Assembly: GCF_030540765.1 (NCBI RefSeq)
Contig: NZ_JAUOEL010000003.1
Coordinates: 558,001-622,000 of the forward strand
Reading direction: 5' to 3'
From: Flavivirga jejuensis
GTDB taxonomy: Bacteria; Bacteroidota; Bacteroidia; Flavobacteriales; Flavobacteriaceae
DNA length: 64,000 nt
Numbering within the stretch: position 1 is the stretch's first letter; each line of letters begins with the position of its first letter. Positions 1-64,000 of this stretch are shown in pieces. The notes beneath the pieces were generated by a model. That model was not told where the DNA came from and did not search any database. It saw only the letters and a program-made list of their open reading frames with translations. A program made the translations under genes and the position numbers.

Positions 1-240
1 TTAATTAAAGAGTTCTTTTCTGAATCTATGAAAAATGACCAAGGAGAAGATGTATCTACAAGAGAAATAAAGAAAATTTTAGAAACTGTAATAGAAGAAG
101 AAAACAAGAAGAAACCTTTAACCGACGAAACATTAGCAGCTATCTTAAAAGAAAAAGGATATCCTATCGCACGTCGTACAGTTGCAAAATACAGAGAACA
201 ATTAGATATTCCAGTGGCTCGATTACGTAAAAAAATATAA
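1..240 (+). CDS. rpoN: RNA polymerase sigma-54 factor, C-terminal end (partial)
   Basis: This is the last 79 codons of a gene whose start lies left of the window; the frame is open from base 1. It shows the RpoN box, the helix that reads the -24 promoter element (ARRTVAKYRE, about 12 residues before the stop region), preceded by the DNA-binding segment with KPLTDETLAAIL. Sigma-54 directs core polymerase to -24/-12 promoters and needs an AAA+ activator; no activator is in the window. The stop codon overlaps the start of the next gene (TAATG), so the two are probably co-transcribed and translationally coupled. Identification is secure; only the promoter-binding end can be seen. Confidence 0.93.
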   Translation, partial: LIKEFFSESMKNDQGEDVSTREIKKILETVIEEENKKKPLTDETLAAILKEKGYPIARRTVAKYREQLDIPVARLRKKI

Positions 241-845
241 TGGATAAAATACTAAAAAGTATCTCATACATTTTTCATCCATTATTAATACCTATACTAG
301 GTGTTATTTTCTATTTTTTTAAATCACCACGATTTATACCAGAAGAAATGGTGAAGGCTAAGTTAGTATCCCTTTTTATACTAACAGTTATATTACCTAT
401 TCTCCTTTATTTTTTATTAAAAACATTGGGCAAGGTCAAATCAATTTACCTACAAACTACAAACGAACGTATTATTCCTCTAATACTAAACTGCTTTGTT
501 GTTATAATAATATTACAACGTATTATAACGCCTTCTCAAACTATAGAGCTCTATTTTTTCTTTGTTGGCATACTAATTTCTACCATGGTATGCCTAATCT
601 TAGCCATTTTTAAGTTTAAAGCAAGCATACATATGATCTCTATTTCTGGACTATTTATGTTTATGGCTATCTTAAGTATCCATTTTAGTATTAACATTAA
701 TAATACACTAGCTTTAATGGTAATAATAATCGGTGCAGTTGCAACATCTAGACTACTCTTAAACGCTCATACTTATAAAGAACTTATTATGGGCATGTTT
801 ATTGGAGTAATTCCACAGTTAATTTTAGTACCCTATTGGCTATAG
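240..845 (+). CDS. PAP2-like integral membrane protein
   Basis: The product is a 201-residue protein made almost wholly of hydrophobic segments, probably six membrane helices. Near the C-terminus it has S170-R171-x5-H177-x3-E-x3-G, which matches the third motif of the PAP2 lipid phosphatase family (SR-x5-H-x3-D-x3-G). The usual first and second motifs (K-x6-RP and PSGH) are not clearly present, only RIIP and SISG at similar places. Activity as a phosphatase is therefore an inference and may be lost. It overlaps the rpoN stop by one base and converges with the next gene, sharing six bases at the stop codons. Confidence 0.65.
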   Translation: MDKILKSISYIFHPLLIPILGVIFYFFKSPRFIPEEMVKAKLVSLFILTVILPILLYFLLKTLGKVKSIYLQTTNERIIPLILNCFVVIIILQRIITPSQTIELYFFFVGILISTMVCLILAIFKFKASIHMISISGLFMFMAILSIHFSININNTLALMVIIIGAVATSRLLLNAHTYKELIMGMFIGVIPQLILVPYWL

Positions 846-1532
846 GATATAAAATATCAATCCTATTTTCACAGCATTCATATCAATTTCACTTCCGTTT
901 AATCTAGCATCGCTAGAAAAAATAGGATTCAAGGCATAATACAAAAATAAATTCCACGTATTATAGCCAGCACTAAGTGTTAATCCGTATTGAAAATTAT
1001 TAAAATCCTCAATATTACTATATCTAATCTTTCCTAAATCACCTATGTACTTGGTTCTATGCGTAAGTACATAACCTAGTTTAAAACCCGTATAAATGCG
1101 CCAAAAGTTATAATCTGTTGCAGTTGATGTACGCCATCTAAACTCAATCGGAAGTTCTATTAAATGGCTAGAGAATTTGTTTTTTGTATATGTGCCCGTA
1201 TCCTCTATAACAGTATAGGTCGTATTACCTAAATCATCTTTATTGATGAGCAAGTTTTGATTGTATGAATTGGCAGAAAATCCAAGGCCTAAACCTATAG
1301 CAACGTTTCTGTTTTTATTAATAGGCATATCCTTAATAAAGCCTAAATGAAAGCCCAAAGAAAATCCACTTTGCGAAACATCTTCTGGTATTTTGCCTAG
1401 CAAATTATACGTTATGCCTGCATAAAATTGGTCTTCTTTGTAAAGAGAATCAACTTCTTTATTAGTATGCTCTTGAGCAAAACAACACACATAACTCAAT
1501 AAAAAAAATATGATAACGGATGGATGTTTCAT
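840..1532 (-). CDS. porT: PorT-like outer-membrane beta-barrel protein (T9SS biogenesis)
   Basis: The start at 1532 is chosen because it gives a compact signal peptide (MKHPSVIIFFLL...CCFAQ); an upstream ATG at 1562 would add ten residues. The mature 210 residues show alternating polar/hydrophobic strands ending in an aromatic-hydrophobic C-terminus, typical of the PorT/OmpW-like eight-stranded barrels. PorT (SprT in Flavobacterium) is required for the type IX secretion system. The setting between rpoN and the exbD/exbB genes is one I recall for porT in flavobacteria, and a T9SS cargo protein lies elsewhere in this window (54.5-57.7 kb). Family membership as a barrel is clear; the specific PorT role is probable. 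Confidence 0.7.
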   Translation of the reverse strand: MKHPSVIIFFLLSYVCCFAQEHTNKEVDSLYKEDQFYAGITYNLLGKIPEDVSQSGFSLGFHLGFIKDMPINKNRNVAIGLGLGFSANSYNQNLLINKDDLGNTTYTVIEDTGTYTKNKFSSHLIELPIEFRWRTSTATDYNFWRIYTGFKLGYVLTHRTKYIGDLGKIRYSNIEDFNNFQYGLTLSAGYNTWNLFLYYALNPIFSSDARLNGSEIDMNAVKIGLIFYIL

Positions 1533-1590
1533 TAATAACAGTATTATTTTACTAACATGCAATTATAATTAAAATTGTCTAAGTAATAAA

Positions 1591-1770
1591 GAATTTCTTG
1601 AAACCAACTATCTTCGATGCAAAGCCATAGCCATATTTCGCTGGCTTCATTTTGACCTAAAAAGGTCAAAAACCAAAATTCTGTATTTAGATTCCCGTTC
1701 CTTTACAGGTTCACGGAATGACAATTTCAGCAAAAACCCAAAGTCAGAGCTTAGAGAATTCTTTTCAATT
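1591..1770. repeat. Dispersed intergenic repeat, copy 1
   Basis: This non-coding stretch contains GCCATAG, then TATTTCGC, TTCATTTTG and a short GACC...GGTC hairpin followed by CAAAAA. The same blocks in the same order occur at 59801-59990. It ends with a GTCAGAG...GAGAATT segment that also has a counterpart in the second copy. It lies between the exbD operon terminator and porT. No open frame or known transposon end is seen. Confidence 0.55.
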
Positions 1771-1777
1771 AAAAATT

Positions 1778-1809
1778 AAAAGGCGTTTTGAATTATCAAA
1801 ACGCCTTTT
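1778..1809. terminator. Bidirectional intrinsic terminator
   Basis: A 12-bp perfect stem (AAAAGGCGTTTT / AAAACGCCTTTT) with an 8-nt loop ends in T-rich sequence on both strands. It sits just after the stop of the second exbD gene (minus strand) and most likely ends the exbB-exbD transcript. Confidence 0.8.
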
Positions 1810-1833
1810 ATATATAATATCAAAAGTATAAAA

Positions 1834-2310
1834 CTAATTTCTTCCTAGCACAGTACCTTTTTTAGTAGTGTAGTTAATTTTAAGCGCATTTACTTTTCTT
1901 AACTCCTGCTTAATGTCTCCGATTAATCCCATATTAGCATCACTATCTACTTTTAAAGCAGTAGTTAAAAATGGTATTAATTCTTCACGTTTATCAGCTC
2001 GCTCTGCAGCAATAAAAGCAGCAATGTCATTTACACTTGCAAAATCATCATTAAGCTGTATTCTAGCTTCTGTCCCAAACTTAGTATAATTAGCACTTGG
2101 CTTACCTGCATATATATACATTACCAAACCTTTTTTATCTAACTTTTCTACCTGATCTGCAAATGGTAAGTTATTTTCAATCTTTAAAGTAGTTTCCCTC
2201 ATTGTTGTGGCTACCATAAAAAAGAATAATAACATAAATACAATATCTGGTAATGATGCTGTATTAACCGCTGGCAAATCGCCACTCTTTTTCTTTTTAA
2301 ATTTAGACAT
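1834..2310 (-). CDS. exbD: ExbD/TolR family biopolymer transport protein
   Basis: The start at 2310 (MSKFKKKKSGDLP) is preferred over the longer frame beginning at 2361, because the longer form would overlap the preceding gene and adds an unlikely 17-residue leader. The 158-residue product has a short basic cytoplasmic tail, one membrane helix (PDIVFMLLFFFMVATT, about residues 20-37) holding the conserved proton-path Asp, and a periplasmic domain. ExbD works with ExbB and TonB to energise outer-membrane receptors, of which this window has several. It is the last gene of the exbB-hypothetical-exbD-exbD operon; two different ExbD paralogues in tandem are common in Bacteroidota. Confidence 0.88.
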   Translation of the reverse strand: MSKFKKKKSGDLPAVNTASLPDIVFMLLFFFMVATTMRETTLKIENNLPFADQVEKLDKKGLVMYIYAGKPSANYTKFGTEARIQLNDDFASVNDIAAFIAAERADKREELIPFLTTALKVDSDANMGLIGDIKQELRKVNALKINYTTKKGTVLGRN

Positions 2311-2326
2311 ATTTATAAATGTTAAA

Positions 2327-2914
2327 TTATTGTACTTCCGAAAGTTTTTGAGGGTAATCAATTTTTATTTGATCGATCCTAGCTTTTAACTTCTCCTTAT
2401 TCCCAGGCCAATTTACATCTTCATAATTTGCTTCCATTTCAGCAAAAGACAATCCAAATTGCTCTTGAGCTCTTCTATCTCTTAATTCATTATAAGCTGC
2501 TACCAATTCATTTTGAACAGCTATATAAATCTTATAAGTTGTTTCACGTTCATTCTTTAAAGAGATAATCGCTTTGTCTGGATTATCTGAAGATGCTTCA
2601 TCTTTTTTTCCTTTACAGTAATCACACGACTTATCGCCACCATTATCTAAAAATTCAATGGCTGCTTTTCTTAAATCTCCAATCTCCATTAACTCATCTT
2701 CTACCATCAGTTGATCGTTACCATTTAACATAACAGTAAAAATGTTTTTTTTCTTGATAACAACATCTTCTTCAGACTCTTCTATAGGAGGAAGTTTTCG
2801 ATTAATCCCAGAATCTGTTTCGATAGTAGTTGTTACTAAGAAAAATATTAATAGTAAGAACGCAATGTCGGCCATGGAGCCTGCATTTACTTCTGGTGCT
2901 GCTCTTTTCGCCAT
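2327..2914 (-). CDS. exbD: ExbD/TolR family biopolymer transport protein (long form)
   Basis: The protein has 195 residues. It has the ExbD layout: short N-terminus, one helix with the proton-relay Asp (MADIAFLLLIFFLVTTT, residues 14-30) and a periplasmic domain. That domain is longer than usual and carries an insertion with a CDYC pair near residue 101, which could bind metal or form a disulfide. The C-terminus runs on for 50 residues beyond a typical ExbD. It lies 3 bp after the upstream membrane-protein gene and 16 bp before the second exbD, so it is in the same operon. Confidence 0.88.
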   Translation of the reverse strand: MAKRAAPEVNAGSMADIAFLLLIFFLVTTTIETDSGINRKLPPIEESEEDVVIKKKNIFTVMLNGNDQLMVEDELMEIGDLRKAAIEFLDNGGDKSCDYCKGKKDEASSDNPDKAIISLKNERETTYKIYIAVQNELVAAYNELRDRRAQEQFGLSFAEMEANYEDVNWPGNKEKLKARIDQIKIDYPQKLSEVQ

Positions 2915-2917
2915 AAT

Positions 2918-3349
2918 TTATTTATTAAATATTTTTTTAACTCCTGAAAATAACATAGATGCTATAGCTAAAAAAGCTAATACATAAAATGCGTATAATC
3001 CAGCACCTACTTGTTTTGAAGTAGCTTCAGTAACATCTAATCCTTTGTTTATAAAAGGTGTTAAATCTAAATCTGTACCAGATGACATAGTATAAGAAAT
3101 AACTATAATGGCTAAAAACGCTCCTACAGTCATCAATGTCTTCTTTATATTTCCTGCAAATAGTCCTTTAATAACAAATATTAAAACCATTGCTAATACT
3201 AATCCAAGTACAGCATATGCAATATATAGCATGTTTCCACTCATACTTAGAGCAGATTCATCGTCACCCGATATTATCATTAGCGCAAAAATCGCGCCAA
3301 TAATAGCAAGTGCAAAAGCTATTATTTTTAAAATTTTATGTAAATTCAT
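2918..3349 (-). CDS. Small membrane protein of the ExbB/ExbD operon
   Basis: I do not recognise a named family. The 143-residue protein has four clear hydrophobic helices (about residues 7-27, 41-63, 72-92 and 118-136) joined by short loops with a GTDLDLTPFINKG stretch between helices three and four. It lies between exbB and exbD with spacings of 19 and 3 bp, so it probably belongs to the same energy-transducing complex or its assembly. Function is not known. Confidence 0.7.
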   Translation of the reverse strand: MNLHKILKIIAFALAIIGAIFALMIISGDDESALSMSGNMLYIAYAVLGLVLAMVLIFVIKGLFAGNIKKTLMTVGAFLAIIVISYTMSSGTDLDLTPFINKGLDVTEATSKQVGAGLYAFYVLAFLAIASMLFSGVKKIFNK

Positions 3350-3368
3350 AATTCTTTATATTTAATTA

Positions 3369-4139
3369 TTACTTTTTATTTCTAATTAATAGATCCATTA
3401 ACGTAATAGAAGCATCTTCCATATCGTTAACAATACTATCAATTTTAGCAATAATATAATTGTAAAAAATTTGAAGTATAATAGCTACTACCAAACCAAA
3501 TACGGTTGTTAAAAGTGCTACTTTAATACCACCAGCAACAAGCGATGGTTGCATATCACCAGCAGCTTCAATTTTATCAAATGCTTGAATCATACCTATT
3601 ACCGTACCCATGAAACCAAGCATTGGTGCCAAAGCGATAAATAATGAAATCCAAGATACATTTTTTTCTAATTGTCCCATTTGAACACCACCATAAGCTA
3701 CAACAGCTTTTTCGGCCGCTTCTATACCTTCATCTGTTCTATCAAGTCCTTGATAATAAATAGACGCGATTGGTCCTTTAGTGTTTCTACATACTTCTTT
3801 TGCTGCTTCAACACCACCTGAAGATAAAGCATCTTCAACACTCTGTGTTAATTTTTTTGTATTTGTAGTTGAGAGGTTTAAAAAGATAATTCTTTCTATA
3901 GCAATTGCTAATCCAAGAATTAAACATAGTAATACGATACCCATAAAGCCTGCACCACCTTCAATAAAACGTTTTTTCAATTCTTGATGAAACCCAAGGT
4001 CTTCATCAGCAACAGCCTCTGTCGCATCTTCTTGTATTGTCGTTGTTACGGCTGCAGTTGTGTTTGCAATTGTTGTTGCATTAGTTGTTCCGAATGCCAT
4101 CATTCCTGTTATGGCAAGGAGAGAAAATAATCTTTTCAT
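3369..4139 (-). CDS. exbB: MotA/TolQ/ExbB proton channel family protein
   Basis: The protein has 256 residues. It opens with a signal-like segment (MKRLFSLLAITGMMAFG), an extra N-terminal feature common in Bacteroidota ExbB, then a first membrane helix near residues 60-83 (GFMGIVLLCLILGLAIAIERIIF). The long cytoplasmic loop follows, then the two C-terminal helices with LAPMLGFMGTVIGMIQAF and GGIKVALLTTVFGLVVAI, the hallmark MotA/TolQ/ExbB blocks. It forms the proton channel that drives TonB with the two ExbD proteins encoded just downstream. It is the first gene of the operon. Confidence 0.93.
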   Translation of the reverse strand: MKRLFSLLAITGMMAFGTTNATTIANTTAAVTTTIQEDATEAVADEDLGFHQELKKRFIEGGAGFMGIVLLCLILGLAIAIERIIFLNLSTTNTKKLTQSVEDALSSGGVEAAKEVCRNTKGPIASIYYQGLDRTDEGIEAAEKAVVAYGGVQMGQLEKNVSWISLFIALAPMLGFMGTVIGMIQAFDKIEAAGDMQPSLVAGGIKVALLTTVFGLVVAIILQIFYNYIIAKIDSIVNDMEDASITLMDLLIRNKK

Positions 4140-4211
4140 GTTCTAGATCTTAAAATATTAGTTAAAGTGTTAAAGATATTAAAAAAAAAGCAATTAAAGA
4201 TAAAATAACAG

Positions 4212-4298
4212 CAGAGAGAAAGGGATTCGAACCCTCGATACGCTTTTGACGTATACACACTTTCCAGGCGTGCGCCTTCGACCACTCGGCCACCTCTC
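4212..4298 (-). tRNA. tRNA-Ser (anticodon GGA)
   Basis: The minus strand folds as a class II tRNA of 87 nt. The acceptor stem pairs AGAGAGG with UCUCUCU, followed by a G discriminator, and position 8 is U. The D arm is GCCGAGUGGUCGAAGGC, the anticodon loop reads GGA, there is a long variable arm (typical of Ser), and the T arm contains GGUUCGAAUCC. CCA is not encoded. The gene stands between exbB and asparaginase. Confidence 0.95.
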
Positions 4299-4375
4299 TT
4301 TATTTTATCATTCTTTAATTACGAGGGCTCAAATAACAAAAAAAACTTTAAACGTTAAAACTTTATGAGTTAATT

Positions 4376-5407
4376 TTAAGACATTTCGCCTCTTAAGGAT
4401 GTTTCATAGATGTTTTTGAGGTATTTTCTGGACATATTTTGTCCCAACAGATACATTAATTTACTTATTGCTGCTTCGGTTGTGATGTCTTTTCCTGAAA
4501 TAACGCCTATATTTTTTAGCTCATTACTCGTCTCATAATGCCCCATCATAACACTTCCTCCAGAACATTGTGTAATATTTATAATATGTATGCCTTTTAA
4601 AATATTCTCTTTTAGCATATCAATAAACCATTTTTCTGTGGTACAGTTCCCCGCTCCGTAGGTTTCAAGAATAACCGCCTTTAAATTTGAGGTATTAAAA
4701 ATACTTTGCAATACGTCTTCTCTAATTCCAGGAAAAAGTTTTATTAGCGCAATATTATCATCTAATTTTTTATGAACTGTTAGCCCCTTCGTTAAATCAG
4801 GCTTAAACAAATATTCTTTATTAACTTTTAGATGCACACCAGACTCTGCTAAATCAGGATAGTTTAAAGATGCAAAAGCCTCAAAGTGTTCTGCATTTAT
4901 TTTTGTAGTTCTATTAGCTCTGTATAGTTTGTATTCAAAGTACAAACACACTTCCTTAATTATAGGCTTGCCTTCACTTTGTAACGAAGCTACCTGTATA
5001 GATGTAATTAAATTTTCCTTTGCATCGGTTCTTAAATCTCCAATTGGCAACTGAGAGCCTGTAAATATGACTGGCTTTGCTAAATTTTCTAGCATAAAAC
5101 TCAATGCTGAAGCTGTATAACTCATGGTATCACTTCCGTGTAAAACCACAAAACCATCAAATGCTTTATAGTTATCTTCTATTATTTCGGCAATTTGAAT
5201 CCAATATTTTGAATTCATATTACTTGAATCTATAGGCTCTTTAAATGATACGGTATCTATATTACAATCTAAAAGTTGTAATTCTGGAATTTTTTCTAAA
5301 AGCGTTTTAAAATCGAATGCACGAAGCGATCCTGTATTAAAGTCTTTAACCATACCAATAGTTCCCCCAGTATATATTAGTAATATCTTTGGTTTTATAT
5401 CGCTCAT
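4376..5407 (-). CDS. ansA: Type I (cytosolic-type) L-asparaginase
   Basis: This 343-residue enzyme hydrolyses L-asparagine to aspartate and ammonia. Both catalytic Thr blocks are present: IYTGGTIGMV near residue 12 and VLHGSDTM near residue 90. FTGSQLP follows near residue 117. No signal peptide is visible, in line with the cytosolic type I enzyme. The stop of tatD is 3 bp before its start, so tatD and ansA form an operon, a pairing seen in other flavobacteria. Confidence 0.93.
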   Translation of the reverse strand: MSDIKPKILLIYTGGTIGMVKDFNTGSLRAFDFKTLLEKIPELQLLDCNIDTVSFKEPIDSSNMNSKYWIQIAEIIEDNYKAFDGFVVLHGSDTMSYTASALSFMLENLAKPVIFTGSQLPIGDLRTDAKENLITSIQVASLQSEGKPIIKEVCLYFEYKLYRANRTTKINAEHFEAFASLNYPDLAESGVHLKVNKEYLFKPDLTKGLTVHKKLDDNIALIKLFPGIREDVLQSIFNTSNLKAVILETYGAGNCTTEKWFIDMLKENILKGIHIINITQCSGGSVMMGHYETSNELKNIGVISGKDITTEAAISKLMYLLGQNMSRKYLKNIYETSLRGEMS

Positions 5408-5410
5408 ATT

Positions 5411-6178
5411 TTAAACTTTAAAGATATCTTTAGAATTTTGAGTGGTTATTGCTGCTATAGCTTCTAAAGGTACACCATATATATCTACTAATTTTTCTAA
5501 TACCTTTATGACATAAACACTTTCATTTCGTTTTCCTCTGTATGGTACAGGAGCTAAATAAGGGGCATCTGTTTCTAAAACAATATGCTTTAGATCTATT
5601 TGATTTAAAAACGTATCAATTTTCCCATTCTTAAAAGTAGCCACACCACCTATGCCTAGTTTCATATTATAAGAAATAGCTTGGTGCGCTTGTTCCAATG
5701 TTCCAGTAAAGCAATGAAAAACACCAAATAAGTCATCACTTTTTTCTGTTTCTAAAACGTCAAATATCTCATCAAATGCTTCTCTACAATGTATCACTAT
5801 TGGTAACTTATATTGCTTAGCAAGTCTGATTTGATATTTAAATGCTTCTTTTTGAATTCCTAACGTTGATTTATCCCAATATAAATCTATTCCAATTTCA
5901 CCTACTGCATAAAAAGGACGTTTACCAAGCATGTTTTCTACATGCTTTAACTCTTCCTTATAATTGTCTTTTACATGCGTGGGGTGCAAGCCCATCATTA
6001 AAAACATATTATCGGGATAATCTTTTTCAAGTTGAAGCATCGCTTCTGTATACTCAGAATCTATTGCTGGAATAAAAAACCGTAAGACCCCTTCTTCTAT
6101 AGCACGATCAATCATCTCGTTCCTATCTTCATCAAAAGCTTCGCTATATAAATGGGTATGCGTATCTGTAATAATCAT
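5411..6178 (-). CDS. tatD: TatD family metal-dependent hydrolase
   Basis: The 255-residue protein is a TIM-barrel deoxyribonuclease-type hydrolase. The metal ligands are seen in order: D5-x-H7-x-H9 (DTHTHL), GEIGID (Glu), IHCREAF (His), FHCFTG (His) and ETDAPYLAP (Asp). Members act on DNA 3' ends or D-aminoacyl-tRNA; the exact substrate cannot be told from the sequence. It is upstream of asparaginase with a 3-bp gap. Confidence 0.92.
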   Translation of the reverse strand: MIITDTHTHLYSEAFDEDRNEMIDRAIEEGVLRFFIPAIDSEYTEAMLQLEKDYPDNMFLMMGLHPTHVKDNYKEELKHVENMLGKRPFYAVGEIGIDLYWDKSTLGIQKEAFKYQIRLAKQYKLPIVIHCREAFDEIFDVLETEKSDDLFGVFHCFTGTLEQAHQAISYNMKLGIGGVATFKNGKIDTFLNQIDLKHIVLETDAPYLAPVPYRGKRNESVYVIKVLEKLVDIYGVPLEAIAAITTQNSKDIFKV

Positions 6179-6279
6179 TTGGTAAAAATAAAAAAGTCAC
6201 CATTAAATTGATGACTTCTTCAAGTTTATTTATTTTGTATCAAACATTAGGTCTTGTTTACATTCTAACAGCCCCATCT

Positions 6280-7011
6280 TTATTCTAATTTATGAATGAG
6301 TTTTTGGGCTTCATTATAAGCATCTGCATCTTCTGGTATCGTTTTTAATATTTTTATACAAGCACCATTATCTTTCTGTTTAAGTTTACTTAAAGCTAAA
6401 TACCATATTGCTTTATTTTTATAAACAGATGATCCTTTGGAAAGTTTACTGAACAAACTATCGGCTTCATCAAATTCGTCTAATTCTAACAGCGCAATAC
6501 CTCTATATAAGTGCAATTCTTTATTTGAATCATCTTGAACTAATAATTTCTCAAAAACAGCTTTTGCTTTAACAAAATCTTTATTATTAAAAGCATTCTC
6601 AGCGTCTTTCAAAAGGTCATCCTGAGCTCCTCTAACTGTCAAACTAATGGTCTCATAATTATTGTAATCGCTAAAAGTTGGGCTAGAGAAATTATTAAAT
6701 GTAAAGATTCCTATTAATAAAGCAACACTTGCTACCATAGCATATTGCCAAGGTTTAAAACGAACTCCTTTTTTAGCGGTTTCGTGTTTTTCAAAATAAG
6801 TATTAGAAATGGTTTTTAAATTATTCTGAAATGCGGTAGAATCTGCTTCATTTTTAAATTTATGTTCTAAAAAAGACGATAATTCTTTATACGTATTAAA
6901 CGCTTGATTAAAATCTGATTCATTTTTTAATCTTGATTCAAAAGTAATGATATCATCTTGAGACAACTCTTGAGATAAGTAGGATTCGAATAATATGTGA
7001 TTTTCTTCCAT
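6280..7011 (-). CDS. Membrane TPR protein, probable anti-sigma partner of the ECF sigma factor
   Basis: The protein has 243 residues. Residues 1-85 are a charged, helical, probably cytoplasmic domain resembling the acidic N-terminus of Bacteroidota anti-sigma factors (FESYLSQELSQDD). One membrane helix spans about 89-105 (WQYAMVASVALLIGIFTF). Residues 125-243 hold about three tetratricopeptide repeats that would lie in the periplasm (for example FNNKDFVKAKAVFEKLL and LHLYRGIALLELDEF). It starts 5 bp after the sigma gene ends, so the two are co-transcribed. The anti-sigma role is inferred from position and topology; no classical zinc anti-sigma motif is seen. Confidence 0.72.
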   Translation of the reverse strand: MEENHILFESYLSQELSQDDIITFESRLKNESDFNQAFNTYKELSSFLEHKFKNEADSTAFQNNLKTISNTYFEKHETAKKGVRFKPWQYAMVASVALLIGIFTFNNFSSPTFSDYNNYETISLTVRGAQDDLLKDAENAFNNKDFVKAKAVFEKLLVQDDSNKELHLYRGIALLELDEFDEADSLFSKLSKGSSVYKNKAIWYLALSKLKQKDNGACIKILKTIPEDADAYNEAQKLIHKLE

Positions 7012-7016
7012 GGCTA

Positions 7017-7598
7017 TTAATTATTAAGTTGGTTAAACTTTGGTGACTCTCGAACCAGCTCTGTTAATTTACCAATACATAAAGATTTCTTTTTTCTGGC
7101 ATAAGCATACGTCACACCTAATTTTTTTGCTACTTCTTCCATAGATTTTATTTTAAAAGTAGCTGTTAATAAATCTTTACAAGCGGTTCCTAATTTTTGA
7201 AACATTTCTGTAAATAAGGCTTGTTTTTCTCCAAATACAGATGTTTCAAAAGCTAATTCCTGAGCATCGTCACCTTTAGATAAAAGATCTTCACTAATTG
7301 TTACCTCTTTATTAGAAGATTTTTTTAATTCGTTTAACCATTTCCGTTTACACAGCAAAAAGAAATAGGCATCAAAAGGACAAGTAAGCTGTAATTTATT
7401 TTCGCTTGCCTGATTGTAGATCGTTAACAAAGTATCTTGTATGACATCTTGAGCCTTATCACTATCTCCACTATTCTGCTTTATATAGTTAATCACTTTA
7501 GGAACAAACTTATCATATATAGCTTGTATAATAAACGAATTGTTTTTAAGCAATCCATCTATATATTTCTGGTCTTCGTGTATTTTTTTTTCACTCAT
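7017..7598 (-). CDS. ECF-type sigma-70 family RNA polymerase sigma factor
   Basis: The 193-residue protein has only sigma regions 2 and 4. Region 2 is seen around residues 25-95 with DKAQDVIQDTLLTIYNQA, and the region 4 helix-turn-helix around residues 130-180 with SMEEVAKKLGVTYAYARKKKSLCIGKL. It is the alternative sigma factor of the locus, transcribed with the membrane TPR partner and divergently from the secreted/CHAT block. Three promoters in that block share GGGTAAC-N18-ATATAA (7644, 8244 and 9438), which is a natural guess for its target because many ECF -35 elements carry an AAC core. Confidence 0.88.
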   Translation of the reverse strand: MSEKKIHEDQKYIDGLLKNNSFIIQAIYDKFVPKVINYIKQNSGDSDKAQDVIQDTLLTIYNQASENKLQLTCPFDAYFFLLCKRKWLNELKKSSNKEVTISEDLLSKGDDAQELAFETSVFGEKQALFTEMFQKLGTACKDLLTATFKIKSMEEVAKKLGVTYAYARKKKSLCIGKLTELVRESPKFNQLNN

Positions 7599-7643
7599 TA
7601 CCCCTTGTATTTGCTACTAAAATAAAAAAACTTTGAAATAAAA

Positions 7644-7675
7644 GGGTAACAATTTTTAAATGGTTCTGATATAAG
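7644..7675 (+). promoter_or_regulatory. Putative ECF promoter 1 (GGGTAAC-N18-ATATAAG)
   Basis: GGGTAAC at 7644-7650 is followed after exactly 18 nt by ATATAAG at 7669-7675. The same two blocks with the same spacing recur at 8244 and 9438, always upstream of genes in the block next to the ECF sigma gene. The start point would be near 7682, about 48 nt before the ATG at 7730. A second GGGTGTAAC lies at 7675-7683. Confidence 0.55.
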
Positions 7676-7729
7676 GGTGTAACAGTAAAAATACTGGAAC
7701 AATTAATTAATCCATAAAAATTAAAGATC

Positions 7730-8224
7730 ATGAAAATTACAAAAAAATTTCACGAGCACTTAAACAATATTAATGATGTGCGTAAAAAATCAATTCTAAT
7801 TATTGGCACTGTAGTACTATCAATATTAAACTCTCATGCTACAGCCCTAACAGCAGATCTTAACACAATTACTATTAGTGCGAACATTACAAATGAAAAC
7901 GTACTTAAAGCTTATGACTGGAAAGTAGAAACGAATAAAAGATCTTATTCTGGAACATCTTTTTCTGTAGAAGACGCAAAACGAATGATTGCATTAACAA
8001 GTTCTGGAGACATTGTAAGAGCATCAAAAATTGAAAGTTATTTTGTTTTAAAGGCTGAAGTAAAAAACAACTCTAAAAGAAATTATTTCTGGGAGGTAGA
8101 AACTATAACAGGATTTGCAAAAGGATATGCTTCAACTGAGGCATACGCACATAAAATGATACAATTAGTTGCCTCTGGAGATGCTATTGTATCTAAAAAA
8201 ATAATCAGTCAACCACAACAATAA
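7730..8224 (+). CDS. Secreted protein with two internal repeats, unknown function
   Basis: I do not recognise the family. The 164-residue protein starts with an unusual leader (MKITKKFHEHLNNIND) ahead of a normal signal-like segment (VRKKSILIIGTVVLSILNSHATA). The same leader, as DNA and protein, opens the next gene. The mature part holds a tandem repeat of about 45 residues. Repeat 1 runs from YDWKVET through DAKRMIALTSSGDIVRASKI, and repeat 2 from YFWEVET through YAHKMIQLVASGDAIVSKKI. It lies directly downstream of ECF-like promoter 1 and divergent from the sigma gene. An alternative GTG start exists at codon 17, but leader conservation favours the ATG. Confidence 0.65.
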   Translation: MKITKKFHEHLNNINDVRKKSILIIGTVVLSILNSHATALTADLNTITISANITNENVLKAYDWKVETNKRSYSGTSFSVEDAKRMIALTSSGDIVRASKIESYFVLKAEVKNNSKRNYFWEVETITGFAKGYASTEAYAHKMIQLVASGDAIVSKKIISQPQQ

Positions 8225-8238
8225 AAAAATAATTACCA

Positions 8239-8268
8239 AAACAGGGTAACAAAACAATAACCCTGTTT
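8239..8268. terminator. Hairpin after the repeat protein gene, overlapping promoter 2
   Basis: A 9-bp stem, AAACAGGGT / ACCCTGTTT, with a 12-nt loop lies 15 bp after the stop at 8224. It may end that transcript. Its left arm contains the GGGTAAC of the next putative promoter and its right arm fills the spacer, so it could instead be an operator. Confidence 0.45.
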
Positions 8269-8276
8269 ATATAAAC
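8244..8276 (+). promoter_or_regulatory. Putative ECF promoter 2 (GGGTAAC-N18-ATATAAAC)
   Basis: GGGTAAC at 8244-8250 and ATATAAAC at 8269-8276 are 18 nt apart, as in the other two copies. The predicted start is about 20 nt before the ATG at 8306. Confidence 0.5.
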
Positions 8277-8305
8277 TTGAATAACAATTTAAAACCCAAT
8301 TAATC

Positions 8306-9334
8306 ATGAAAATTACAAAACAATTTCACACACACTCAAACAATCTAAACAACATGAGTAAAAATTTAAAACACTTTTTAGGAACCATTTTTATGTCAGC
8401 TTTATTATTAACTAGCTGTTCTAATAATGACGATAACGATGGCGATATTTTAATTCGTCCAACAGCTGAAGATTTTAATCAGTTAAAAGAAGCTGCCCTT
8501 GAAAACTTAACGCAAACATTTCAGTTTAATACAGATGACGGCTATGTAACACTAACATCTGATAAGGGTGTACAAATTAGCATTAGTAGTTCTTGTTTAA
8601 CTTTAAATGGAGACGCTGTAACTGGAACTATCGATGTAGAATTTGTTGAACTTTTTGACAAAGGTAGCATGCTTACAACAAATAAGCCAACCATGGGAAC
8701 TTTACCAAATGGCGATAAAGCATTGCTTATTTCTGGAGGAGAATTCTTTGTGAATGCGACTCAAAATGGCGCTGCTCTAGAGACCAATTGCGGATTTCAA
8801 ATGTTAATTCCTGGAGATTTAACAGGAGGCGTAGATAATGATATGACACTTTGGGAAGGTAGAGTCGATCAAGACGGAAACCTTGCATGGGCTGAAGTTG
8901 ATGAAGATGCTGGACAAGATGGTGGTATATTTGGAGAGGGAGACCAATACTATGGTTTTTTTCAATCGTTTGGATGGTCTAACGTAGATCGTTTTTATAA
9001 CGACCCACGTGAAAAAACAACTATCCTAGTTGCTGTACCTGAAGGATATGATAACACAAATAGTTCTGTTTTTATCTCTTATGATGGAGAAGATGCTGGC
9101 TTAGCCAATTTAGATACTTATGATGCTAATACAGGCTTATTTAGTGAGCATTACGGACAAATCCCTATTGGATTAGAATGTCATATTATTTTTGCTACCG
9201 AAGATGGTGACGACTGGAAATACGCTATTAAAGCTGTAACTATTGAAGAAAACGGTATTATAACATTTGTAGAAGGCGATACATCTATAGCTACAGAAGC
9301 ACAATTAACAACCATTATTAATGGTTTACCTTAA
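8306..9334 (+). CDS. Lipoprotein of unknown function in the sigma/CHAT locus
   Basis: I recognise no named domain. With the ATG at 8306 the protein has 342 residues. The leader MKITKQFHTHSNNLNN is nearly the same as that of the preceding gene, followed by a lipoprotein signal (LLLTSC, Cys38) and an Asn/Asp-rich tether. The mature part is acidic, with many beta-strand-like segments (DGYVTLTSDKGVQISISSS; GTIDVEFVEL) and looks like an extracellular all-beta protein. An internal ATG at 8354 would give a conventional lipoprotein signal. It is preceded by ECF-like promoter 2. It probably sits in the outer membrane and may act as input or output of the sigma system. Confidence 0.7.
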   Translation: MKITKQFHTHSNNLNNMSKNLKHFLGTIFMSALLLTSCSNNDDNDGDILIRPTAEDFNQLKEAALENLTQTFQFNTDDGYVTLTSDKGVQISISSSCLTLNGDAVTGTIDVEFVELFDKGSMLTTNKPTMGTLPNGDKALLISGGEFFVNATQNGAALETNCGFQMLIPGDLTGGVDNDMTLWEGRVDQDGNLAWAEVDEDAGQDGGIFGEGDQYYGFFQSFGWSNVDRFYNDPREKTTILVAVPEGYDNTNSSVFISYDGEDAGLANLDTYDANTGLFSEHYGQIPIGLECHIIFATEDGDDWKYAIKAVTIEENGIITFVEGDTSIATEAQLTTIINGLP

Positions 9335-9396
9335 AAATATCTACTCATTTTAATTGCCTGCTTATATTGGTTAGCTTCAATGGTTAACTTGCTTTT

Positions 9397-9429
9397 AAAC
9401 CAGAAACCTTGTGTTTCTGGTTTTTTTAT
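9397..9429 (+). terminator. Intrinsic terminator after the lipoprotein gene
   Basis: An 11-bp stem AAACCAGAAAC / GTTTCTGGTTT is followed by a run of T. It ends the transcript of the lipoprotein gene. Confidence 0.8.
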
Positions 9430-9437
9430 AAAAAAGG

Positions 9438-9470
9438 GGGTAACAAAATGTATGTACTATGTATATAAAG
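9438..9470 (+). promoter_or_regulatory. Putative ECF promoter 3 (GGGTAAC-N18-ATATAAAG)
   Basis: GGGTAAC at 9438-9444 is followed after 18 nt by ATATAAAG at 9463-9470. It lies just past a terminator, so it would start a new transcript near 9477 that carries a possible 33-residue peptide and the PKD, CHAT, retropepsin genes. Confidence 0.5.
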
Positions 9471-9481
9471 ATAAAAGTACT

Positions 9482-9583
9482 GTGAAAAAAACAACTCAAT
9501 TATTAGTTGCAATTATTATCATAATATTAGTATTAATTGCTAATATTATAATAACTATATCTAATTTTCATACAGCATCTTAA
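9482..9583 (+). CDS. Possible 33-residue single-helix membrane peptide
   Basis: From a GTG start at 9482 the frame encodes a short basic N-terminus (VKKTTQ) and one strongly hydrophobic helix, then ISNFHTAS and stop. The frame extends upstream through a terminator and promoter 3, so the longer versions starting at 9380 or 9452 are unlikely if that promoter is used. A peptide of the same length and layout occurs at 15677-15778 at the far end of the locus. It could also be non-coding leader. Confidence 0.3.
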   Translation: MKKTTQLLVAIIIIILVLIANIIITISNFHTAS

Positions 9584-9651
9584 GCTAGAATCATGTAAAA
9601 GTATTTTAAAGATGCACTTTTTGTATATTTAAACCTATTTAACTAACTTTC

Positions 9652-11610
9652 ATGAACAAACTATCCCTTTTTATTTGTCTCTCATTTATATGCTCATATA
9701 GTTATGCGCAACACTTGCTTGTAAACGATAGCCTTACTAGAACAGCAACTATTAAGAGTACTACAAATGGCAATGAAATAATTTTTACTCCAGAAACACC
9801 AGCTTTAAATCAAATTGCTGGTGCACCAAAAGCGTTTTATACCCATTTTTGGGAATTTGGAGACGGGCATTATAGCACCGAAGAAAAACCAAAGCATGTC
9901 TATAAAAACAAAGGTGAATACGAAGTAAAGCTATGGGCCACCAATAATTACGATACGGGTAAACCACCAACAACAAGACCTAAAAAAATTGCCATTACTT
10001 CCATGACAACCAACTATGAGGATCTCGCCACTATGGATGAAGACTTTACATTAAAACGCAATCGCGAGCCTGTCCCCGAAGAAGAAATGGTGGTTGTAAT
10101 GAGTTATAAAAACACTAAAGAATATGTTGCCAATGGTAAAATATACCTGTTCTATAACGAGCTTAAATATAAAACCAATAATTTCGAATTGCTAGAGACC
10201 AGAACCCATCATAATGAAAAGGACGTTTCAACAGATGGTTTTGCATATACGCATAACATTGATAACGAAGGCACTTATTTAGCGTCTTTAAATAATGATA
10301 TTATTAAATCGAGTGCCGTATTACAAGATTCAACAGAAAAAACAAACCTCCCTTTAACCATCGCACAATCTAAAACATATTATAAAGACTGGAGTCTTTT
10401 AGAATTCGATAACATACAACCTAACGAAGAACGCCATATTTTTTTCAGTTTAAAAACCACACCAGAAATGGTTAAAGATACCAGTGCTATTATATCGGTT
10501 AGAGGTATTTATGTGCCAGACGATAATTATGATAATCATAAAGTAAAAGACATGGAAATGGAAATTGTTACCTCACATGATCCTAACAAAATGTCATCAA
10601 ACGGTACATTTATGAATTATAGATTGGTTCGCTTTAAAACCTTAAAATATAAAATTAAATTTCAAAATAATGGCGAAGGTCCAGCAAGAACCATACGATT
10701 GGAAACCGATATTCCAGAAATGTTGGATAAATCAACCTTAAAGGTGATAGACATGTATCCTAAATGTGATATATGCCCCAAACGAGACGTGTTGTATAGT
10801 TGCCTAGACACTACATTCACAGATACACAAGCCATTTTTACCTTTAAAAATATTTACCTCCCAGGAAGTGAACAAAAAAACGTAAAAGAATACGATTCTA
10901 CGAAAGGCTTCGTAAAATATAGTATCAAATTTGCCAAAGATTTTCATAAGAAAAAAACTAAAAGTAGAACGGCCATTATTTTTGATAAAAACGATCCTAT
11001 TATGACTAACTATTCAACCACTCGTTTTTTACCTGGTATTTCCATTGGTGCTAAAGTTGGCTATAATTCGTTTAATAGTTTAAAAAATTCTGAAAGCTAT
11101 TTTTTTGGCGCAACACTTTCTCCTTTTAAATCTTATAGATGGTATTGGCAAGTAGAGTTAATGAATAATCTGCATAACTACGATAATGAAACGAATGTCG
11201 TTGATGAATTTATAGAAGAAGGAGCTCAAGGATTTCGTTTTTTGCAACGTACCACAACGGACGTTTCTTATGAGAATATTGATTGGGATATTCCCATTTT
11301 AATTCGATATAACATTAATAATTATTTAGGTTTGGGTGCAGGGATACAAAATACCATCTCTTTAAGTGAAAAAAAAGATCAACATGTTTTAATAGAACAA
11401 TTTGAAGGAGATTTTCCAGACGCTTTCGCTTTTGGCACTGAAGAAAACACGTTTAGTGAAACCAATTCTTTCACCAATTTAAGAACTGGATTGTTGTTTG
11501 AGGCTACTGCTGGTTTTGCTAGAATAGGCCCGAGTTTGGGTGCGCGTTATATAATGAATTTTGAAAACGATTTTAACTATTGGCAATTCTACGCCATTTG
11601 GAAATTCTAA
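9652..11610 (+). CDS. PKD-domain protein with C-terminal outer-membrane barrel
   Basis: The 652-residue protein has a signal peptide ending SYSYAQ. A PKD domain covers about residues 25-115 with the diagnostic FWEFGDG (66-72) and HVYKNKGEYEVKLWATN. A second region at about 330-460 resembles the conserved-repeat/DUF11-like modules of Bacteroidota surface proteins (KYKIKFQNNGEGPA ... TAIIFDKNDPIMTN). From about 465 to the end, strands and an aromatic C-terminus (YWQFYAIWKF) look like an outer-membrane beta-barrel. It therefore probably displays an adhesion or sensing domain on the envelope. It is followed 29 bp later by the CHAT gene, suggesting an operon and joint function. Confidence 0.75.
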   Translation: MNKLSLFICLSFICSYSYAQHLLVNDSLTRTATIKSTTNGNEIIFTPETPALNQIAGAPKAFYTHFWEFGDGHYSTEEKPKHVYKNKGEYEVKLWATNNYDTGKPPTTRPKKIAITSMTTNYEDLATMDEDFTLKRNREPVPEEEMVVVMSYKNTKEYVANGKIYLFYNELKYKTNNFELLETRTHHNEKDVSTDGFAYTHNIDNEGTYLASLNNDIIKSSAVLQDSTEKTNLPLTIAQSKTYYKDWSLLEFDNIQPNEERHIFFSLKTTPEMVKDTSAIISVRGIYVPDDNYDNHKVKDMEMEIVTSHDPNKMSSNGTFMNYRLVRFKTLKYKIKFQNNGEGPARTIRLETDIPEMLDKSTLKVIDMYPKCDICPKRDVLYSCLDTTFTDTQAIFTFKNIYLPGSEQKNVKEYDSTKGFVKYSIKFAKDFHKKKTKSRTAIIFDKNDPIMTNYSTTRFLPGISIGAKVGYNSFNSLKNSESYFFGATLSPFKSYRWYWQVELMNNLHNYDNETNVVDEFIEEGAQGFRFLQRTTTDVSYENIDWDIPILIRYNINNYLGLGAGIQNTISLSEKKDQHVLIEQFEGDFPDAFAFGTEENTFSETNSFTNLRTGLLFEATAGFARIGPSLGARYIMNFENDFNYWQFYAIWKF

Positions 11611-11639
11611 CCTTAAGATTCTTTTGGCAATTCATTCTT

Positions 11640-14240
11640 ATGGTAAGAAACGCATACATTATATTCTTTTTTTTAAGTTCATTTGGTTTTGCTCAAAACC
11701 TTGAAGAAGACATTTATGTAGCGACCGAGACATTTCTAAACAAGACGAATAATGCGTCACTTAAACTTTTATGCGAACAAGAATCTACGTTCAAGAAACA
11801 GGTAAAAAGCAAAAACGAACAATTAGCGCTTGTTTTTTTACAATGTCATAAAGGCTATTATTTAGAACAATACTCGCAATTAAAAGAAGCCATTAGCACT
11901 TTCGAAAATGCTTTAGATCGTTTTAAGATAAATGAACTTTCGAAACTTTCCGATTTCGATATTATTGAAAACTGCCTGAAACCTCTTGGGAATTTATATA
12001 CTAAAACAGGAGATTATACCAATGCCGTTAATACAATAAAACGATACATCCATTTTGCTAAAAAGAGTAAGAACTTAAAACATCAAATAGGTGGTTTAAT
12101 TAATCTTATCACACTCTACAAAACCCTTGGAGAGCATAAAACGGTAATAAAACTTTGTGACGATGCCTTAAAGCTAAAACAACTTAAACCCACACAAAAA
12201 GAGAAATTCTTAAACGCAAAAATATTTAGTTTGGTAATTTTAGAACAATTTGATAATGCTAAAATTGCAAATAACAATCCGCACATTCTTTCTAAATTCA
12301 ATATACTTAATAACAGCTATCTTATCGAATTACAAAAAGGTAATTATCAAGAGGCACAAATTGCACATAACAAAGCAAAGAAGATACTCCATGCAAAAAA
12401 TCATTTATCGTCTAGATATTTAGCAAAATTTTATCTAGAAGAGGTTCAACTCAATAAACTATTAAACCATTTAGACGACGCTAAAAACAGTGCTAATTTA
12501 GCTCTCAAAATGTTATTGCCAAATATAAGTTCTATTGATCTTCTTAATAAAAACAACTTATATGCCGAAAACACATTTATAGATATTTTCGACCTGTACG
12601 CTACTCTTCAAGAAGATCCTAAATTGGCACTTAATTATTATGATCTAAGTTTTTATGTATCCCGATTATTAGAAAACAATTGGACCTCGCAAGAAAACAA
12701 AATATCAAATCAGACAGCAAACAGAATTCGCAGCGAAAAATGTATAGATATTATCTTTAATGCCTACCAAAACACTAAAAATGACACACTCTTATTCACC
12801 GCTTTTAAATATGCAGAACTTAATAAATCGGGGATATTAAAAGAACGATTTATAAAAAAAACACTTTTACATAAGCACCCTAACGATAGCTTACTACTTA
12901 AAGAAGCGAATCTACTTAAAGAACAAGAAAAAATAACCAACCTTTTAATAAATGAACAATTAGGCAAATCTCAAGCATCAATAATTACAGCTTTGAGCTC
13001 CGATCTAAATACTATAAGTATTAAATTAAAAATACTTAAAGAAACTATAAATAAAAAATATCCCGAATTAGAAGACCGTATTTTTTTGGTTGATGAGATC
13101 CAAAATAAACTATTGGAGGAAAATGCTGTTTTGGTTGAATACTTTTATGGTAAAAAAAACATCTATCAATTTATAATTAATAATGAAGGCATGCATCTTA
13201 ACAAAATCAATTTAGATGCCTCTACAAAAAAACACATCACAGATTTTATTCATTTATTTGATGCCGCTTCCATAATAAATAATGACATAGACAAATTTAC
13301 AACCGCTGCTTTTACGCTTTATAACATCTTGGAGCTCACAAAAACAGCAACCTTCAAAAACGCTATTATTATTCCAGATGGGATATTAAATTTTATCCCA
13401 TTTGAAGCTTTGCTTACTTCTAAAACCAATACAACAAACTTTTCAAAAATGCCATTTGTTGTAAAAAAACAGCATATCGTTTACAATACAAGTACCGCAT
13501 TTTATCTAAAAAAAGAAGTAAAAAACAAAGCAAACAATCTTCTTGGAATCTTTCCTGTGTTTGAAAATACAAAAAACAGTTTAACATATTCTATTAATGA
13601 AGCAAACGCTATAAAAGAAGAAATGCATTCCGATCTTTTTTTAAAGGAAAAAGCAACAAAAAGAGCCTTCATTAAGAATAGTTCAAATTATAGTATTTTA
13701 CATCTATCTACCCATGCCAATAGTGGCAATATTTCAACCCCTGCAAATATCGAATTTTATGGAGACACCATGTTTCTAAACGAGTTATACAGTCTTAACT
13801 TAAATACAGATCTTGTCGTTTTAAGCGCTTGTGAAACTGGCATTGGGAAGTTATATAAAGGAGAAGGCGCTATGAGTATAGCTCGTGGCTTTCAATATGC
13901 TGGGGCACAAAACGTATTATTTTCTTTATGGCAGATAAACGATTTATCTACGTCTCAAATCATGCAATCCTTTTATAAAAATTATAGCGACAATCAATCT
14001 GCTTATATTTCAAACCATCAGTCTAAATTAGATTATTTAAAAAATGAAGCCGTTAGCAACATAAAAAAGTCTCCTTATTATTGGAGCGCATTTGTTTATT
14101 ATGGTGAATTAACAAAGCCAACTAATAGCAGCAAATTAATTTATGCCCTCATCGGCTTATTTATTTTACTTATTATATTACTTTTATTGTTGAAAACCAA
14201 AAGGGCTTATGGAAAAAACACTACAGGAATTCCTTCATGA
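11640..14240 (+). CDS. TPR-CHAT caspase-like protease, periplasmic and membrane-anchored
   Basis: The start at 11640 is chosen because it gives a clean signal peptide (MVRNAYIIFFFLSSFGFAQ); the frame is open 60 bp further up into the previous gene. Of 866 residues, about 20-480 are helical repeats of TPR type (ALDRFKINELSKLSDFD; NLYTKTGDYTNAVNTIKRY). The CHAT peptidase domain covers about 560-825, with catalytic His692 in HLSTHA and Cys731 in SACETG, then GEGAMSIARGFQYAGAQNVL. Residues 833-851 are one membrane helix with a basic tail (KTKRAYGK), so the protease should face the periplasm. CHAT proteins are clan CD cysteine peptidases, often in signalling or conflict systems. It overlaps the retropepsin gene by 32 bp. 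Confidence 0.88.
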   Translation: MVRNAYIIFFFLSSFGFAQNLEEDIYVATETFLNKTNNASLKLLCEQESTFKKQVKSKNEQLALVFLQCHKGYYLEQYSQLKEAISTFENALDRFKINELSKLSDFDIIENCLKPLGNLYTKTGDYTNAVNTIKRYIHFAKKSKNLKHQIGGLINLITLYKTLGEHKTVIKLCDDALKLKQLKPTQKEKFLNAKIFSLVILEQFDNAKIANNNPHILSKFNILNNSYLIELQKGNYQEAQIAHNKAKKILHAKNHLSSRYLAKFYLEEVQLNKLLNHLDDAKNSANLALKMLLPNISSIDLLNKNNLYAENTFIDIFDLYATLQEDPKLALNYYDLSFYVSRLLENNWTSQENKISNQTANRIRSEKCIDIIFNAYQNTKNDTLLFTAFKYAELNKSGILKERFIKKTLLHKHPNDSLLLKEANLLKEQEKITNLLINEQLGKSQASIITALSSDLNTISIKLKILKETINKKYPELEDRIFLVDEIQNKLLEENAVLVEYFYGKKNIYQFIINNEGMHLNKINLDASTKKHITDFIHLFDAASIINNDIDKFTTAAFTLYNILELTKTATFKNAIIIPDGILNFIPFEALLTSKTNTTNFSKMPFVVKKQHIVYNTSTAFYLKKEVKNKANNLLGIFPVFENTKNSLTYSINEANAIKEEMHSDLFLKEKATKRAFIKNSSNYSILHLSTHANSGNISTPANIEFYGDTMFLNELYSLNLNTDLVVLSACETGIGKLYKGEGAMSIARGFQYAGAQNVLFSLWQINDLSTSQIMQSFYKNYSDNQSAYISNHQSKLDYLKNEAVSNIKKSPYYWSAFVYYGELTKPTNSSKLIYALIGLFILLIILLLLLKTKRAYGKNTTGIPS

Positions 14241-14661
14241 AAAAAGATATACTAAAGTAAAATTACACCTTACTAAAACAAACCACTTTGAAATAAAAGC
14301 GACTATAAATGGCCGCAAAGGATTATTTATTTTAGATACTGGCGCATCAAGTTCTTGTGTTGGTTTTGAAGCCATTGAGACTTTTAACCTTAAAGCTGAA
14401 GACTCTATTATTAAGGCTGCAGGTGCAGGAGCTACCGATATGGAGACCAAAATGTCTAAAAAAAACAAAGTGAAAATCGGAAAATGGAAACACAATAAAG
14501 TTGTTTTAGTTTTATTTAACCTCGCTCATGTAAATACAGCTTTAATAAATCATAATTCGAAGCCCGTAGACGGAATTATTGGTGCTGATATCTTAAAAAA
14601 AGCGAAAGCCATTATAGATTATGAAAAGAAATATCTATATTTAAAACTTAAACATATTTAA
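14209..14661 (+). CDS. Retropepsin-like aspartic protease
   Basis: The 150-residue protein has one retropepsin domain. The active-site triad is in ILDTGASSS near residue 42, and the flap/second hydrophobic-Gly motif is GIIGADILKKA near residue 122. Retropepsins act as dimers. No signal peptide is seen, so it should be cytosolic, although it could be carried to the membrane by a partner. The ATG lies 32 bp inside the end of the CHAT gene, which implies translational coupling. A caspase-like and an aspartyl protease encoded by overlapping genes is the striking feature of the locus. Confidence 0.85.
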   Translation: MEKTLQEFLHEKRYTKVKLHLTKTNHFEIKATINGRKGLFILDTGASSSCVGFEAIETFNLKAEDSIIKAAGAGATDMETKMSKKNKVKIGKWKHNKVVLVLFNLAHVNTALINHNSKPVDGIIGADILKKAKAIIDYEKKYLYLKLKHI

Positions 14662-14709
14662 ACAAATCTAAATATTTTTAATTAATAGCTTTTAATTCTC
14701 CTCTAATTA

Positions 14710-15342
14710 ATGAATACCTCAATAGTAATTGCTGACGACCATCCGCTAATGTTAAGAGGCCTCACTGATTTTTTGACTTCGAAAGGGTACAATATCATAG
14801 GTAGTGCCCAAGATGGAAATACCGCATATAATCTAATAGTAAAACTAAAACCTGAAATTGCCATTCTTGATATAAGAATGCCGCATAAAACTGGGTTAGA
14901 AATAGCAGAAGCTTGTAAAAAAAATAATTTAATCACCAAAGTTATCCTTATCACTTTTGATAAAGAAGAAGAGCTCTATGATAAAGCTAAGGAGTTTAAT
15001 GTTTTTGGATATATTTTAAAAGAGTTTGCTATTGAAGAAATTGAAACATGTATTAAACACGTTATAGATAACACGCCATACTTTAGCGAAGAAATAGCAT
15101 CTTATTTAAACTCCAGTAATTTAGAACAAAAACCTGATGCATTAGATTTACTAACCAAATCTGAACTAAAAATAGTGAAACTCATTTCTGAAAACAAAAC
15201 GAGTCATGATATTGCTAAAGAGCTTTCAATATCAGTTCGCACAGTAGATAAACACAGAAGTAATATCGTTGCCAAATTAAATTTGGATAACAAACCTACA
15301 TCACTTTCAATTTGGGCCAATTTAAATAAAAAATATTTATAA
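14710..15342 (+). CDS. NarL/LuxR-family response regulator
   Basis: The 210-residue protein has a receiver domain (about 1-120) with the acidic pocket IADDHP, phospho-acceptor Asp54 (AILDIRMP) and Lys in LKEFAI. The C-terminal LuxR-type helix-turn-helix is at about 145-205 (LTKSELKIVKLISENKTSHDIAKELSISVRTVDKHRSNI). No histidine kinase is in the window, so its input comes from elsewhere. It starts 48 bp after the retropepsin gene. Two palindromes AAATACG-N8-CGTATTT immediately downstream are placed at about -44 of two tandem predicted small RNA promoters and are candidate binding sites. Confidence 0.9.
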   Translation: MNTSIVIADDHPLMLRGLTDFLTSKGYNIIGSAQDGNTAYNLIVKLKPEIAILDIRMPHKTGLEIAEACKKNNLITKVILITFDKEEELYDKAKEFNVFGYILKEFAIEEIETCIKHVIDNTPYFSEEIASYLNSSNLEQKPDALDLLTKSELKIVKLISENKTSHDIAKELSISVRTVDKHRSNIVAKLNLDNKPTSLSIWANLNKKYL

Positions 15343-15366
15343 AAATACGCAGAAGTACGTATTTTT
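15341..15366. promoter_or_regulatory. Palindrome 1: terminator and/or response-regulator operator
   Basis: AAATACG-N8-CGTATTT with flanking A and T runs begins at the stop codon of the response regulator. As a hairpin plus T-run it can end that transcript. Its centre also lies 42-44 nt before the predicted start of small RNA 1, the usual place for an activator, and the same palindrome recurs at 15487. Confidence 0.55.
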
Positions 15367-15384
15367 TATCTCATATCTAGGACA

Positions 15385-15392
15385 TATATTTG
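15385..15392 (+). promoter_or_regulatory. Bacteroidota -7 box (TATATTTG) of small RNA 1
   Basis: This is an exact match to TAnnTTTG, the -7 consensus of the primary sigma factor in Bacteroidota. In unit 2 the equivalent box is TACCTTTA at 15531, at the same distance (42 nt) from the palindrome. Confidence 0.5.
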
Positions 15393-15397
15393 TAGAG

Positions 15398-15465
15398 CTA
15401 TTAATTAGTTCTTAGGGAGAATTATTGGAAGCTCTAAATTGTAATGATTTAGAGCTTTCGCTTTT
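15398..15465 (+). ncRNA. Predicted small RNA 1 (tandem unit 1)
   Basis: The transcript would begin near AGCTATTAATTA (15396), 11 nt after the start of the -7 box. It contains a small hairpin AGTTCT...AGAATT (one G-U pair) and a terminator hairpin AAGCTCTAAAT / ATTTAGAGCTT (15429-15457) followed by T-rich sequence. Unit 2 keeps the 5' block and hairpin but has an unrelated terminator stem. It has no open frame of note. It is a prediction from layout only. Confidence 0.42.
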
Positions 15466-15486
15466 TATAAAACTAGTCTCTAAATT

Positions 15487-15512
15487 AAAAATACGTAGAA
15501 GTGCGTATTTTT
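15487..15512. promoter_or_regulatory. Palindrome 2, upstream of small RNA 2
   Basis: AAAATACG-N8-CGTATTTT with a long T-run is the second copy of the palindrome at 15341. Its distance to the downstream -7-like box (42 nt from AAATACG to TACCTTTA) equals that in unit 1. Confidence 0.5.
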
Positions 15513-15543
15513 TTTTTCGTCCTTGTAACATACCTTTACCAAG

Positions 15544-15609
15544 CTATTAATTAATTCTTTGAGAGAGAATTTTTTACAAAACTCTGCGTTGCTTAGGCGC
15601 AGAGTTTTT
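15544..15609 (+). ncRNA. Predicted small RNA 2 (tandem unit 2)
   Basis: It starts near AGCTATTAATTA (15542) like unit 1, has the hairpin AATTCT...AGAATT, and ends in a strong terminator stem AAAACTCTGCG / CGCAGAGTTTT (15578-15608) with T-run. The A-U pair here against the G-U pair in unit 1 keeps the 5' hairpin, which suggests selection on RNA structure. Confidence 0.42.
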
Positions 15610-15676
15610 AATCAAAAAAAAAGACATTTAAACATTAACCATTTAAAAAAGATTAATAAATTTTAAAGTAATAACA

Positions 15677-15778
15677 ATGGAAAAAGACAATGATATTCTT
15701 GACAAATATTGTATAATAGGATTAGCTGTTTTAGTAATTATTGTTATTACTATAAACCTTATGATGTGTTTTAGTTAA
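15677..15778 (+). CDS. 33-residue single-helix membrane peptide
   Basis: An ATG at 15677 opens a 33-codon frame: an acidic N-terminus (MEKDNDILDKY), then a hydrophobic helix of about 19 residues (IIGLAVLVIIVITINLMM) ending CFS. It follows the two predicted small RNAs and precedes a strong terminator, so it could be a small transcript of its own. Length and layout match the frame at 9482. There is no homology evidence; small membrane peptides of this kind can be regulators or toxins, but nothing here decides that. Confidence 0.42.
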   Translation: MEKDNDILDKYCIIGLAVLVIIVITINLMMCFS

Positions 15779-15801
15779 TTTTCATATTAGTCTATTAGTT
15801 A

Positions 15802-15837
15802 AAAAGGAGCTATCAATTGCAATTGATAGCTCCTTTT
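15802..15837. terminator. Perfect palindromic bidirectional terminator
   Basis: A 36-nt perfect palindrome starts AAAAGGAGCTATCAATTG and repeats in reverse complement, with A and T runs on the outer ends. It separates the plus-strand block from the minus-strand sucA-odhB operon and can end both. Confidence 0.8.
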
Positions 15838-15861
15838 AATTTATAAAATATAAAATATTTA

Positions 15862-17070
15862 CTAAAGCTCTAAAGCTTTCTTAACATCATTATTCATTAA
15901 CAATTCTACTGGATTTTCTAAAGCTTCTTTTACAGCAACCAAAAAGCCTACACTTTCTTTACCATCAATAATTCTATGATCATACGAAAGCGCCACATAC
16001 ATAATTGGACGTATTTCCACTTTTCCATCTATTGCTACTGGTCGTTCTACAATATTATGCATTCCTAAAATAGCACTTTGAGGTGGGTTAATAATAGGTG
16101 TAGATAGCATACTACCAAATACACCACCATTAGATATTGTAAAAGTTCCTCCTGTCATTTCATCAACTGTAATTTGTCCGTCACGAGCACGAATCGCTAA
16201 ACGTTTTACTTCTGCCTCAACACCTCTAAAACTTAAATTCTCTACATTCCGCATTACAGGAACCATTAATCCTTTTGGTCCAGAAACAGCGATGCTAATA
16301 TCGCAAAAGTCATAGCTCAACATTTCTTTCCCATCAATCATAGAGTTTACTGCAGGATACATTTGTAAAGCTCTAACAACTGCCAATGTAAAGAAACTCA
16401 TAAATCCTAAACCAACACCATGTTTGGCTTTGAATGTTTCTTTATATTCAGAACGTAATGCAAAAACAGGAGACATATCAACCTCATTAAAAGTGGTTAA
16501 CATAGCTGTTGTATTTTTAGCCTCAACTAAACGTTCTGCCACCTTACGACGTAACATAGACATTTTACTTCGCGATGTTCCTCTACTACCTCCAGTTGGT
16601 GTTCCCATAGAAGGTACTGCGTTTACAGCATCTTCTTTAGTAACTCTTCCGTCTTTTCCTGTTCCAGAAATAGAAGCTGCATCCATACCCTTTTCTGCTA
16701 AAATCTTTTTAGCTGCTGGACTTGCAGAACCTGTTGCATATGTTTTTGCTTCAGTAGCAGCTGGCTTTGGTGTTTCAGCTTTTGGTGCTTCTTCTTTTTT
16801 GGCTTCTGCAGGAGCAGCCCCTTCAGGTTTTGCAGCACTCGTATCTATTAAACATACAACAGCTCCAACCTCAACAGCATCACCTTCTTCAGCTTTAAGC
16901 GTAATTATTCCACTAACTTCTGCTGGTAATTCTAATGTTGCTTTATCACTATCTACCTCAGCTATAGCCTGATCTTTCTCAACATAATCTCCATCTTCCA
17001 CTAACCATGTTGCTATTTCCACTTCTGTAATGGATTCCCCTGGCGAAGGCACTTTCATTTCTAAAATCAT
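15862..17070 (-). CDS. odhB: 2-oxoglutarate dehydrogenase E2 (dihydrolipoyl succinyltransferase)
   Basis: The 402-residue E2 subunit transfers succinyl groups to CoA in the 2-oxoglutarate dehydrogenase complex of the TCA cycle. Domains in order are: a lipoyl domain (1-76) with the lipoylated Lys43 in [11 protein letters not shown]; an Ala/Pro/Glu-rich linker; the E3/E1-binding domain (about 112-150, [13 protein letters not shown] ... GRVTKEDAV); and the catalytic domain (170-402) with the active-site SYDHRIIDG near 370. It lies 46 bp after sucA in the same operon. E3 is not in the window. Confidence 0.96.
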
Positions 17071-17116
17071 TCTTTATAATTTTAATTGTATATGAATTAT
17101 TTCTTTTTAATATAAA

Positions 17117-19858
17117 CTAGTCGATATTGAAAACAGCATCAATTACAGATTGTTGTCTTCTTTTATCTCGTGTACTTGATCCTGGTGCTGGCACCGAACT
17201 ATATGGTCTTGAAGCGACTTCTAACTTAACCAAATCCATGCGTTGTGCCATATGGCTCCAAGCCCCCATGTTTTTAGGTTCTTCTTGCGACCAAACATAT
17301 TTTTCTACATTTGGATACTTGTTTATAACCTCTTGTATTCTTTCTAAATGCAATGGAAACAATTGCTCAATTCTTACCAAAGCAACATCTTCTCTTTCTA
17401 ATGATTCTCTTTCTGCTAATAAATCATAATAGAATTTACCAGTACAGAAAACTAATTTTTTTACATTTTTAGGATCAATAGTATCATCTATAACTTCTTC
17501 AAATTCACCATTAGCTAATTCATTTATGGATGACACAGCTTTAGGATGACGCAACAAACTTTTAGGCGTAAATACTATTAATGGTTTTCTAAAATCACGT
17601 TTCATTTGACGACGCAATAAGTGAAAAAAGTTTCCTGGTGTAGAACAATCTGCAACAATCATATTATCTTCTCCACACAATTGTAAATAACGCTCTATTC
17701 TAGCAGACGAATGCTCAGATCCTTGTCCTTCATACCCATGAGGTAATAAAACAACAATACCATTTTGAGATTTCCATTTATCTTCTGCAGCCGATAAATA
17801 TTGATCAAAAATAATCTGTGCGCCATTACTAAAATCACCAAATTGTGCTTCCCATATGGTTAACGTATTCGGGTTAGCCATGGCATAACCATAATCAAAA
17901 CCAAGGACACCATATTCAGATAAAAAGGAATTATAAATATCCATTTTACCTTTATTCTCTGGATTTATATTTAATAAATTAATACGTTCTTCTGATATTT
18001 CATCACGTAAAATAGCATGACGGTGACTGAAGGTTCCACGCTCCACATCCTGACCTGAGATACGCACATTAAAGCCCTCCTCCATCAAACTACCATAGGC
18101 TAAAGTTTCAGCCATTCCCCAATCCAATGTGTCGGTTTCAAAAACCATTTTTTTACGTCCATCAAGAATTCTTTCCGCTTTACGCAAAAATTTAACCCCC
18201 TCTGGAACTGTCGAAACCACTTTCGAAATACCTTCTAATTTATTTTTTGGATACGCAGTCTTAACGGTTTCAAGCATCCCATCTAAGCCTTTACGCTCAA
18301 ACGCTGTCCAACGCTCTTGCATAAACTCTCTAACTTTTGAAGACTCTGCTTTTTTAGATTTTGCATATTCGCTTTCTAGTGTCTCTTTAAAATCTGCAAC
18401 AATTTTATCTAAATAAGCTTTATCTATAGTGTTTTCTGCAATTAATTTATCAGAGTATATTTTAAACGGATTGGCATGTTTTGATATTTTTTTATACAAT
18501 TTTGGTTGCGTAAAGCGAGGTTCATCACCTTCGTTATGCCCATATTTACGGTAGCCTAATAAATCTATATAAACATCCTTTTTATAACGCATTCTATATT
18601 CTAAAGCCATTTCAACAGCATGTACTACAGCCTCAGCATCATCCGCATTAACATGCAAAACAGGTGATAAAGTTACCTTAGCAATATCGGTACAATAGGT
18701 ACTAGACCTCGCATCTAAATAATTAGTAGTAAAACCTATTTGGTTATTAACTACAATATGTATAGTCCCCCCTGTTTTATAGCCATTTAATTGGCTCATT
18801 TGCCCTACTTCATATACAACGCCTTGACCAGCAATAGCAGCATCTCCATGTACAATAATGGGTACTATTTTTGAATTATCACCATCATAATCCGTATCAA
18901 TCTTTGCTCGTGTAATGCCTTCTGCTACTGGAGCAACAGTTTCTAAATGGGATGGATTTGGAACCAAATTCATCTTTATTTTCTTTCCGTTTTGATACGT
19001 TTTATCTAATGTTAAACCTAAATGATATTTTACATCACCATCAATATTCTCATCTTCAAAATCTTTACCATCAAACTCACTAAAAAGTTCGTTTACTGGT
19101 TTTCTAAAAATATTAACTAACGTACTTAAACGTCCACGATGCGCCATTCCTAAAACACATTCTTTTACACCGTATTTTTCTACTGAAGAAAAAAGCACAT
19201 TACTAATAGCTGGTATTAAAGACTCTCCTCCTTCTAAAGAGAAACGTTTTTGCCCTACATATTTGGTTTGTAAAAAGTTTTCAAACGTTACAGCTTGGTT
19301 TAATTTAGAAAGAATATATTTTTTGGTTTCAACCGAATAATTAGGTTGATTATCGTTTTTATTAAGCTGTTCCTGCCACCAACGAATCACCTCAGGGTTT
19401 CGCAAATACATATACTCAACGCCAATAGAACTACAATAGATATTTTCTAAATGAACAATTATTCTACGCAAGGTTTTAACACCAATACCTAAAATTTCTC
19501 CTGCATTAAAAACAGTATCTAAATCGTTTTCGGAAAGATCGAAATTTACTAAATCTAAAGTAGGTGAATAACTTCTACGTTCCCTTACAGGATTTGTTTT
19601 AGTAAACAAATGACCCCGCATTCTGTAACCATCAATAAGTCTAACGACATTGAATTCTTTTTGAACGTGTTCTGGAATTTGAGTAGAAACACCTTCTACA
19701 ATCTCGCCACTTAAGCCATAGTTTTCGCTACCAAAATCGTAACCTTGAAAAAAAGCTCTCCAACTTGGTTCTACCGCATCAGGGTTTTGTAAATATTGAT
19801 CGTATAAATCAGCAAAATATGCTGTGTGTGCCGCGTTTAAAAATGAAAATTTATCCAT
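17117..19858 (-). CDS. sucA: 2-oxoglutarate dehydrogenase E1 component
   Basis: The 913-residue thiamine-diphosphate enzyme decarboxylates 2-oxoglutarate and loads succinyl onto E2. The N-terminal E2/E3-contact segment is seen (NAAHTAYFADLYDQYL). The TPP-binding region is at about 200-500 with GMAHRGRL, HGDAAIAGQG and GHNEGDEP. The transketolase-like pyrimidine-binding domain is at about 575-770 (LPHGYEGQGSEHSSARIERY), and the C-terminal domain ends VDIDAVFNID-like. Length is normal for the family. It is the first gene of sucA-odhB. Confidence 0.97.
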   Translation of the reverse strand: MDKFSFLNAAHTAYFADLYDQYLQNPDAVEPSWRAFFQGYDFGSENYGLSGEIVEGVSTQIPEHVQKEFNVVRLIDGYRMRGHLFTKTNPVRERRSYSPTLDLVNFDLSENDLDTVFNAGEILGIGVKTLRRIIVHLENIYCSSIGVEYMYLRNPEVIRWWQEQLNKNDNQPNYSVETKKYILSKLNQAVTFENFLQTKYVGQKRFSLEGGESLIPAISNVLFSSVEKYGVKECVLGMAHRGRLSTLVNIFRKPVNELFSEFDGKDFEDENIDGDVKYHLGLTLDKTYQNGKKIKMNLVPNPSHLETVAPVAEGITRAKIDTDYDGDNSKIVPIIVHGDAAIAGQGVVYEVGQMSQLNGYKTGGTIHIVVNNQIGFTTNYLDARSSTYCTDIAKVTLSPVLHVNADDAEAVVHAVEMALEYRMRYKKDVYIDLLGYRKYGHNEGDEPRFTQPKLYKKISKHANPFKIYSDKLIAENTIDKAYLDKIVADFKETLESEYAKSKKAESSKVREFMQERWTAFERKGLDGMLETVKTAYPKNKLEGISKVVSTVPEGVKFLRKAERILDGRKKMVFETDTLDWGMAETLAYGSLMEEGFNVRISGQDVERGTFSHRHAILRDEISEERINLLNINPENKGKMDIYNSFLSEYGVLGFDYGYAMANPNTLTIWEAQFGDFSNGAQIIFDQYLSAAEDKWKSQNGIVVLLPHGYEGQGSEHSSARIERYLQLCGEDNMIVADCSTPGNFFHLLRRQMKRDFRKPLIVFTPKSLLRHPKAVSSINELANGEFEEVIDDTIDPKNVKKLVFCTGKFYYDLLAERESLEREDVALVRIEQLFPLHLERIQEVINKYPNVEKYVWSQEEPKNMGAWSHMAQRMDLVKLEVASRPYSSVPAPGSSTRDKRRQQSVIDAVFNID

Positions 19859-20015
19859 TGTTATTCTTAATACCGTGTAGGTTAGTCAAAATATTCTCCA
19901 AAAATACAACTTTTACTAAAATTAGATGTTTCTTTGACTATATTTATAAGCATGTAATAGCCTTTTAACGAATATCATATTATTACATGTTAATTTTTTA
20001 ACGATTTCTGATTTC

Positions 20016-20546
20016 ATGAAGACATTTCTTAACATTAATAAAAAAACAGTATTAATTATCATTATTATTTTGTTTAGTCTAACTAATTTAATGGCGCAGC
20101 AAAAAAATAGTTATTTTTGGAGTCATGTACGTTTTGGTGGTGGTATTGGATTAAATTTTAGTAATAATTTTTTTAGCGGAACCCTTGCTCCTAGTGCTAT
20201 TTACGAATTTGATAAACCCTTTGCTTTAGGTTTAGGACTCAATGGAACCTTCGATAACCAAAAAGGTGTTTATAAATCAACTATTTTAGGAGGTAGTTTA
20301 CTCGGATTATTTAATGTAATTGATGAGATACAACTTTCGGCAGAATTTGAACAACTTAATGTGAACCGACGCTATAATTTTAATTTAAATATTCCAAACG
20401 AAAATTATTGGTCACCTGCCTTATTTCTTGGTGCTGGTTATAGAAATGGCAATGTTACTTTTGGAATACGATACGATGTTTTATATGACGAAAATAAAAG
20501 CATTTATATTGATCCTTGGGTCCCTTTTGTAAGATTCTATTTTTAA
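20016..20546 (+). CDS. Small outer-membrane beta-barrel protein, unknown function
   Basis: The 176-residue protein has a signal peptide (LIIIIILFSLTNLMAQ) and a mature part of alternating strands rich in Gly and aromatics ending in VPFVRFYF, typical of an eight-stranded outer-membrane barrel. It is divergent from sucA. As I recall, relatives in flavobacteria are sometimes labelled alpha-ketoglutarate decarboxylase, apparently copied from the neighbouring sucA; nothing in this sequence supports an enzyme. Its stop codon touches the inverted repeat of the next element. Confidence 0.7.
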   Translation: MKTFLNINKKTVLIIIIILFSLTNLMAQQKNSYFWSHVRFGGGIGLNFSNNFFSGTLAPSAIYEFDKPFALGLGLNGTFDNQKGVYKSTILGGSLLGLFNVIDEIQLSAEFEQLNVNRRYNFNLNIPNENYWSPALFLGAGYRNGNVTFGIRYDVLYDENKSIYIDPWVPFVRFYF

Positions 20547-20793
20547 ACCTGAGTTCGACGTAGGATCGTAGATAAAAGGCAATAAATATGCTAGATTCAA
20601 CTTATAATTATCATAGACTAGCTAGCTAGTTTATGATAATTTAAGGAAGAAGATGGTATACTTATTGGTTTTTAGCTTGAAACTAATAGATTTGAATATG
20701 TTTCAGATATCAGGAATCCACTTGTTTAATATAAAAATTTAATAAACAGTGTTTTAAAAAACAACCTCATTTTCCTTACGTCGAACTCAGGTT
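20546..20793. mobile_element. MITE-like element, 248 bp
   Basis: Both ends carry the same 17-nt inverted repeat (AACCTGAGTTCGACGTA at 20546-20562 and its complement at 20777-20793), flanked on each side by TTA, a possible 3-bp target duplication. No open frame is present. A central dyad ATTATCATA...TATGATAAT with CTAGCTAGCTAG lies at 20607-20640. It sits exactly between the convergent stop codons of the barrel gene and the Rrf2 gene, and supplies the last base of the first stop. This looks like a non-autonomous transposon; the parent transposase is not in the window. Confidence 0.6.
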
Positions 20794-21225
20794 TTAAAGA
20801 GGAAGAAAAGCATTCCCTAATTCAACTTCCTCAACCAAATCTTTAATAGTTTTAGACTTTAAACTGTTTAATATTTGGCTCCTGGAAGTGCTTAATATAG
20901 AATGTAGCGGACAAGGTTTTTCTTCATTACATTTTTTTAAACTCATCATACAAGAATTTAATCTTTTTTCCCCATCTATAACATTCACAATACTCATTAT
21001 AGAATGATTCAAATTTTTGTCGTCTAAATAAAACCCTCCTTTAGCCCCCCTAACAGACGATACTATTTTTTCTTTAACCAATTCTTGCAACAATTTAGCA
21101 ATATAAGCTTGTGGAACATTTATGGGTTGAGAGATGTCCTTAGCCATAACCTTATTTTTTTCACTGGAATTTAAAGCTAAAAACAATACTGCCTTAATAG
21201 CGTATTTTGATGAGTTTGATAACAT
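20794..21225 (-). CDS. Rrf2-family transcriptional regulator (probable Fe-S or NO sensor)
   Basis: The 143-residue protein has an N-terminal winged helix (SSKYAIKAVLFLALNS; VPQAYIAKLLQELVKEKIV; GAKGGFYL) and a cluster of three Cys at about 95-108 (CMMSLKKCNEEKPC), as in the Fe-S-binding members IscR and NsrR. It is divergent from the cytochrome-nosZ genes with about 120 bp between, so it is a likely regulator of them. A second family member of the same Cys spacing lies at the far end of the island (31165). Confidence 0.85.
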   Translation of the reverse strand: MLSNSSKYAIKAVLFLALNSSEKNKVMAKDISQPINVPQAYIAKLLQELVKEKIVSSVRGAKGGFYLDDKNLNHSIMSIVNVIDGEKRLNSCMMSLKKCNEEKPCPLHSILSTSRSQILNSLKSKTIKDLVEEVELGNAFLPL

Positions 21226-21343
21226 TTTTTTATATAATAAAACCAGAACAAATATAAAAAGGATGTTTTTGTCCTAAATATGATTTTTATCATATTATAT
21301 TAAAGTATATGGCTTTAAATTTGGGCACAAAATTACATCAATT

Positions 21344-21844
21344 ATGAAAAAAACACTAAACTTTGTAATGGTATTATTTGTTTCCCTTCTAATGAGTTGT
21401 GGCGGTAAAGAAGAAAAGAAGAAAAAAGGGTTCTCTTATGAGAAAAAAGCCCCTACAGAACAAAAAGTAAAAAAAGATGAGTCTGTTCCTGCTTCAAAAA
21501 AAATAGATCTAGCAAATAAAGGTGTTGGTCCAATCACTTCTATAAGTCTTCCTTCTGAAATTGATCAAACCATGGTAACTCACGGTGCAGATGTATTTAA
21601 AAAATTGTGTACTGCTTGCCATAGACTAGATAAAAAATTCATTGGTCCTGCTCCAACAAATATTTTAAGCAGACGCTCACCTGAATGGATTATGAATATG
21701 ATATTGAATCCTGATGAAATGGTACAAAAAGATCCATTAGCAAAAGCATTACTTATTGAATTTAATGGATCTCCTATGGCAAATCAAAATTTATCTGAAG
21801 AAGATGCCAGAGCTATATTAGAATACTTTAGAACATTAAAATAG
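21344..21844 (+). CDS. c-type cytochrome lipoprotein
   Basis: The 166-residue protein has a lipoprotein signal (LLMSCGG) and a Lys/Glu-rich tether to about residue 60. A class I cytochrome c domain follows, with heme attachment C89-x2-C92-H93 (CTACHR) and a likely Met ligand in GSPMANQ near the C-terminus. It opens the nos gene group and is the obvious electron donor to NosZ in the periplasm. The next gene is about 100 bp on. Confidence 0.88.
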   Translation: MKKTLNFVMVLFVSLLMSCGGKEEKKKKGFSYEKKAPTEQKVKKDESVPASKKIDLANKGVGPITSISLPSEIDQTMVTHGADVFKKLCTACHRLDKKFIGPAPTNILSRRSPEWIMNMILNPDEMVQKDPLAKALLIEFNGSPMANQNLSEEDARAILEYFRTLK

Positions 21845-21948
21845 CCCCTATGAAATAAGAATTAGCATAGTTAAAAATTTCAATGCAGACCGAAATAGTT
21901 TCTATGCGAATACCATCTGATTACTAACTAACAATAAATATAACACAG

Positions 21949-22518
21949 ATGAAAACATTGAAGCAAACCGTTCTTACATTGTTGTGTATTATAGCATTCA
22001 CCGCTTGTAAAAACGAAAACAAAGAGATCCCAACGAGTTCAAAACCTGAACAAGTAACACCTGCAACAGAAAAAACTGGCCAAGCTTTTATTAAAGATGA
22101 TGAAGGGAAACCAACCGTTTTACATATTGCCATTGACTCTAAAGATCATACGACTTTGGTCGCGGCAGTTCAAGCAGCATCGTTAGAGAATGCTTTAGTA
22201 AATGCAGGACCGTTAATGGTATTTGCTCCAACAAATGAAGCATTTGCATCTTTACCAGAAGGCACTGTAGAAAACTTATTAAAGCCAGAAAACAAAGACG
22301 CTTTAGCTAATATCTTAAAATACCACGTAACCCCTGGAAACTATTCAAAAGATTTTCTTAAAAAATTTAAAAAACTAGGACAAGCTAACAACGGCTATGT
22401 TAAGGTAGAAGTTGTAGATGGTGAACCGCTAATTGGTGGTGCTAAAATTATTGCGAGTATCCCAGCAGGGAACGGTATTGTACATGTAATTGATAAAGTA
22501 TTATTGCCTACAGAATAA
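21949..22518 (+). CDS. Fasciclin-domain lipoprotein of the nos cluster
   Basis: The 189-residue protein has a lipoprotein signal (CIIAFTACKNE) and one fasciclin (FAS1) domain from about residue 58 to the end. Its motifs are TTLVAAVQAASL, LMVFAPTNEAFASLPEG, ILKYHVTPG and NGIVHVIDKVLLP. FAS1 domains mediate adhesion or protein contacts. Here it lies 28 bp before nosZ, so it probably helps the periplasmic electron-transfer assembly; that role is inference. Confidence 0.85.
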   Translation: MKTLKQTVLTLLCIIAFTACKNENKEIPTSSKPEQVTPATEKTGQAFIKDDEGKPTVLHIAIDSKDHTTLVAAVQAASLENALVNAGPLMVFAPTNEAFASLPEGTVENLLKPENKDALANILKYHVTPGNYSKDFLKKFKKLGQANNGYVKVEVVDGEPLIGGAKIIASIPAGNGIVHVIDKVLLPTE

Positions 22519-22546
22519 TAAAAAACACTAACTAAATTAAAAGACA

Positions 22547-24511
22547 ATGAGAAATATTTTAAAATCAACTGTTGCTTTATTAAGTGTTCTTGTAGCATTT
22601 ACAAGCTGTGATACGGCATCAAAATCTAACTCTGGAGCACTTTCTAGTAGTGCAGCAGAAAAAGTTTATGTCGCTCCTGGAGAACATGACGAATTCTACG
22701 CCTTTATATCTGGTGGTTTTAGTGGACAACTTTCCGTTTACGGATTACCATCTGGACGTTTATTTAAAGTAATCCCTGTATTCTCTCTAGATGCAGAAAA
22801 AGCTTATGGATATAACGAAGAAACAAAACCGATGCTAAACACGTCTCATGGTTTTGTGCCTTGGGATGATTCGCATCACCCAGACATTTCCCAAACAAAT
22901 GGTGAAATAGATGGGCGTTGGGTGTTTATTAATGGTAATAACACACCTCGTATTGCAAAAATAGATTTATCGACTTTTGAAACTACAGAAATCATTGAAG
23001 TTCCAAATAGTGCTGGTAACCACAGTTCTTCTTTTGTAACTGAAAATTCGGAGTATGTTGTTGCAGGAACTCGCTTTTCTATACCAATACCTCAAAAAGA
23101 TATGCCTATAAAAGATTATAAAAGCAACTTTAAAGGCGCTTTATCTTTTATTTCTATAGACCCAAAACACGGTCATATGGATATTAAATTCCAATTAATA
23201 ATGCCTGGTTTCGATTATGATTTATCGCATCCTGGTCGTGGTAAATCTCACGGTTGGTTCTTCTTTACTACTTATAATACCGAAGAAGCGAGTACTCTTT
23301 TAGAAGTAAACGCCTCTCAAAATGACAAAGATTTTATTGCCGCTGTTAACTGGAAAAAAATTGAAGACTATGTAAATAATGGTGGTGGTACTATGATGCC
23401 AGCAAACTATGCACATAATGTATATGATGAAGCTACACATTCTGCAACATCAACTATGAAAAAAGAAGTACGTGTTGTAAATCCTTTAGATGTTCCTGGA
23501 GCTGTTTACTTCTTACCAACACCAAAATCGCCACATGGTTGCGACGTCGACCCTTCTGGCGAATATATTGTTGGTAACGGAAAACTATCGGCTAATTTAA
23601 CAGTGCATTCTTTTACTAAAATGCTAGCCGCCATTGAAAACAATAAAGTAGCTGGTGATGCTTACGGCATTCCTATCTTAAATTTCGAAGATGTATTAGC
23701 TGGCGTTGTAGAACAACCAGGTCTAGGGCCTTTACATACAGAATTTGACGGTAAAGGAAATGCCTATACGACCTTCTTTATTTCTTCTGAAGTCGTAAAA
23801 TGGAAATTAGGAACTTGGGAAGTTGTAGACAGACAACCTTGTTTCTATTCAGTTGGTCACTTAATGATCCCTGGAGGAAACTCTCAAAAACCATTTGGAA
23901 AATATGTGTTAGCAATGAATAAGATTACTAAAGACCGTTATTTACCAACAGGACCTGAAGTAACACAATCAGCCCAGCTTTACGATATTTCTGGGGAGAA
24001 AATGGAATTATTATTAGATTTCCCAACAGTTGGAGAACCCCATTATGCCGCTGGATGCCCTGCAGATCTAATAAAACCACGTTCTAAAAAGCTTTTCAAA
24101 TTAGAAGACAATAAACATCCATATGCTACTTTAAATGAAGCAGACACAAAAGTTGTTAGAGATGGCAAAACAGTTCATATTTATATGACCACGATTCGGA
24201 GTCACTTTGCGCCAGATAATATTGAAGGAGTTAAAGTAGGAGACAAAGTATATTTCCATATAACAAATTTAGAACAGGATTACGATGTACCTCACGGTGT
24301 AAGTATTATTGGAGCTAATACCTCAGAATTACTAATTATGCCAGGACAAACAGAGACCTTCCTATGGGAACCTAAACAAATAGGAGTATGGCCTTTTTAT
24401 TGTACAGATTTCTGTTCTGCATTACACCAAGAAATGCAAGGATATGTTCGCGTATCTCCAGCAAACTCTAACACACCATTAAAATGGTCGCTTGGTGAAG
24501 ATATTGAATAG
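22547..24511 (+). CDS. nosZ: Sec-dependent (clade II) nitrous-oxide reductase
   Basis: The 654-residue copper enzyme reduces N2O to N2 in the periplasm. The leader (MRNILKSTVALLSVLVAFTSC) is a Sec and lipoprotein-type signal, not a twin-arginine one, as in clade II enzymes. The beta-propeller holds the CuZ ligand region (DDSHHPD near residue 107). The cupredoxin end holds the CuA site C619-x3-C623-x3-H627-x2-M630 (CTDFCSALHQEM). The accessory genes nosL, nosD, nosF and nosY follow. There is no nirS/K or norB in the window. Confidence 0.96.
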   Translation: MRNILKSTVALLSVLVAFTSCDTASKSNSGALSSSAAEKVYVAPGEHDEFYAFISGGFSGQLSVYGLPSGRLFKVIPVFSLDAEKAYGYNEETKPMLNTSHGFVPWDDSHHPDISQTNGEIDGRWVFINGNNTPRIAKIDLSTFETTEIIEVPNSAGNHSSSFVTENSEYVVAGTRFSIPIPQKDMPIKDYKSNFKGALSFISIDPKHGHMDIKFQLIMPGFDYDLSHPGRGKSHGWFFFTTYNTEEASTLLEVNASQNDKDFIAAVNWKKIEDYVNNGGGTMMPANYAHNVYDEATHSATSTMKKEVRVVNPLDVPGAVYFLPTPKSPHGCDVDPSGEYIVGNGKLSANLTVHSFTKMLAAIENNKVAGDAYGIPILNFEDVLAGVVEQPGLGPLHTEFDGKGNAYTTFFISSEVVKWKLGTWEVVDRQPCFYSVGHLMIPGGNSQKPFGKYVLAMNKITKDRYLPTGPEVTQSAQLYDISGEKMELLLDFPTVGEPHYAAGCPADLIKPRSKKLFKLEDNKHPYATLNEADTKVVRDGKTVHIYMTTIRSHFAPDNIEGVKVGDKVYFHITNLEQDYDVPHGVSIIGANTSELLIMPGQTETFLWEPKQIGVWPFYCTDFCSALHQEMQGYVRVSPANSNTPLKWSLGEDIE

Positions 24512-24564
24512 ATAAATAATATTAGGGGAATTTTGTTTTAGTGTTTATTTCCCTATTTAAAAAG

Positions 24565-24600
24565 GCGAGAGTAATTTATTTCGCTCTCGCTTTTCTTTTT
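24565..24600 (+). terminator. Terminator after nosZ
   Basis: GCGAGAG (24565-24571) pairs with CTCTCGC (24584-24590) and is followed by a T-rich run. It would end or attenuate transcription between nosZ and the accessory genes. Confidence 0.75.
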
Positions 24601-24611
24601 AAAATACTAAA

Positions 24612-24630
24612 ATTCCTGCGAAGGCAAGAA
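24612..24630. repeat. Partial copy of the CCTGCGAAGGCAGG repeat
   Basis: ATTCCTGCGAAGGCAAGAA differs from one arm of the inverted repeat at 36526-36608 by a single base in the core. It lies between nosZ and the next gene. The rest of that intergenic gap (to 24750) holds a 14-nt palindrome AACATTTAAATGTT at 24653 and a small TTCTCG/CGAGAA hairpin before the next start. Confidence 0.5.
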
Positions 24631-24750
24631 CCTTAAAAACATTCCACTAATTAACATTTAAATGTTTAATGTTCTTAGATAAGGCTAATACCCTAAAGAA
24701 TAATAGTATAACTTAAAACGAGATTCTCGTTTCCACGAGAACTTTAACAG

Positions 24751-25347
24751 ATGAAAAGATCAAATATCATCATGCTTATCGCCGTGTTATTGCCACTGGG
24801 GTTATTCTTCTTTCCTCTTTGGAAAATAACACTAGAAGCACCACAATACCCTACGCCATTAGGTATGTATATTCATATTAATGATTTTTCCGATGTACAC
24901 CCACATGACATTAAAAACATTAATTTAATGAATCACTATGTGGGAATGAAATACATTCCTGAAGCGATCCCAGAATTTAAGATCTTCCCTATAGGAATTA
25001 TTATTACATCTTTTATAGGCCTAATAATTGCTTTTAAAGGCAATTATAAATGGTTCCTGTTTTGGTTTATTTTAATGATCGTTTTAAGCAGTGCAGGTCT
25101 CTATGATTTCTATCTATGGGAACACGATTATGGTCATGATTTAGATCCTAAAGCCATTATGAAATTCACAAACCCAGATGGGAGTGTTATGGGCTTTCAA
25201 CCCCCTCTTTTTGGTAGTAAAGACATCCTAAATTTCAAAGCACATTCTTATCCACGATTAGGTGCGCTCTTCTTAGGACTTGGAATTGCTGCTTCCTTCA
25301 TAGCCTATTTAACTGGAAAGAAAAACAAACAAAAAAACTCATCTTAA
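24751..25347 (+). CDS. Membrane protein of the nos cluster
   Basis: The 198-residue protein has four hydrophobic helices (about 5-23, 80-97, 101-120 and 168-188). A periplasmic loop after the first is rich in His, Tyr and Pro (YIHINDFSDVHPHDIKN), and another loop carries WEHDYGHDLDP. Proteins like this stand next to nosZ in other clade II clusters, but I do not know a defined function; copper handling or electron transfer is possible from the His-rich loops. It lies between nosZ and nosL. Confidence 0.7.
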   Translation: MKRSNIIMLIAVLLPLGLFFFPLWKITLEAPQYPTPLGMYIHINDFSDVHPHDIKNINLMNHYVGMKYIPEAIPEFKIFPIGIIITSFIGLIIAFKGNYKWFLFWFILMIVLSSAGLYDFYLWEHDYGHDLDPKAIMKFTNPDGSVMGFQPPLFGSKDILNFKAHSYPRLGALFLGLGIAASFIAYLTGKKNKQKNSS

Positions 25348-25380
25348 TCAAGTCTTTCCTTTTGGGAAGGGTTTAAGATG
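25340..25380 (+). terminator. Hairpin overlapping the stop codon, before nosL
   Basis: CATCTTAA (25340-25347, including the stop) pairs with TTAAGATG (25373-25380), with an inner CTTTCC/GGAAGG stem. There is no long T-run after it, so it may slow transcription or protect mRNA rather than end it. Confidence 0.4.
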
Positions 25381-25397
25381 GGATAAAACACTAAAGC

Positions 25398-25835
25398 ATG
25401 CAAACACTAAGATACTATTCAACAATAACATTATTGCTGCTATTCTTTAGCTGTAATGTTAAACCACAAGCCATTGATTACGGAAATGACAGTTGTCATT
25501 TTTGTAAAATGACTATTGTAGACAAGGTTCATGCGGCCGAAATTGTTACAAAAAAAGGCAAGACCTATAAATTTGATGCTACAGAATGCATGATCAATTT
25601 CATAAAAGAATTTGACACATCAAAAATTCAACTTTACTTATCGAACAATTATAAAGAACCAGAAGTTTTAATAGACGCCACACAAGCAACATTCTTAATA
25701 AGTAAAAACATTCCGAGTCCTATGGGTGCATTCCTATCAGCTTTCAAATCTCAAGAAGACGCTAAAAAAACTCAGGAAGAAAAAGGTGGAATATTATATA
25801 ATTGGGAAGCATTATTAGCACATTTAAAAGGCTAA
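25398..25835 (+). CDS. nosL: NosL copper-chaperone lipoprotein
   Basis: The 145-residue lipoprotein (LLLLFFSCNV) has the NosL metal site C-x2-C-x-M (SCHFCKMTI) and the conserved FDATECMINF and PSPMGAFLSAF segments. NosL delivers Cu(I) for assembly of the CuZ centre of NosZ. It is 4 bp from nosD. Confidence 0.93.
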   Translation: MQTLRYYSTITLLLLFFSCNVKPQAIDYGNDSCHFCKMTIVDKVHAAEIVTKKGKTYKFDATECMINFIKEFDTSKIQLYLSNNYKEPEVLIDATQATFLISKNIPSPMGAFLSAFKSQEDAKKTQEEKGGILYNWEALLAHLKG

Positions 25836-25839
25836 TCTT

Positions 25840-27075
25840 ATGAAAAACACATTGCTTTTTTTCGCTGCCATTTTAATGGTCTACCCTATATATGCTCAAA
25901 ATATTGAAGTTTGTAACACATGCGTTGTTTCAACTTTAAAAAAGGCCATTTCAATTGCCAAAGATTTTGACACTATTCGGATAAAAAAAGGCACTTACAA
26001 AGAGCACAATATTTTGGTTGACAAACCTTTAAGCATTATTGGTGAAAATTACCCAGTAATCGACGGTGAGCTAAAAGGTGAAATTATAACGATTGTTTCC
26101 GATAATGTAACCGTAGATGGCTTATTTATTATAAATGTAGGCACTAGTTATACCGAAGACTATGCTGCCATTCGGGTAAGAAGAAGTAAGGATTTTGTAA
26201 TTCAAAATTTAGTTTTAGAAAAGCTGTTTTTTGGAATTTATATAGAAAAATCACGAGACGGAAAAGTGTTTCATAACAAGATTATTGGAGACGCTATTCA
26301 AGAATATAATTCTGGAAATGGGATTCAATTATGGTATAGTAAAAATATTGAAATTGAACACAATTATGTACAACATGTACGTGATGGTATTTATTTAGAA
26401 TTCTCTGATGATTGTTTAATTAAGAATAATGTTAGCGCAGAGAACCTACGTTATGGCTTACATTTTATGTTTTCTAACAACGATATCTATCAGGATAATA
26501 CGTTTGAAAAAAACGGTGCTGGTGTAGCCGTTATGTTTTCGAAAAAAATAAAGATGTTAAATAACACTTTTAAAGAAAACTGGGGAACAGCATCTTACGG
26601 TATGCTTTTAAAAGAAATAAATGATGCTGAAATTATAGGAAATACTTTTGAAGAAAACACCATAGGTATTAACATAGAAGGTTCCAACCGCATCATCTAT
26701 AAAAACAATAATTTTATCAATAACGGATGGGCTATTAAAGTCCGTGGCGCCTGCTATACTAACAGTTTTACAGAAAATAACTTTCTCTACAACTCTTTTG
26801 ATATTTCATATAACAGTAAGATAAATGATAATGTTTTTAATAAAAATTACTGGACTAGCTATACTGGTTACGATCTGGATAAAAATGGTATTGGTGATGT
26901 GCCATACAGACCCGTAAAGTTGTTTTCATACATTGTAAACAGAACACCAGAAACCATTATTCTGTTACGCAGTTTATTTATTGATATTATTGATTTTTCC
27001 GAAAAAGTCTCACCAGTTTTCACACCCGACAACTTACTAGACAAAAACCCATTAACAAAGAGGATAACATGGTAA
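25840..27075 (+). CDS. nosD: NosD periplasmic beta-helix copper-maturation protein
   Basis: The 411-residue protein has a signal peptide (LLFFAAILMVYPIYAQ) and a right-handed beta-helix of the CASH/NosD type with many N-rich rungs (NGIQLWYSKNIEIEHNYVQ; NTFEENTIGINIEGS). The conserved end is NYWTSYTGYDLDKNGIGDVPYRP. It works with the NosFY transporter in CuZ assembly. Its last 7 bp overlap nosF. Confidence 0.94.
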   Translation: MKNTLLFFAAILMVYPIYAQNIEVCNTCVVSTLKKAISIAKDFDTIRIKKGTYKEHNILVDKPLSIIGENYPVIDGELKGEIITIVSDNVTVDGLFIINVGTSYTEDYAAIRVRRSKDFVIQNLVLEKLFFGIYIEKSRDGKVFHNKIIGDAIQEYNSGNGIQLWYSKNIEIEHNYVQHVRDGIYLEFSDDCLIKNNVSAENLRYGLHFMFSNNDIYQDNTFEKNGAGVAVMFSKKIKMLNNTFKENWGTASYGMLLKEINDAEIIGNTFEENTIGINIEGSNRIIYKNNNFINNGWAIKVRGACYTNSFTENNFLYNSFDISYNSKINDNVFNKNYWTSYTGYDLDKNGIGDVPYRPVKLFSYIVNRTPETIILLRSLFIDIIDFSEKVSPVFTPDNLLDKNPLTKRITW

Positions 27076-27776
27076 GCATTGAAAATTTACATAAAAAATT
27101 TAATAAAAATGTTGTGCTAAACGGCGTTGACTTAAACATTAAAGAAGGGGGGATTTTTGCTATTCTTGGACCAAACGGATCGGGAAAAACAACACTTATT
27201 AAATCTATTCTGGGTATGGTTATTCCAAATAAAGGGACTATTAATGTGCTTGGGAAAAACATTAAAAACAGTTCCAGTTACAGACATAAAATTGACTACT
27301 TACCGCAGATTGCAAATTTTCCTAGCAACTTAAAAGTTAAAGAACTTATTAAGATGATAAAAGATTTACGAGGCCATACCAATGAAGACCAACGTTTAAT
27401 CGAACGCTTTACGCTAGAGCCCTTTTTAGATAAAAAACTAGGCAATCTTTCTGGTGGAACTAAACAAAAAGTAAATTTGGTTTTAACCTTTATGTTTGAT
27501 AGCCCTCTAATTATTTTAGACGAACCTACTACAGGCTTAGACCCTATTTCGCTCATCCGATTAAAAGCGTTAATCCAAACAGAAAAAACAAAAGGAAAAA
27601 CCATTCTAATCACCTCTCATATTATGAGTTTTGTTGAAGAGGTTTCAGATGAAATTGTATTTCTTTTAGAAGGACAGATTTACTTTAAAGGTTCTATTTC
27701 AGAATTAAAAAACAAAACCAATCAACCAGATTTTGAACACGCCATCGCATCCATTTTAATAGAAAATCATGCTTAA
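27069..27776 (+). CDS. nosF: NosF ABC transporter ATP-binding protein
   Basis: The 235-residue ATPase has Walker A GPNGSGKT near residue 34, the signature LSGGTKQKV near 133, Walker B PLIILDEPTTGLDP near 150 and the switch His (ITSHIMS). With NosY it forms the exporter serving NosD in the copper-sulfur centre assembly. It overlaps nosD by 7 bp and nosY by 8 bp. Confidence 0.95.
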   Translation: MVSIENLHKKFNKNVVLNGVDLNIKEGGIFAILGPNGSGKTTLIKSILGMVIPNKGTINVLGKNIKNSSSYRHKIDYLPQIANFPSNLKVKELIKMIKDLRGHTNEDQRLIERFTLEPFLDKKLGNLSGGTKQKVNLVLTFMFDSPLIILDEPTTGLDPISLIRLKALIQTEKTKGKTILITSHIMSFVEEVSDEIVFLLEGQIYFKGSISELKNKTNQPDFEHAIASILIENHA

Positions 27777-28551
27777 AATACTAAGATATAGTTTTTTCGA
27801 TTTAATGCGTAGCCGTTGGAGTTATGTCTATTTTGCTTTCTACTTATTATTAGGAATCGTTTTACTATTTCTTAATAACGATTTATCAAAAGCAGTCATT
27901 ACATTAATGAATGTCATTATCGTGCTAGTCCCTCTCATAGGAACCATTTTTGGTGTGATGTATTATTATAATTCCAAAGAATTTACAGAACTATTATTAG
28001 CACAACCCTTAAAACGCTCGTCCATATTTCTAGGACAATACTTAGGCGTCGCCATCTCTTTATCCATGAGTTTAATTTTTGGCTTAGGCATCCCATTTAT
28101 TGCGTATGGTTTATTCAAATCGAATGCCATTTGGGATTTCTCGTTACTACTTATTACAGGAACATTTTTAACGCTCATTTTTACAGCATTGGCTTTTAAT
28201 ATCGCACTCACCAACGAAAATAAGATTAAAGGTTTCGGATATGCCATATTACTTTGGCTGTTTTTAGCCATTATTTACGACGGCTTGTTTTTAATGTCTT
28301 TGGTATTGTTTGAAGATTACCCATTAGACAAACTATCTTTAGTTGGCACCATGCTAAACCCCATAGATTTATCCCGAACACTCATTTTGTTAAAATTGGA
28401 TATTTCAGCATTGTTAGGATATACTGGAGCTGTCTTTAAAAAATTCTTTGGAACCAATTTCGGACTCATTATATCTTTTATAATGCTAAGCATTTGGGTT
28501 GTTTTACCTGTATTGCGAATTGTAATAAAATCGAAAAAGAAAGACTTTTAG
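27769..28551 (+). CDS. nosY: NosY ABC transporter permease
   Basis: The 260-residue membrane protein has six hydrophobic helices. It shows the NosY/ABC-2 type signatures FDLMRSRWSYVY near the start, YYYNSKEFTELLLAQPLKRS near 65 and MLNPIDLSRTLILLKLD near 195. It forms the membrane half of the NosFY transporter. It ends the nos operon. Confidence 0.92.
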   Translation: MLKILRYSFFDLMRSRWSYVYFAFYLLLGIVLLFLNNDLSKAVITLMNVIIVLVPLIGTIFGVMYYYNSKEFTELLLAQPLKRSSIFLGQYLGVAISLSMSLIFGLGIPFIAYGLFKSNAIWDFSLLLITGTFLTLIFTALAFNIALTNENKIKGFGYAILLWLFLAIIYDGLFLMSLVLFEDYPLDKLSLVGTMLNPIDLSRTLILLKLDISALLGYTGAVFKKFFGTNFGLIISFIMLSIWVVLPVLRIVIKSKKKDF

Positions 28552-28684
28552 TTAAACTAAAAATTACATGTAACCATTAAAAGGCAATAAATATAAACAC
28601 GCAAAATTTATGTCTGCCTTTTATAGTATTAGTATTCTTTTTTAAATATATCTATTTATTATCTATACATTAACATTTGTCACA

Positions 28685-29881
28685 TCAAACCACAATAACT
28701 TGTTTCGTTCTAATAATATTAATTATAATAAAAACAATTCCGATAGGTAATAACAAACTAAATAGAAACAATAGCAGGTAATAGTTTGGTAATAACCCTA
28801 GTTTGAAATAAAACATGAACCCTTGAATACCTAAGATTAATTCGGTAAAAATAAAACCGAAAATAAAAATGAAGACCCCTGCATTTAAAATTCTGTTGAA
28901 GGTTACCAATCGACTTTGTAATATGTAGGCAAACAAAAACCCAGAAATAGCACCCAACATGACTAAATGGATAAATCCAATTATAAAATTGCGATGCTGA
29001 TAAACTCCAGTTGAAAATTCAGGGAATAGCGATAATAAACCTAAAACTGTTTTTAATACAAAAAAAGATATCGCAAAACCAAGTGTGACATTTATAAGTT
29101 TTGGTTGCTTCTTAAAAACGCCTTGTAGTTTTGGATGTATCAGTTTAAAAAAGAAAAACAACATCACTATTTGAAGAAACACCCCAATACCATTAATATA
29201 TAACAACACATCATGAGGTGCAAACCATTGTACTGGCAAAGCTAAAGTTAAGATTGTTGAAGCTATCAATACCCAAAAAAAATATTGAAATTGCTTAGAA
29301 TTCTGAATATGTAATACATGAAAAAGTATAGCAAAAACGGCTATTAAAAACCAACCATTAAACTGAAAATGTAAAAAGAATTGTATTGCGATTTGATAAA
29401 ATGCTGAAGCCTGACCAAGTATTGATACAGCAGGACCTAAACACCAAACGCCAACGGTAGACAAGAGCATAAACAAAAGAGAAGCTCGTAGTAAATAACG
29501 GGTTACTAACGAATCGGCTTTTTGATGTTTCCAGATAAGGTAAACAAAATAATAACTACAGAATATATGCAATGTAGAAAATGATATAGAAACAACGGCA
29601 TAACCTTGCAAAGGAAAACTTAGCATCATACCAACAACAGCAAATTCTGTAACCCAAAATAAACGATTGTATATAGCCCTTTTTTCAGGAACAAAATAAT
29701 GTACAAAAAGGGTAAACAACATAAGGTAAACCCAACCCAACATGGCCACATGAGAGTGCGCATGTGTTAAAAACCTATAATTAAAAGATATTGAGTTAAT
29801 ATGCGTATATCTTAATACCAACCCCATTAGAGCAGCTATCAGGAAATTAATTAAACATGTAATTACAAGTTTTTTTGGCAT
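28685..29881 (-). CDS. Heme-copper-oxidase-like membrane protein beside the nos cluster
   Basis: The 398-residue protein has about twelve membrane helices. His residues sit inside helices in HAHSHVAMLGW (near 38) and FFLHFQFNGWF (near 168), and others lie in MYVYQHRN-like and IHLVMLG contexts. This resembles subunit I of the cbb3/NorB group without its full length (usually 450 or more). It may bind heme and act in NO or N2O metabolism, as its neighbours suggest, but catalytic ligands cannot be assigned with certainty. It is convergent with nosY and follows the RIC and Rrf2 genes on the minus strand. Confidence 0.65.
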   Translation of the reverse strand: MPKKLVITCLINFLIAALMGLVLRYTHINSISFNYRFLTHAHSHVAMLGWVYLMLFTLFVHYFVPEKRAIYNRLFWVTEFAVVGMMLSFPLQGYAVVSISFSTLHIFCSYYFVYLIWKHQKADSLVTRYLLRASLLFMLLSTVGVWCLGPAVSILGQASAFYQIAIQFFLHFQFNGWFLIAVFAILFHVLHIQNSKQFQYFFWVLIASTILTLALPVQWFAPHDVLLYINGIGVFLQIVMLFFFFKLIHPKLQGVFKKQPKLINVTLGFAISFFVLKTVLGLLSLFPEFSTGVYQHRNFIIGFIHLVMLGAISGFLFAYILQSRLVTFNRILNAGVFIFIFGFIFTELILGIQGFMFYFKLGLLPNYYLLLFLFSLLLPIGIVFIIINIIRTKQVIVV

Positions 29882-30382
29882 AAAATTTATTTCTCTTATT
29901 TAAAAGATAAGTTCGGTTTAAATAAACAAATTTAACCTATTAATTGGTTTGTTTTATCATTCCTTCCTTTCGTCTTCGCTCAAGATAAACTATGGCGGGC
30001 ATCCACTTAGAAAGTACTAAGTTAGACATCTAAGATACCACATCATCCAGAGGCATTCCGACAATTGTCGGAGTCGAAGAATCTCACTTTACTTTATCAA
30101 ACAAAAACTAAAAATCCATATAACTACTACATTTATATACTTATTGGTAAATAAAAATAATTTCCAGATTCTTCAGTCGTACCCCCCCTGTCTGCCGATT
30201 CTTAGGTAGGCTTCTGGATGATGGCAACTCCATTTTTGCTCAAAAGGTTCGTGTTCATCCTATGTTTGCAAAAGGTTTGTTCATTCAGAAGGAGGTACGA
30301 CTGAAGAATCTATAGAAATTAATTATAAAGATTCTTCGCTGCGCTCTGAACAAACGATTACAAATTAATTTAGAACTCACTA
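29882..30382. other. 501-bp non-coding region of broken repeats
   Basis: No gene is seen. It contains a CCGACAATTGTCGG palindrome (near 30059) and a TCGAAGAATCTCAC fragment. An inverted repeat AGATTCTTCAGTCGTACC follows (30166-30183) with its complement at 30294-30311, then another AAGATTCTTCGCTGCGCTC fragment. These look like flavobacterial short dispersed repeats that have inserted into one another. Confidence 0.55.
30166..30311. repeat. Inverted-repeat element, 146 bp
   Basis: Perfect 18-bp arms (AGATTCTTCAGTCGTACC and its complement) flank 110 bp with no frame. It is in the repeat-rich gap between the heme-copper-like gene and the RIC gene. It could be a small MITE or a REP pair. Confidence 0.5.
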
Positions 30383-31114
30383 TTAACCAAACTGTTTCTC
30401 TAATTTAATGGCCTCTGGAAATAAAATATTATTCTCCAAATGAATGTGCAAATGCAAATCTTTTTCAAATTCCTCTAACATGGCATAAGTAACCCTAAAA
30501 GTATTACAAGCATCTGCAGGCGGGTTGTAGTTGTTTGTTAATTCTGCAATTTCTCTAAAACGTACTCCTTCATTATCATGCTCTTCCTTCATCATGGTTA
30601 TTGGATTCTCTACGGTTCTAAAATGAGGCGCTTGTATTCCTGATTGGCTAATAGTTGCATGAATCATTTTTTTAATAAATGGAAACAGAATTAATTCTTC
30701 CTTTTTCATATGTGCAGCCAACTCGCCTGCAGACGCTTTAAAGTGTTCATTGATTTTAATTAATTCAGGATGTCTTTCTCCATGAACTTTACAAAGCTTG
30801 TCCAAAAACTGAAGTAACACAGGCACTTTCTCTGCAACATAGCGATGGTGTTTTTTTTCAATATAATCAACCAACAAATCTAATGGCCATGATTTATAAT
30901 CTATGTTCTGCTCCGTAGTAGCACTTAAAACCTTCTGAAGTTTATCTAATAGTTCAGATGTGTTTATACCATTTTTATCGCACACCTCTTCCACTGTTCT
31001 ATGTCCGCGACAACAAAAATCGATACCATAGTTACTAAAAATTGCAGCCGTTCTAAAATCTTCGGCAACAAATTGTCCGATTTGTTTTTGTGAATCTTTA
31101 AGTATTGTTTCCAT
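30383..31114 (-). CDS. ric: RIC-type di-iron protein for repair of Fe-S clusters
   Basis: The 243-residue protein has the ScdA N-terminal domain (FRTAAIFSNYGIDFCCRGHRTVEEVC, Cys pair near 34). A hemerythrin-like four-helix domain follows, with di-iron ligands in KKHHRYVAEKVP, HMKKEELILFP, KEEHDNEG and HLHIHLENNILFPEA. The YtfE/ScdA/RIC family repairs Fe-S centres damaged by nitric oxide. It is 50 bp after a second Rrf2 gene, which fits NO-responsive control. Confidence 0.92.
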   Translation of the reverse strand: METILKDSQKQIGQFVAEDFRTAAIFSNYGIDFCCRGHRTVEEVCDKNGINTSELLDKLQKVLSATTEQNIDYKSWPLDLLVDYIEKKHHRYVAEKVPVLLQFLDKLCKVHGERHPELIKINEHFKASAGELAAHMKKEELILFPFIKKMIHATISQSGIQAPHFRTVENPITMMKEEHDNEGVRFREIAELTNNYNPPADACNTFRVTYAMLEEFEKDLHLHIHLENNILFPEAIKLEKQFG

Positions 31115-31164
31115 AATAATTATTTTAATTCGGATAATTTTATCCTATTTTTAGTTAATTTTTT

Positions 31165-31599
31165 TTACATTTTTAAAAATGATGCTCCCGACTTAATATT
31201 AAGAGCCAACTCCTCAAGATTCGTATTTTCTAACATAAACTTTAATTCTTCCCTAACAGACTTAAACTTATGGTGAACCGGGCATGGATGATCTTCATCA
31301 CAAGTATCAAGCCCTAACCCACAACCACTATAAATAGAATCACCATCAATAGCGTTTACTATATGTGATAATTTTATTGAAGATATTAACGTTTTTTCAA
31401 TTTCGAAACCACCATGAGCTCCTTTTATAGAATTGATAACATCATGCCTTACCAAATCCTGAAGAATCTTAGCAGTAAATGCCTCGGGGGAATTAATTTC
31501 TTTGGCTATACCTTTAAGGCTAACACGAACTCCCTTATAAGAACTAAGCGCAATAAAAATTGACGCTTTAATACCATATTCACAGGCTTTAGAAAACAT
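31165..31599 (-). CDS. Rrf2-family transcriptional regulator, second copy
   Basis: The 144-residue protein has the Rrf2 winged helix (SKACEYGIKASIFIALSS; SPEAFTAKILQDLVRHDVI; GAHGGFEI) and three Cys at about 94-107 (CGLGLDTCDEDHPC) with the same spacing as the copy at 20794. It is probably an Fe-S or NO sensor acting on the ric gene downstream, and perhaps on the nos genes. Confidence 0.87.
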   Translation of the reverse strand: MFSKACEYGIKASIFIALSSYKGVRVSLKGIAKEINSPEAFTAKILQDLVRHDVINSIKGAHGGFEIEKTLISSIKLSHIVNAIDGDSIYSGCGLGLDTCDEDHPCPVHHKFKSVREELKFMLENTNLEELALNIKSGASFLKM

Positions 31600-31656
31600 A
31601 ATTGATTATAATTTGATACAAAAATAAGTGATTTTTTTAATTAGGACAAGACTATC

Positions 31657-32007
31657 CTAATTAAAATTGTTTTTAAACCATACTTTTTGCCATTCGCGTT
31701 TAAGGATTAAAAAAGACACGGCTTCCGACAACTCTAATAGATCATCTCCATTTAAGGCTTTAACCTCTTTTTCGGGAACATCAATAATATAAAGCAGATT
31801 CAAATATTCGGTGAATTTTTCTTGAATTAACTTATAAACCGCTTCGTGGAGTATCAATTTCAAACTTGAAGGCAGCACTTCTTCATGAAAATCTAAATCG
31901 AGATTAGCTAAAAGAAAATCTTTATTAAGTTGAATAATTAATTTTTTATATAAACCTAATTGATTGGCTTCTTCAATTAGATTTTCGAAAGTAGTAGGTA
32001 ATTTCAT
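31657..32007 (-). CDS. Conserved hypothetical protein next to prenyl synthase
   Basis: I do not recognise a family. The 116-residue protein is helical and soluble, with no signal or membrane segment (PTTFENLIEEANQLGLYKKL ... AVYKLIQEKFTEYLNLLYIID). Its start codon shares its first base with the last base of the prenyl synthase stop, so the two are translationally coupled. Function unknown. Confidence 0.68.
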   Translation of the reverse strand: MKLPTTFENLIEEANQLGLYKKLIIQLNKDFLLANLDLDFHEEVLPSSLKLILHEAVYKLIQEKFTEYLNLLYIIDVPEKEVKALNGDDLLELSEAVSFLILKREWQKVWFKNNFN

Positions 32008-32981
32008 TAAACGTTTCTATTCATTAAGTCAGTACCAAAATCATATAAAAGTGTTTTTTTCTCTTCAGAAATATCTAAGGATTCTAAAACCAAAAAGGCT
32101 TTATTGGTATAATTTTTTATTTCTTCTTGAGTGACGTTTGATGCTCCAGAAGTATTAAAAATTTGCTTAGCTATACTAATTTTGGCATCATTATTCTTAG
32201 GGGTTGTATTAAATAAGTCCCTTAACTTGAGTTGATCTTCTTTACTAGAAAACTCCAAAGCTTTTAAGTATAAATAGGTCTTTTTGTTTTCAATAATATC
32301 ACCGCCAACCTGCTTTCCAAATGTTTCTGGATTCCCAAAAGCATCCAAATAATCGTCTTGTAACTGGAAGGCAACACCTAAATGTCGTCCAAATTCATAA
32401 ATACTATTTTGATCAGCCTCAGATGCATTAGCAACAATAGCTCCCATTTTCATAGCTGCTCCCACCAAAACAGCAGTTTTGTATTCAATCATTTTTAAAT
32501 ACTCTGGGATAGTAACATCGTTTCTGGTTTCAAAATCAACATCATATTGCTGACCTTCACAAACCTCTATCGCCGTTTTGCTAAACAATCTTGCTAAAGC
32601 TTGAAACGTATTGGCTTCATAATTTTCGAATAATTGATACGCCATAATCAACATAGCATCTCCAGAAAGAATCCCTCTATTAATGTCCCATTTTTCGTGT
32701 ACAGTTTCCTGTCCGCGGCGCAAAGGAGCATCATCCATAATATCGTCATGAACCAACGAGAAATTATGAAAAACTTCAATACTTAATGCAGCATCTAAAG
32801 CTTTCTTATAATCGCTATTAAAAATCTCGGCAGTCATTAAAGTTAAAACGGGGCGCAACCTTTTACCCCCCAAGCCTAAGATATATTGAATAGGGATATA
32901 TAGATTTTCAGGTTCCTTAATAGTGGCATATTCTTCTAAATATGCAACAAACTCTTCTTGATATTTCTCTATTGATAGCAT
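32007..32981 (-). CDS. Polyprenyl synthetase family protein
   Basis: The 324-residue trans-prenyltransferase makes isoprenoid diphosphates for quinones or lipids. It has the first Asp-rich motif DDIMDDAPLRRG near residue 84, GDAMLIMAYQ, and the second motif FQLQDDYLDAFG near 209, plus GGKRLRP near residue 35. The residues before the first motif (FHNFSLVH) include bulky aromatics, but chain length cannot be set from sequence alone. dxs at 52.5 kb supplies the same pathway. Confidence 0.93.
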   Translation of the reverse strand: MLSIEKYQEEFVAYLEEYATIKEPENLYIPIQYILGLGGKRLRPVLTLMTAEIFNSDYKKALDAALSIEVFHNFSLVHDDIMDDAPLRRGQETVHEKWDINRGILSGDAMLIMAYQLFENYEANTFQALARLFSKTAIEVCEGQQYDVDFETRNDVTIPEYLKMIEYKTAVLVGAAMKMGAIVANASEADQNSIYEFGRHLGVAFQLQDDYLDAFGNPETFGKQVGGDIIENKKTYLYLKALEFSSKEDQLKLRDLFNTTPKNNDAKISIAKQIFNTSGASNVTQEEIKNYTNKAFLVLESLDISEEKKTLLYDFGTDLMNRNV

Positions 32982-33088
32982 TTAGCAAAAATAAAGGAAT
33001 TCATCACATTTAAAAGCCTAATACAAATGATATGTTAAATAATTATTAAAACTACAGAAACTTTTTAGGTTTCTAAAGTTTCCTTCAC

Positions 33089-33096
33089 TAGTTTTG
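33089..33096 (+). promoter_or_regulatory. Bacteroidota -7 box (TAGTTTTG) of the efflux operon
   Basis: An exact TAnnTTTG match ends 9 bp before the ATG of the TetR gene. The start site would fall just before the ATG, giving a very short leader. It also excludes the TTG at 33094 as start codon. Confidence 0.5.
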
Positions 33097-33105
33097 TGCC
33101 TGATT

Positions 33106-33711
33106 ATGAGAGACAAAATATTATTAGGCGCAACAGATTTATTCTTAAACTATGGTTTTAAGAGTGTTACCATGGATGATATTGCTAACAACCTGGGCAT
33201 ATCTAAAAAAACTATTTACCAGCACTTCGACAATAAAATTAAGTTAGTCGAAGCCTGTTCTACATGCTTGTTCGATTTTATATCACAAGGTATAGACAAC
33301 ATTTGTTCTTTAGGAAAAAACCCTATTGAAGAAACTTTTAGTATTAAACAATTCGTGATGGAACATTTAAAAGATGAAAAATCCTCACCCCAATACCAAT
33401 TACAAAAATATTACCCAAACATATTTAATACTTTAAAAAACAAACAATTCGAGATCATGCAAACATGTGTTATTGATAACCTTAACCGAGGCATCGATCT
33501 TGGGCTTTATAGAAAATCGATACATGTTGAGTTTATTTCAAGAATTTATTTCTCACTCATATTAGCAATAAAAGACAAAGAGTTATTTCCCAATAAAGAC
33601 TTCACCATGCCAATGCTTATGGAAAACTATTTAGAATATCATTTAAGAGGCATATGTACTCCTAAAGGATTAGAATATTTAAACAAATTTATAACATCAA
33701 ATCAATCATGA
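33106..33711 (+). CDS. TetR/AcrR-family transcriptional regulator
   Basis: The start at the ATG 33106 is preferred over a TTG at 33094 that lies inside a -7 promoter box. The 201-residue protein has a typical TetR helix-turn-helix (ATDLFLNYGFKSVTMDDIANNLGISKKTIYQHF, residues 8-40) and a helical ligand domain. It precedes tolC, adaptor and RND genes by 1 bp, so it is the likely local repressor. Confidence 0.9.
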   Translation: MRDKILLGATDLFLNYGFKSVTMDDIANNLGISKKTIYQHFDNKIKLVEACSTCLFDFISQGIDNICSLGKNPIEETFSIKQFVMEHLKDEKSSPQYQLQKYYPNIFNTLKNKQFEIMQTCVIDNLNRGIDLGLYRKSIHVEFISRIYFSLILAIKDKELFPNKDFTMPMLMENYLEYHLRGICTPKGLEYLNKFITSNQS

Positions 33712-33712
33712 A

Positions 33713-35032
33713 ATGAAGAACAAACTAATTTTAATATTTAGTTTATTATGCTCTATTGCCATGTTTTCTCAAGAAAACACCAAAAGTTTTTCTTTACAAG
33801 AAGCCATAAACTTTGCATTAGAAAATAATAGAACTGCAAAAAATGCTACACGAGATATTGAAGTAGCCGAAAAACAAAAATGGGAAACCACAGCAACAGG
33901 ACTTCCACAAATAAGTGCTAATATAGATTATCAAAATAATATAAAACAACAATTTGACGCCATAGATTTTGACCAAGATGGTGTTATAGATTTCGGAGCT
34001 AAACAATCTGTTACTCCTTCAATACGAGTGGATCAATTACTTTTTGACGGGTCTTATTTAGTCGGATTGCAATCTGCAAAAGTATTCCTGGAAATTTCTG
34101 AAAATGCCAAAGAAAAAACCGATTTAGAGATTAGAAAAGCCGTTGTTAATGCATATGGCAATGTTTTACTCGCTGAAGAGAGTGTTAAGATTTTAGAACG
34201 CAACATAGCTGTCTTAAAGAAAAACCTTGACGAAACTACAAAAATTTATGAAAATGGTTTAGAAGAAGAGGAAAGTGTAGAACAGTTACAAATTACATTA
34301 TCTGGAGTTGAAAGTAATTTAAGCAATACATCACGCTTAAAAACTTTAGCTTACCAAATGTTGAATATTACTTTAGGTACAGATATAAATTCTAAAACTG
34401 TATTAACTGATAATTTAGAAAGTTTAACAACTCAAAACATTACTTTTGATCTTCTTAATGCTGAAGATAAGGTTGAAAACAATATAGATTTTAAAATTGC
34501 AGAAAACGATAAAATTTCTAAAGAACTTCTTTTAAAATTAGAAAAAAGCAAAGCACTACCAACATTGAGTGCTTTTGCAAACGCTTCTTATGTTGGAAAT
34601 AATCAAAATTTTAAATTTTTAGATAGTAACCAAATTTGGGCAGGAACTGCTGCTTTTGGAGTTAGTATGAACATCCCTATTTTTAGTTCAGGAAAAAGAA
34701 GCGCGTCAACACAACGTGCTAGAATTAATCTTGAAAAAGCCAAAGAGGATCTAACAGAAACGCAGCAAAAATTAAAACTTCAAATAGCATCAGCTAAAAG
34801 CGATTATCAATTTGCTATTGAAGATTACGACAACAAAAAACAAAATTTAAATCTGGCAGAACGTATCGAACAGAAAAATCAAACTAAGTTTTTTGAAGGT
34901 ATTGCTTCAAGTTTTGAGTTAAGACAAGCGCAAACACAACTGTACAGTTCTCAACAAGAATTTTTACAGGCTATGCTTGATGTTATAAACAAAAAAGCTG
35001 AATTAGAAACCGTATTAAATAAAGTTGATTAG
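33713..35032 (+). CDS. TolC-family outer-membrane efflux protein
   Basis: The 439-residue protein has a signal peptide (LIFSLLCSIAMFSQ) and two outer-membrane efflux protein repeats with long amphipathic helices (SLQEAINFALENNRTAKNA; LQLQIASAKSDYQFAIEDYDNKK). TolC trimers form the exit duct for the adaptor/RND pump encoded downstream. It follows the TetR gene by 1 bp. Confidence 0.93.
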   Translation: MKNKLILIFSLLCSIAMFSQENTKSFSLQEAINFALENNRTAKNATRDIEVAEKQKWETTATGLPQISANIDYQNNIKQQFDAIDFDQDGVIDFGAKQSVTPSIRVDQLLFDGSYLVGLQSAKVFLEISENAKEKTDLEIRKAVVNAYGNVLLAEESVKILERNIAVLKKNLDETTKIYENGLEEEESVEQLQITLSGVESNLSNTSRLKTLAYQMLNITLGTDINSKTVLTDNLESLTTQNITFDLLNAEDKVENNIDFKIAENDKISKELLLKLEKSKALPTLSAFANASYVGNNQNFKFLDSNQIWAGTAAFGVSMNIPIFSSGKRSASTQRARINLEKAKEDLTETQQKLKLQIASAKSDYQFAIEDYDNKKQNLNLAERIEQKNQTKFFEGIASSFELRQAQTQLYSSQQEFLQAMLDVINKKAELETVLNKVD

Positions 35033-35062
35033 TTTATTGTTTAAAGTTTAAAAAAAATAAAG

Positions 35063-35323
35063 ATGAAAACATATTCTTTCGAAAAATTATCCGTTTGGCA
35101 AAAATCAATAAAATTAGCTGTTAAAACATATAAATTAACAAAGTTATTCCCTGACGATGAACCCTTTGGATTAATTAGTCAAATGAGAAGATGTACTATT
35201 TCAATTTCATCAAACATTGCAGAAGAAACTGGAAGACATTCAGCAAAAGACAAAGCAAGGTTTACAGAAATAACCGCTATGCTTGATGACCTATATAAAT
35301 CACAATCAAAAATAAACTCATAA
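35063..35323 (+). pseudogene. Four-helix-bundle (S23/IVP-like) protein, internally shortened
   Basis: The 86-residue frame begins exactly like the four-helix-bundle proteins related to those encoded in 23S rRNA intervening sequences (FEKLSVWQKSIKLAVKTYKLT, PDDEPFGLISQMRRCTISISSNIAE). After SAKDKARFTE the usual third helix (about 30 residues with a YGSLxELETQL block) is missing and only ITAMLDDLYKSQ of the last helix remains. Family members are about 115-125 residues. It lies between tolC and the adaptor gene, where such genes often insert. It is either a degraded passenger or a shortened but expressed protein. Confidence 0.65.
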
Positions 35324-35353
35324 ACAAAATCAACCTATTAAACTCAATTAAAA

Positions 35354-36523
35354 ATGAAAAATATATATTCACTAGTAATCGTAACACTACTTTTAACTTC
35401 TTGTGGGAGCGATAAAAAAATGTCTGTTGAAGATATTATAGCTTCTGGAAATTTAGAGCAAATAAGACAAAAGAAAACGGAGTTAGATGCTTCTGCTCAA
35501 GAAATTTCTTCACAATTAAAACAATTACAATTAGAAATTAAAAAACTGGATCCACAGGAAAGAGTTCCTTTAATAACAGCCTTTGCTGCTAAAGAAGGTA
35601 TTTTCAATCACTTTGTAGAATTGCAAGGAAATGTAAGCACAAAGAAAAACCTTGTAATATACCCAGAGTATTCTGGAACCTTAGCAAGAGTTTACGTTAA
35701 AGAAGGACAGAAAGTAGTTAAAGGACAAATGTTAGCAAAAATTGATGATGGCGGATTAAGCCAACAAGTAGCACAACTACAAATTCAAGCTGAGTTAGCA
35801 AAAACAACTTTTGAGCGTCAAGAACGCTTATGGAATCAGAAAATTGGTAGTGAAATTCAGTATTTACAAGCTAAATCTAACTACGAAGCACAACAAAGAG
35901 CCGTTAATCAATTACAACAACAAGTTGGAAAAACAGTTGTTCGCGCCCCTTTTTCTGGTACTATAGACGATGTAATTTCAGAGCAAGGAAGTGTTGTTGC
36001 TCCTGGTCAGTCTCAGCTTTTTAGAATTGTAAATCTTCAAGACATGTACATTGAATCTGATGTGCCAGAACGTTATATTTCTAATATAACACCTGGAAAA
36101 AATGTACAGGTAGAATTTCCAATACTAGGAAAAAAGATAGATGCTGAAATTCGCCAAGCTGGAAACTTTATAAACCCAGCCAACCGAACCTTTAAAATTG
36201 AAGTAGCTGTTTCAAATAAAGACAAATCTATTAAGCCTAATTTAACAGCGAAGCTTAAGATTAATGATTATACAAACGAAAAAGCGATACTAATACCACA
36301 AAGTATTATTTCAGAAAATGCAGAAGGTGATCAATATGTATATACTGTGACCAATAAAGTTGAAAATAAAGCAAAAGCGAAACGTGTTATCATCACAACA
36401 GGAAAAACACAAGGCGATGACATTGAAGTTCTTTCTGGTTTATCAAATGGAAGTGAGATTATTGATGAAGGTGCTAGAAGTGTTAAAGATGGACAAGATA
36501 TAAAAATACTTGTTGTAGAATAA
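35354..36523 (+). CDS. RND efflux periplasmic adaptor lipoprotein
   Basis: The 389-residue membrane fusion protein has a lipoprotein signal (LLLTSCGSDKK), a coiled-coil segment at about 35-65 and a biotinyl-lipoyl-like hairpin (YPEYSGTLARVYVKEGQKVVKGQMLAKID near 100). The alpha hairpin follows, then the beta-barrel (GTIDDVISEQGSVVAPGQ). It links the RND pump at 36623 to the TolC homologue upstream. Confidence 0.93.
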   Translation: MKNIYSLVIVTLLLTSCGSDKKMSVEDIIASGNLEQIRQKKTELDASAQEISSQLKQLQLEIKKLDPQERVPLITAFAAKEGIFNHFVELQGNVSTKKNLVIYPEYSGTLARVYVKEGQKVVKGQMLAKIDDGGLSQQVAQLQIQAELAKTTFERQERLWNQKIGSEIQYLQAKSNYEAQQRAVNQLQQQVGKTVVRAPFSGTIDDVISEQGSVVAPGQSQLFRIVNLQDMYIESDVPERYISNITPGKNVQVEFPILGKKIDAEIRQAGNFINPANRTFKIEVAVSNKDKSIKPNLTAKLKINDYTNEKAILIPQSIISENAEGDQYVYTVTNKVENKAKAKRVIITTGKTQGDDIEVLSGLSNGSEIIDEGARSVKDGQDIKILVVE

Positions 36524-36525
36524 AC

Positions 36526-36608
36526 TTGTCATTCCTGCGAAGGCAGGAATCCATTTTATTAAAATTCAGTTTCTAAATATTAGATTCCTGCCTTCGCAGG
36601 AATGACAA
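36526..36608. repeat. Inverted repeat pair (CCTGCGAAGGCAGG family)
   Basis: Perfect 26-bp arms (36526-36551 and 36583-36608), each itself a small hairpin CCTGC-GAAG-GCAGG, are separated by 31 nt. The element fills the gap between the adaptor and pump genes, and its right arm contains an ATG (36602) in frame with the pump. A partial copy lies at 24612. It is a REP/BIME-like repeat that can fold in the operon mRNA. Confidence 0.75.
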
Positions 36609-36622
36609 AAAATAAAGAACTA

Positions 36623-39600
36623 ATGAGTAAAAATAAAAAACAAAAGAACGTAGATAAGGAGTTTGGTTTATCATCATGGGCCATTAATAATAAAACAACC
36701 ATGTATGTTTTAATTACTTTAATCTTGTTTCTTGGAGCTGGTGCTTATTTTAGTATGCCAAGAGAGAATTTCCCAGAAATTAAGGAAACCAAAATCTATA
36801 TTAGTTCCTTGTATCCAGGAAATACCGCCGAGGATATTGAAAAACTAATAACCGACCCTATTGAGGACAAACTTAAGACAGTTAGTAATGTTATTGAAAT
36901 CACCTCAACATCTCAAGAAGACTATTCTATTATTGTTGTAGAATTCGATGAGAATATTACGGTTGAAGCTGCAAAACAAAAAGTAAAAGACGAAGTAGAC
37001 ACGGAAACTTCAAGTGAAGATTGGCCAACATTTAACGGTGCCAAAGTAGAACCTAATATTTTCGATTTAAGTATATCTGAGGAAACACCAATCCTCAATA
37101 TTAATATCTCTGGAGATTACCCGGTTGATAAATTAAAGGAATACGGAGAATACCTTGAAGACGAAATTGAAAGCCTACAGGAAATTAAGCAAGTTGATAT
37201 TCGTGGGGCTCAGGAAAAAGAAGTAGAAGTAGCTGTAGACATTTATAAAATGATGGCTGCTCAGGTTAGTTTTCAAGATATTACCAATGCCATTAGCAAT
37301 GAAAACATGACCATGTCTGCAGGTAATTTAATTACTAGCGGACAAAGACGTACTATTAGAATTATTGGTGAAATTGATGACCCTGATGAGCTTGAAACCT
37401 TTGTTGTAAAGTCTGAAAAGGAGCACCCTATTTATTTAAAAGATATTGCTCAAGTTTCCTTTAAAGATGAGGACAAAACGACTTACGCAAGAGAATTTGG
37501 AGCACCTGTTGTGATGTTAGACGTTAAAAAACGGGCAGGAAAAAACATGGTAGCTGCGGCAGAACAAATAGAGGTTATTATTAAAGAGGCTATTGCCAAT
37601 GTATTTCCTCCAGACTTAACAGTTACTGTAGCAAATGATCAATCTTCAAAAACCATTGGACAGGTTGATGACCTGGTAAACAATATTATCTTTGGTATTA
37701 TTCTCGTGGTTACTGTTTTAATGTTCTTTTTAGGATTTAAAAATGCCTTGTTTGTTGGGTTTGCAATTCCAATGTCTATGTTTATGTCGCTTATGATTTT
37801 AAACATGTTGGGGTATACCATGAATACCATGATTCTTTTCGGACTTATCATGGGACTTGGAATGTTGGTTGATAATGGTATTGTCGTTGTAGAAAATGTA
37901 TATCGCTTAATGAGTGAAGAAGGTATGAGTCGTATAGAAGCGGCTAAAAAAGGGATTGGCGAAATCGCATTTCCTATTATCATATCTACAGCAACCACCG
38001 TAGCGGCCTTTATACCCTTAGGTTTATGGCCTGGCGTTATGGGACAATTTATGATTTATTTTCCTATTACCTTGTCGGTTGTATTAGGTTCCTCGTTGTT
38101 TGTGGCTATCTTCTTTAACTCTGTTATGGTATCTCAATTTATGACTACTGAGGATAAAGACATGCCTTTAAAAAACATTATCAAAATTTCCGCGATAGTT
38201 GGGGGTATTGGCTTACTCATCATGCTTGTTGGCGGAAGCTACAGAGGTTTGGGAACCTTAATGATCGTAACTGTTATTTTACTTTGGTTATATCGTTTAT
38301 TTCTAAGAGGTTGGGCTAACGGATTTCAAAATAATGTGCTACCTAAGTGGGAACGTTTTTATGAAAAATCACTTCGCGCTGCATTAAGTGGAAGAAAACC
38401 AGCATTTATTGCCATCGGAACATTTGTTCTACTCATCATAGCCTTTATGGGATTTGGAGCATCTGTTGGAAGTCAACGTACCAAAGTTGAATTTTTTCCA
38501 GATAATACGCCAAATCAAATTATAGTATATATAGAATATCCCGAAGGAACAGATATTAAAAAAACCAATGCTATTACAAAAGATATAGAAGAGCGTGTTT
38601 ATAAAATTATAAACGAAGAAGCTTATATGCATGGTGATTATAACTTCCTGACAGAAAGTGCCGTATCTCAAGTTGGAGAAGGTGCTGGAAATCCACAAAC
38701 AGATGGAGGGTCGCAAGCAGAAATGCCACATCGTGGTAAAATAACGGCGACCATGCGTGAATATAAATATAGAGATGGTGCCGATAGTAATGTCCTTCTT
38801 AAAAAAGTACAGGAAAACTTAAAAGATATTTACCCTGGCGTTGCTATTTCTGTTGAAAAAGATGCTGTGGGACCTCCGGCAGGTTATCCTATAAATCTTG
38901 AATTAGAAGGAAACGACTATTCAGAACTTATAGCAACTGCTGAAAAAATGCGTGATTTTATAAATTCGAAAAACATTCAAGGTATAGACGAATTAAAAAT
39001 CGATGTAAATAAATCGAAACCATCTATGCAGGTTCAGGTGGACAGAAAAAAAGCAGGAGAATTAGGTGTAACCTCTGGACAAGTAGGGCAACAATTGCGT
39101 AATGCTATCTTTGGATCTAAAGCTGGTATTTACAAAAAAGACGGTGAAGATTATGATATTTATGTGCGTTTTAATGAAGAAAACAGGTATAATACCAGTG
39201 CTATTTTCAACCAGAAAATAACATTTAGAGACCCTGCCAGCGGGCAAATAAAAGAAGTTCCTGTTTCTACCGTTGCTAAACAAAATAACACCTCTGGATT
39301 TAGTGCCATAAAACATAGAGATGTAAAACGTGTGGTAACCTTATACTCTGCTTTAGCACCCGGGTTTACTGATGCCGGAGCCATTGTTTCAAAAATTCAA
39401 AATGAGATGCAAAGTTTCACAGAAAAACCTGCTACGGTTAAAGTTGATTATACCGGACAAATAGAGGAGCAAAACAAACAAATGGCCTTCTTAATGGGAG
39501 CGTTCTTTACAGGTTTAGGTTTAATTTTCTTTATTCTTATTTTCCAGTTTAACTCCGTATCTAAACCGGGTATCATTATGCTTGCTATTTTCCTGAGTTT

Positions 39601-40156
39601 AATTGGTGTATTTGGTGGTATTGTCGCAACCGGTAGCGCCTTTGTAATTATGATGACCATGATGGGTATTATATCGCTGGCAGGTATTGTTGTAAACAAC
39701 GGTGTGGTACTCTTAGATTATACACAACTTTTAATCGACAGACAAAAAATAAAACACAATTTAGAAGATGATCAATACCTTGAAACTTCTGATTTGTTAG
39801 AAGCTATTATAAAAGGTGGAAAAGCGCGTTTACGCCCTGTACTGTTAACAGCTATCACTACTATTTTAGGGTTAATACCACTAGCAACAGGATTAAACAT
39901 TAACTTCTTTACTTTGTTTAGCGAGTTCAATCCGCATATTTACATGGGAGGTGATAATGTTATTTTCTGGGGGCCTCTTGCATGGACCGTTATTTACGGA
40001 TTATTTGTCGCTACGTTCCTTACGCTAATTGTAGTACCAATACTATTCTATTTAGTAACTAAATTTAAAATGTGGTTATATAACAACAGAGTAGCTAAAT
40101 ATTCTCAAAACGAATTAAAAGAAGGTCTTGAATATGAAGGGAAACAATTAGATTAA
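36623..40156 (+). CDS. RND-family efflux transporter permease
   Basis: The start at 36623 (MSKNKKQKNVDKEFGLS) is chosen because the upstream ATG at 36602 lies inside a repeat arm. The 1177-residue protein has the RND architecture: first helix near 22-40, porter domains, helices 2-6 with GLGMLVDNGIVVVENV (proton-relay Asp), a second periplasmic half and the helices near the C-terminus (GIISLAGIVVNNGVVLLDY). It is longer than AcrB-type pumps (about 1040) because of an extra segment near 570-590 and loops. It exports drugs or other compounds by proton antiport with the upstream adaptor and TolC. Confidence 0.94.
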   Translation: MSKNKKQKNVDKEFGLSSWAINNKTTMYVLITLILFLGAGAYFSMPRENFPEIKETKIYISSLYPGNTAEDIEKLITDPIEDKLKTVSNVIEITSTSQEDYSIIVVEFDENITVEAAKQKVKDEVDTETSSEDWPTFNGAKVEPNIFDLSISEETPILNINISGDYPVDKLKEYGEYLEDEIESLQEIKQVDIRGAQEKEVEVAVDIYKMMAAQVSFQDITNAISNENMTMSAGNLITSGQRRTIRIIGEIDDPDELETFVVKSEKEHPIYLKDIAQVSFKDEDKTTYAREFGAPVVMLDVKKRAGKNMVAAAEQIEVIIKEAIANVFPPDLTVTVANDQSSKTIGQVDDLVNNIIFGIILVVTVLMFFLGFKNALFVGFAIPMSMFMSLMILNMLGYTMNTMILFGLIMGLGMLVDNGIVVVENVYRLMSEEGMSRIEAAKKGIGEIAFPIIISTATTVAAFIPLGLWPGVMGQFMIYFPITLSVVLGSSLFVAIFFNSVMVSQFMTTEDKDMPLKNIIKISAIVGGIGLLIMLVGGSYRGLGTLMIVTVILLWLYRLFLRGWANGFQNNVLPKWERFYEKSLRAALSGRKPAFIAIGTFVLLIIAFMGFGASVGSQRTKVEFFPDNTPNQIIVYIEYPEGTDIKKTNAITKDIEERVYKIINEEAYMHGDYNFLTESAVSQVGEGAGNPQTDGGSQAEMPHRGKITATMREYKYRDGADSNVLLKKVQENLKDIYPGVAISVEKDAVGPPAGYPINLELEGNDYSELIATAEKMRDFINSKNIQGIDELKIDVNKSKPSMQVQVDRKKAGELGVTSGQVGQQLRNAIFGSKAGIYKKDGEDYDIYVRFNEENRYNTSAIFNQKITFRDPASGQIKEVPVSTVAKQNNTSGFSAIKHRDVKRVVTLYSALAPGFTDAGAIVSKIQNEMQSFTEKPATVKVDYTGQIEEQNKQMAFLMGAFFTGLGLIFFILIFQFNSVSKPGIIMLAIFLSLIGVFGGIVATGSAFVIMMTMMGIISLAGIVVNNGVVLLDYTQLLIDRQKIKHNLEDDQYLETSDLLEAIIKGGKARLRPVLLTAITTILGLIPLATGLNINFFTLFSEFNPHIYMGGDNVIFWGPLAWTVIYGLFVATFLTLIVVPILFYLVTKFKMWLYNNRVAKYSQNELKEGLEYEGKQLD

Positions 40157-40231
40157 TTTCCAATCGAACTAAGACAACTTGAAATGTAACTATTACAATA
40201 ATCTTTTACTTTAGCAAAGGGTTAATAGCAG

Positions 40232-40260
40232 AAAAGCCTCAACGTTATGTTGAGGCTTTT
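40232..40260. terminator. Terminator of the efflux operon
   Basis: AAAAGCCTCAAC / GTTGAGGCTTTT is a 12-bp perfect stem with a 5-nt loop. It lies between the convergent RND and SusD genes and can work on both strands. Confidence 0.82.
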
Positions 40261-40316
40261 CAATTTTATTTAATTATGAGTTATACCAATTTAACTTATA
40301 AATCGGCATAAAAACA

Positions 40317-41633
40317 TTATAGTCCCTCACTTTGAGGAATTGGAAATTCACTAGGCACAGGTGATAAATCACCAGCTCTATCATGATCTTGGTTTATATC
40401 AGTAAGTCTTCCAAAGCGTCTCATATCAATCCAACGATGACCTTCTCCAAAAAGAGAATATCTTCTTTCAAATATAATCCGATCTTCATCTACAGTTCCT
40501 GAAACAACTGGCAATAATCCAGCAGCGCTTCTTACAGCATTAATCGCATCTGCTGCCCCATCTGGATCAGACACCATACTCGCTTCTGCATATAATAATA
40601 GTAATTCCTCATTTCTTATTATTCCTACAGGAGCTGTACTAGATTGATATATCCATACATCATATGCTCCAGCCATACCAGCAAGTTCTAATTGAACAGG
40701 AAAGTTTGAACGAGCAACAACCTTATCTAATCTATTATCTCCAGCCTCAAAGGCAGGTGCAGAAGGATCTTCTATAAAATCGGGATAAGCTATCGCAGCC
40801 CCTGTATCACCAGAATTCAAAGCAATAAATAATGGGTTTAACACATCTGCTCCTGCCGCAGAATATCGAAAATAAGCACCCGAATTCATATCACCATTCA
40901 TATCCATAAAAGAATCTGCTAGAGCACTTAAAACTCCAGCCGAATTTCCTTGATATGCTGCAACTCTAGCTGCAATCGCTCTATTAAATTCTGAATAAGA
41001 AACACCTAAGGTATTAGGAGAAACATCTCCTCCAGTAGTAAGATCTGTAAAGCCCGAATCTAAAAGTCCCATAATAGTAGTTAAGGCAGTATCATAAGTT
41101 TCAAAAGGGCCTAAATTATCAGGATTTGCCACATCTGTACGTATCCCATTTTGATATACCAAGTTTAAAACCGACAATAATTCATGAGCTTTAATGGTAT
41201 TAGCAAATCCTCTAATAGCGGCTATTTCATTTGCTGAAAAAATTGTAGTAGTGCTTTCTGCTTCTAAACTTTCTAATAGAATATTACATGCCTTAACAGT
41301 AGCGTACCTTGCAGTATACGGTCTATTTATAAAAAATGACGCATTACTCAACAATCCAGCAGCTAATTCTGTACCCCATCCTGGGTCAGAACTTTGAAGA
41401 TGCCAATATTCTCTCCCTAATACAGATAATACATCTCTTTCTGTTTCCATGTCAACTCTCATATCTGATAATATCCCAGCAACCACCTGTGGAAGTTCAG
41501 GTCTTGAAAGTCCTTCAGAAATTGAAGTAATTTGAGGTCCATTTAAACTTTCCCCTTCGTTAAGACTACAAGAAAAAGTTATACCCAATACAATGAGTAT
41601 GCTCAAAAATTTTATTTTATTTGAAATTTTCAT
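40317..41633 (-). CDS. SusD/RagB-family outer-membrane lipoprotein
   Basis: The 438-residue protein has a lipoprotein signal (LGITFSCSLNEG) and the SusD-like helical fold, ending with the typical ERRYSLFGEGHRWIDMRRFGRL and FPIPQSE blocks. It forms the surface lid over the SusC-type receptor encoded 18 bp upstream on the same strand. No carbohydrate enzymes are beside it, so the nutrient cannot be guessed. Confidence 0.93.
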   Translation of the reverse strand: MKISNKIKFLSILIVLGITFSCSLNEGESLNGPQITSISEGLSRPELPQVVAGILSDMRVDMETERDVLSVLGREYWHLQSSDPGWGTELAAGLLSNASFFINRPYTARYATVKACNILLESLEAESTTTIFSANEIAAIRGFANTIKAHELLSVLNLVYQNGIRTDVANPDNLGPFETYDTALTTIMGLLDSGFTDLTTGGDVSPNTLGVSYSEFNRAIAARVAAYQGNSAGVLSALADSFMDMNGDMNSGAYFRYSAAGADVLNPLFIALNSGDTGAAIAYPDFIEDPSAPAFEAGDNRLDKVVARSNFPVQLELAGMAGAYDVWIYQSSTAPVGIIRNEELLLLYAEASMVSDPDGAADAINAVRSAAGLLPVVSGTVDEDRIIFERRYSLFGEGHRWIDMRRFGRLTDINQDHDRAGDLSPVPSEFPIPQSEGL

Positions 41634-41651
41634 ATTATTATTTTTTAAGTA

Positions 41652-44645
41652 TTAAAGTCCAACAGATAAGTGAAACATAAATCTTTTAGATGATGGAAAA
41701 GGTGCTACCTCAATTCCTATACCTGCCGCTGCTGAACCAAAGTTTGATACTTCTGGGTCATAACTATCATAATCAAAAATATTGATTAAGTTCCGTCCTG
41801 AAAGTCCCACTTTTATATCGGAAACATTGCCATTAAACCATTTCTTTATGTTATTGCTAGGAATGTTATAATATAAACCAACCTCTCTTAATTTTAAATA
41901 GCTAGCATCTTCGATGTACGCATTTGTACCATTCCCTAAAGAATTAAGTCTAAACAACCCATTTACAGTGGCACCAGTTGGATCTAAACTAGTACTGTCA
42001 AAATCATGACTAGTTCCCGAATCATCTGTAAGAAGACGTGTTAAATTAACATTTTCTCCGCCTTGTTTCCAATGCCAGAAAAACGATAAAGTAAAATCTT
42101 TATATCTAAGATTATTATTAAAAGACATTTGGAAATCTGGCTCTGAATCACCCATCACAACAGGCATACCATTAGCATCATTTCCAAATATTGCTGTAGC
42201 ACTTTCACCTTCTACAATTCTAAAGGTTCCTAAACTTGTTCTGAACCCTTGCGTGTTAAATGGGTTTACATCCAATCTAGTAATTTCAGATTCGTTTTTA
42301 AAGAAAATAATTCCAGTATCCCAAGAAAAATTTTCTTCCTCAAACACTTTTCCATTCAATGCTATTTCAACACCTTTATTTTCTAATTCACCAGCATTTG
42401 CCCAACGAAATGAAAAGCCAGAAGACCCCTGGTTATCGGCAGAAAGAATTAAATCCTCCACTGCCTTTTTATAATAAGTAAATTCTAAAGACACGCGTTT
42501 ATTAAATAACCCCAAATCAAACCCCAATTCTAATTCTTTTTGACGTTCTGGTTGAATTGTTGGATCTCCTAATGTATTAGACGTTACGATTCCTACATTA
42601 CCTCCAATTAATGTGTTTAAGTAACGAGTAAACAAGGCACCATTAGGCGCAAAATTCCCAGCTTCACCATATGCAGTTCTAAGTTTTAATTGCATAGATT
42701 CAGGCATCGTAAATAGATTGTGTAAATTAGCTGCTATAGATACTTTAGGATAATAAAAAAGTTCATTAGCATCACCATTGTTTGATGATTTATCTCCCCT
42801 TATACCTAAAGTTCCTATAATTTTATCTTGATAATTCACTTCTTCTTGAACGAAAAAACCAAAATCCTCCTGCACTAGTCTAGTTTGTGAGACTCCTACA
42901 TTTGTGGATTGATCTACATTTGATTCTGAAGCTATTAGCCCATTTGAAGTCACTCTAATCGTATTTTGATCAAATTGGTTATTAGTTACCCCTGCCTGAG
43001 TTTTAAAATTAAGATCGTTATCCGTAGTATAATTATGAACTAAAAAAGCAGAATAATTAGCATCGGTATTTTGAGTCGTTCCATCTGATGTCAATCCATC
43101 CAATCCCAATGAACCAGTTACTGGATTCATAAACTGTAATTCTCTAGGAAAAAACACTGTTGTTCTTAATGTATAACTATCAAATCCTGCCTTTAAAAAC
43201 AATTTTAGGCTTTGTTTATCTGTACTAAATAAATTAATATCTAAACCTGATCCAGCAATAATCCGGTCTACTGATTCATTATTAGTAATCACATCACGGG
43301 TATGTATTGGGTTTGAACTTCCTGTTAAATTATCAGGATAAATACCATTAACTGGAAAAAAATCATCCCATGGTCTAGAAAATAATTGTGTCACTCCAAT
43401 TGTAGTTCCACTATTTTCATTATTAAAAAACCCTCTATCTGCACTAGAATTTATATAATTACCAGTTAAAGACAATTTAATATCATCCGTTATTTTGTGA
43501 TCCACATTTACTCTAAATGACTTTTTTTCAGCGCCTGTATTTTTCACAATACCATCTTCTTCGTTGCTAGTAAAACTACTAAAGAATGTTGTTTTTTCAT
43601 TTCCCCCAGAAACACTTAGATTGGTGTTCGTAATAAATCCTTTCTCTCCATAAATCTCATCTTCCCAATCAACCAACTTACCTGCGTTTTGGGCAGCAGT
43701 AAATAAAGCACCTGCACCTGTTCGCCCTCCAATACCAGCACCAGCAGCATTTCCATTCTCGGCTAAATCAGCTGTCCATTTTCTTGTACCTAATAGGTTA
43801 ATGGCTTCATTCCAACCTAAAGCTTGCGTAAATTTAATTTTTGTTTTTCCTTGCTTACCTCTTTTAGTAGTAATAATCACCACACCCGCAGCAGCACGAG
43901 CTCCATAAATGGCAGAAGCAGAAGCTCCTTTTAGGATCTCAATATTCGCAATATCATCAGGATTAATGTCTGCAATTCTGTTAGATGCATTATCTTGAGA
44001 ATCAACAGAAGTTGCTCCACCACCTGCTGCATCAGAAACTTCATTTAATCCACCTGCAAAAATACTATTGTTGTTTACATACACCCCATCTATAATATAT
44101 AGAGGTTGTCCATTAGCATTAATAGAGGTTACCCCTCTTAATTTTACAGACATTCCACCACCAGGAGCACCAGATGCTGCTGTTATTTGAGCTCCAGCAA
44201 ATTTACCAGCCATTGCACCATCTAAAGTTTGTGGTGGTGTTCTACCCACCAAGTCATCAGCAGAAACAGATGCTACAGCATTCGCAGCATTACTTCTCTT
44301 AATTGAAGATGCTAATCCTGTAACTACCACTTCTTCTAAAGATTCTGCCGACTCTTGTAAAGTAACATTTACTGTTCCAGCCTCACTCACTACTTTTTCA
44401 AGCGTTTCAAAGCCTAAAGAAGAAATCTTTAATGTAACAGGAAAACTGCTAACATTTAAACTATAACGTCCATCAAAATCTGATATCGTTCCAGTACTTG
44501 TTCCTTTAATAATAACATTTGCCCCAGCTAAAGGCAAATTTGTTTCTCCGTCTGTTACTGTTCCTGAAACCTGTTGCGAGAAAGCAATTACAGGAATAAA
44601 AAACAACAAAGTCAAAAGTAATTTGATTTGTAAAAGTTTGTTCAT
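41652..44645 (-). CDS. SusC/RagA-family TonB-linked outer-membrane protein
   Basis: The 997-residue receptor has a signal peptide (LLLTLLFFIPVIAFSQ) and a carboxypeptidase-regulatory-like domain (about 26-100, QVSGTVTDGETNLPLAGA). The SusC plug follows (YIIDGVYVNN near 185; ASASAIYGARAAAGVVIITTK near 240), then a 22-strand barrel. With the SusD protein it imports a nutrient using TonB energy from the ExbB/ExbD system. Its first 90 bp after the signal are nearly the same as in the receptor gene at 47708. Confidence 0.95.
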   Translation of the reverse strand: MNKLLQIKLLLTLLFFIPVIAFSQQVSGTVTDGETNLPLAGANVIIKGTSTGTISDFDGRYSLNVSSFPVTLKISSLGFETLEKVVSEAGTVNVTLQESAESLEEVVVTGLASSIKRSNAANAVASVSADDLVGRTPPQTLDGAMAGKFAGAQITAASGAPGGGMSVKLRGVTSINANGQPLYIIDGVYVNNNSIFAGGLNEVSDAAGGGATSVDSQDNASNRIADINPDDIANIEILKGASASAIYGARAAAGVVIITTKRGKQGKTKIKFTQALGWNEAINLLGTRKWTADLAENGNAAGAGIGGRTGAGALFTAAQNAGKLVDWEDEIYGEKGFITNTNLSVSGGNEKTTFFSSFTSNEEDGIVKNTGAEKKSFRVNVDHKITDDIKLSLTGNYINSSADRGFFNNENSGTTIGVTQLFSRPWDDFFPVNGIYPDNLTGSSNPIHTRDVITNNESVDRIIAGSGLDINLFSTDKQSLKLFLKAGFDSYTLRTTVFFPRELQFMNPVTGSLGLDGLTSDGTTQNTDANYSAFLVHNYTTDNDLNFKTQAGVTNNQFDQNTIRVTSNGLIASESNVDQSTNVGVSQTRLVQEDFGFFVQEEVNYQDKIIGTLGIRGDKSSNNGDANELFYYPKVSIAANLHNLFTMPESMQLKLRTAYGEAGNFAPNGALFTRYLNTLIGGNVGIVTSNTLGDPTIQPERQKELELGFDLGLFNKRVSLEFTYYKKAVEDLILSADNQGSSGFSFRWANAGELENKGVEIALNGKVFEEENFSWDTGIIFFKNESEITRLDVNPFNTQGFRTSLGTFRIVEGESATAIFGNDANGMPVVMGDSEPDFQMSFNNNLRYKDFTLSFFWHWKQGGENVNLTRLLTDDSGTSHDFDSTSLDPTGATVNGLFRLNSLGNGTNAYIEDASYLKLREVGLYYNIPSNNIKKWFNGNVSDIKVGLSGRNLINIFDYDSYDPEVSNFGSAAAGIGIEVAPFPSSKRFMFHLSVGL

Positions 44646-44785
44646 AATATAATTATTTGAAATTAGTCAGCTTAAATATCTTAAAAAAATATGAATATTC
44701 ATAAATATTACGCCTATAAATTAATAATTTAATAAAAATGAACGCGTGTTTTTAAGAATATATCAAAAACTAGAACAAACACTAC

Positions 44786-44813
44786 AAGCCCCATGAACAT
44801 CTTCATGGGGCTT
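44786..44813. terminator. Terminator after the second TonB receptor
   Basis: AAGCCCCATGAA / TTCATGGGGCTT is a 12-bp stem with a 4-nt loop, placed 27 bp past the stop of the minus-strand receptor at 44841. Confidence 0.72.
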
Positions 44814-44840
44814 ATAAATATTTTTTTTATATGGATATTC

Positions 44841-47708
44841 TTATTTCAGATTAAAGCTAAGTCTGGCAAAAAGAAAACGACCACCAATACCAAATTGCTG
44901 AGAACGTCTAGACCAATCAAAACGACCACTGCTTCGGTTAGCTTCAATCGCTCTATCTGGATAAATGTCTAAAAGGTTATTTGCTCCAATAGTTACTGTT
45001 AAACTTTCTGACGCTTTATAACCAAAAGACAAATCGGTAACAAGTTTAGAACCAAAAACTTGTTGATTCGCAATGTTGGTAGTGGCCTCGGAAACTTCAC
45101 CAAACCAAACATTCCTTAAGAATATATTAAACTTACCAGTTGTTAAACTATTCGTTAAATTTAGTTTAGTTCTTGGCACTGCTTCTTCTAGATAAATCCT
45201 ACTATCTTCTGGGAAATAAGTATTTACCAAACCAGCATCTTCTAAAACCTGAGATGCTTTAATAGGTCCTACTTTTTTCGTTTTAGAGAATGTCCCCGAC
45301 AAATCAGATTTTAATCCCGTTTTGGTACCAATATTCGCTTTATGTGTTAATACAATGTCTAATCCTTTTGACTCTGTATCTATAGCATTGGCAAAAAATG
45401 ACGCTGCCGAAGCATTCGCTTGGGATAATAAATTATCTAACTCTGTTCCTGTTCCAGGGCCTGCAAACTGACCTGTATAAACCACTCTATCATCAATCGC
45501 TACAAAATAACCATCAACAGTAACGGTTAAATTAGCATCAGGTAATTTAGCCGTAAATCCTAAACTGATACTTTTAGATGTTTCTTCTTTTAATTCTGGA
45601 ATGCCTAAAAGGTTTGCTGCTCTACTATCATTTGAAAAGGTTCCTACCTCAACAGGGATACCATCCTGAAATATTGTAGACGTAGAATTAAAGTTTAACT
45701 GATGTAAAGAAGGTGCTCTAAAACCTGTATTTAATGCAGCTCTAATATTAACATTTTCACTAGCTTTTAATCTAGTTGCTAACTTAAAGTTAATGGTTGA
45801 ACCAAAATCTGAATAGTTTTCAAAACGGGTCGCGAAGCTGACTAAAAACGTTTCAGAAAAATCTGCTTCTAAATCGAAATACCCTGCAATACTACTTCTA
45901 TCTCTAGATAACTCATTAGCAGGACTAAATCCTGGAAATACTTGAGAACCTCCTGGTCTTCCTCTTTCAAAAAAGTCACTTGAAGGAACTTGAGTTGGCA
46001 AAGTGATTAACTCTCCTTCGCTTGTATATTGACCATACGATGCTTCTTCACCAGAAACAATTTCATAATTCTCTAATCGATACTCAGCACCAAATGCTAC
46101 GTTAAAACCATTAAAGATATCGTCATAAAATTGATTGATATCTAAATTAACTGTATTCTGTGCAAAATTAAATCCCCCTGCATCAAATGTTGTTGGTGAA
46201 GCATTTTGTCTTGATGCGTTAAAGGTATTTCCAATGGTGTATAGAAAGGCATTTTTCCCCCAAGTATTACTCAAATCCACATGCCAATTATTTATTTTAC
46301 CTTTAATTCCTACTGCTAAAGACTTGTCTGTTATAGTTGAATTAATTTCTGGCAAAAACCCATTTATATATGCAGGTGTATAGGTTCTACTCTGATTTGG
46401 TAAACGATAAAACCCTGCAGAGTTTCCTTTTCTGGAACTCGTCCCTGCAAAAGAGTATAATTCTGTACCATTATCATCTAAAGGCAATGATAAGTTAGCA
46501 AAGAAACGACCACCGCGAACTTGGGACTGACCAACGCGCATATTAAAATCGCTACGAACTAAATTTCTTGCTGCTAACTCTGCAGTTGTATTATCTGCAC
46601 TTAAAATGCCCTGTAAATCTGCTTTAGTTGCCAAAGGATCTAAACCTAACCCCGCAGCATTTCCATATTGAATAACATCGGAAACATCATCATCTAACAA
46701 ATCTGATAAATTATACCCATCATTATTAGCAAATCTTTCAACCGTATTATAAAGATTAAAAATATCTCCTTCCCATTCTTTCATTCTACTATAATCCTCT
46801 CTATAATCAAAATCACCAGTAAAATTAACAAAGCCCCCTTTGTCTCCTAAAGACACGCCATAATTTGCACTCACATTAATTGTTTCACCATCTACACCTC
46901 CTGTTTGATCATTCGCATTTTTAGCAAAATGAGCTCCAGTGGTCACATTTAAAGTAAGTTCATTAACATTATCGTTTAAAACAATATTAATAACTCCTGC
47001 AATAGCATCAGAACCGTATTGAGCTGCTGCCCCATCCCGCAGAACCTCTAATCTTTTAATAGATCCTGAAGGGATTGCATTTAAATCAGTACCAACACTA
47101 CCACGGCCAAAAGTTCCATTAACATTAACCAAAGATGAGTTATGTCTTCGTTTTCCATTAATTAAAACAAGTACTTGATCGGGGCCTAAACCTCTTAAAG
47201 AAGCTGGATCGATATGATCCGTTCCATCCGAAATTGTTTGTGTATTTGATGTAAATGAAGGTGCCACAAAATTTAAAAGTTGATTTAAATTAACTTGTGG
47301 TCCTTGCGATGTTAGTTCAGAAATGTTAATAACATCAACTGGAACTGGTGTATCGACAGCAGTTCTACTCGGGTTTCTCGATCCAATTAATATAACCTGA
47401 TCTAAAGCAACACCTTCCTTTAAAGCAATAATCACCTTTTGAGAAGAAGACACAGTAACTTCCTGAGTTTCATACCCTACCGAGGAGGCTACCAAAGTTA
47501 CAGGAAAGCCCTCTGTGTTTAAAGTAAAGTTTCCATCAAAATCTGAAATGGTTCCTGTACTAGTTCCTTTAATAATAATATTTGCCCCAGCTAAAGGCAA
47601 ATTTGTTTCTCCGTCTGTTACCGTACCTGAAACCTGCTGAGAAAAAATCATTGCAGGCATAAAAAGTAACAAAGATAGAAACATCTTAAATTGTAAAAGT
47701 TTGCTCAT
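44841..47708 (-). CDS. TonB-dependent receptor with regulatory domain
   Basis: The start at 47708 (MSKLLQFKMFLSLLLFMPAMIFSQ) gives a normal signal peptide; the frame extends to 47765 without a better start. The 955-residue protein has the carboxypeptidase-regulatory-like domain (about 25-100), a plug (LINGKRRHNSSLVN; DGAAAQYGSDAIAGVINIVLN) and a barrel ending in aromatic LSFNLK. Unlike the previous gene it lacks SusC signatures and has no SusD partner, so it is of the siderophore/vitamin-receptor type with unknown ligand. Confidence 0.9.
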   Translation of the reverse strand: MSKLLQFKMFLSLLLFMPAMIFSQQVSGTVTDGETNLPLAGANIIIKGTSTGTISDFDGNFTLNTEGFPVTLVASSVGYETQEVTVSSSQKVIIALKEGVALDQVILIGSRNPSRTAVDTPVPVDVINISELTSQGPQVNLNQLLNFVAPSFTSNTQTISDGTDHIDPASLRGLGPDQVLVLINGKRRHNSSLVNVNGTFGRGSVGTDLNAIPSGSIKRLEVLRDGAAAQYGSDAIAGVINIVLNDNVNELTLNVTTGAHFAKNANDQTGGVDGETINVSANYGVSLGDKGGFVNFTGDFDYREDYSRMKEWEGDIFNLYNTVERFANNDGYNLSDLLDDDVSDVIQYGNAAGLGLDPLATKADLQGILSADNTTAELAARNLVRSDFNMRVGQSQVRGGRFFANLSLPLDDNGTELYSFAGTSSRKGNSAGFYRLPNQSRTYTPAYINGFLPEINSTITDKSLAVGIKGKINNWHVDLSNTWGKNAFLYTIGNTFNASRQNASPTTFDAGGFNFAQNTVNLDINQFYDDIFNGFNVAFGAEYRLENYEIVSGEEASYGQYTSEGELITLPTQVPSSDFFERGRPGGSQVFPGFSPANELSRDRSSIAGYFDLEADFSETFLVSFATRFENYSDFGSTINFKLATRLKASENVNIRAALNTGFRAPSLHQLNFNSTSTIFQDGIPVEVGTFSNDSRAANLLGIPELKEETSKSISLGFTAKLPDANLTVTVDGYFVAIDDRVVYTGQFAGPGTGTELDNLLSQANASAASFFANAIDTESKGLDIVLTHKANIGTKTGLKSDLSGTFSKTKKVGPIKASQVLEDAGLVNTYFPEDSRIYLEEAVPRTKLNLTNSLTTGKFNIFLRNVWFGEVSEATTNIANQQVFGSKLVTDLSFGYKASESLTVTIGANNLLDIYPDRAIEANRSSGRFDWSRRSQQFGIGGRFLFARLSFNLK

Positions 47709-47885
47709 AATGTCATTTTTTTGAATTAGTTTCCTTAAATATGCAAAAAAAATACGAGTATTCACACAAATAAGACATGTAAATTCATAATTTAATAAAA
47801 AATACTATTGAATTTTAAGAATATAACAAAGTGGTTTTTATTTAAATCTTTGCAAAAAAGGTTATACTACAAAGTAATATCTTCA

Positions 47886-47893
47886 TAAATTTG
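47886..47893 (+). promoter_or_regulatory. Bacteroidota -7 box (TAAATTTG) upstream of aspS
   Basis: TAAATTTG matches TAnnTTTG exactly and lies 72 bp before the aspS start. No clear -33 box was found at the usual spacing. Confidence 0.35.
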
Positions 47894-47965
47894 CAATCTG
47901 TTTAATGCATTTTACGATTGTTTAATTAACTTGAAAGCAATAGGAATGCACTTCAATTTTCAACT

Positions 47966-49720
47966 ATGTATAGAAGTCATAATTGTGGCGAATTAAACGT
48001 TACAAATATAAATGAAGAAGTAACCCTTGCAGGTTGGGTTCAAAAATCCCGTGATAAAGGATTTATTGTTTGGGTAGATTTAAGAGACCGTTACGGTATT
48101 ACCCAATTGGTTTTTGATGAAGAACGCACTTCTAAAGACATGCTGCAACAAGCTCAAAACCTAGGTCGTGAATTTGTAGTTCAGGTTAAAGGAACTGTTA
48201 TTGAACGTACTTCAAAAAATCCTAATATCTCAACTGGAGATATAGAAATATTGGTTTCGGAACTAAATATATTAAACGAATCATTACTTCCTCCTTTTAC
48301 AATAGAAGATAAAACAGATGGTGGCGAAGATATAAGAATGAAATATCGCTACTTAGATATTCGTAGAAACCCTGTAAAAGATAGTCTGATTTTTAGACAC
48401 AAAGTCACTCAAGAAGTTAGAAACTACTTATCTAAAGAAGGTTTTATTGAAGTTGAAACACCATACTTAATTAAATCGACACCAGAAGGAGCACGTGATT
48501 TTGTAGTGCCATCACGTATGAATGAAGGTCAGTTTTATGCATTACCTCAATCACCACAAACCTTTAAGCAACTGCTCATGGTTGGTGGTATGGATAAATA
48601 TTTCCAGATTGTAAAATGTTTTAGAGATGAAGATTTACGTGCTGATAGACAACCAGAATTCACACAAATAGATTGTGAAATGGCGTTTATAGAGCAAGAA
48701 GATATTTTAAATGCTTTTGAAGGATTGACACGTCATTTATTAAAAGAAGTGAATGGTGTAGACGTAGAAAAATTTCCAAGAATGCTTTATGACGATGCTA
48801 TGCGTTTGTATGGTAATGACAAACCAGACATTCGTTTTGGCATGGAATTTGGCGAACTGAATGACGTTGCTCAACATAAAGATTTTGGTGTTTTTAATAA
48901 TGCAGAATTAGTAGTTGGTATCGCTGTACCTGGAGGGAATAGTTATACCAGAAAAGACATAGATAAATTAATTGATTGGGTAAAGCGTCCACAGGTTGGA
49001 GCTTTAGGTATGGTTTATTCTCGTTGTAACGACGATGGTACTTTTAAATCTTCAGTCGATAAATTTTACGATCAAGACGATTTAGCTAAATGGGCAGAAG
49101 TTACTGGTGCAAAAGCAGGTGATTTAATTTGTGTGCTGTCTGGCAACAAAAATAAAGTGCGTGCACAATTAAGTGCATTACGTATGGAATTGGCAGAACG
49201 TTTAGGTTTACGTAAACCAGATGAATTTGCACCACTTTGGGTTATGGACTTTCCATTATTAGAATGGGATGAGGATACAGAACGTTACCATGCCATGCAT
49301 CACCCGTTCACATCACCAAAACCTGGTCAACTGGAATTATTAAAAACGAATCCAGGAGATGTAAAAGCCAATGCTTACGATTTAGTTTTGAATGGAAACG
49401 AAATAGGTGGAGGTTCCATCAGGATTCACGATAAAGAGACCCAATCATTAATGTTTGATTATTTAGGATTTACTCCCGAAGAAGCCAAAGCTCAATTTGG
49501 GTTTTTAATGGATGCCTTTCAATATGGCGCACCGCCTCACGGTGGTTTAGCTTTCGGACTGGATAGATTGGTCGCTATTTTAGGTGGACAAGAAACTATT
49601 AGGGATTTTATTGCATTCCCTAAAAACAATTCTGGACGGGACGTCATGATTGATTCACCTGCTCCAATTGACGATGAACAGTTAACAGAATTAAGTTTAA
49701 AGCTTAATTTAAAACCATAA
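47966..49720 (+). CDS. aspS: Aspartate--tRNA ligase
   Basis: The 584-residue class II synthetase has the N-terminal OB anticodon-binding fold ([23 protein letters not shown]) and class II motif 2 ([18 protein letters not shown] near 220). The bacterial GAD insertion domain is at about 290-410, and motif 3 is [15 protein letters not shown] near 530. It charges tRNA-Asp. It is followed by a terminator. Confidence 0.97.
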
Positions 49721-49725
49721 AATTT

Positions 49726-49752
49726 AAATCCTGCTCTTTGCAGGATTTTTTT
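49726..49752 (+). terminator. Terminator of aspS
   Basis: AAATCCTGC / GCAGGATTT with a 5-nt loop is followed by eight T. Confidence 0.85.
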
Positions 49753-49767
49753 TAGTAATTTTATAAA

Positions 49768-51555
49768 ATGCCTCTAAGTACTAAAAGTCTTTTAAGAAAG
49801 TTTTTAATCTGGAAATACAAGCATATTTCTGAACTTCAATTTATCTATATACTTAGTATTCTGGTTGGATTTTTAGCAGGAATGGGTACGGTACTTCTTA
49901 AAAACTTAACACATTATATTCGATTACTTTTTGAATTAGATTTCTTTAACAACAACCAAAACTCCCTATACTTTATATTTCCAATTATTGGTCTTCTAGT
50001 CGTTTACATGATAAAACAAATCTGGTTAAAAAGACATATAGGTCATGGCATTTCTTCAACTTTATATGCCATTTCAAAACTAAACGGTATTATACCTAGA
50101 TATAATATTTATGCCGCATTAATAACCGCTCCTTTAACGGTTGGTTTTGGTGGATCGGTAGGTTTGCAAGGCCCTGCTGTAAGCGTTGGATCTGCTTTAG
50201 GATCTAATGCAGCACGCTTATTCCATATGAATACAAAAACGAGAATGCTTTTAATTGGTTGTGCCGCAGCTGGTGCAATGGCATCTATGTTTAAAGCGCC
50301 CATTGCTGCTATTATTTTTGCTGTCGAAATATTTAGCTTAGATATTGCTTTTACCTCATTAATCCCCCTTTTATTAGCTTCTGTTTCTGCAGTCGTAACA
50401 TCCTATATGTTCTTAGGAACTGATGTATTATTACGATTTCAATTAACCGATAAATTTGAAGTTAACGATATCTTATTCTATATTGTTTTAGGACTTGTTA
50501 CGGGTATCGCATCGGTATATTTTTCAAAAGTATTCTTTGGTATTACCAATTTCTTTAAGCAATTTAAAAGTCGTGCTAAACGATTGTTAATTGGAGGGAT
50601 TGCTATTGGTTCTATATTATATTTTATTCCGCCTCTTTATGGTGAGGGTTATGGCATTATGAATAATCTTTTAAAAGGTGATCATTTATCTGCTATAGGT
50701 ACAACCCCTTTTAATTTAGATTTATCTAATATCTGGGTCGTTATTGCTCTATTACTTGGTATTGCAGTGTTTAAAGCTATTGCTATGACGACTACCTTTG
50801 GTGCTGGTGGTGTTGGTGGTGTTTTTATCCCAACACTTGTTATGGGTAGTGCTCTGGGAAATGCTTTTGCAAAAATCATCAATAATATTGGCTTAGATTT
50901 TCAAGTATCCGAATCGAATTTCACCTTAATTGGTATGACAGGGTTAATGGCTGGGGTACTACATGCCCCGCTTACAGCAATATTCCTTATTGCAGAGATT
51001 ACAGGTGGTTACGAGTTATTTGTCCCTTTAATGATCGTATCAACCATATCGTTTGCCATCACTAAATATTACGTTTCTCATTCTATTTACACACTTAGGC
51101 TAGCACAACGAGGTGAATTGATGACCCATGATAAAGATCAAAATGTATTAATGGTTTTAGATATTGATAAGATCATAGAAACTAATTTCATCACATTAAA
51201 ACCAGACATGAAACTAGGTGCTATATTAAAACAAGCTGTTGCAAAATCTTCTCGAAACCATTTTCCTGTGGTTAACGATAACCATGAACTTTTAGGTGTT
51301 ATTCGCTTAGATGATGTTAGGCACATTATGTTCAACTCACACCTTTATGATAAAGTTGATGCCTCAAGTTTAATGCATGCAGATGCAGATATTATTATTT
51401 ACGAAGAAAACTCTATGAATGATATCATGGATAAGTTTAAAAGTAGTGGTGCATGGAATTTACCAGTTATTAAACATGGTAAATATTACGGATACATTTC
51501 GAAATCTAAATTGCTAACGGCTTACAGACAGCAACTAATCAATTTTACAAAATAA
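49768..51555 (+). CDS. ClC-family chloride channel/transporter with CBS domains
   Basis: The 595-residue protein has the ClC membrane fold (residues 20-440) with GSVGLQGPAVS near 130, GAGGVGGVFIPTLVMG near 345 and a C-terminal CBS pair (about 460-590, NHFPVVNDNHELLGVIRLDD). In the GxEGP loop the gating glutamate is replaced by Gln134, and the inner proton glutamate position after FKAPIAAIIFAVE is Ile. Both changes suggest passive chloride conduction rather than proton exchange. It is followed 3 bp on by a small membrane protein gene. Confidence 0.92.
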   Translation: MPLSTKSLLRKFLIWKYKHISELQFIYILSILVGFLAGMGTVLLKNLTHYIRLLFELDFFNNNQNSLYFIFPIIGLLVVYMIKQIWLKRHIGHGISSTLYAISKLNGIIPRYNIYAALITAPLTVGFGGSVGLQGPAVSVGSALGSNAARLFHMNTKTRMLLIGCAAAGAMASMFKAPIAAIIFAVEIFSLDIAFTSLIPLLLASVSAVVTSYMFLGTDVLLRFQLTDKFEVNDILFYIVLGLVTGIASVYFSKVFFGITNFFKQFKSRAKRLLIGGIAIGSILYFIPPLYGEGYGIMNNLLKGDHLSAIGTTPFNLDLSNIWVVIALLLGIAVFKAIAMTTTFGAGGVGGVFIPTLVMGSALGNAFAKIINNIGLDFQVSESNFTLIGMTGLMAGVLHAPLTAIFLIAEITGGYELFVPLMIVSTISFAITKYYVSHSIYTLRLAQRGELMTHDKDQNVLMVLDIDKIIETNFITLKPDMKLGAILKQAVAKSSRNHFPVVNDNHELLGVIRLDDVRHIMFNSHLYDKVDASSLMHADADIIIYEENSMNDIMDKFKSSGAWNLPVIKHGKYYGYISKSKLLTAYRQQLINFTK

Positions 51556-51558
51556 CTA

Positions 51559-51789
51559 ATGAAATATATTATTCTTTTTTTGTTTTTAGCAGCTTTAGGA
51601 AGTATAGTAACAGGCTATGTTATAGACAATGAATGGTCCCAAAAACTTATTGGTTTTGGTGTTCTTGGATTATTTCTCGTTGTATTCCCTTTGTTTTCCT
51701 ATTACCGTTGGAAAGACAAAGACCTTAAAGACTACATGCTTACTAAAGAAAATTTAGATAAAATGCGAGAGCGTGAAAATAAAAGTTAG
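51559..51789 (+). CDS. Small membrane protein, unknown
   Basis: The 76-residue protein has two hydrophobic helices (MKYIILFLFLAALGSIVTGY; LIGFGVLGLFLVVFPLFSYY) and a charged tail (KDKDLKDYMLTKENLDKMRERENKS). It is 3 bp after the ClC gene and probably co-expressed. Its last 68 bp are part of a tandem duplication that continues downstream. Confidence 0.7.
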   Translation: MKYIILFLFLAALGSIVTGYVIDNEWSQKLIGFGVLGLFLVVFPLFSYYRWKDKDLKDYMLTKENLDKMRERENKS

Positions 51790-52022
51790 CAGTGTTCAGT
51801 TGCAGTATTCAGTCCTTATATAAAAAACTCTGCGAAACTCTGTGAATCTCTGCGAAACAATTTATTTATAAGACCTTAAAGACTACATGCTTACTAAAGA
51901 AAATTTAGATTAAATGTGTGAGCGTGAAAATAAAAGTTAGCAGTGTTCAGTTGCAGTATTCAGTCCTTATATAAAAAACTCTGCGTATCTCTGTGTTAGC
52001 TCTGTGAATCTCTGCGAAACAA
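51721..52022. repeat. Tandem duplication, about 151 bp, two copies
   Basis: Copy 1 (51721-51871) starts inside the small membrane gene; copy 2 starts at 51872 with the same GACCTTAAAGACTACATGC. The two agree through the gene tail, the GTTCAGTTGCAGTATTCAG stretch and the CTCTGCG tract. Copy 2 has a premature TAG/TAA and a short insertion of CTCTGTG type. It is a recent direct duplication leaving a dead copy of the gene end. Confidence 0.85.
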
Positions 52023-52039
52023 CTCGTGTCTCAGGATTT

Positions 52040-52489
52040 TTAATTCAAATTCCGCCTTTCAATAAAAAACCGCTTCATTAGTTCAGAAGCCTCATCTGCC
52101 ATAACACCACCTTTTATAACGGTTTTAGGATGTAATTTTGTATTTAAGTTTATACAACCACGTTCTTCATCCTTAGCGCCATAAACAATATTAGAAATCT
52201 GACTCCAATATAAAGCACCTGCACACATTTGACAAGGCTCTAAGGTTACATACAAGGTGCAATTCTTTAAGTATTTACCACCTAAAAAATTAGCTGCTGC
52301 AGTGATCGCCTGCATTTCCGCATGCGCAGTAACATCTGTTAATGTTTCAGTTAAATTGTGTCCTCTGGCAATTATTTTATTATCGATAACAATAACAGCT
52401 CCCACAGGAATCTCTCCTTTTTCATAAGCAGCCTCAGCTTCCTGAAGTGCTTTTTTCATAAAATAGGTATCATCAAAAGGTTCTAACAT
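52040..52489 (-). CDS. tadA: tRNA-specific adenosine deaminase-type protein
   Basis: The 149-residue zinc deaminase has HAEMQAI (zinc His and catalytic Glu) and PCQMCAGAL (zinc Cys pair). It probably converts A34 to inosine in tRNA-Arg; a free nucleoside deaminase is the alternative. It is divergent from dxs with 41 bp between. Confidence 0.9.
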   Translation of the reverse strand: MLEPFDDTYFMKKALQEAEAAYEKGEIPVGAVIVIDNKIIARGHNLTETLTDVTAHAEMQAITAAANFLGGKYLKNCTLYVTLEPCQMCAGALYWSQISNIVYGAKDEERGCINLNTKLHPKTVIKGGVMADEASELMKRFFIERRNLN

Positions 52490-52515
52490 AAAAGCAAAAA
52501 TACAATTTCAAATAG

Positions 52516-52523
52516 TACATTTG
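52516..52523 (+). promoter_or_regulatory. Bacteroidota -7 box (TACATTTG) of dxs
   Basis: An exact TAnnTTTG match lies 7 bp before the dxs ATG, which implies a transcript with almost no leader. On the other strand TATTTTTG lies just ahead of tadA. Confidence 0.4.
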
Positions 52524-52530
52524 TAATCGC

Positions 52531-54294
52531 ATGCAAAAATTATTAAACCATATTAGCACACCTTCAGAACTTCGTCTTTTAAACCAAAAAGACTTATCGC
52601 AACTTGCAAAAGAATTACGGAAATTCATAATTAACATTGTGGCCACTAAAGAGGGGCATTTGGGGGCTAGTTTAGGTGTCGTAGAATTAACCATTGCATT
52701 ACATTATGTTTTTAATACACCTGAAGATCAATTAATTTGGGATGTAGGACATCAGGCTTACGGACATAAAATACTAACTGGCAGAAAGGACATATTTCAC
52801 ACCAATAGACAAATTGGAGGCTTAAGCGGTTTTCCAAAACGAGGTGAAAGTGACTACGATACTTTTGGGGTCGGACATTCTTCTACATCCATTTCTGCAG
52901 CATTGGGTATGGCCATCGCTTCACAATTAAAAGGCGATACTAAAAAACAACACATCGCTATTATTGGAGATGCTTCCATAGCTAGCGGAATGGCATTTGA
53001 AGGTTTAAATCATGCTGGTGTAACCGATGCTAATTTACTGGTTATTTTAAATGATAATGCTATAGGCATCGACCCAAGTGTTGGTGCCCTTAAACAGTAT
53101 TTAACCAATGTTAAAAAAGGGACTCAAAAGCAAGACAATATTTTTGAGGCTTTAAATTTTGATTACTCAGGGCCTATTGATGGCCATGATATCAATCTTA
53201 TAATTGCTGAATTAGAACGCCTAAAGACTATAAAAGGCCCTAAGTTTTTGCATATTATCACTACAAAAGGAAAAGGCTTAAAACAGGCTGAAGAAGATCA
53301 GGTTAAATACCATGCCCCAGGAAAATTTAATGCACAAACAGGGGATTTAATTGTAAAATCTAAACCCATCCAAGCTCCTAAATATCAAGATGTATTTGGG
53401 CTTACTATTGTAGAATTAGCGAAACAAAATAAAAGTATTGTAGGTATTACACCTGCCATGCCTACAGGAAGTTCATTAAAATATATGATGGAAAAAATTC
53501 CTGAACGCGCTTTTGATGTTGGTATTGCAGAACAACATGCTGTAACATTGGCAGCTGGTATGGCAACACAAGGTTTGGTTCCTTTTTGTAATATTTACTC
53601 AACCTTTTTGCAACGCGCTTACGATCAAGTAATACATGATGTGGCACTTCAAAAACTACCTGTTATTTTTTGTTTAGATCGGGCTGGGCTGGTTGGAGAA
53701 GACGGTGCTACACATCATGGGGTTTATGATTTATCGTATTTAAGATGCATCCCTAATCTTATCATCTTTTCTCCAAGAAACGAAATCGAATTACGCAACA
53801 TTATGTACACCGCACAGTTGGGTTTAGATCAACCTATAGCGATTCGTTATCCTCGTGGACACGGAGTTACCATAGATTGGAGACAACCTTTTTCTAAAAT
53901 AGAAATAGGTAAGGGCATACAACTAAAAAAAGGCAATAAGATAGCCGTTTTAAGTATTGGAACTATTGCTAAAAACATAAGTGAGGCCATTCAAAAATGC
54001 AACACACCACAAGATATTGCACATTACGATATGCGTTTTGTAAAACCTTTGGATGAAAAACTTCTGCATCATATTCTTAAAACACATAGCACCATTATAA
54101 CTATTGAAGATAATACTATAAAAGGCGGTTTCGGAAGTGCTATTTTAGAGTTTGCATCAACAAACAATTATAAAAATAATATAAACATGCTGGGTGTTCC
54201 CGATCATTTTGTTGAACATGGCAGTGTTAATCAGCTACAACAATCTATTGGGTTAGATGTTGAAAGCTTATTTAAGTATATTAATGATTTGTGA
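52531..54294 (+). CDS. dxs: 1-deoxy-D-xylulose-5-phosphate synthase
   Basis: The 587-residue TPP enzyme makes the first intermediate of the MEP isoprenoid pathway from pyruvate and glyceraldehyde-3-phosphate. It has the N-terminal TPP site (GHQAYGHKILTGR; GDASIASGMAFEGLNHAG), the pyrimidine domain with DVGIAEQHAVTLAAGMA near 330 and the C-terminal domain. Length is slightly short of the usual 620. The prenyl synthase at 32 kb uses its products. Confidence 0.95.
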   Translation: MQKLLNHISTPSELRLLNQKDLSQLAKELRKFIINIVATKEGHLGASLGVVELTIALHYVFNTPEDQLIWDVGHQAYGHKILTGRKDIFHTNRQIGGLSGFPKRGESDYDTFGVGHSSTSISAALGMAIASQLKGDTKKQHIAIIGDASIASGMAFEGLNHAGVTDANLLVILNDNAIGIDPSVGALKQYLTNVKKGTQKQDNIFEALNFDYSGPIDGHDINLIIAELERLKTIKGPKFLHIITTKGKGLKQAEEDQVKYHAPGKFNAQTGDLIVKSKPIQAPKYQDVFGLTIVELAKQNKSIVGITPAMPTGSSLKYMMEKIPERAFDVGIAEQHAVTLAAGMATQGLVPFCNIYSTFLQRAYDQVIHDVALQKLPVIFCLDRAGLVGEDGATHHGVYDLSYLRCIPNLIIFSPRNEIELRNIMYTAQLGLDQPIAIRYPRGHGVTIDWRQPFSKIEIGKGIQLKKGNKIAVLSIGTIAKNISEAIQKCNTPQDIAHYDMRFVKPLDEKLLHHILKTHSTIITIEDNTIKGGFGSAILEFASTNNYKNNINMLGVPDHFVEHGSVNQLQQSIGLDVESLFKYINDL

Positions 54295-54545
54295 TTGGGT
54301 TTGGCTTATAACTCTATAAATAGTATCAAAAAAGAGACTCTCTAAAAAGGTAAATAAACTACTTCGGGGTATTTACCAATTATAACTCAAATACCCCATA
54401 AAACATGGAATGTCCAGTTGAGCCTTTCGGCTCCGCTCAAGACAGGCTAAAGTTGAAACCTTCATATTTAATGACGTGTTTTAGTTTTCGACTGCGCTCG
54501 AACGGACAAAAATCAAACTTCTTTTTGTTATATTGAACCCACTAA
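54295..54545. repeat. Intergenic repeats between dxs and the T9SS protein gene
   Basis: This gap holds two hairpin-forming repeats: TTGAGC...GCTCAA within the GTCCAGTTGAGCC segment (near 54411), and TTCGACTGCGCTCGAAC (near 54487) followed by GGACAAA. Similar GCGCTC repeats are scattered through flavobacterial genomes. No gene is seen. Confidence 0.45.
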
Positions 54546-57500
54546 TTATTTAATAATAATTTTCTTAGTTTCTGAAAAATTATCGTTGCTAAACCTGACT
54601 AGATAAAGCCCTGAAGACAAATCCTTTAAAATTAAAGGCCTTTTTATTCCATTCATTTCAAGCTCAGATTTATAAATGCTTTTTCCATTCAAATCAAATA
54701 CTTGCAAATCAACTTTTCCTGTAATTCCGTTTGCTGATATAACCATTTTTCCGTTTGAAACTGTTGGATATAATTTTATTTGAGATTCCAATTCGTTATC
54801 TATAACACTTAACGATGTTGCGGTAAATTCACCAGAAAAAATCCCTCTTCCATAGGTAGAAGCATAAATTACGTTATCATTTCTTAGATCTAAATCTGTG
54901 ACTTTAGCATTGCTCATACCATTGAATGCAGGATTCCATGTTGGGTTCGTAGAAGAAAAATTATTGGTATACCAAACACCTAATTCTGTCCCTACAATAA
55001 CCTCCTCTATATTTAAGGGGTTTTGGAGTATGGCTTTAACTGGTAAATCTGGTAAATCTCCTTCTTTTTCAAGCCATGTGGCTCCTCCATTAGAACTGTA
55101 CCAAATGTTTATAACGCCATAATTATGCATGGTTACAAAAATATCGGCTTCAGATTGACCAAATTCAATATCAGAGATACTTCCAATAAAATTAGTACTT
55201 CCTATTTCTGCCCAAGTAGGTGTTGCTGCTCCATCTGCATTAGTAACCTTAATCAACTTCCCATTTTCATCACCAATTAATAATGTTGTAGATGCCATAG
55301 TAAAAGGGGATACTTTAAAAGCAGTAGGGTTCCCATCAAGTAATCCGTTTGATAAAATGGATTTATTTACTGCCCCAGCCCCACTAAAGTCATATCTTCT
55401 AACCTCGTATGTCGATCCCGTAGAATAATTTGTATACAAGATGTTTAAATTAGAATCCAGGGTTTCTTGATTGATAAAATCCCCTCTATTTAAATCTTCA
55501 TCATTAATTGTCGTTTCTACACCCGACGGATAGTCCCTTTTGGTAATTCTGTTATTGTAAACAAAATTATAAATAAAATAAGTATCCGTTCCATCTTGAT
55601 CGACCATAGTTGCTGCACCATCCCCACCTGTTGGATTTGTTACTGAACCATCAATCTCTGAATTAGAGTTTTCGAAGAATTGAGTGCCATTATCTTGGGT
55701 TCCTCCATAAAAATAATCTCCAATAATAGCGGTAGTAGGTGCTACTCCTACACTATAGAACTGTGTTACATTATATCCCAAGTTTCTACTATTAATGTTT
55801 GTTCCTCCGTTACTTGAATAATAGACCCCTCCATCGTTACCAAAAAGCATCGCACCTGCATTATTATTACCAAAAGTTATAGCATGGTGATCTGCATGTA
55901 CCAAAGGAACACTTAAGGTTGATAAATTATTATTATTCGACCATTTGGATATTTGTGACCAAGATGTTCCGCTATTGCTTGATTTAAACAAATCGATACC
56001 CCCAACAAAGACATTAGCATCGTTTGTTGGGTCTACTTTAATTACCAAGTTATAAAAAGCTTGACCTCTTGTAAAATCAGTAGATGGAATACCTGTATCT
56101 ACATCATCTGGTAAAGCCAAATTGGTAGTAGATGCAAAGGCATTATCTGTTCTAATCAATTCAACTCCATTTGTTCCAGAGGACAGTTCGGCCAATACAT
56201 AAATTTTTTCAGGGTTTGAAGATGAAACTGCAATTTCTGTCCTCCTTCCATTTGTAATGGTATGTTCTAAAGTAAATGTTATTCCATCTGAAGAGGATAA
56301 GATTTGACCACCAGGGTCTGAAGGAGTAACTAAACTTCGTGTTGTTGAAATCCAAATTTTATTATCCTGTCCAATTTCAATATTATTTGGTGCTATATCA
56401 CTATTGGTACCGTTTGTTGGTAAAACAATTTTAGTCCAAGTGATTCCATTATCGGTAGATTTATATAAACCATAAGTTCCTGTTCCACTAAACCCTGTAG
56501 GGTTTGCATCAGTATATGAACTAGCAGCAGCAGCTACATAAATTTCACTAGTACTCCCTAAATCCCTAACCACAACATCGTTAATATGTTGAATCCCTCC
56601 TGAAATAAAATTTCCAGTTGAAGGAGTAGCGTCAGGCGCTATAGTTACATTCACTGTACTACCAAGTTGTGCCATGATAGCTTGTCCGTCTGCTTGAGAA
56701 ACCATAATTGCTGGTATGTAAATGGTATAATCACCACCTCCCATAGCAAATATTGGATCTGATATATTATTAACAACAACGACTGCTATAGCTCCGGCAT
56801 TTTCCGCGTTTTTAACTTTTATATCAAAATTGCAAGCTCCTCTTTCAATAACTGCTATTTTTCCATTTATTGCTGCGCCGTTTACTAAAGTACTACAACC
56901 ATCTGTTGTTGTTGCTACACCGTCATCAACCAATACTAAATCTCCAGTAATTTCAGTTAAAGGACTACCAAAAGCTGCTTGAAGCGCATTGTATTCTCCA
57001 GCTATAGAACCTGGAACATTTACAGTAAGTTTGGCACCTTCACCATTAGCTGTAGCGCCTCCAAAAATTCTTTCCCAAGTCACTCCTCTATCCGTTGATT
57101 TCCAAAGCCCACTTCCATTTACGTCCCCTCCTACATAAGATTCTCCTGTGCCAGCATAAAAAGTATTTGTATTATTCGGATCAAAAGCCAAACTTGTAAT
57201 GCTAAGATTTTCTGGAATATCAACACTTTCCCATAAAGATGAAGATGATGTTATATCTGTGTTCTTCCATATGCCACCGCTAACACCGCCAGCAAATACA
57301 ATTTTATTAGTTGCATCATTAGGGTCGAACATAATGGCTCTGGTTCTTCCTCCAACATTATTAGGACCTCGTTCTACCCAGCCATTATCAGTTTTGTCAC
57401 CAGAAACCCTTGCGAAAATATTAGCACTAGAGTTTTTAATGTCCTTTTGTATTTTACTTAAGTTTTCCGAAGTTGGTCTTCCTAATTCTGGGTTCATTGT

Positions 57501-57734
57501 AAGCTCCCACTCTCTTTCAAAATAACTATTTGGCGGTATTCCTCTCGATTTCCGTTCTTTCTTTGATAGTTTTTTAGTGTCTTTAAATGGACTATTCTCT
57601 AAAAAAGCTTTGTGTTTTGATTTTAATTTTTCAATAGATAAATCATCGTTAACTACGTTTGAATTAAAATAATAAACAGAATACGAAGCAAGTAAAAAAC
57701 ACATCACGAATACAGTAAGTAGGCTTTTTTTCAT
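54546..57734 (-). CDS. Large T9SS-secreted protein with PA domain and BNR/VPS10-type repeats
   Basis: The 1062-residue protein has a signal sequence (LLTVFVMCFLLASYSVYYF). Propeller-like BNR/VPS10 repeats run through the chain (GGIWKNTD, GLWKSTDRGVTWERI, GLYKSTDNGITWTKI, IWYSSNGGATW). A protease-associated (PA) domain is inserted between two of them at about 238-372 (GKIAVIERGACNFDIKVKNA). A T9SS type A sorting domain forms the last 75 residues (LYPTVSNGKMVIS ... LSSGLYLVRF). It is probably exported by T9SS to the surface. No catalytic protease domain is visible. Confidence 0.87.
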   Translation of the reverse strand: MKKSLLTVFVMCFLLASYSVYYFNSNVVNDDLSIEKLKSKHKAFLENSPFKDTKKLSKKERKSRGIPPNSYFEREWELTMNPELGRPTSENLSKIQKDIKNSSANIFARVSGDKTDNGWVERGPNNVGGRTRAIMFDPNDATNKIVFAGGVSGGIWKNTDITSSSSLWESVDIPENLSITSLAFDPNNTNTFYAGTGESYVGGDVNGSGLWKSTDRGVTWERIFGGATANGEGAKLTVNVPGSIAGEYNALQAAFGSPLTEITGDLVLVDDGVATTTDGCSTLVNGAAINGKIAVIERGACNFDIKVKNAENAGAIAVVVVNNISDPIFAMGGGDYTIYIPAIMVSQADGQAIMAQLGSTVNVTIAPDATPSTGNFISGGIQHINDVVVRDLGSTSEIYVAAAASSYTDANPTGFSGTGTYGLYKSTDNGITWTKIVLPTNGTNSDIAPNNIEIGQDNKIWISTTRSLVTPSDPGGQILSSSDGITFTLEHTITNGRRTEIAVSSSNPEKIYVLAELSSGTNGVELIRTDNAFASTTNLALPDDVDTGIPSTDFTRGQAFYNLVIKVDPTNDANVFVGGIDLFKSSNSGTSWSQISKWSNNNNLSTLSVPLVHADHHAITFGNNNAGAMLFGNDGGVYYSSNGGTNINSRNLGYNVTQFYSVGVAPTTAIIGDYFYGGTQDNGTQFFENSNSEIDGSVTNPTGGDGAATMVDQDGTDTYFIYNFVYNNRITKRDYPSGVETTINDEDLNRGDFINQETLDSNLNILYTNYSTGSTYEVRRYDFSGAGAVNKSILSNGLLDGNPTAFKVSPFTMASTTLLIGDENGKLIKVTNADGAATPTWAEIGSTNFIGSISDIEFGQSEADIFVTMHNYGVINIWYSSNGGATWLEKEGDLPDLPVKAILQNPLNIEEVIVGTELGVWYTNNFSSTNPTWNPAFNGMSNAKVTDLDLRNDNVIYASTYGRGIFSGEFTATSLSVIDNELESQIKLYPTVSNGKMVISANGITGKVDLQVFDLNGKSIYKSELEMNGIKRPLILKDLSSGLYLVRFSNDNFSETKKIIIK

Positions 57735-57785
57735 TATTTAGGTAGGTTATATTTAAATATAAATTGATTAGCAGATTTGTTCGTC

Positions 57786-59129
57786 TTAACTAAATTGAAA
57801 ACCTTTCAATTTTTTATAATTCAATATCGCTTTACTATCTGAAAGTAAGGATACAAAATGACATATACTGGATAAACGTATATACAAGCTAACATCATTA
57901 ATTTTAATGGTTTTTGGTAAGCTTTTTAAAATGAGTTTATCATAATTTGATGCGGTATTATCATAACAATTATTTACAGCATTTGTATACGCTTTTAATA
58001 ATGTATTTATAACACCATAACCCGCTATTTCTTTATCTACAACTTCATTTGATTGATAGATATTTTCAATACTAATTCTAATAATATCGTTTATTTGCGC
58101 TTCGTATTTACTTTTATCCAACAGGGCACAATCAAAACTACCATTTAAAATAGCTTCTTCATTTTTCATAAAAATAGCAACAGCTTCGTCTATTAATGTT
58201 CCTATCGCCAGAGCTCTTAAATAACTTACTCTATCTTCTTTATTTGAAAGTTCGTAGTAATTTTTAGTTTTAATTTTGTCTCTTACTATGTTTATTAAAT
58301 ATTCCAAAGCAAACTCTTCTTGTATTAAACCCAGATTTATACCATCTTCAAAATCGATTATCGTATAGCAAATATCATCTGCAGCTTCAACTAAAAAAGC
58401 GAGTGGATGTCTGGAAAAACTAATAGCTTCTTTGCTTCTTTTTAATAAACCTAATTCATTGGCAACGTCAATAAACGCTTCTTTTTCACTTTGAAAAAAA
58501 CCATACTTTTTATCAGCAATATGATTTGTTGGTTTTTTAGGTAAAGACTCTTTTGGGTATTTCATAAAAGCGCCCAAAGTGGCGTAACTTAAGCGAAGTC
58601 CGCCATCACGCCCTGCTCTACTCTCAGTTAAAATTTTAAACCCATTAGCATTACCTTCAAAATCGCATAAGTCTTGATATTCTTTTTCAGTCAACTCATT
58701 TTTAAACTGCTTTCCTTCTCCTGTTTTAAAAAACTCCCCAATAGCTTTTTCTCCAGAATGCCCAAAAGGCGGATTACCAATATCGTGAGCTAAAGCTGCT
58801 GCTGCAACAATAGCCCCAAAATCGTTAGCTTGATATCCATGAACACTATATAAATGTGGATGTTTTTCTAATAATTTCTTACCTACTAATCTTCCTAAGG
58901 AACGTCCAACCACACTTACTTCTAAACTATGGGTTAGTCTGGTATGTACAAAATCGGTTTGTGATAAAGGAATTACTTGTGTTTTGTCTTGAAGACTTCT
59001 AAATTCTGAAGAAAAAATAACCCGATCGTAATCTACCTCAAACCCTAAACGAGTTTCATCTTGTTCTTTTCGTATGCGTTTATTAGTGTCACCAAATCGT
59101 TTTAAGGATAATAATTGTTCCCAGTTCAT
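57786..59129 (-). CDS. dgt: Deoxyguanosinetriphosphate triphosphohydrolase-like protein
   Basis: The 447-residue HD-superfamily enzyme hydrolyses dNTPs to nucleoside and triphosphate. Metal ligands are seen in RLTHSLEVS (His, near 64), AHDIGNPPFGHSGE (His-Asp, near 113) and ADDICYTIIDFEDG (Asp near 253). It follows the T9SS protein gene on the same strand upstream and has its own start. Confidence 0.92.
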   Translation of the reverse strand: MNWEQLLSLKRFGDTNKRIRKEQDETRLGFEVDYDRVIFSSEFRSLQDKTQVIPLSQTDFVHTRLTHSLEVSVVGRSLGRLVGKKLLEKHPHLYSVHGYQANDFGAIVAAAALAHDIGNPPFGHSGEKAIGEFFKTGEGKQFKNELTEKEYQDLCDFEGNANGFKILTESRAGRDGGLRLSYATLGAFMKYPKESLPKKPTNHIADKKYGFFQSEKEAFIDVANELGLLKRSKEAISFSRHPLAFLVEAADDICYTIIDFEDGINLGLIQEEFALEYLINIVRDKIKTKNYYELSNKEDRVSYLRALAIGTLIDEAVAIFMKNEEAILNGSFDCALLDKSKYEAQINDIIRISIENIYQSNEVVDKEIAGYGVINTLLKAYTNAVNNCYDNTASNYDKLILKSLPKTIKINDVSLYIRLSSICHFVSLLSDSKAILNYKKLKGFQFS

Positions 59130-59190
59130 TTTATATGTTTAAGAACAAGCAAGATAATTAAATTCAATATAAATAAGCTCTCAAAACTTG

Positions 59191-59240
59191 TTAACATTAA
59201 AGTAACATTTTAATGATTGTTCTTTAATGATTTGATAACA
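59191..59240 (+). promoter_or_regulatory. Phased TAACA direct repeats (Pho-box-like), site 1
   Basis: TTAACA (59191), GTAACA (59202), TTAATG (59224) and ATAACA (59235) all fall on an 11-bp period. A -7-like TTTG lies 25-28 nt after the last repeat. Site 2 at 60208 has the same layout and a shared GTTCTTTAAT block. Confidence 0.55.
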
Positions 59241-59294
59241 TTTGGATGGTCTGAAAATTAGTTATTTGTACTCGATTATTTTACTATAAACTAA

Positions 59295-59666
59295 ATGAAA
59301 CATCTAATAACACTTTTTGTACTGGTTTTTACTTCTTTTTGTTTTTCACAAAACACAGGGCTGATTGCTGGTAAACTAATGGATAAAGAGTTTGATAACA
59401 ATCCTTTAGTATTTGCTAATGTTTCTATTAAAGGCACTTCTATTAAATCGACTACAGATCAAACAGGATTATTTGTTATCGAAAACTTAGAAGATGGTGA
59501 CTATACTTTAGTTTGTAGTTTTACAGGTTACGACACTAAAGAATTAAAAGTAAAAGTTATTTCGGGGGAATCTGAATATATAAAAACGTCTTTAAGCGCT
59601 AGCACTATTTCTTTAATTGAACTCGCATCAATTGCTAGTGTAAGTGAAAAAGCCACAATAAAATAG
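59295..59666 (+). CDS. Stand-alone secreted carboxypeptidase-regulatory-like domain
   Basis: The 123-residue protein has a signal peptide (LFVLVFTSFCFSQ) and one CarboxypepD_reg-like beta-sandwich (IAGKLMDKEFDNNPLVFANV ... LVCSFTGYDTKELKV). It then stops where TonB receptors would continue into the plug. It is closely similar in order and wording to the N-terminus of the receptor at 60309, and its upstream region matches too. It may be a duplicated and cut-down receptor, or a regulatory subunit. Start and stop are clean. Confidence 0.75.
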   Translation: MKHLITLFVLVFTSFCFSQNTGLIAGKLMDKEFDNNPLVFANVSIKGTSIKSTTDQTGLFVIENLEDGDYTLVCSFTGYDTKELKVKVISGESEYIKTSLSASTISLIELASIASVSEKATIK

Positions 59667-59800
59667 CATTAAATTTGTAGGCAAAGCGCAAAGAAAGGTT
59701 CAAGCAACTTATTATATTACTATTGTGTTTATTCCTATTATATCTATTTTTTCAACCTTCTCATACGAAACAAAAACTTACCGCCATTTTAACTATTAAA

Positions 59801-59990
59801 AAAATTTTGAAACTGACTATCCCCGCAAGCCATAGGGGTATTTCGCCAGTTTCATTTTGCCTTTTATAGAGGCAAAAATCGAATTTTTTATTTTGCCTCA
59901 CCCAGAACTGCAAAAAAAGGCAGTTCTGACCTCTCCAAAGGAGGAGAGGTTAATTGGAAACCCCGACCCAAGAGTCGGAGAATTTTTAGA
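59801..59990. repeat. Dispersed intergenic repeat, copy 2
   Basis: It shares GCCATAG, TATTTCGC, TTCATTTTG and the CC...GG hairpin with CAAAAA, in the same order, with 1591-1770. It is followed by a CAGTTCTGACCTCTCC stretch also common as a flavobacterial repeat. Confidence 0.55.
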
Positions 59991-60207
59991 TTAAAAAAGG
60001 TAAGGTGACAAGAATACTTTTCCAGGTCTTATACCAATTATTATTTATTGCTCATTTTTAGTGATAATTGGTGTTATTGATTATTTATCACTTATAAAGC
60101 TTAATCAACTTTCCTTGTAACTTCATAAAAAAAAAAAAAATCATTTCCCAAAAAGTGTTTTCAATGTTAATTTATTGTTTCCAAATTAAAAAACAGACAC
60201 CCCTTAA

Positions 60208-60268
60208 GTAACATTAAGATAACTTTTTAATTACTGTTCTTTAATCTAAAGGTAACATAGTGTTTACA
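60208..60268 (+). promoter_or_regulatory. Phased TAACA direct repeats (Pho-box-like), site 2
   Basis: Six hexamers on an exact 11-bp period: GTAACA (60208), ATAACT (60219), ATTACT (60230), TTAATC (60241), GTAACA (60252) and TTTACA (60263). The -7-like TTTG at 60282 lies 25 nt after the GTAACA at 60252, as in sites 1 and 3. Confidence 0.6.
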
Positions 60269-60308
60269 TGTGCTATCGTTCTTTGCAGCTAGAAATCAAA
60301 AGAAAATA

Positions 60309-63059
60309 ATGAAAAAATTTATAGTTTTATTAGCAGTATTTACTGCTAGTTTTTTGCAAGCTCAAAGTACAGGTTCTGTAGTTGGAAAACTAATAGACAA
60401 AGAGTATAACAATGAACCTTTAGCTTTTGCTAATGTGCTAATAAAAGGTTCTACTAAAGGAACAACTTCAGATTTTGATGGGTATTATCGTTTGGAAGGT
60501 TTAACCCCTGGATCGTATACATTAATATTTAGTTTTGTTGGGTATGAAACTCAAGAAACAAGCGTACAAATAGTTGCAGGCAAAGCAACTGAGCTTAATG
60601 TACCTATGGCAGCCAGTGCTGCTTCTTTAGATGAAATTGTAATTACTACAACAACTAAACGGGAAAGTGAAACGGCCTTATTATTAGAGCAGAAAAAAGC
60701 TGTAGTAATCAAGGAAAGTATTGGAGCAGATAGATTAGGTAAAATTGGAGTTTCAAACGCTGCAACGGCAACAACTAAAATTTCTGGAGTTACTAAAAGT
60801 GAGGGAACTGGAGAAATATACATAAGAGGTTTAGGAGACAGGTATTTATCAACTACAATGAATGGTCTGCCTATCCCTTCTGATGATGTTGATAATAAAA
60901 ATATTAATCTGAATTTATTTTCAACTAACATGATTGAAAATGTTGGAATTAGTAAAACGTATGCTACTTCTGGTTATGCCGACCAATCTTCTGGAAATGT
61001 AGATATTTCTTCAAAAGAATATTCTAAAAAGGAATTCTCAGTTAGCTTAGGTTCAGGCTATAACACTAATGTTTTAGGATTAGATGGTGATTTTAAAAGA
61101 AGTATAGCTTCTGAAGATGTTACACTTGGTTTTCATAAAAAGCAATATGCCACAGTTGACTTGATTACAAGACAGGGTTGGGAGCCAGTAGAGCAAAAAA
61201 GTACTGGGAATTATAGTCTGTCTTTATCGGGGGGGTATAAATTTGATATTTTCGGAAAAGAGTTAAGCGTTTTTGCTTCTGGATCTCATTCAAAGTCTTA
61301 TGTATATCAAGAAGGTGTGTTTAGAAGCTTTAGATCAAATGTATTAGATAATAAGTTTACTGATGTCGAATCATTTACAACTAATACAAATTCTACTGGA
61401 TATATAAATCTGGGGCTTAAATTGAGTAACAACCACAGAATAAAAATAAGCAGTTTATCGGTTAACAGAAGCGAGGATAACGTTTATGAGCAAGGTAGAA
61501 ATGGTTTAGGTTACGTATTCGATCAAGACCCTCAAGAAGAAGGGGCTTTTGTAAGAGACCAAAATTTTAAACAAACTAAGTTACTCGTTAACCAAATAAT
61601 TGGGGATCACGAAATAAGTGAAAACAATACTTTAAAATGGGCAGCTGGTTATAATTTTGTGTTAGCTGAAGAACCTAACAGAGTAAGAAACGAAGCAAAT
61701 ATTTTAGATATAACAACATCTACCCTAACTCAATATGCCCATGTTGGTGATTTTCAACAAAGAAAATCTAACCAGAAAATTGAAGATATTGAATACAATA
61801 CATTTTTAAGAGACGAAATAAGTTTTGGAAAATTAGATGAGGACGATAAGAAGCCATTCAAACTAACTGCAGGGGCTAATTTCCGTAAAAAGGAAAGAGT
61901 ATTTAGCTCGTTATTTATTGGTGTGAGAGCTAGGGGGTTTCAAGTGCCGTCTGTTGATGATTTTTCACTTACTTTTACCGAAGCTAATTTTGAGAATGGA
62001 CTGGTTTTAAGAGAACCAGATTCAGATAGATATGATGCAGATTTAGCAATCATGGCTGGTTTTGTAAACTTAGATTTTGGATTAAATAAAAGATTCTCTG
62101 GGAATCTAGGGATAAGATATGAAAGAGATGAAATAAATGTATTATGGGATGTGGCTAACTATGTTGGTCGTGTTGGTTCTATAGAAAAAGAATATAATGA
62201 TATATACCCAAGTGTTAATTTAAAATATGAGTTAAACGAGAAAAACTTTTTACGTTTTGCTTCAAGCTTTACCCAAACCCTACCTGAGTTTAAAGAATTA
62301 TCTCCTTTTGAATACGTTTCTCCAACGGGGCGTGTTACAAGAGGTGATCCTGATCTGGAAAAATCGGATGTTTTTAATGTCGATTTAAAATGGGAACTTT
62401 TTCCTAAACAAGGAGAGTTAATTTCAGCTACGACATTTTACAAACAAATAAAAAATCCAATTAATTTAGCCTTAACCAGAGGGTCTGCTGGAATTTTTCA
62501 GTTTTCAAATACTGGTGATAAAGCCAATGTATTTGGTATTGAATTAGAAACACGACTGAATTTAATTGAAAATGAAGAAGAAGATCCAATCCTTAATTTT
62601 AACACTAATATAACAAAGATGTGGTTTAATCAGGATTTACTGGAAGAATTCCAATATAAAGATGTTACAGAATCAGATTTACAAGGCGCTTCAGATTTAA
62701 TTTTAAATGGGTCATTAAGTTACAATAATCAAAAAGAAAAGGAATTCATTGCTACATTAACGGGCAATTATTCATCAGACAAAATATTTGCCTTAGGATC
62801 TCCAGAAGATTTTGTAAATAGTGATACATTTTATAATGATGAAATTATAGAAAAAGGTTTTTTTACTATGGATTTAGTAATTAGCAAAAAAATTACAGAT
62901 AAGCTAACAGCAAAATTTATTGGAAGAAATCTTCTCAATCCAGATATAGAACAAACACAGTTAGTTAGAAACATTAATACAAGTGTTGAGACTAATGAAA
63001 CTGTAAGTTCATACAAAAAGGGAAGCTTGTTAAGCTTAAATTTAAAATATACATTTTAG
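60309..63059 (+). CDS. TonB-dependent receptor with regulatory domain
   Basis: The start at 60309 (MKKFIVLLAVFTASFLQAQ) gives a clean signal; the frame is open to a GTG at 60270 that lies in the promoter. The 916-residue receptor has the CarboxypepD_reg-like domain (about 22-100), a plug (IYIRGLGDRYLSTTMNGLPIP; GYADQSSGNVDISSKEY) and a barrel ending LNLKYTF. It is followed by a lipoprotein and probably imports one nutrient class with it. The Pho-box-like repeats upstream suggest phosphate or another two-component signal; that is inference. Confidence 0.93.
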   Translation: MKKFIVLLAVFTASFLQAQSTGSVVGKLIDKEYNNEPLAFANVLIKGSTKGTTSDFDGYYRLEGLTPGSYTLIFSFVGYETQETSVQIVAGKATELNVPMAASAASLDEIVITTTTKRESETALLLEQKKAVVIKESIGADRLGKIGVSNAATATTKISGVTKSEGTGEIYIRGLGDRYLSTTMNGLPIPSDDVDNKNINLNLFSTNMIENVGISKTYATSGYADQSSGNVDISSKEYSKKEFSVSLGSGYNTNVLGLDGDFKRSIASEDVTLGFHKKQYATVDLITRQGWEPVEQKSTGNYSLSLSGGYKFDIFGKELSVFASGSHSKSYVYQEGVFRSFRSNVLDNKFTDVESFTTNTNSTGYINLGLKLSNNHRIKISSLSVNRSEDNVYEQGRNGLGYVFDQDPQEEGAFVRDQNFKQTKLLVNQIIGDHEISENNTLKWAAGYNFVLAEEPNRVRNEANILDITTSTLTQYAHVGDFQQRKSNQKIEDIEYNTFLRDEISFGKLDEDDKKPFKLTAGANFRKKERVFSSLFIGVRARGFQVPSVDDFSLTFTEANFENGLVLREPDSDRYDADLAIMAGFVNLDFGLNKRFSGNLGIRYERDEINVLWDVANYVGRVGSIEKEYNDIYPSVNLKYELNEKNFLRFASSFTQTLPEFKELSPFEYVSPTGRVTRGDPDLEKSDVFNVDLKWELFPKQGELISATTFYKQIKNPINLALTRGSAGIFQFSNTGDKANVFGIELETRLNLIENEEEDPILNFNTNITKMWFNQDLLEEFQYKDVTESDLQGASDLILNGSLSYNNQKEKEFIATLTGNYSSDKIFALGSPEDFVNSDTFYNDEIIEKGFFTMDLVISKKITDKLTAKFIGRNLLNPDIEQTQLVRNINTSVETNETVSSYKKGSLLSLNLKYTF

Positions 63060-63088
63060 CCTAAGTTAAAATCTGACATAATAAAATA

Positions 63089-63113
63089 CCTCAAGTTTAA
63101 CTTGGGGTTTTTA
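63089..63113 (+). terminator. Terminator after the TonB receptor
   Basis: CCTCAAG / CTTGGGG (one G-T pair) with a 5-nt loop is followed by a T-run. Confidence 0.65.
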
Positions 63114-63186
63114 TTTAAATGACAAACTCGAATATCATTACAAAAAGCGTACATAATCCTAAGCATAAATTTGTATGCTTTCCCCA

Positions 63187-63256
63187 TTAACACTAAGGTA
63201 ACAAAACAGATATTTTTAATAAGAAAACGTAACCTATGCTTAATATTCTAATAAAC
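63187..63256 (+). promoter_or_regulatory. Phased TAACA repeats (Pho-box-like), site 3
   Basis: TTAACA (63187) and GTAACA (63198) are 11 bp apart. GTAACC (63229), TTAATA (63240) and ATAAAC (63251) are again on an 11-bp period, two bases out of phase with the first pair. TTTG at 63281 lies 25 nt after the last, as at sites 1 and 2. Confidence 0.5.
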
Positions 63257-63310
63257 ATGAAGAGACACTAATCAATTTTCTTTGCATAATAATAAAACTA
63301 ATAAAAAAAA

Positions 63311-64000
63311 ATGAAAAATTTATCTTTAAAACTATTTGCTGTAGTATTATTAGCCTTTGCTACTATTAACTTAACTGGCTGTAGCTCTGACGACCCAGAT
63401 CCTATAGAAAAATCTGAAGAAGAAGTTATAGAAAATTTAGATTCTGGAATAATGAATGGTACTTTAGAAGAAGACTATACTCTTAATGCTTCAACTGTAT
63501 ATAATTTAACTGGACAATTTATTGTAACTGATGGAGTTACTTTAAATATTCCTGCAGGAACAAAAATTCTCGCTGATGATGGTGGTACTGAGGTATATAT
63601 AGCTGTTTTGCAAGGAGGTAAAATTAACATTAATGGGAATGCTACTAATCCAGTAGTAATGTCTTCTGCTAATGGAAACTCTGGAGATTGGGGTGGTTTA
63701 ACACTTTGTGGTAAAGCAACTACTACAGCAGGTGCAAATGCTGAAGCTGAAGTTGGTGGATTTATTTATGGCGGATCTGAAGATTCTGATAGTTCTGGAA
63801 TTATAAGGTACTTGCAGATTGTTGGCACAGGAGCTCAAATTAACACAGATTCTCAATATAATGGTGTTTCTTTTTATGCTGTAGGTTCTGGTACGTTGGT
63901 GGATAATTTAGCTGTTATAAATGGTGCTGATGATGGAGTAGAGTTTTTTGGAGGAACTGTTGAAGTTTCAAACCTATACTTGGTTAACAATGATGACGAT
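63311..64000 (+). CDS. Lipoprotein with parallel beta-helix-like repeats (partial)
   Basis: The gene runs off the window end; 230 codons are seen. It has a lipoprotein signal (LLAFATINLTGCSSDDPDP) and an Asp/Glu-rich tether. A region of repeated short strands and Gly turns follows (VTLNIPAGTKILADDGG, GGKININGNATNPVVMSS, GTLVDNLAVINGADDGVEFFGGT), typical of right-handed beta-helix surface proteins. It is under its own phased repeats and terminator-separated from the receptor, so it is co-regulated rather than co-transcribed. Function is unknown; a partner of the receptor is likely. Confidence 0.8.
   Translation, partial: MKNLSLKLFAVVLLAFATINLTGCSSDDPDPIEKSEEEVIENLDSGIMNGTLEEDYTLNASTVYNLTGQFIVTDGVTLNIPAGTKILADDGGTEVYIAVLQGGKININGNATNPVVMSSANGNSGDWGGLTLCGKATTTAGANAEAEVGGFIYGGSEDSDSSGIIRYLQIVGTGAQINTDSQYNGVSFYAVGSGTLVDNLAVINGADDGVEFFGGTVEVSNLYLVNNDDD

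Follow-up and report, generated by a model that had tools for sequence, protein, structure and literature searches.

A proposed positive-feedback envelope switch of ECF sigma factor, membrane anti-sigma factor and periplasmic CHAT protease in marine flavobacteria

Why would an ECF sigma factor share a locus with a CHAT protease, and which of the genes around them belong to the same system? The question arises from Flavivirga jejuensis (GCF_030540765.1; genome size 6.0 Mb), in which positions 558,001-622,000 (forward strand) of NZ_JAUOEL010000003.1 make up the window, the whole stretch of 64,000 nt that was analysed; the locus lies at 6280..15342 of it. The original prediction had joined the sigma factor, a membrane TPR protein, the CHAT protease, a retropepsin and a response regulator into one system; every open reading frame that it listed is found where it was placed, and the catalytic His and Cys of the CHAT protein are intact. 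Our reading is narrower: the sequence evidence makes it probable that the sigma factor, a membrane anti-sigma factor and the CHAT protease constitute a positive-feedback envelope switch in marine flavobacteria. The sigma and TPR genes, on the minus strand, diverge from a plus-strand block of secreted-protein, lipoprotein, barrel and CHAT genes, and the features read as follows:

6280..7011, minus strand: membrane anti-sigma-like TPR protein (TPR_19 match, AlphaFold2 model, sigma gene adjoining in module loci)
6622..6690, minus strand: periplasmic linker, residues 108-130 of the TPR protein, containing SLTVRG (alignment)
6631-6633, minus strand: codon of Arg127, the proposed P1 residue for CHAT cleavage (alignment and covariation)
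7017..7598, minus strand: ECF sigma factor (TIGR02937 and Sigma70_r2 above cut-offs)
7645..7674, plus strand: P1, sigma-type promoter motif GGTAACA-N16-GATATAA, 5' of the first block gene (motif searches)
7730..8224, plus strand: small secreted protein (secretion read by eye)
8245..8274, plus strand: P2, motif GGTAACA-N16-TATATAA, 5' of the lipoprotein gene (motif search)
8306..9334, plus strand: predicted lipoprotein (by eye)
9439..9468, plus strand: P3, sigma-type motif 5' of the barrel-CHAT unit (motif search)
9652..11610, plus strand: PKD + DUF7619 + DUF7849 protein (profile matches)
11640..14240, plus strand: periplasmic TPR-CHAT protease (PF12770, signal-peptide-like start, C-terminal TM helix 832-858)
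13599..13601, plus strand: codon of CHAT Glu654, the proposed S1-pocket residue (alignment and covariation)
13713-13715, plus strand: codon of the CHAT catalytic H692 (alignment)
13830-13832, plus strand: codon of the CHAT catalytic C731 (alignment)
14209..14661, plus strand: retropepsin, a backbone neighbour and not a module member (Asp_protease_2 match and neighbourhoods)
14710..15342, plus strand: NarL-type response regulator, likewise a backbone neighbour and not a module member (profile matches and neighbourhoods)

The sigma factor, TPR protein, barrel protein and CHAT protease form a module, and their association is far beyond chance. Among 120 family genomes, all 15 with a full CHAT orthologue also carry the sigma and TPR genes, and the three genes occur together in 68/68 fully spanned named loci found by the barrel (taken from the best 80 of 529 barrel matches, after exclusion of 12 of the 80 that are truncated at a contig end); to this extent the original grouping was right. 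Sigma and TPR relatives both lie within 10 kb at 56/83 family CHAT places, and at 41/66 among non-orthologues (83 of 87 CHAT places were used, four weak ones being dropped, with all 71 TPR places, the stronger sigma places to about E 2e-6, and the own-genome sigma paralogue). Across 40 paralogous loci the arrangement of the triad genes varies, with divergent, convergent and collinear cases; sigma is present in 40/40 (one broken) and CHAT in 38/40, rates that are biased because the loci were picked partly for co-occurring matches. Less biased rates come from the 83-place family count and from two class-wide sets of 40 and 20 loci. Class-wide, TPR-protein (A1) matches occur in 202/295 genomes, many of them in the TPR part alone; in the 40 loci, which were selected for strong TPR-protein matches, mostly over the full length, sigma adjoins the TPR gene in 39 and CHAT is present in 25, and in the 20 further loci the counts are 19 and 14, with no CHAT within about 8 kb on each side in 15/40 and 6/20, respectively. 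Related sigma/TPR/CHAT triads occur across the class.

The PKD + DUF7619 + DUF7849 protein is probably a barrel of the outer membrane whose N-terminal part lies in the periplasm; its full-length relatives adjoin CHAT or CHAT fragments in 17/120 family genomes, and its nearest named relatives (best 80 of 529) belong mostly to Flavivirga species. Since paralogous triads exist in genomes and loci without the barrel, we do not take it as the sole marker of the switch. The 7730-8224 product has two copies of a repeat of about 45 residues (by eye), and its gene is absent from some module loci; the 8306-9334 product looks secreted (by eye), and the lipoprotein gene is duplicated in some relatives. 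Neither product matches a family above cut-off in profile searches.

What turns the block on? The ECF sigma factor (TIGR02937, 47.8 bits against a cut-off of 42.9) faces an intergenic region which, in 16/16 module loci (the window and L031-L045), contains GGGTAACAA followed by TTGATATAAGG, or near copies. With 12-20 bases allowed, the spacing from GGTAACA to GATAT.A is always exactly 16, with sites in 15/16 loci; in L045 the motif is off by one base. The exact motif is found in 15/15 genomes with the module versus 0/19 without it; 19 of its 26 matches over these 34 genomes fall within the module, and the seven outside are near the level of a reversed-pattern control, which gives nine. Relaxed to GGTAACA-N16-KATATAA, the motif occurs at three places in the whole 6.0 Mb genome, 7645, 8245 and 9439, which precede the secreted-protein gene, the lipoprotein gene and the barrel-CHAT unit, respectively, and nowhere else; as this form was widened after inspection of the two weaker block sites, only its absence elsewhere counts as independent. 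Among named loci from the best 80 of 529, a plus-strand site lies between sigma and barrel in 75 of the 77 with sigma, and these 77 hold 156 sigma-to-barrel sites, none elsewhere on that strand and five on the other strand. In the paralogues, GGGTAA stands on the cargo strand in 13/13 hand-picked paralogous divergent loci, with 0.69 expected by letter shuffling, and a gapped-pair search of the paralogous promoters found no common -10. Recognition of the motif by this sigma factor, and its use as a promoter, would account for the pattern, and sigma very probably controls the block, as originally suggested.

And what holds sigma back? Known membrane anti-sigma factors have a cytosolic helical N-terminus and one TM helix, and are encoded beside their sigma factor. 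The TPR protein (TPR_19, 29.7 bits against a cut-off of 25) has one hydrophobic helix (residues 87-107), and its AlphaFold2 model (pLDDT 89, pTM 0.59) runs through four N-terminal helices (2-75), the TM helix, an extended linker and a TPR domain (131-242). The predicted topology, a cytosolic four-helix N-terminus, a single TM helix and a periplasmic linker with TPR domain, fits the layout of a membrane anti-sigma factor; together with the gene layout, it suggests an anti-sigma role. Profile searches with the N-terminal domain gave no anti-sigma family above cut-off, and a PDB profile search and Foldseek returned, among the matches listed, TPR proteins only.

The presumed counterpart on the other strand is a predicted peptidase. 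Its CHAT domain (PF12770, 145.1 bits against a cut-off of 24) retains the catalytic His and Cys in 117/117 aligned CHAT proteins, and in 86/86 of the set of pairs described below. We prefer the start at ATG 11640 over TTG 11580 because it gives a signal-peptide-like N-terminus (by eye), as in relatives. The AlphaFold2 model (pLDDT 88, pTM 0.82) has, in order, an N-terminal helix, a helical TPR-like region, the CHAT domain and a C-terminal hydrophobic helix (832-858), and the protein is predicted to be an inner-membrane-anchored periplasmic protease of the separase/caspase type. The best fold match of the model is Csx29 of the Type III-E CRISPR Craspase. A PDB sequence search with the whole protein gave no chains other than TPR chains, at E-values no better than 0.17, the match list of the corresponding profile search was filled by TPR chains, and a PDB search with the single CHAT domain gave no match.

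Just outside the membrane, the linker Arg of the TPR protein is near-invariant (84/90 orthologue rows as aligned, five more being shifted by one column); in some paralogues, PGLPTTM(S/G) takes its place. CHAT position 654 is Glu in 79/79 orthologues and 24/24 Arg-linker paralogues, and Leu, Val or Ile in 9/9 PGLPTTM paralogues. In the model, Glu654 opens the helix that follows the first strand of the core, 38 residues before His692, which we take to be the place of the S1 residue in clan CD enzymes; examples of such residues are caspase-1 Arg179, MALT1 Asp365 and RgpB Asp163. Judged by secondary structure and known clan CD structures, residue 654 is likely the S1 site.

The association extends to 86 TPR/CHAT pairs, drawn from 120 loci (L068-L087, L194-L293) by pairing each TPR protein with the nearest CHAT; a locus entered the set only if it had both a TPR reading frame no longer than 330 residues and a CHAT scoring above 100 bits, and L274-L293, chosen partly from weak matches, were kept out of the co-occurrence counts. 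Arg and an acid at 654 coincide in 49 pairs, Arg alone occurs in one, the acid alone in four and neither in 32. The single Arg-only pair is an alignment shift in L256, three of the acid-only pairs have Lys, and in the fourth, L076, the Arg is displaced by two residues (hand corrections to L076 and L256 are applied only where stated). L196 pairs Gln with Lys, L248 has a gap at position 654, and, contrary to a simple charge rule, L219 and L232 combine a Lys linker with a hydrophobic 654 (Met or Val). In unbiased scans, whose p-values are inflated by relatedness of the sequences, acid at 654 heads the 1560 tests made with Arg127 and, conversely, Arg127 heads the 1007 made with acid at 654. On the tree the acid changes eight times and Arg ten (eight after correction of two shifted rows). 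An independent-pairs test on well-supported branches yields three pairs, about 2.6 changing the same way and none the opposite way (p 0.25); a model of dependent evolution is preferred to one of independent evolution on the best tree (LR 34.5, p 5.9e-7), and in a comparison run 654/Arg127 came first of 16 (LR 35.8, with 15 other top columns reaching no more than 16.4). Because of this covariation and the clan CD position of residue 654, we propose that a P1 Arg is read by an S1 Glu, so that the CHAT protease probably cuts the TPR protein in its periplasmic linker; the CHAT cut foreseen for this locus, on the periplasmic side of the anti-sigma-like protein, fits the strong covariation.

Could the linker be bound rather than cut? 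It could be a docking peptide. Alternatively, it could be a pseudo-substrate that, uncut, inhibits CHAT in the periplasm, with freed CHAT attacking another target and sigma only reporting the state; the same Arg/Glu covariation would result, and we consider this unlikely. A pseudo-substrate leaves unexplained why it is the membrane partner of sigma that carries the linker, and Csx29 cuts the anti-sigma-like Csx30, a cleavage that, in the authors' model, relieves sigma inhibition (PMC10028731).

The sigma-type motif upstream of CHAT also admits a reading in which sigma has the protease made for suicide or defence, instead of being activated by it, and another protease starts the response. The linker/pocket covariation argues against it, as does the persistence of the triad while gene order varies between paralogous loci, and we judge it quite improbable. 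A scan of six of the eight block proteins against defence models, moreover, gave none for sigma, the TPR protein, the lipoprotein or the barrel, and for CHAT only a TPR model (E 0.0015); the anti-phage defence role once considered for the locus is thus unsupported for its core genes and was rejected.

Does a second protease take part? In the two-protease scheme first put forward, CHAT would cut the anti-sigma protein on its periplasmic side and the retropepsin would cut it on its cytosolic side. The retropepsin (Asp_protease_2, 47.8 bits) lies downstream of CHAT in 61/68 fully spanned named loci (best 80 of 529), and because the two genes overlap by 32 bases, read-through from P3 is possible. 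The test set beforehand was independence, and the retropepsin and the module do occur separately. Retropepsin matches are found in 114/120 family genomes versus full CHAT orthologues in 15, plus fragments in three (G051, G058, G089). In 20/20 CHAT-less neighbourhoods, chosen mostly among closer retropepsin relatives (19 of them in genomes that lack a CHAT orthologue and the other in G074), tatD is directly beside the retropepsin with odhB-sucA beyond, and the response regulator is next to it in 17. In 13/15 full module loci (the window and L031-L044) the block from sigma to CHAT is flanked by tatD and the retropepsin; in G094 and G074 the module is elsewhere, with no retropepsin nearby, and the G074 retropepsin stays in the backbone. 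The module also lacks a nearby retropepsin in 7/68 named loci (five Arenibacter, Galbibacter and one Urechidicola MAG; best 80 of 529). Loss seems to have occurred at this spot as well: in G051 the TPR and CHAT genes are reduced to their ends, and a TPR gene with a broken sigma lies between tatD and the retropepsin in G003. As the backbone keeps the retropepsin and the regulator without CHAT, and the module occurs elsewhere with neither of them nearby, the two genes are neighbours and not members, associated with the module by place and not as a set; the two-protease idea falls on the same grounds and is very improbable, so that of the original interpretation the sigma/TPR/CHAT half stands and the retropepsin and response regulator half does not. 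As a separate observation, the retropepsin matched the candidate defence model PDC-M08B.

That the TPR protein assists sigma as a positive adaptor, as the lack of a curated anti-sigma model above cut-off for it might allow, is hardly credible for a protein with the helical cytosolic N-terminus, single TM helix and adjoining sigma gene generally known from membrane anti-sigma factors.

The computed elements, namely the module, the block-confined motif, the predicted topology, the intact active site and the covariation, can be assembled into a model of the CHAT-gated switch. In the resting state, the TPR protein would hold the ECF sigma factor through its cytosolic N-terminus. The barrel protein and the lipoprotein would inform the TPR-CHAT protease; their roles, and the input signal, are guesses. 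The activated protease would cut the short linker between TM helix and TPR domain after Arg127, which Glu654 would read in the S1 pocket. A site-2 protease (M50) and cytosolic proteases may then release sigma: the genome has one PF02163 match as a candidate, and PF02163 is also present in 14/14 control genomes. Freed sigma would transcribe the block from its three promoters, giving more CHAT, barrel and secreted proteins and thereby positive feedback.

A membrane anti-sigma factor that is cut first in the periplasm and then within the membrane has a familiar precedent in RseA, DegS and RseP. The order of cuts proposed here is the same; unlike here, the site-1 protease of the sigma-E pathway is a serine protease of another fold, and the sigma-E regulon is global, whereas the present motif is local to the block. 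Eukaryotic separase differs in substrate, place and regulation. The closest known systems are Craspase and DdvA of Myxococcus xanthus (PDB 8ROT, 8RW5), the anti-sigma factor of the ECF sigma factor DdvS. In DdvA, anti-sigma factor and TPR-CHAT share one polypeptide; here, by contrast, they are two proteins, whose linker and pocket co-vary and which have a barrel protein as a further partner, and the anti-sigma-like TPR and CHAT genes are separate in the window and in the 68 spanned named loci (best 80 of 529). Craspase likewise combines a TPR-CHAT protease (Csx29), an ECF-like sigma factor (CASP-sigma) and a sigma-inhibiting substrate (Csx30), and three CASP-sigma motifs lie inside its own locus (PMC10028731). 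Unlike the present protease, Csx29 is triggered by target RNA bound to Cas7-11; also unlike Csx29, the CHAT protein here begins with a signal-peptide-like segment and is anchored by a TM helix, and its substrate is a membrane protein with a proposed periplasmic cut. No Cas family matched above cut-off among the eight block proteins, so that, at the level of these proteins, the Cas7-11 that together with a CRISPR array marks a Craspase locus is not seen here. We found no description of the module in the open-licence PMC literature.

Beyond this locus, we lean towards a broader view: that Bacteroidota possess a large unnamed family of envelope switches, each with an ECF sigma factor, a membrane TPR anti-sigma factor and its own periplasmic separase-like CHAT protease, in which the linker evolves together with the S1 pocket (Arg with Glu; PGLPxxM-type with a hydrophobic or small pocket) as a specificity code that separates switches within one cell, and in which cargo (outer-membrane barrel, subtilases, peptide export) is interchangeable. 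If true, this would extend the separase/Craspase principle, a TPR-CHAT protease cutting a sigma inhibitor, from CRISPR to ordinary envelope signalling across a class, hint at how the Myxococcus anti-sigma factor DdvA could work, and predict that a wide range of sigma circuits are gated by proteases and orthogonal to one another. The F. jejuensis genome itself holds a second triad, L068 (G000:C31), and the cargo of the paralogues varies: subtilases in L068, L080 and L085, and VKOR with a C39-ABC transporter in L070.

What does the sigma/TPR/CHAT switch carry at other loci? Four paralogous copies, including the second triad of the same genome (L068), hold the following genes next to or within the module:

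L068 6892-8190, S8 subtilase (predicted), in the sigma-CHAT interval
L080 9981-11255, S8 subtilase (predicted), in the sigma-CHAT interval
L085 9747-11006, S8 subtilase (predicted), in the sigma-CHAT interval
L070 9545-13358, VKOR/thioredoxin/C39-like protein and C39 peptidase ABC transporter, after CHAT

The predicted S8 subtilases within L068, L080 and L085 therefore indicate that the cargo of the switch differs from locus to locus; at L070, the two genes perhaps serve to export a disulfide-bonded peptide, controlled by the same sigma/TPR/CHAT switch. The CHAT gene itself can be doubled: L278 has a tandem pair (7637-14199; ~1,090 residues each) behind a single sigma-TPR pair.

Downstream of CHAT in the window lie two backbone genes:

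14209-14661, retropepsin
14710-15342, NarL-type regulator

The retropepsin, in which no clear signal or transmembrane segment was found, has a match in 114 of the 120 family genomes; tatD adjoins it in all 20 loci examined, and the NarL-type regulator in 17 of these 20. It is a conserved protein, its identity across genera reaching 90%. In two genomes, G051 (L046) and G003 (L194), the tatD-retropepsin interval contains only remnants of the module: either the ends of the TPR and CHAT genes, or an intact TPR gene with a broken sigma.

Within the window, inspection by eye suggests that the small secreted protein (7730-8224) comprises a ~45-residue repeat, apparently present twice, and that its N-terminus resembles that of the next gene product (8306-9334; MKITK.FH.H), as if the upstream region and promoter had been duplicated. 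In five relatives (L120, L122, L124, L125 and L185) a further occurrence of the promoter motif lies within the sigma gene, on the minus strand, and may reflect chance in coding sequence.
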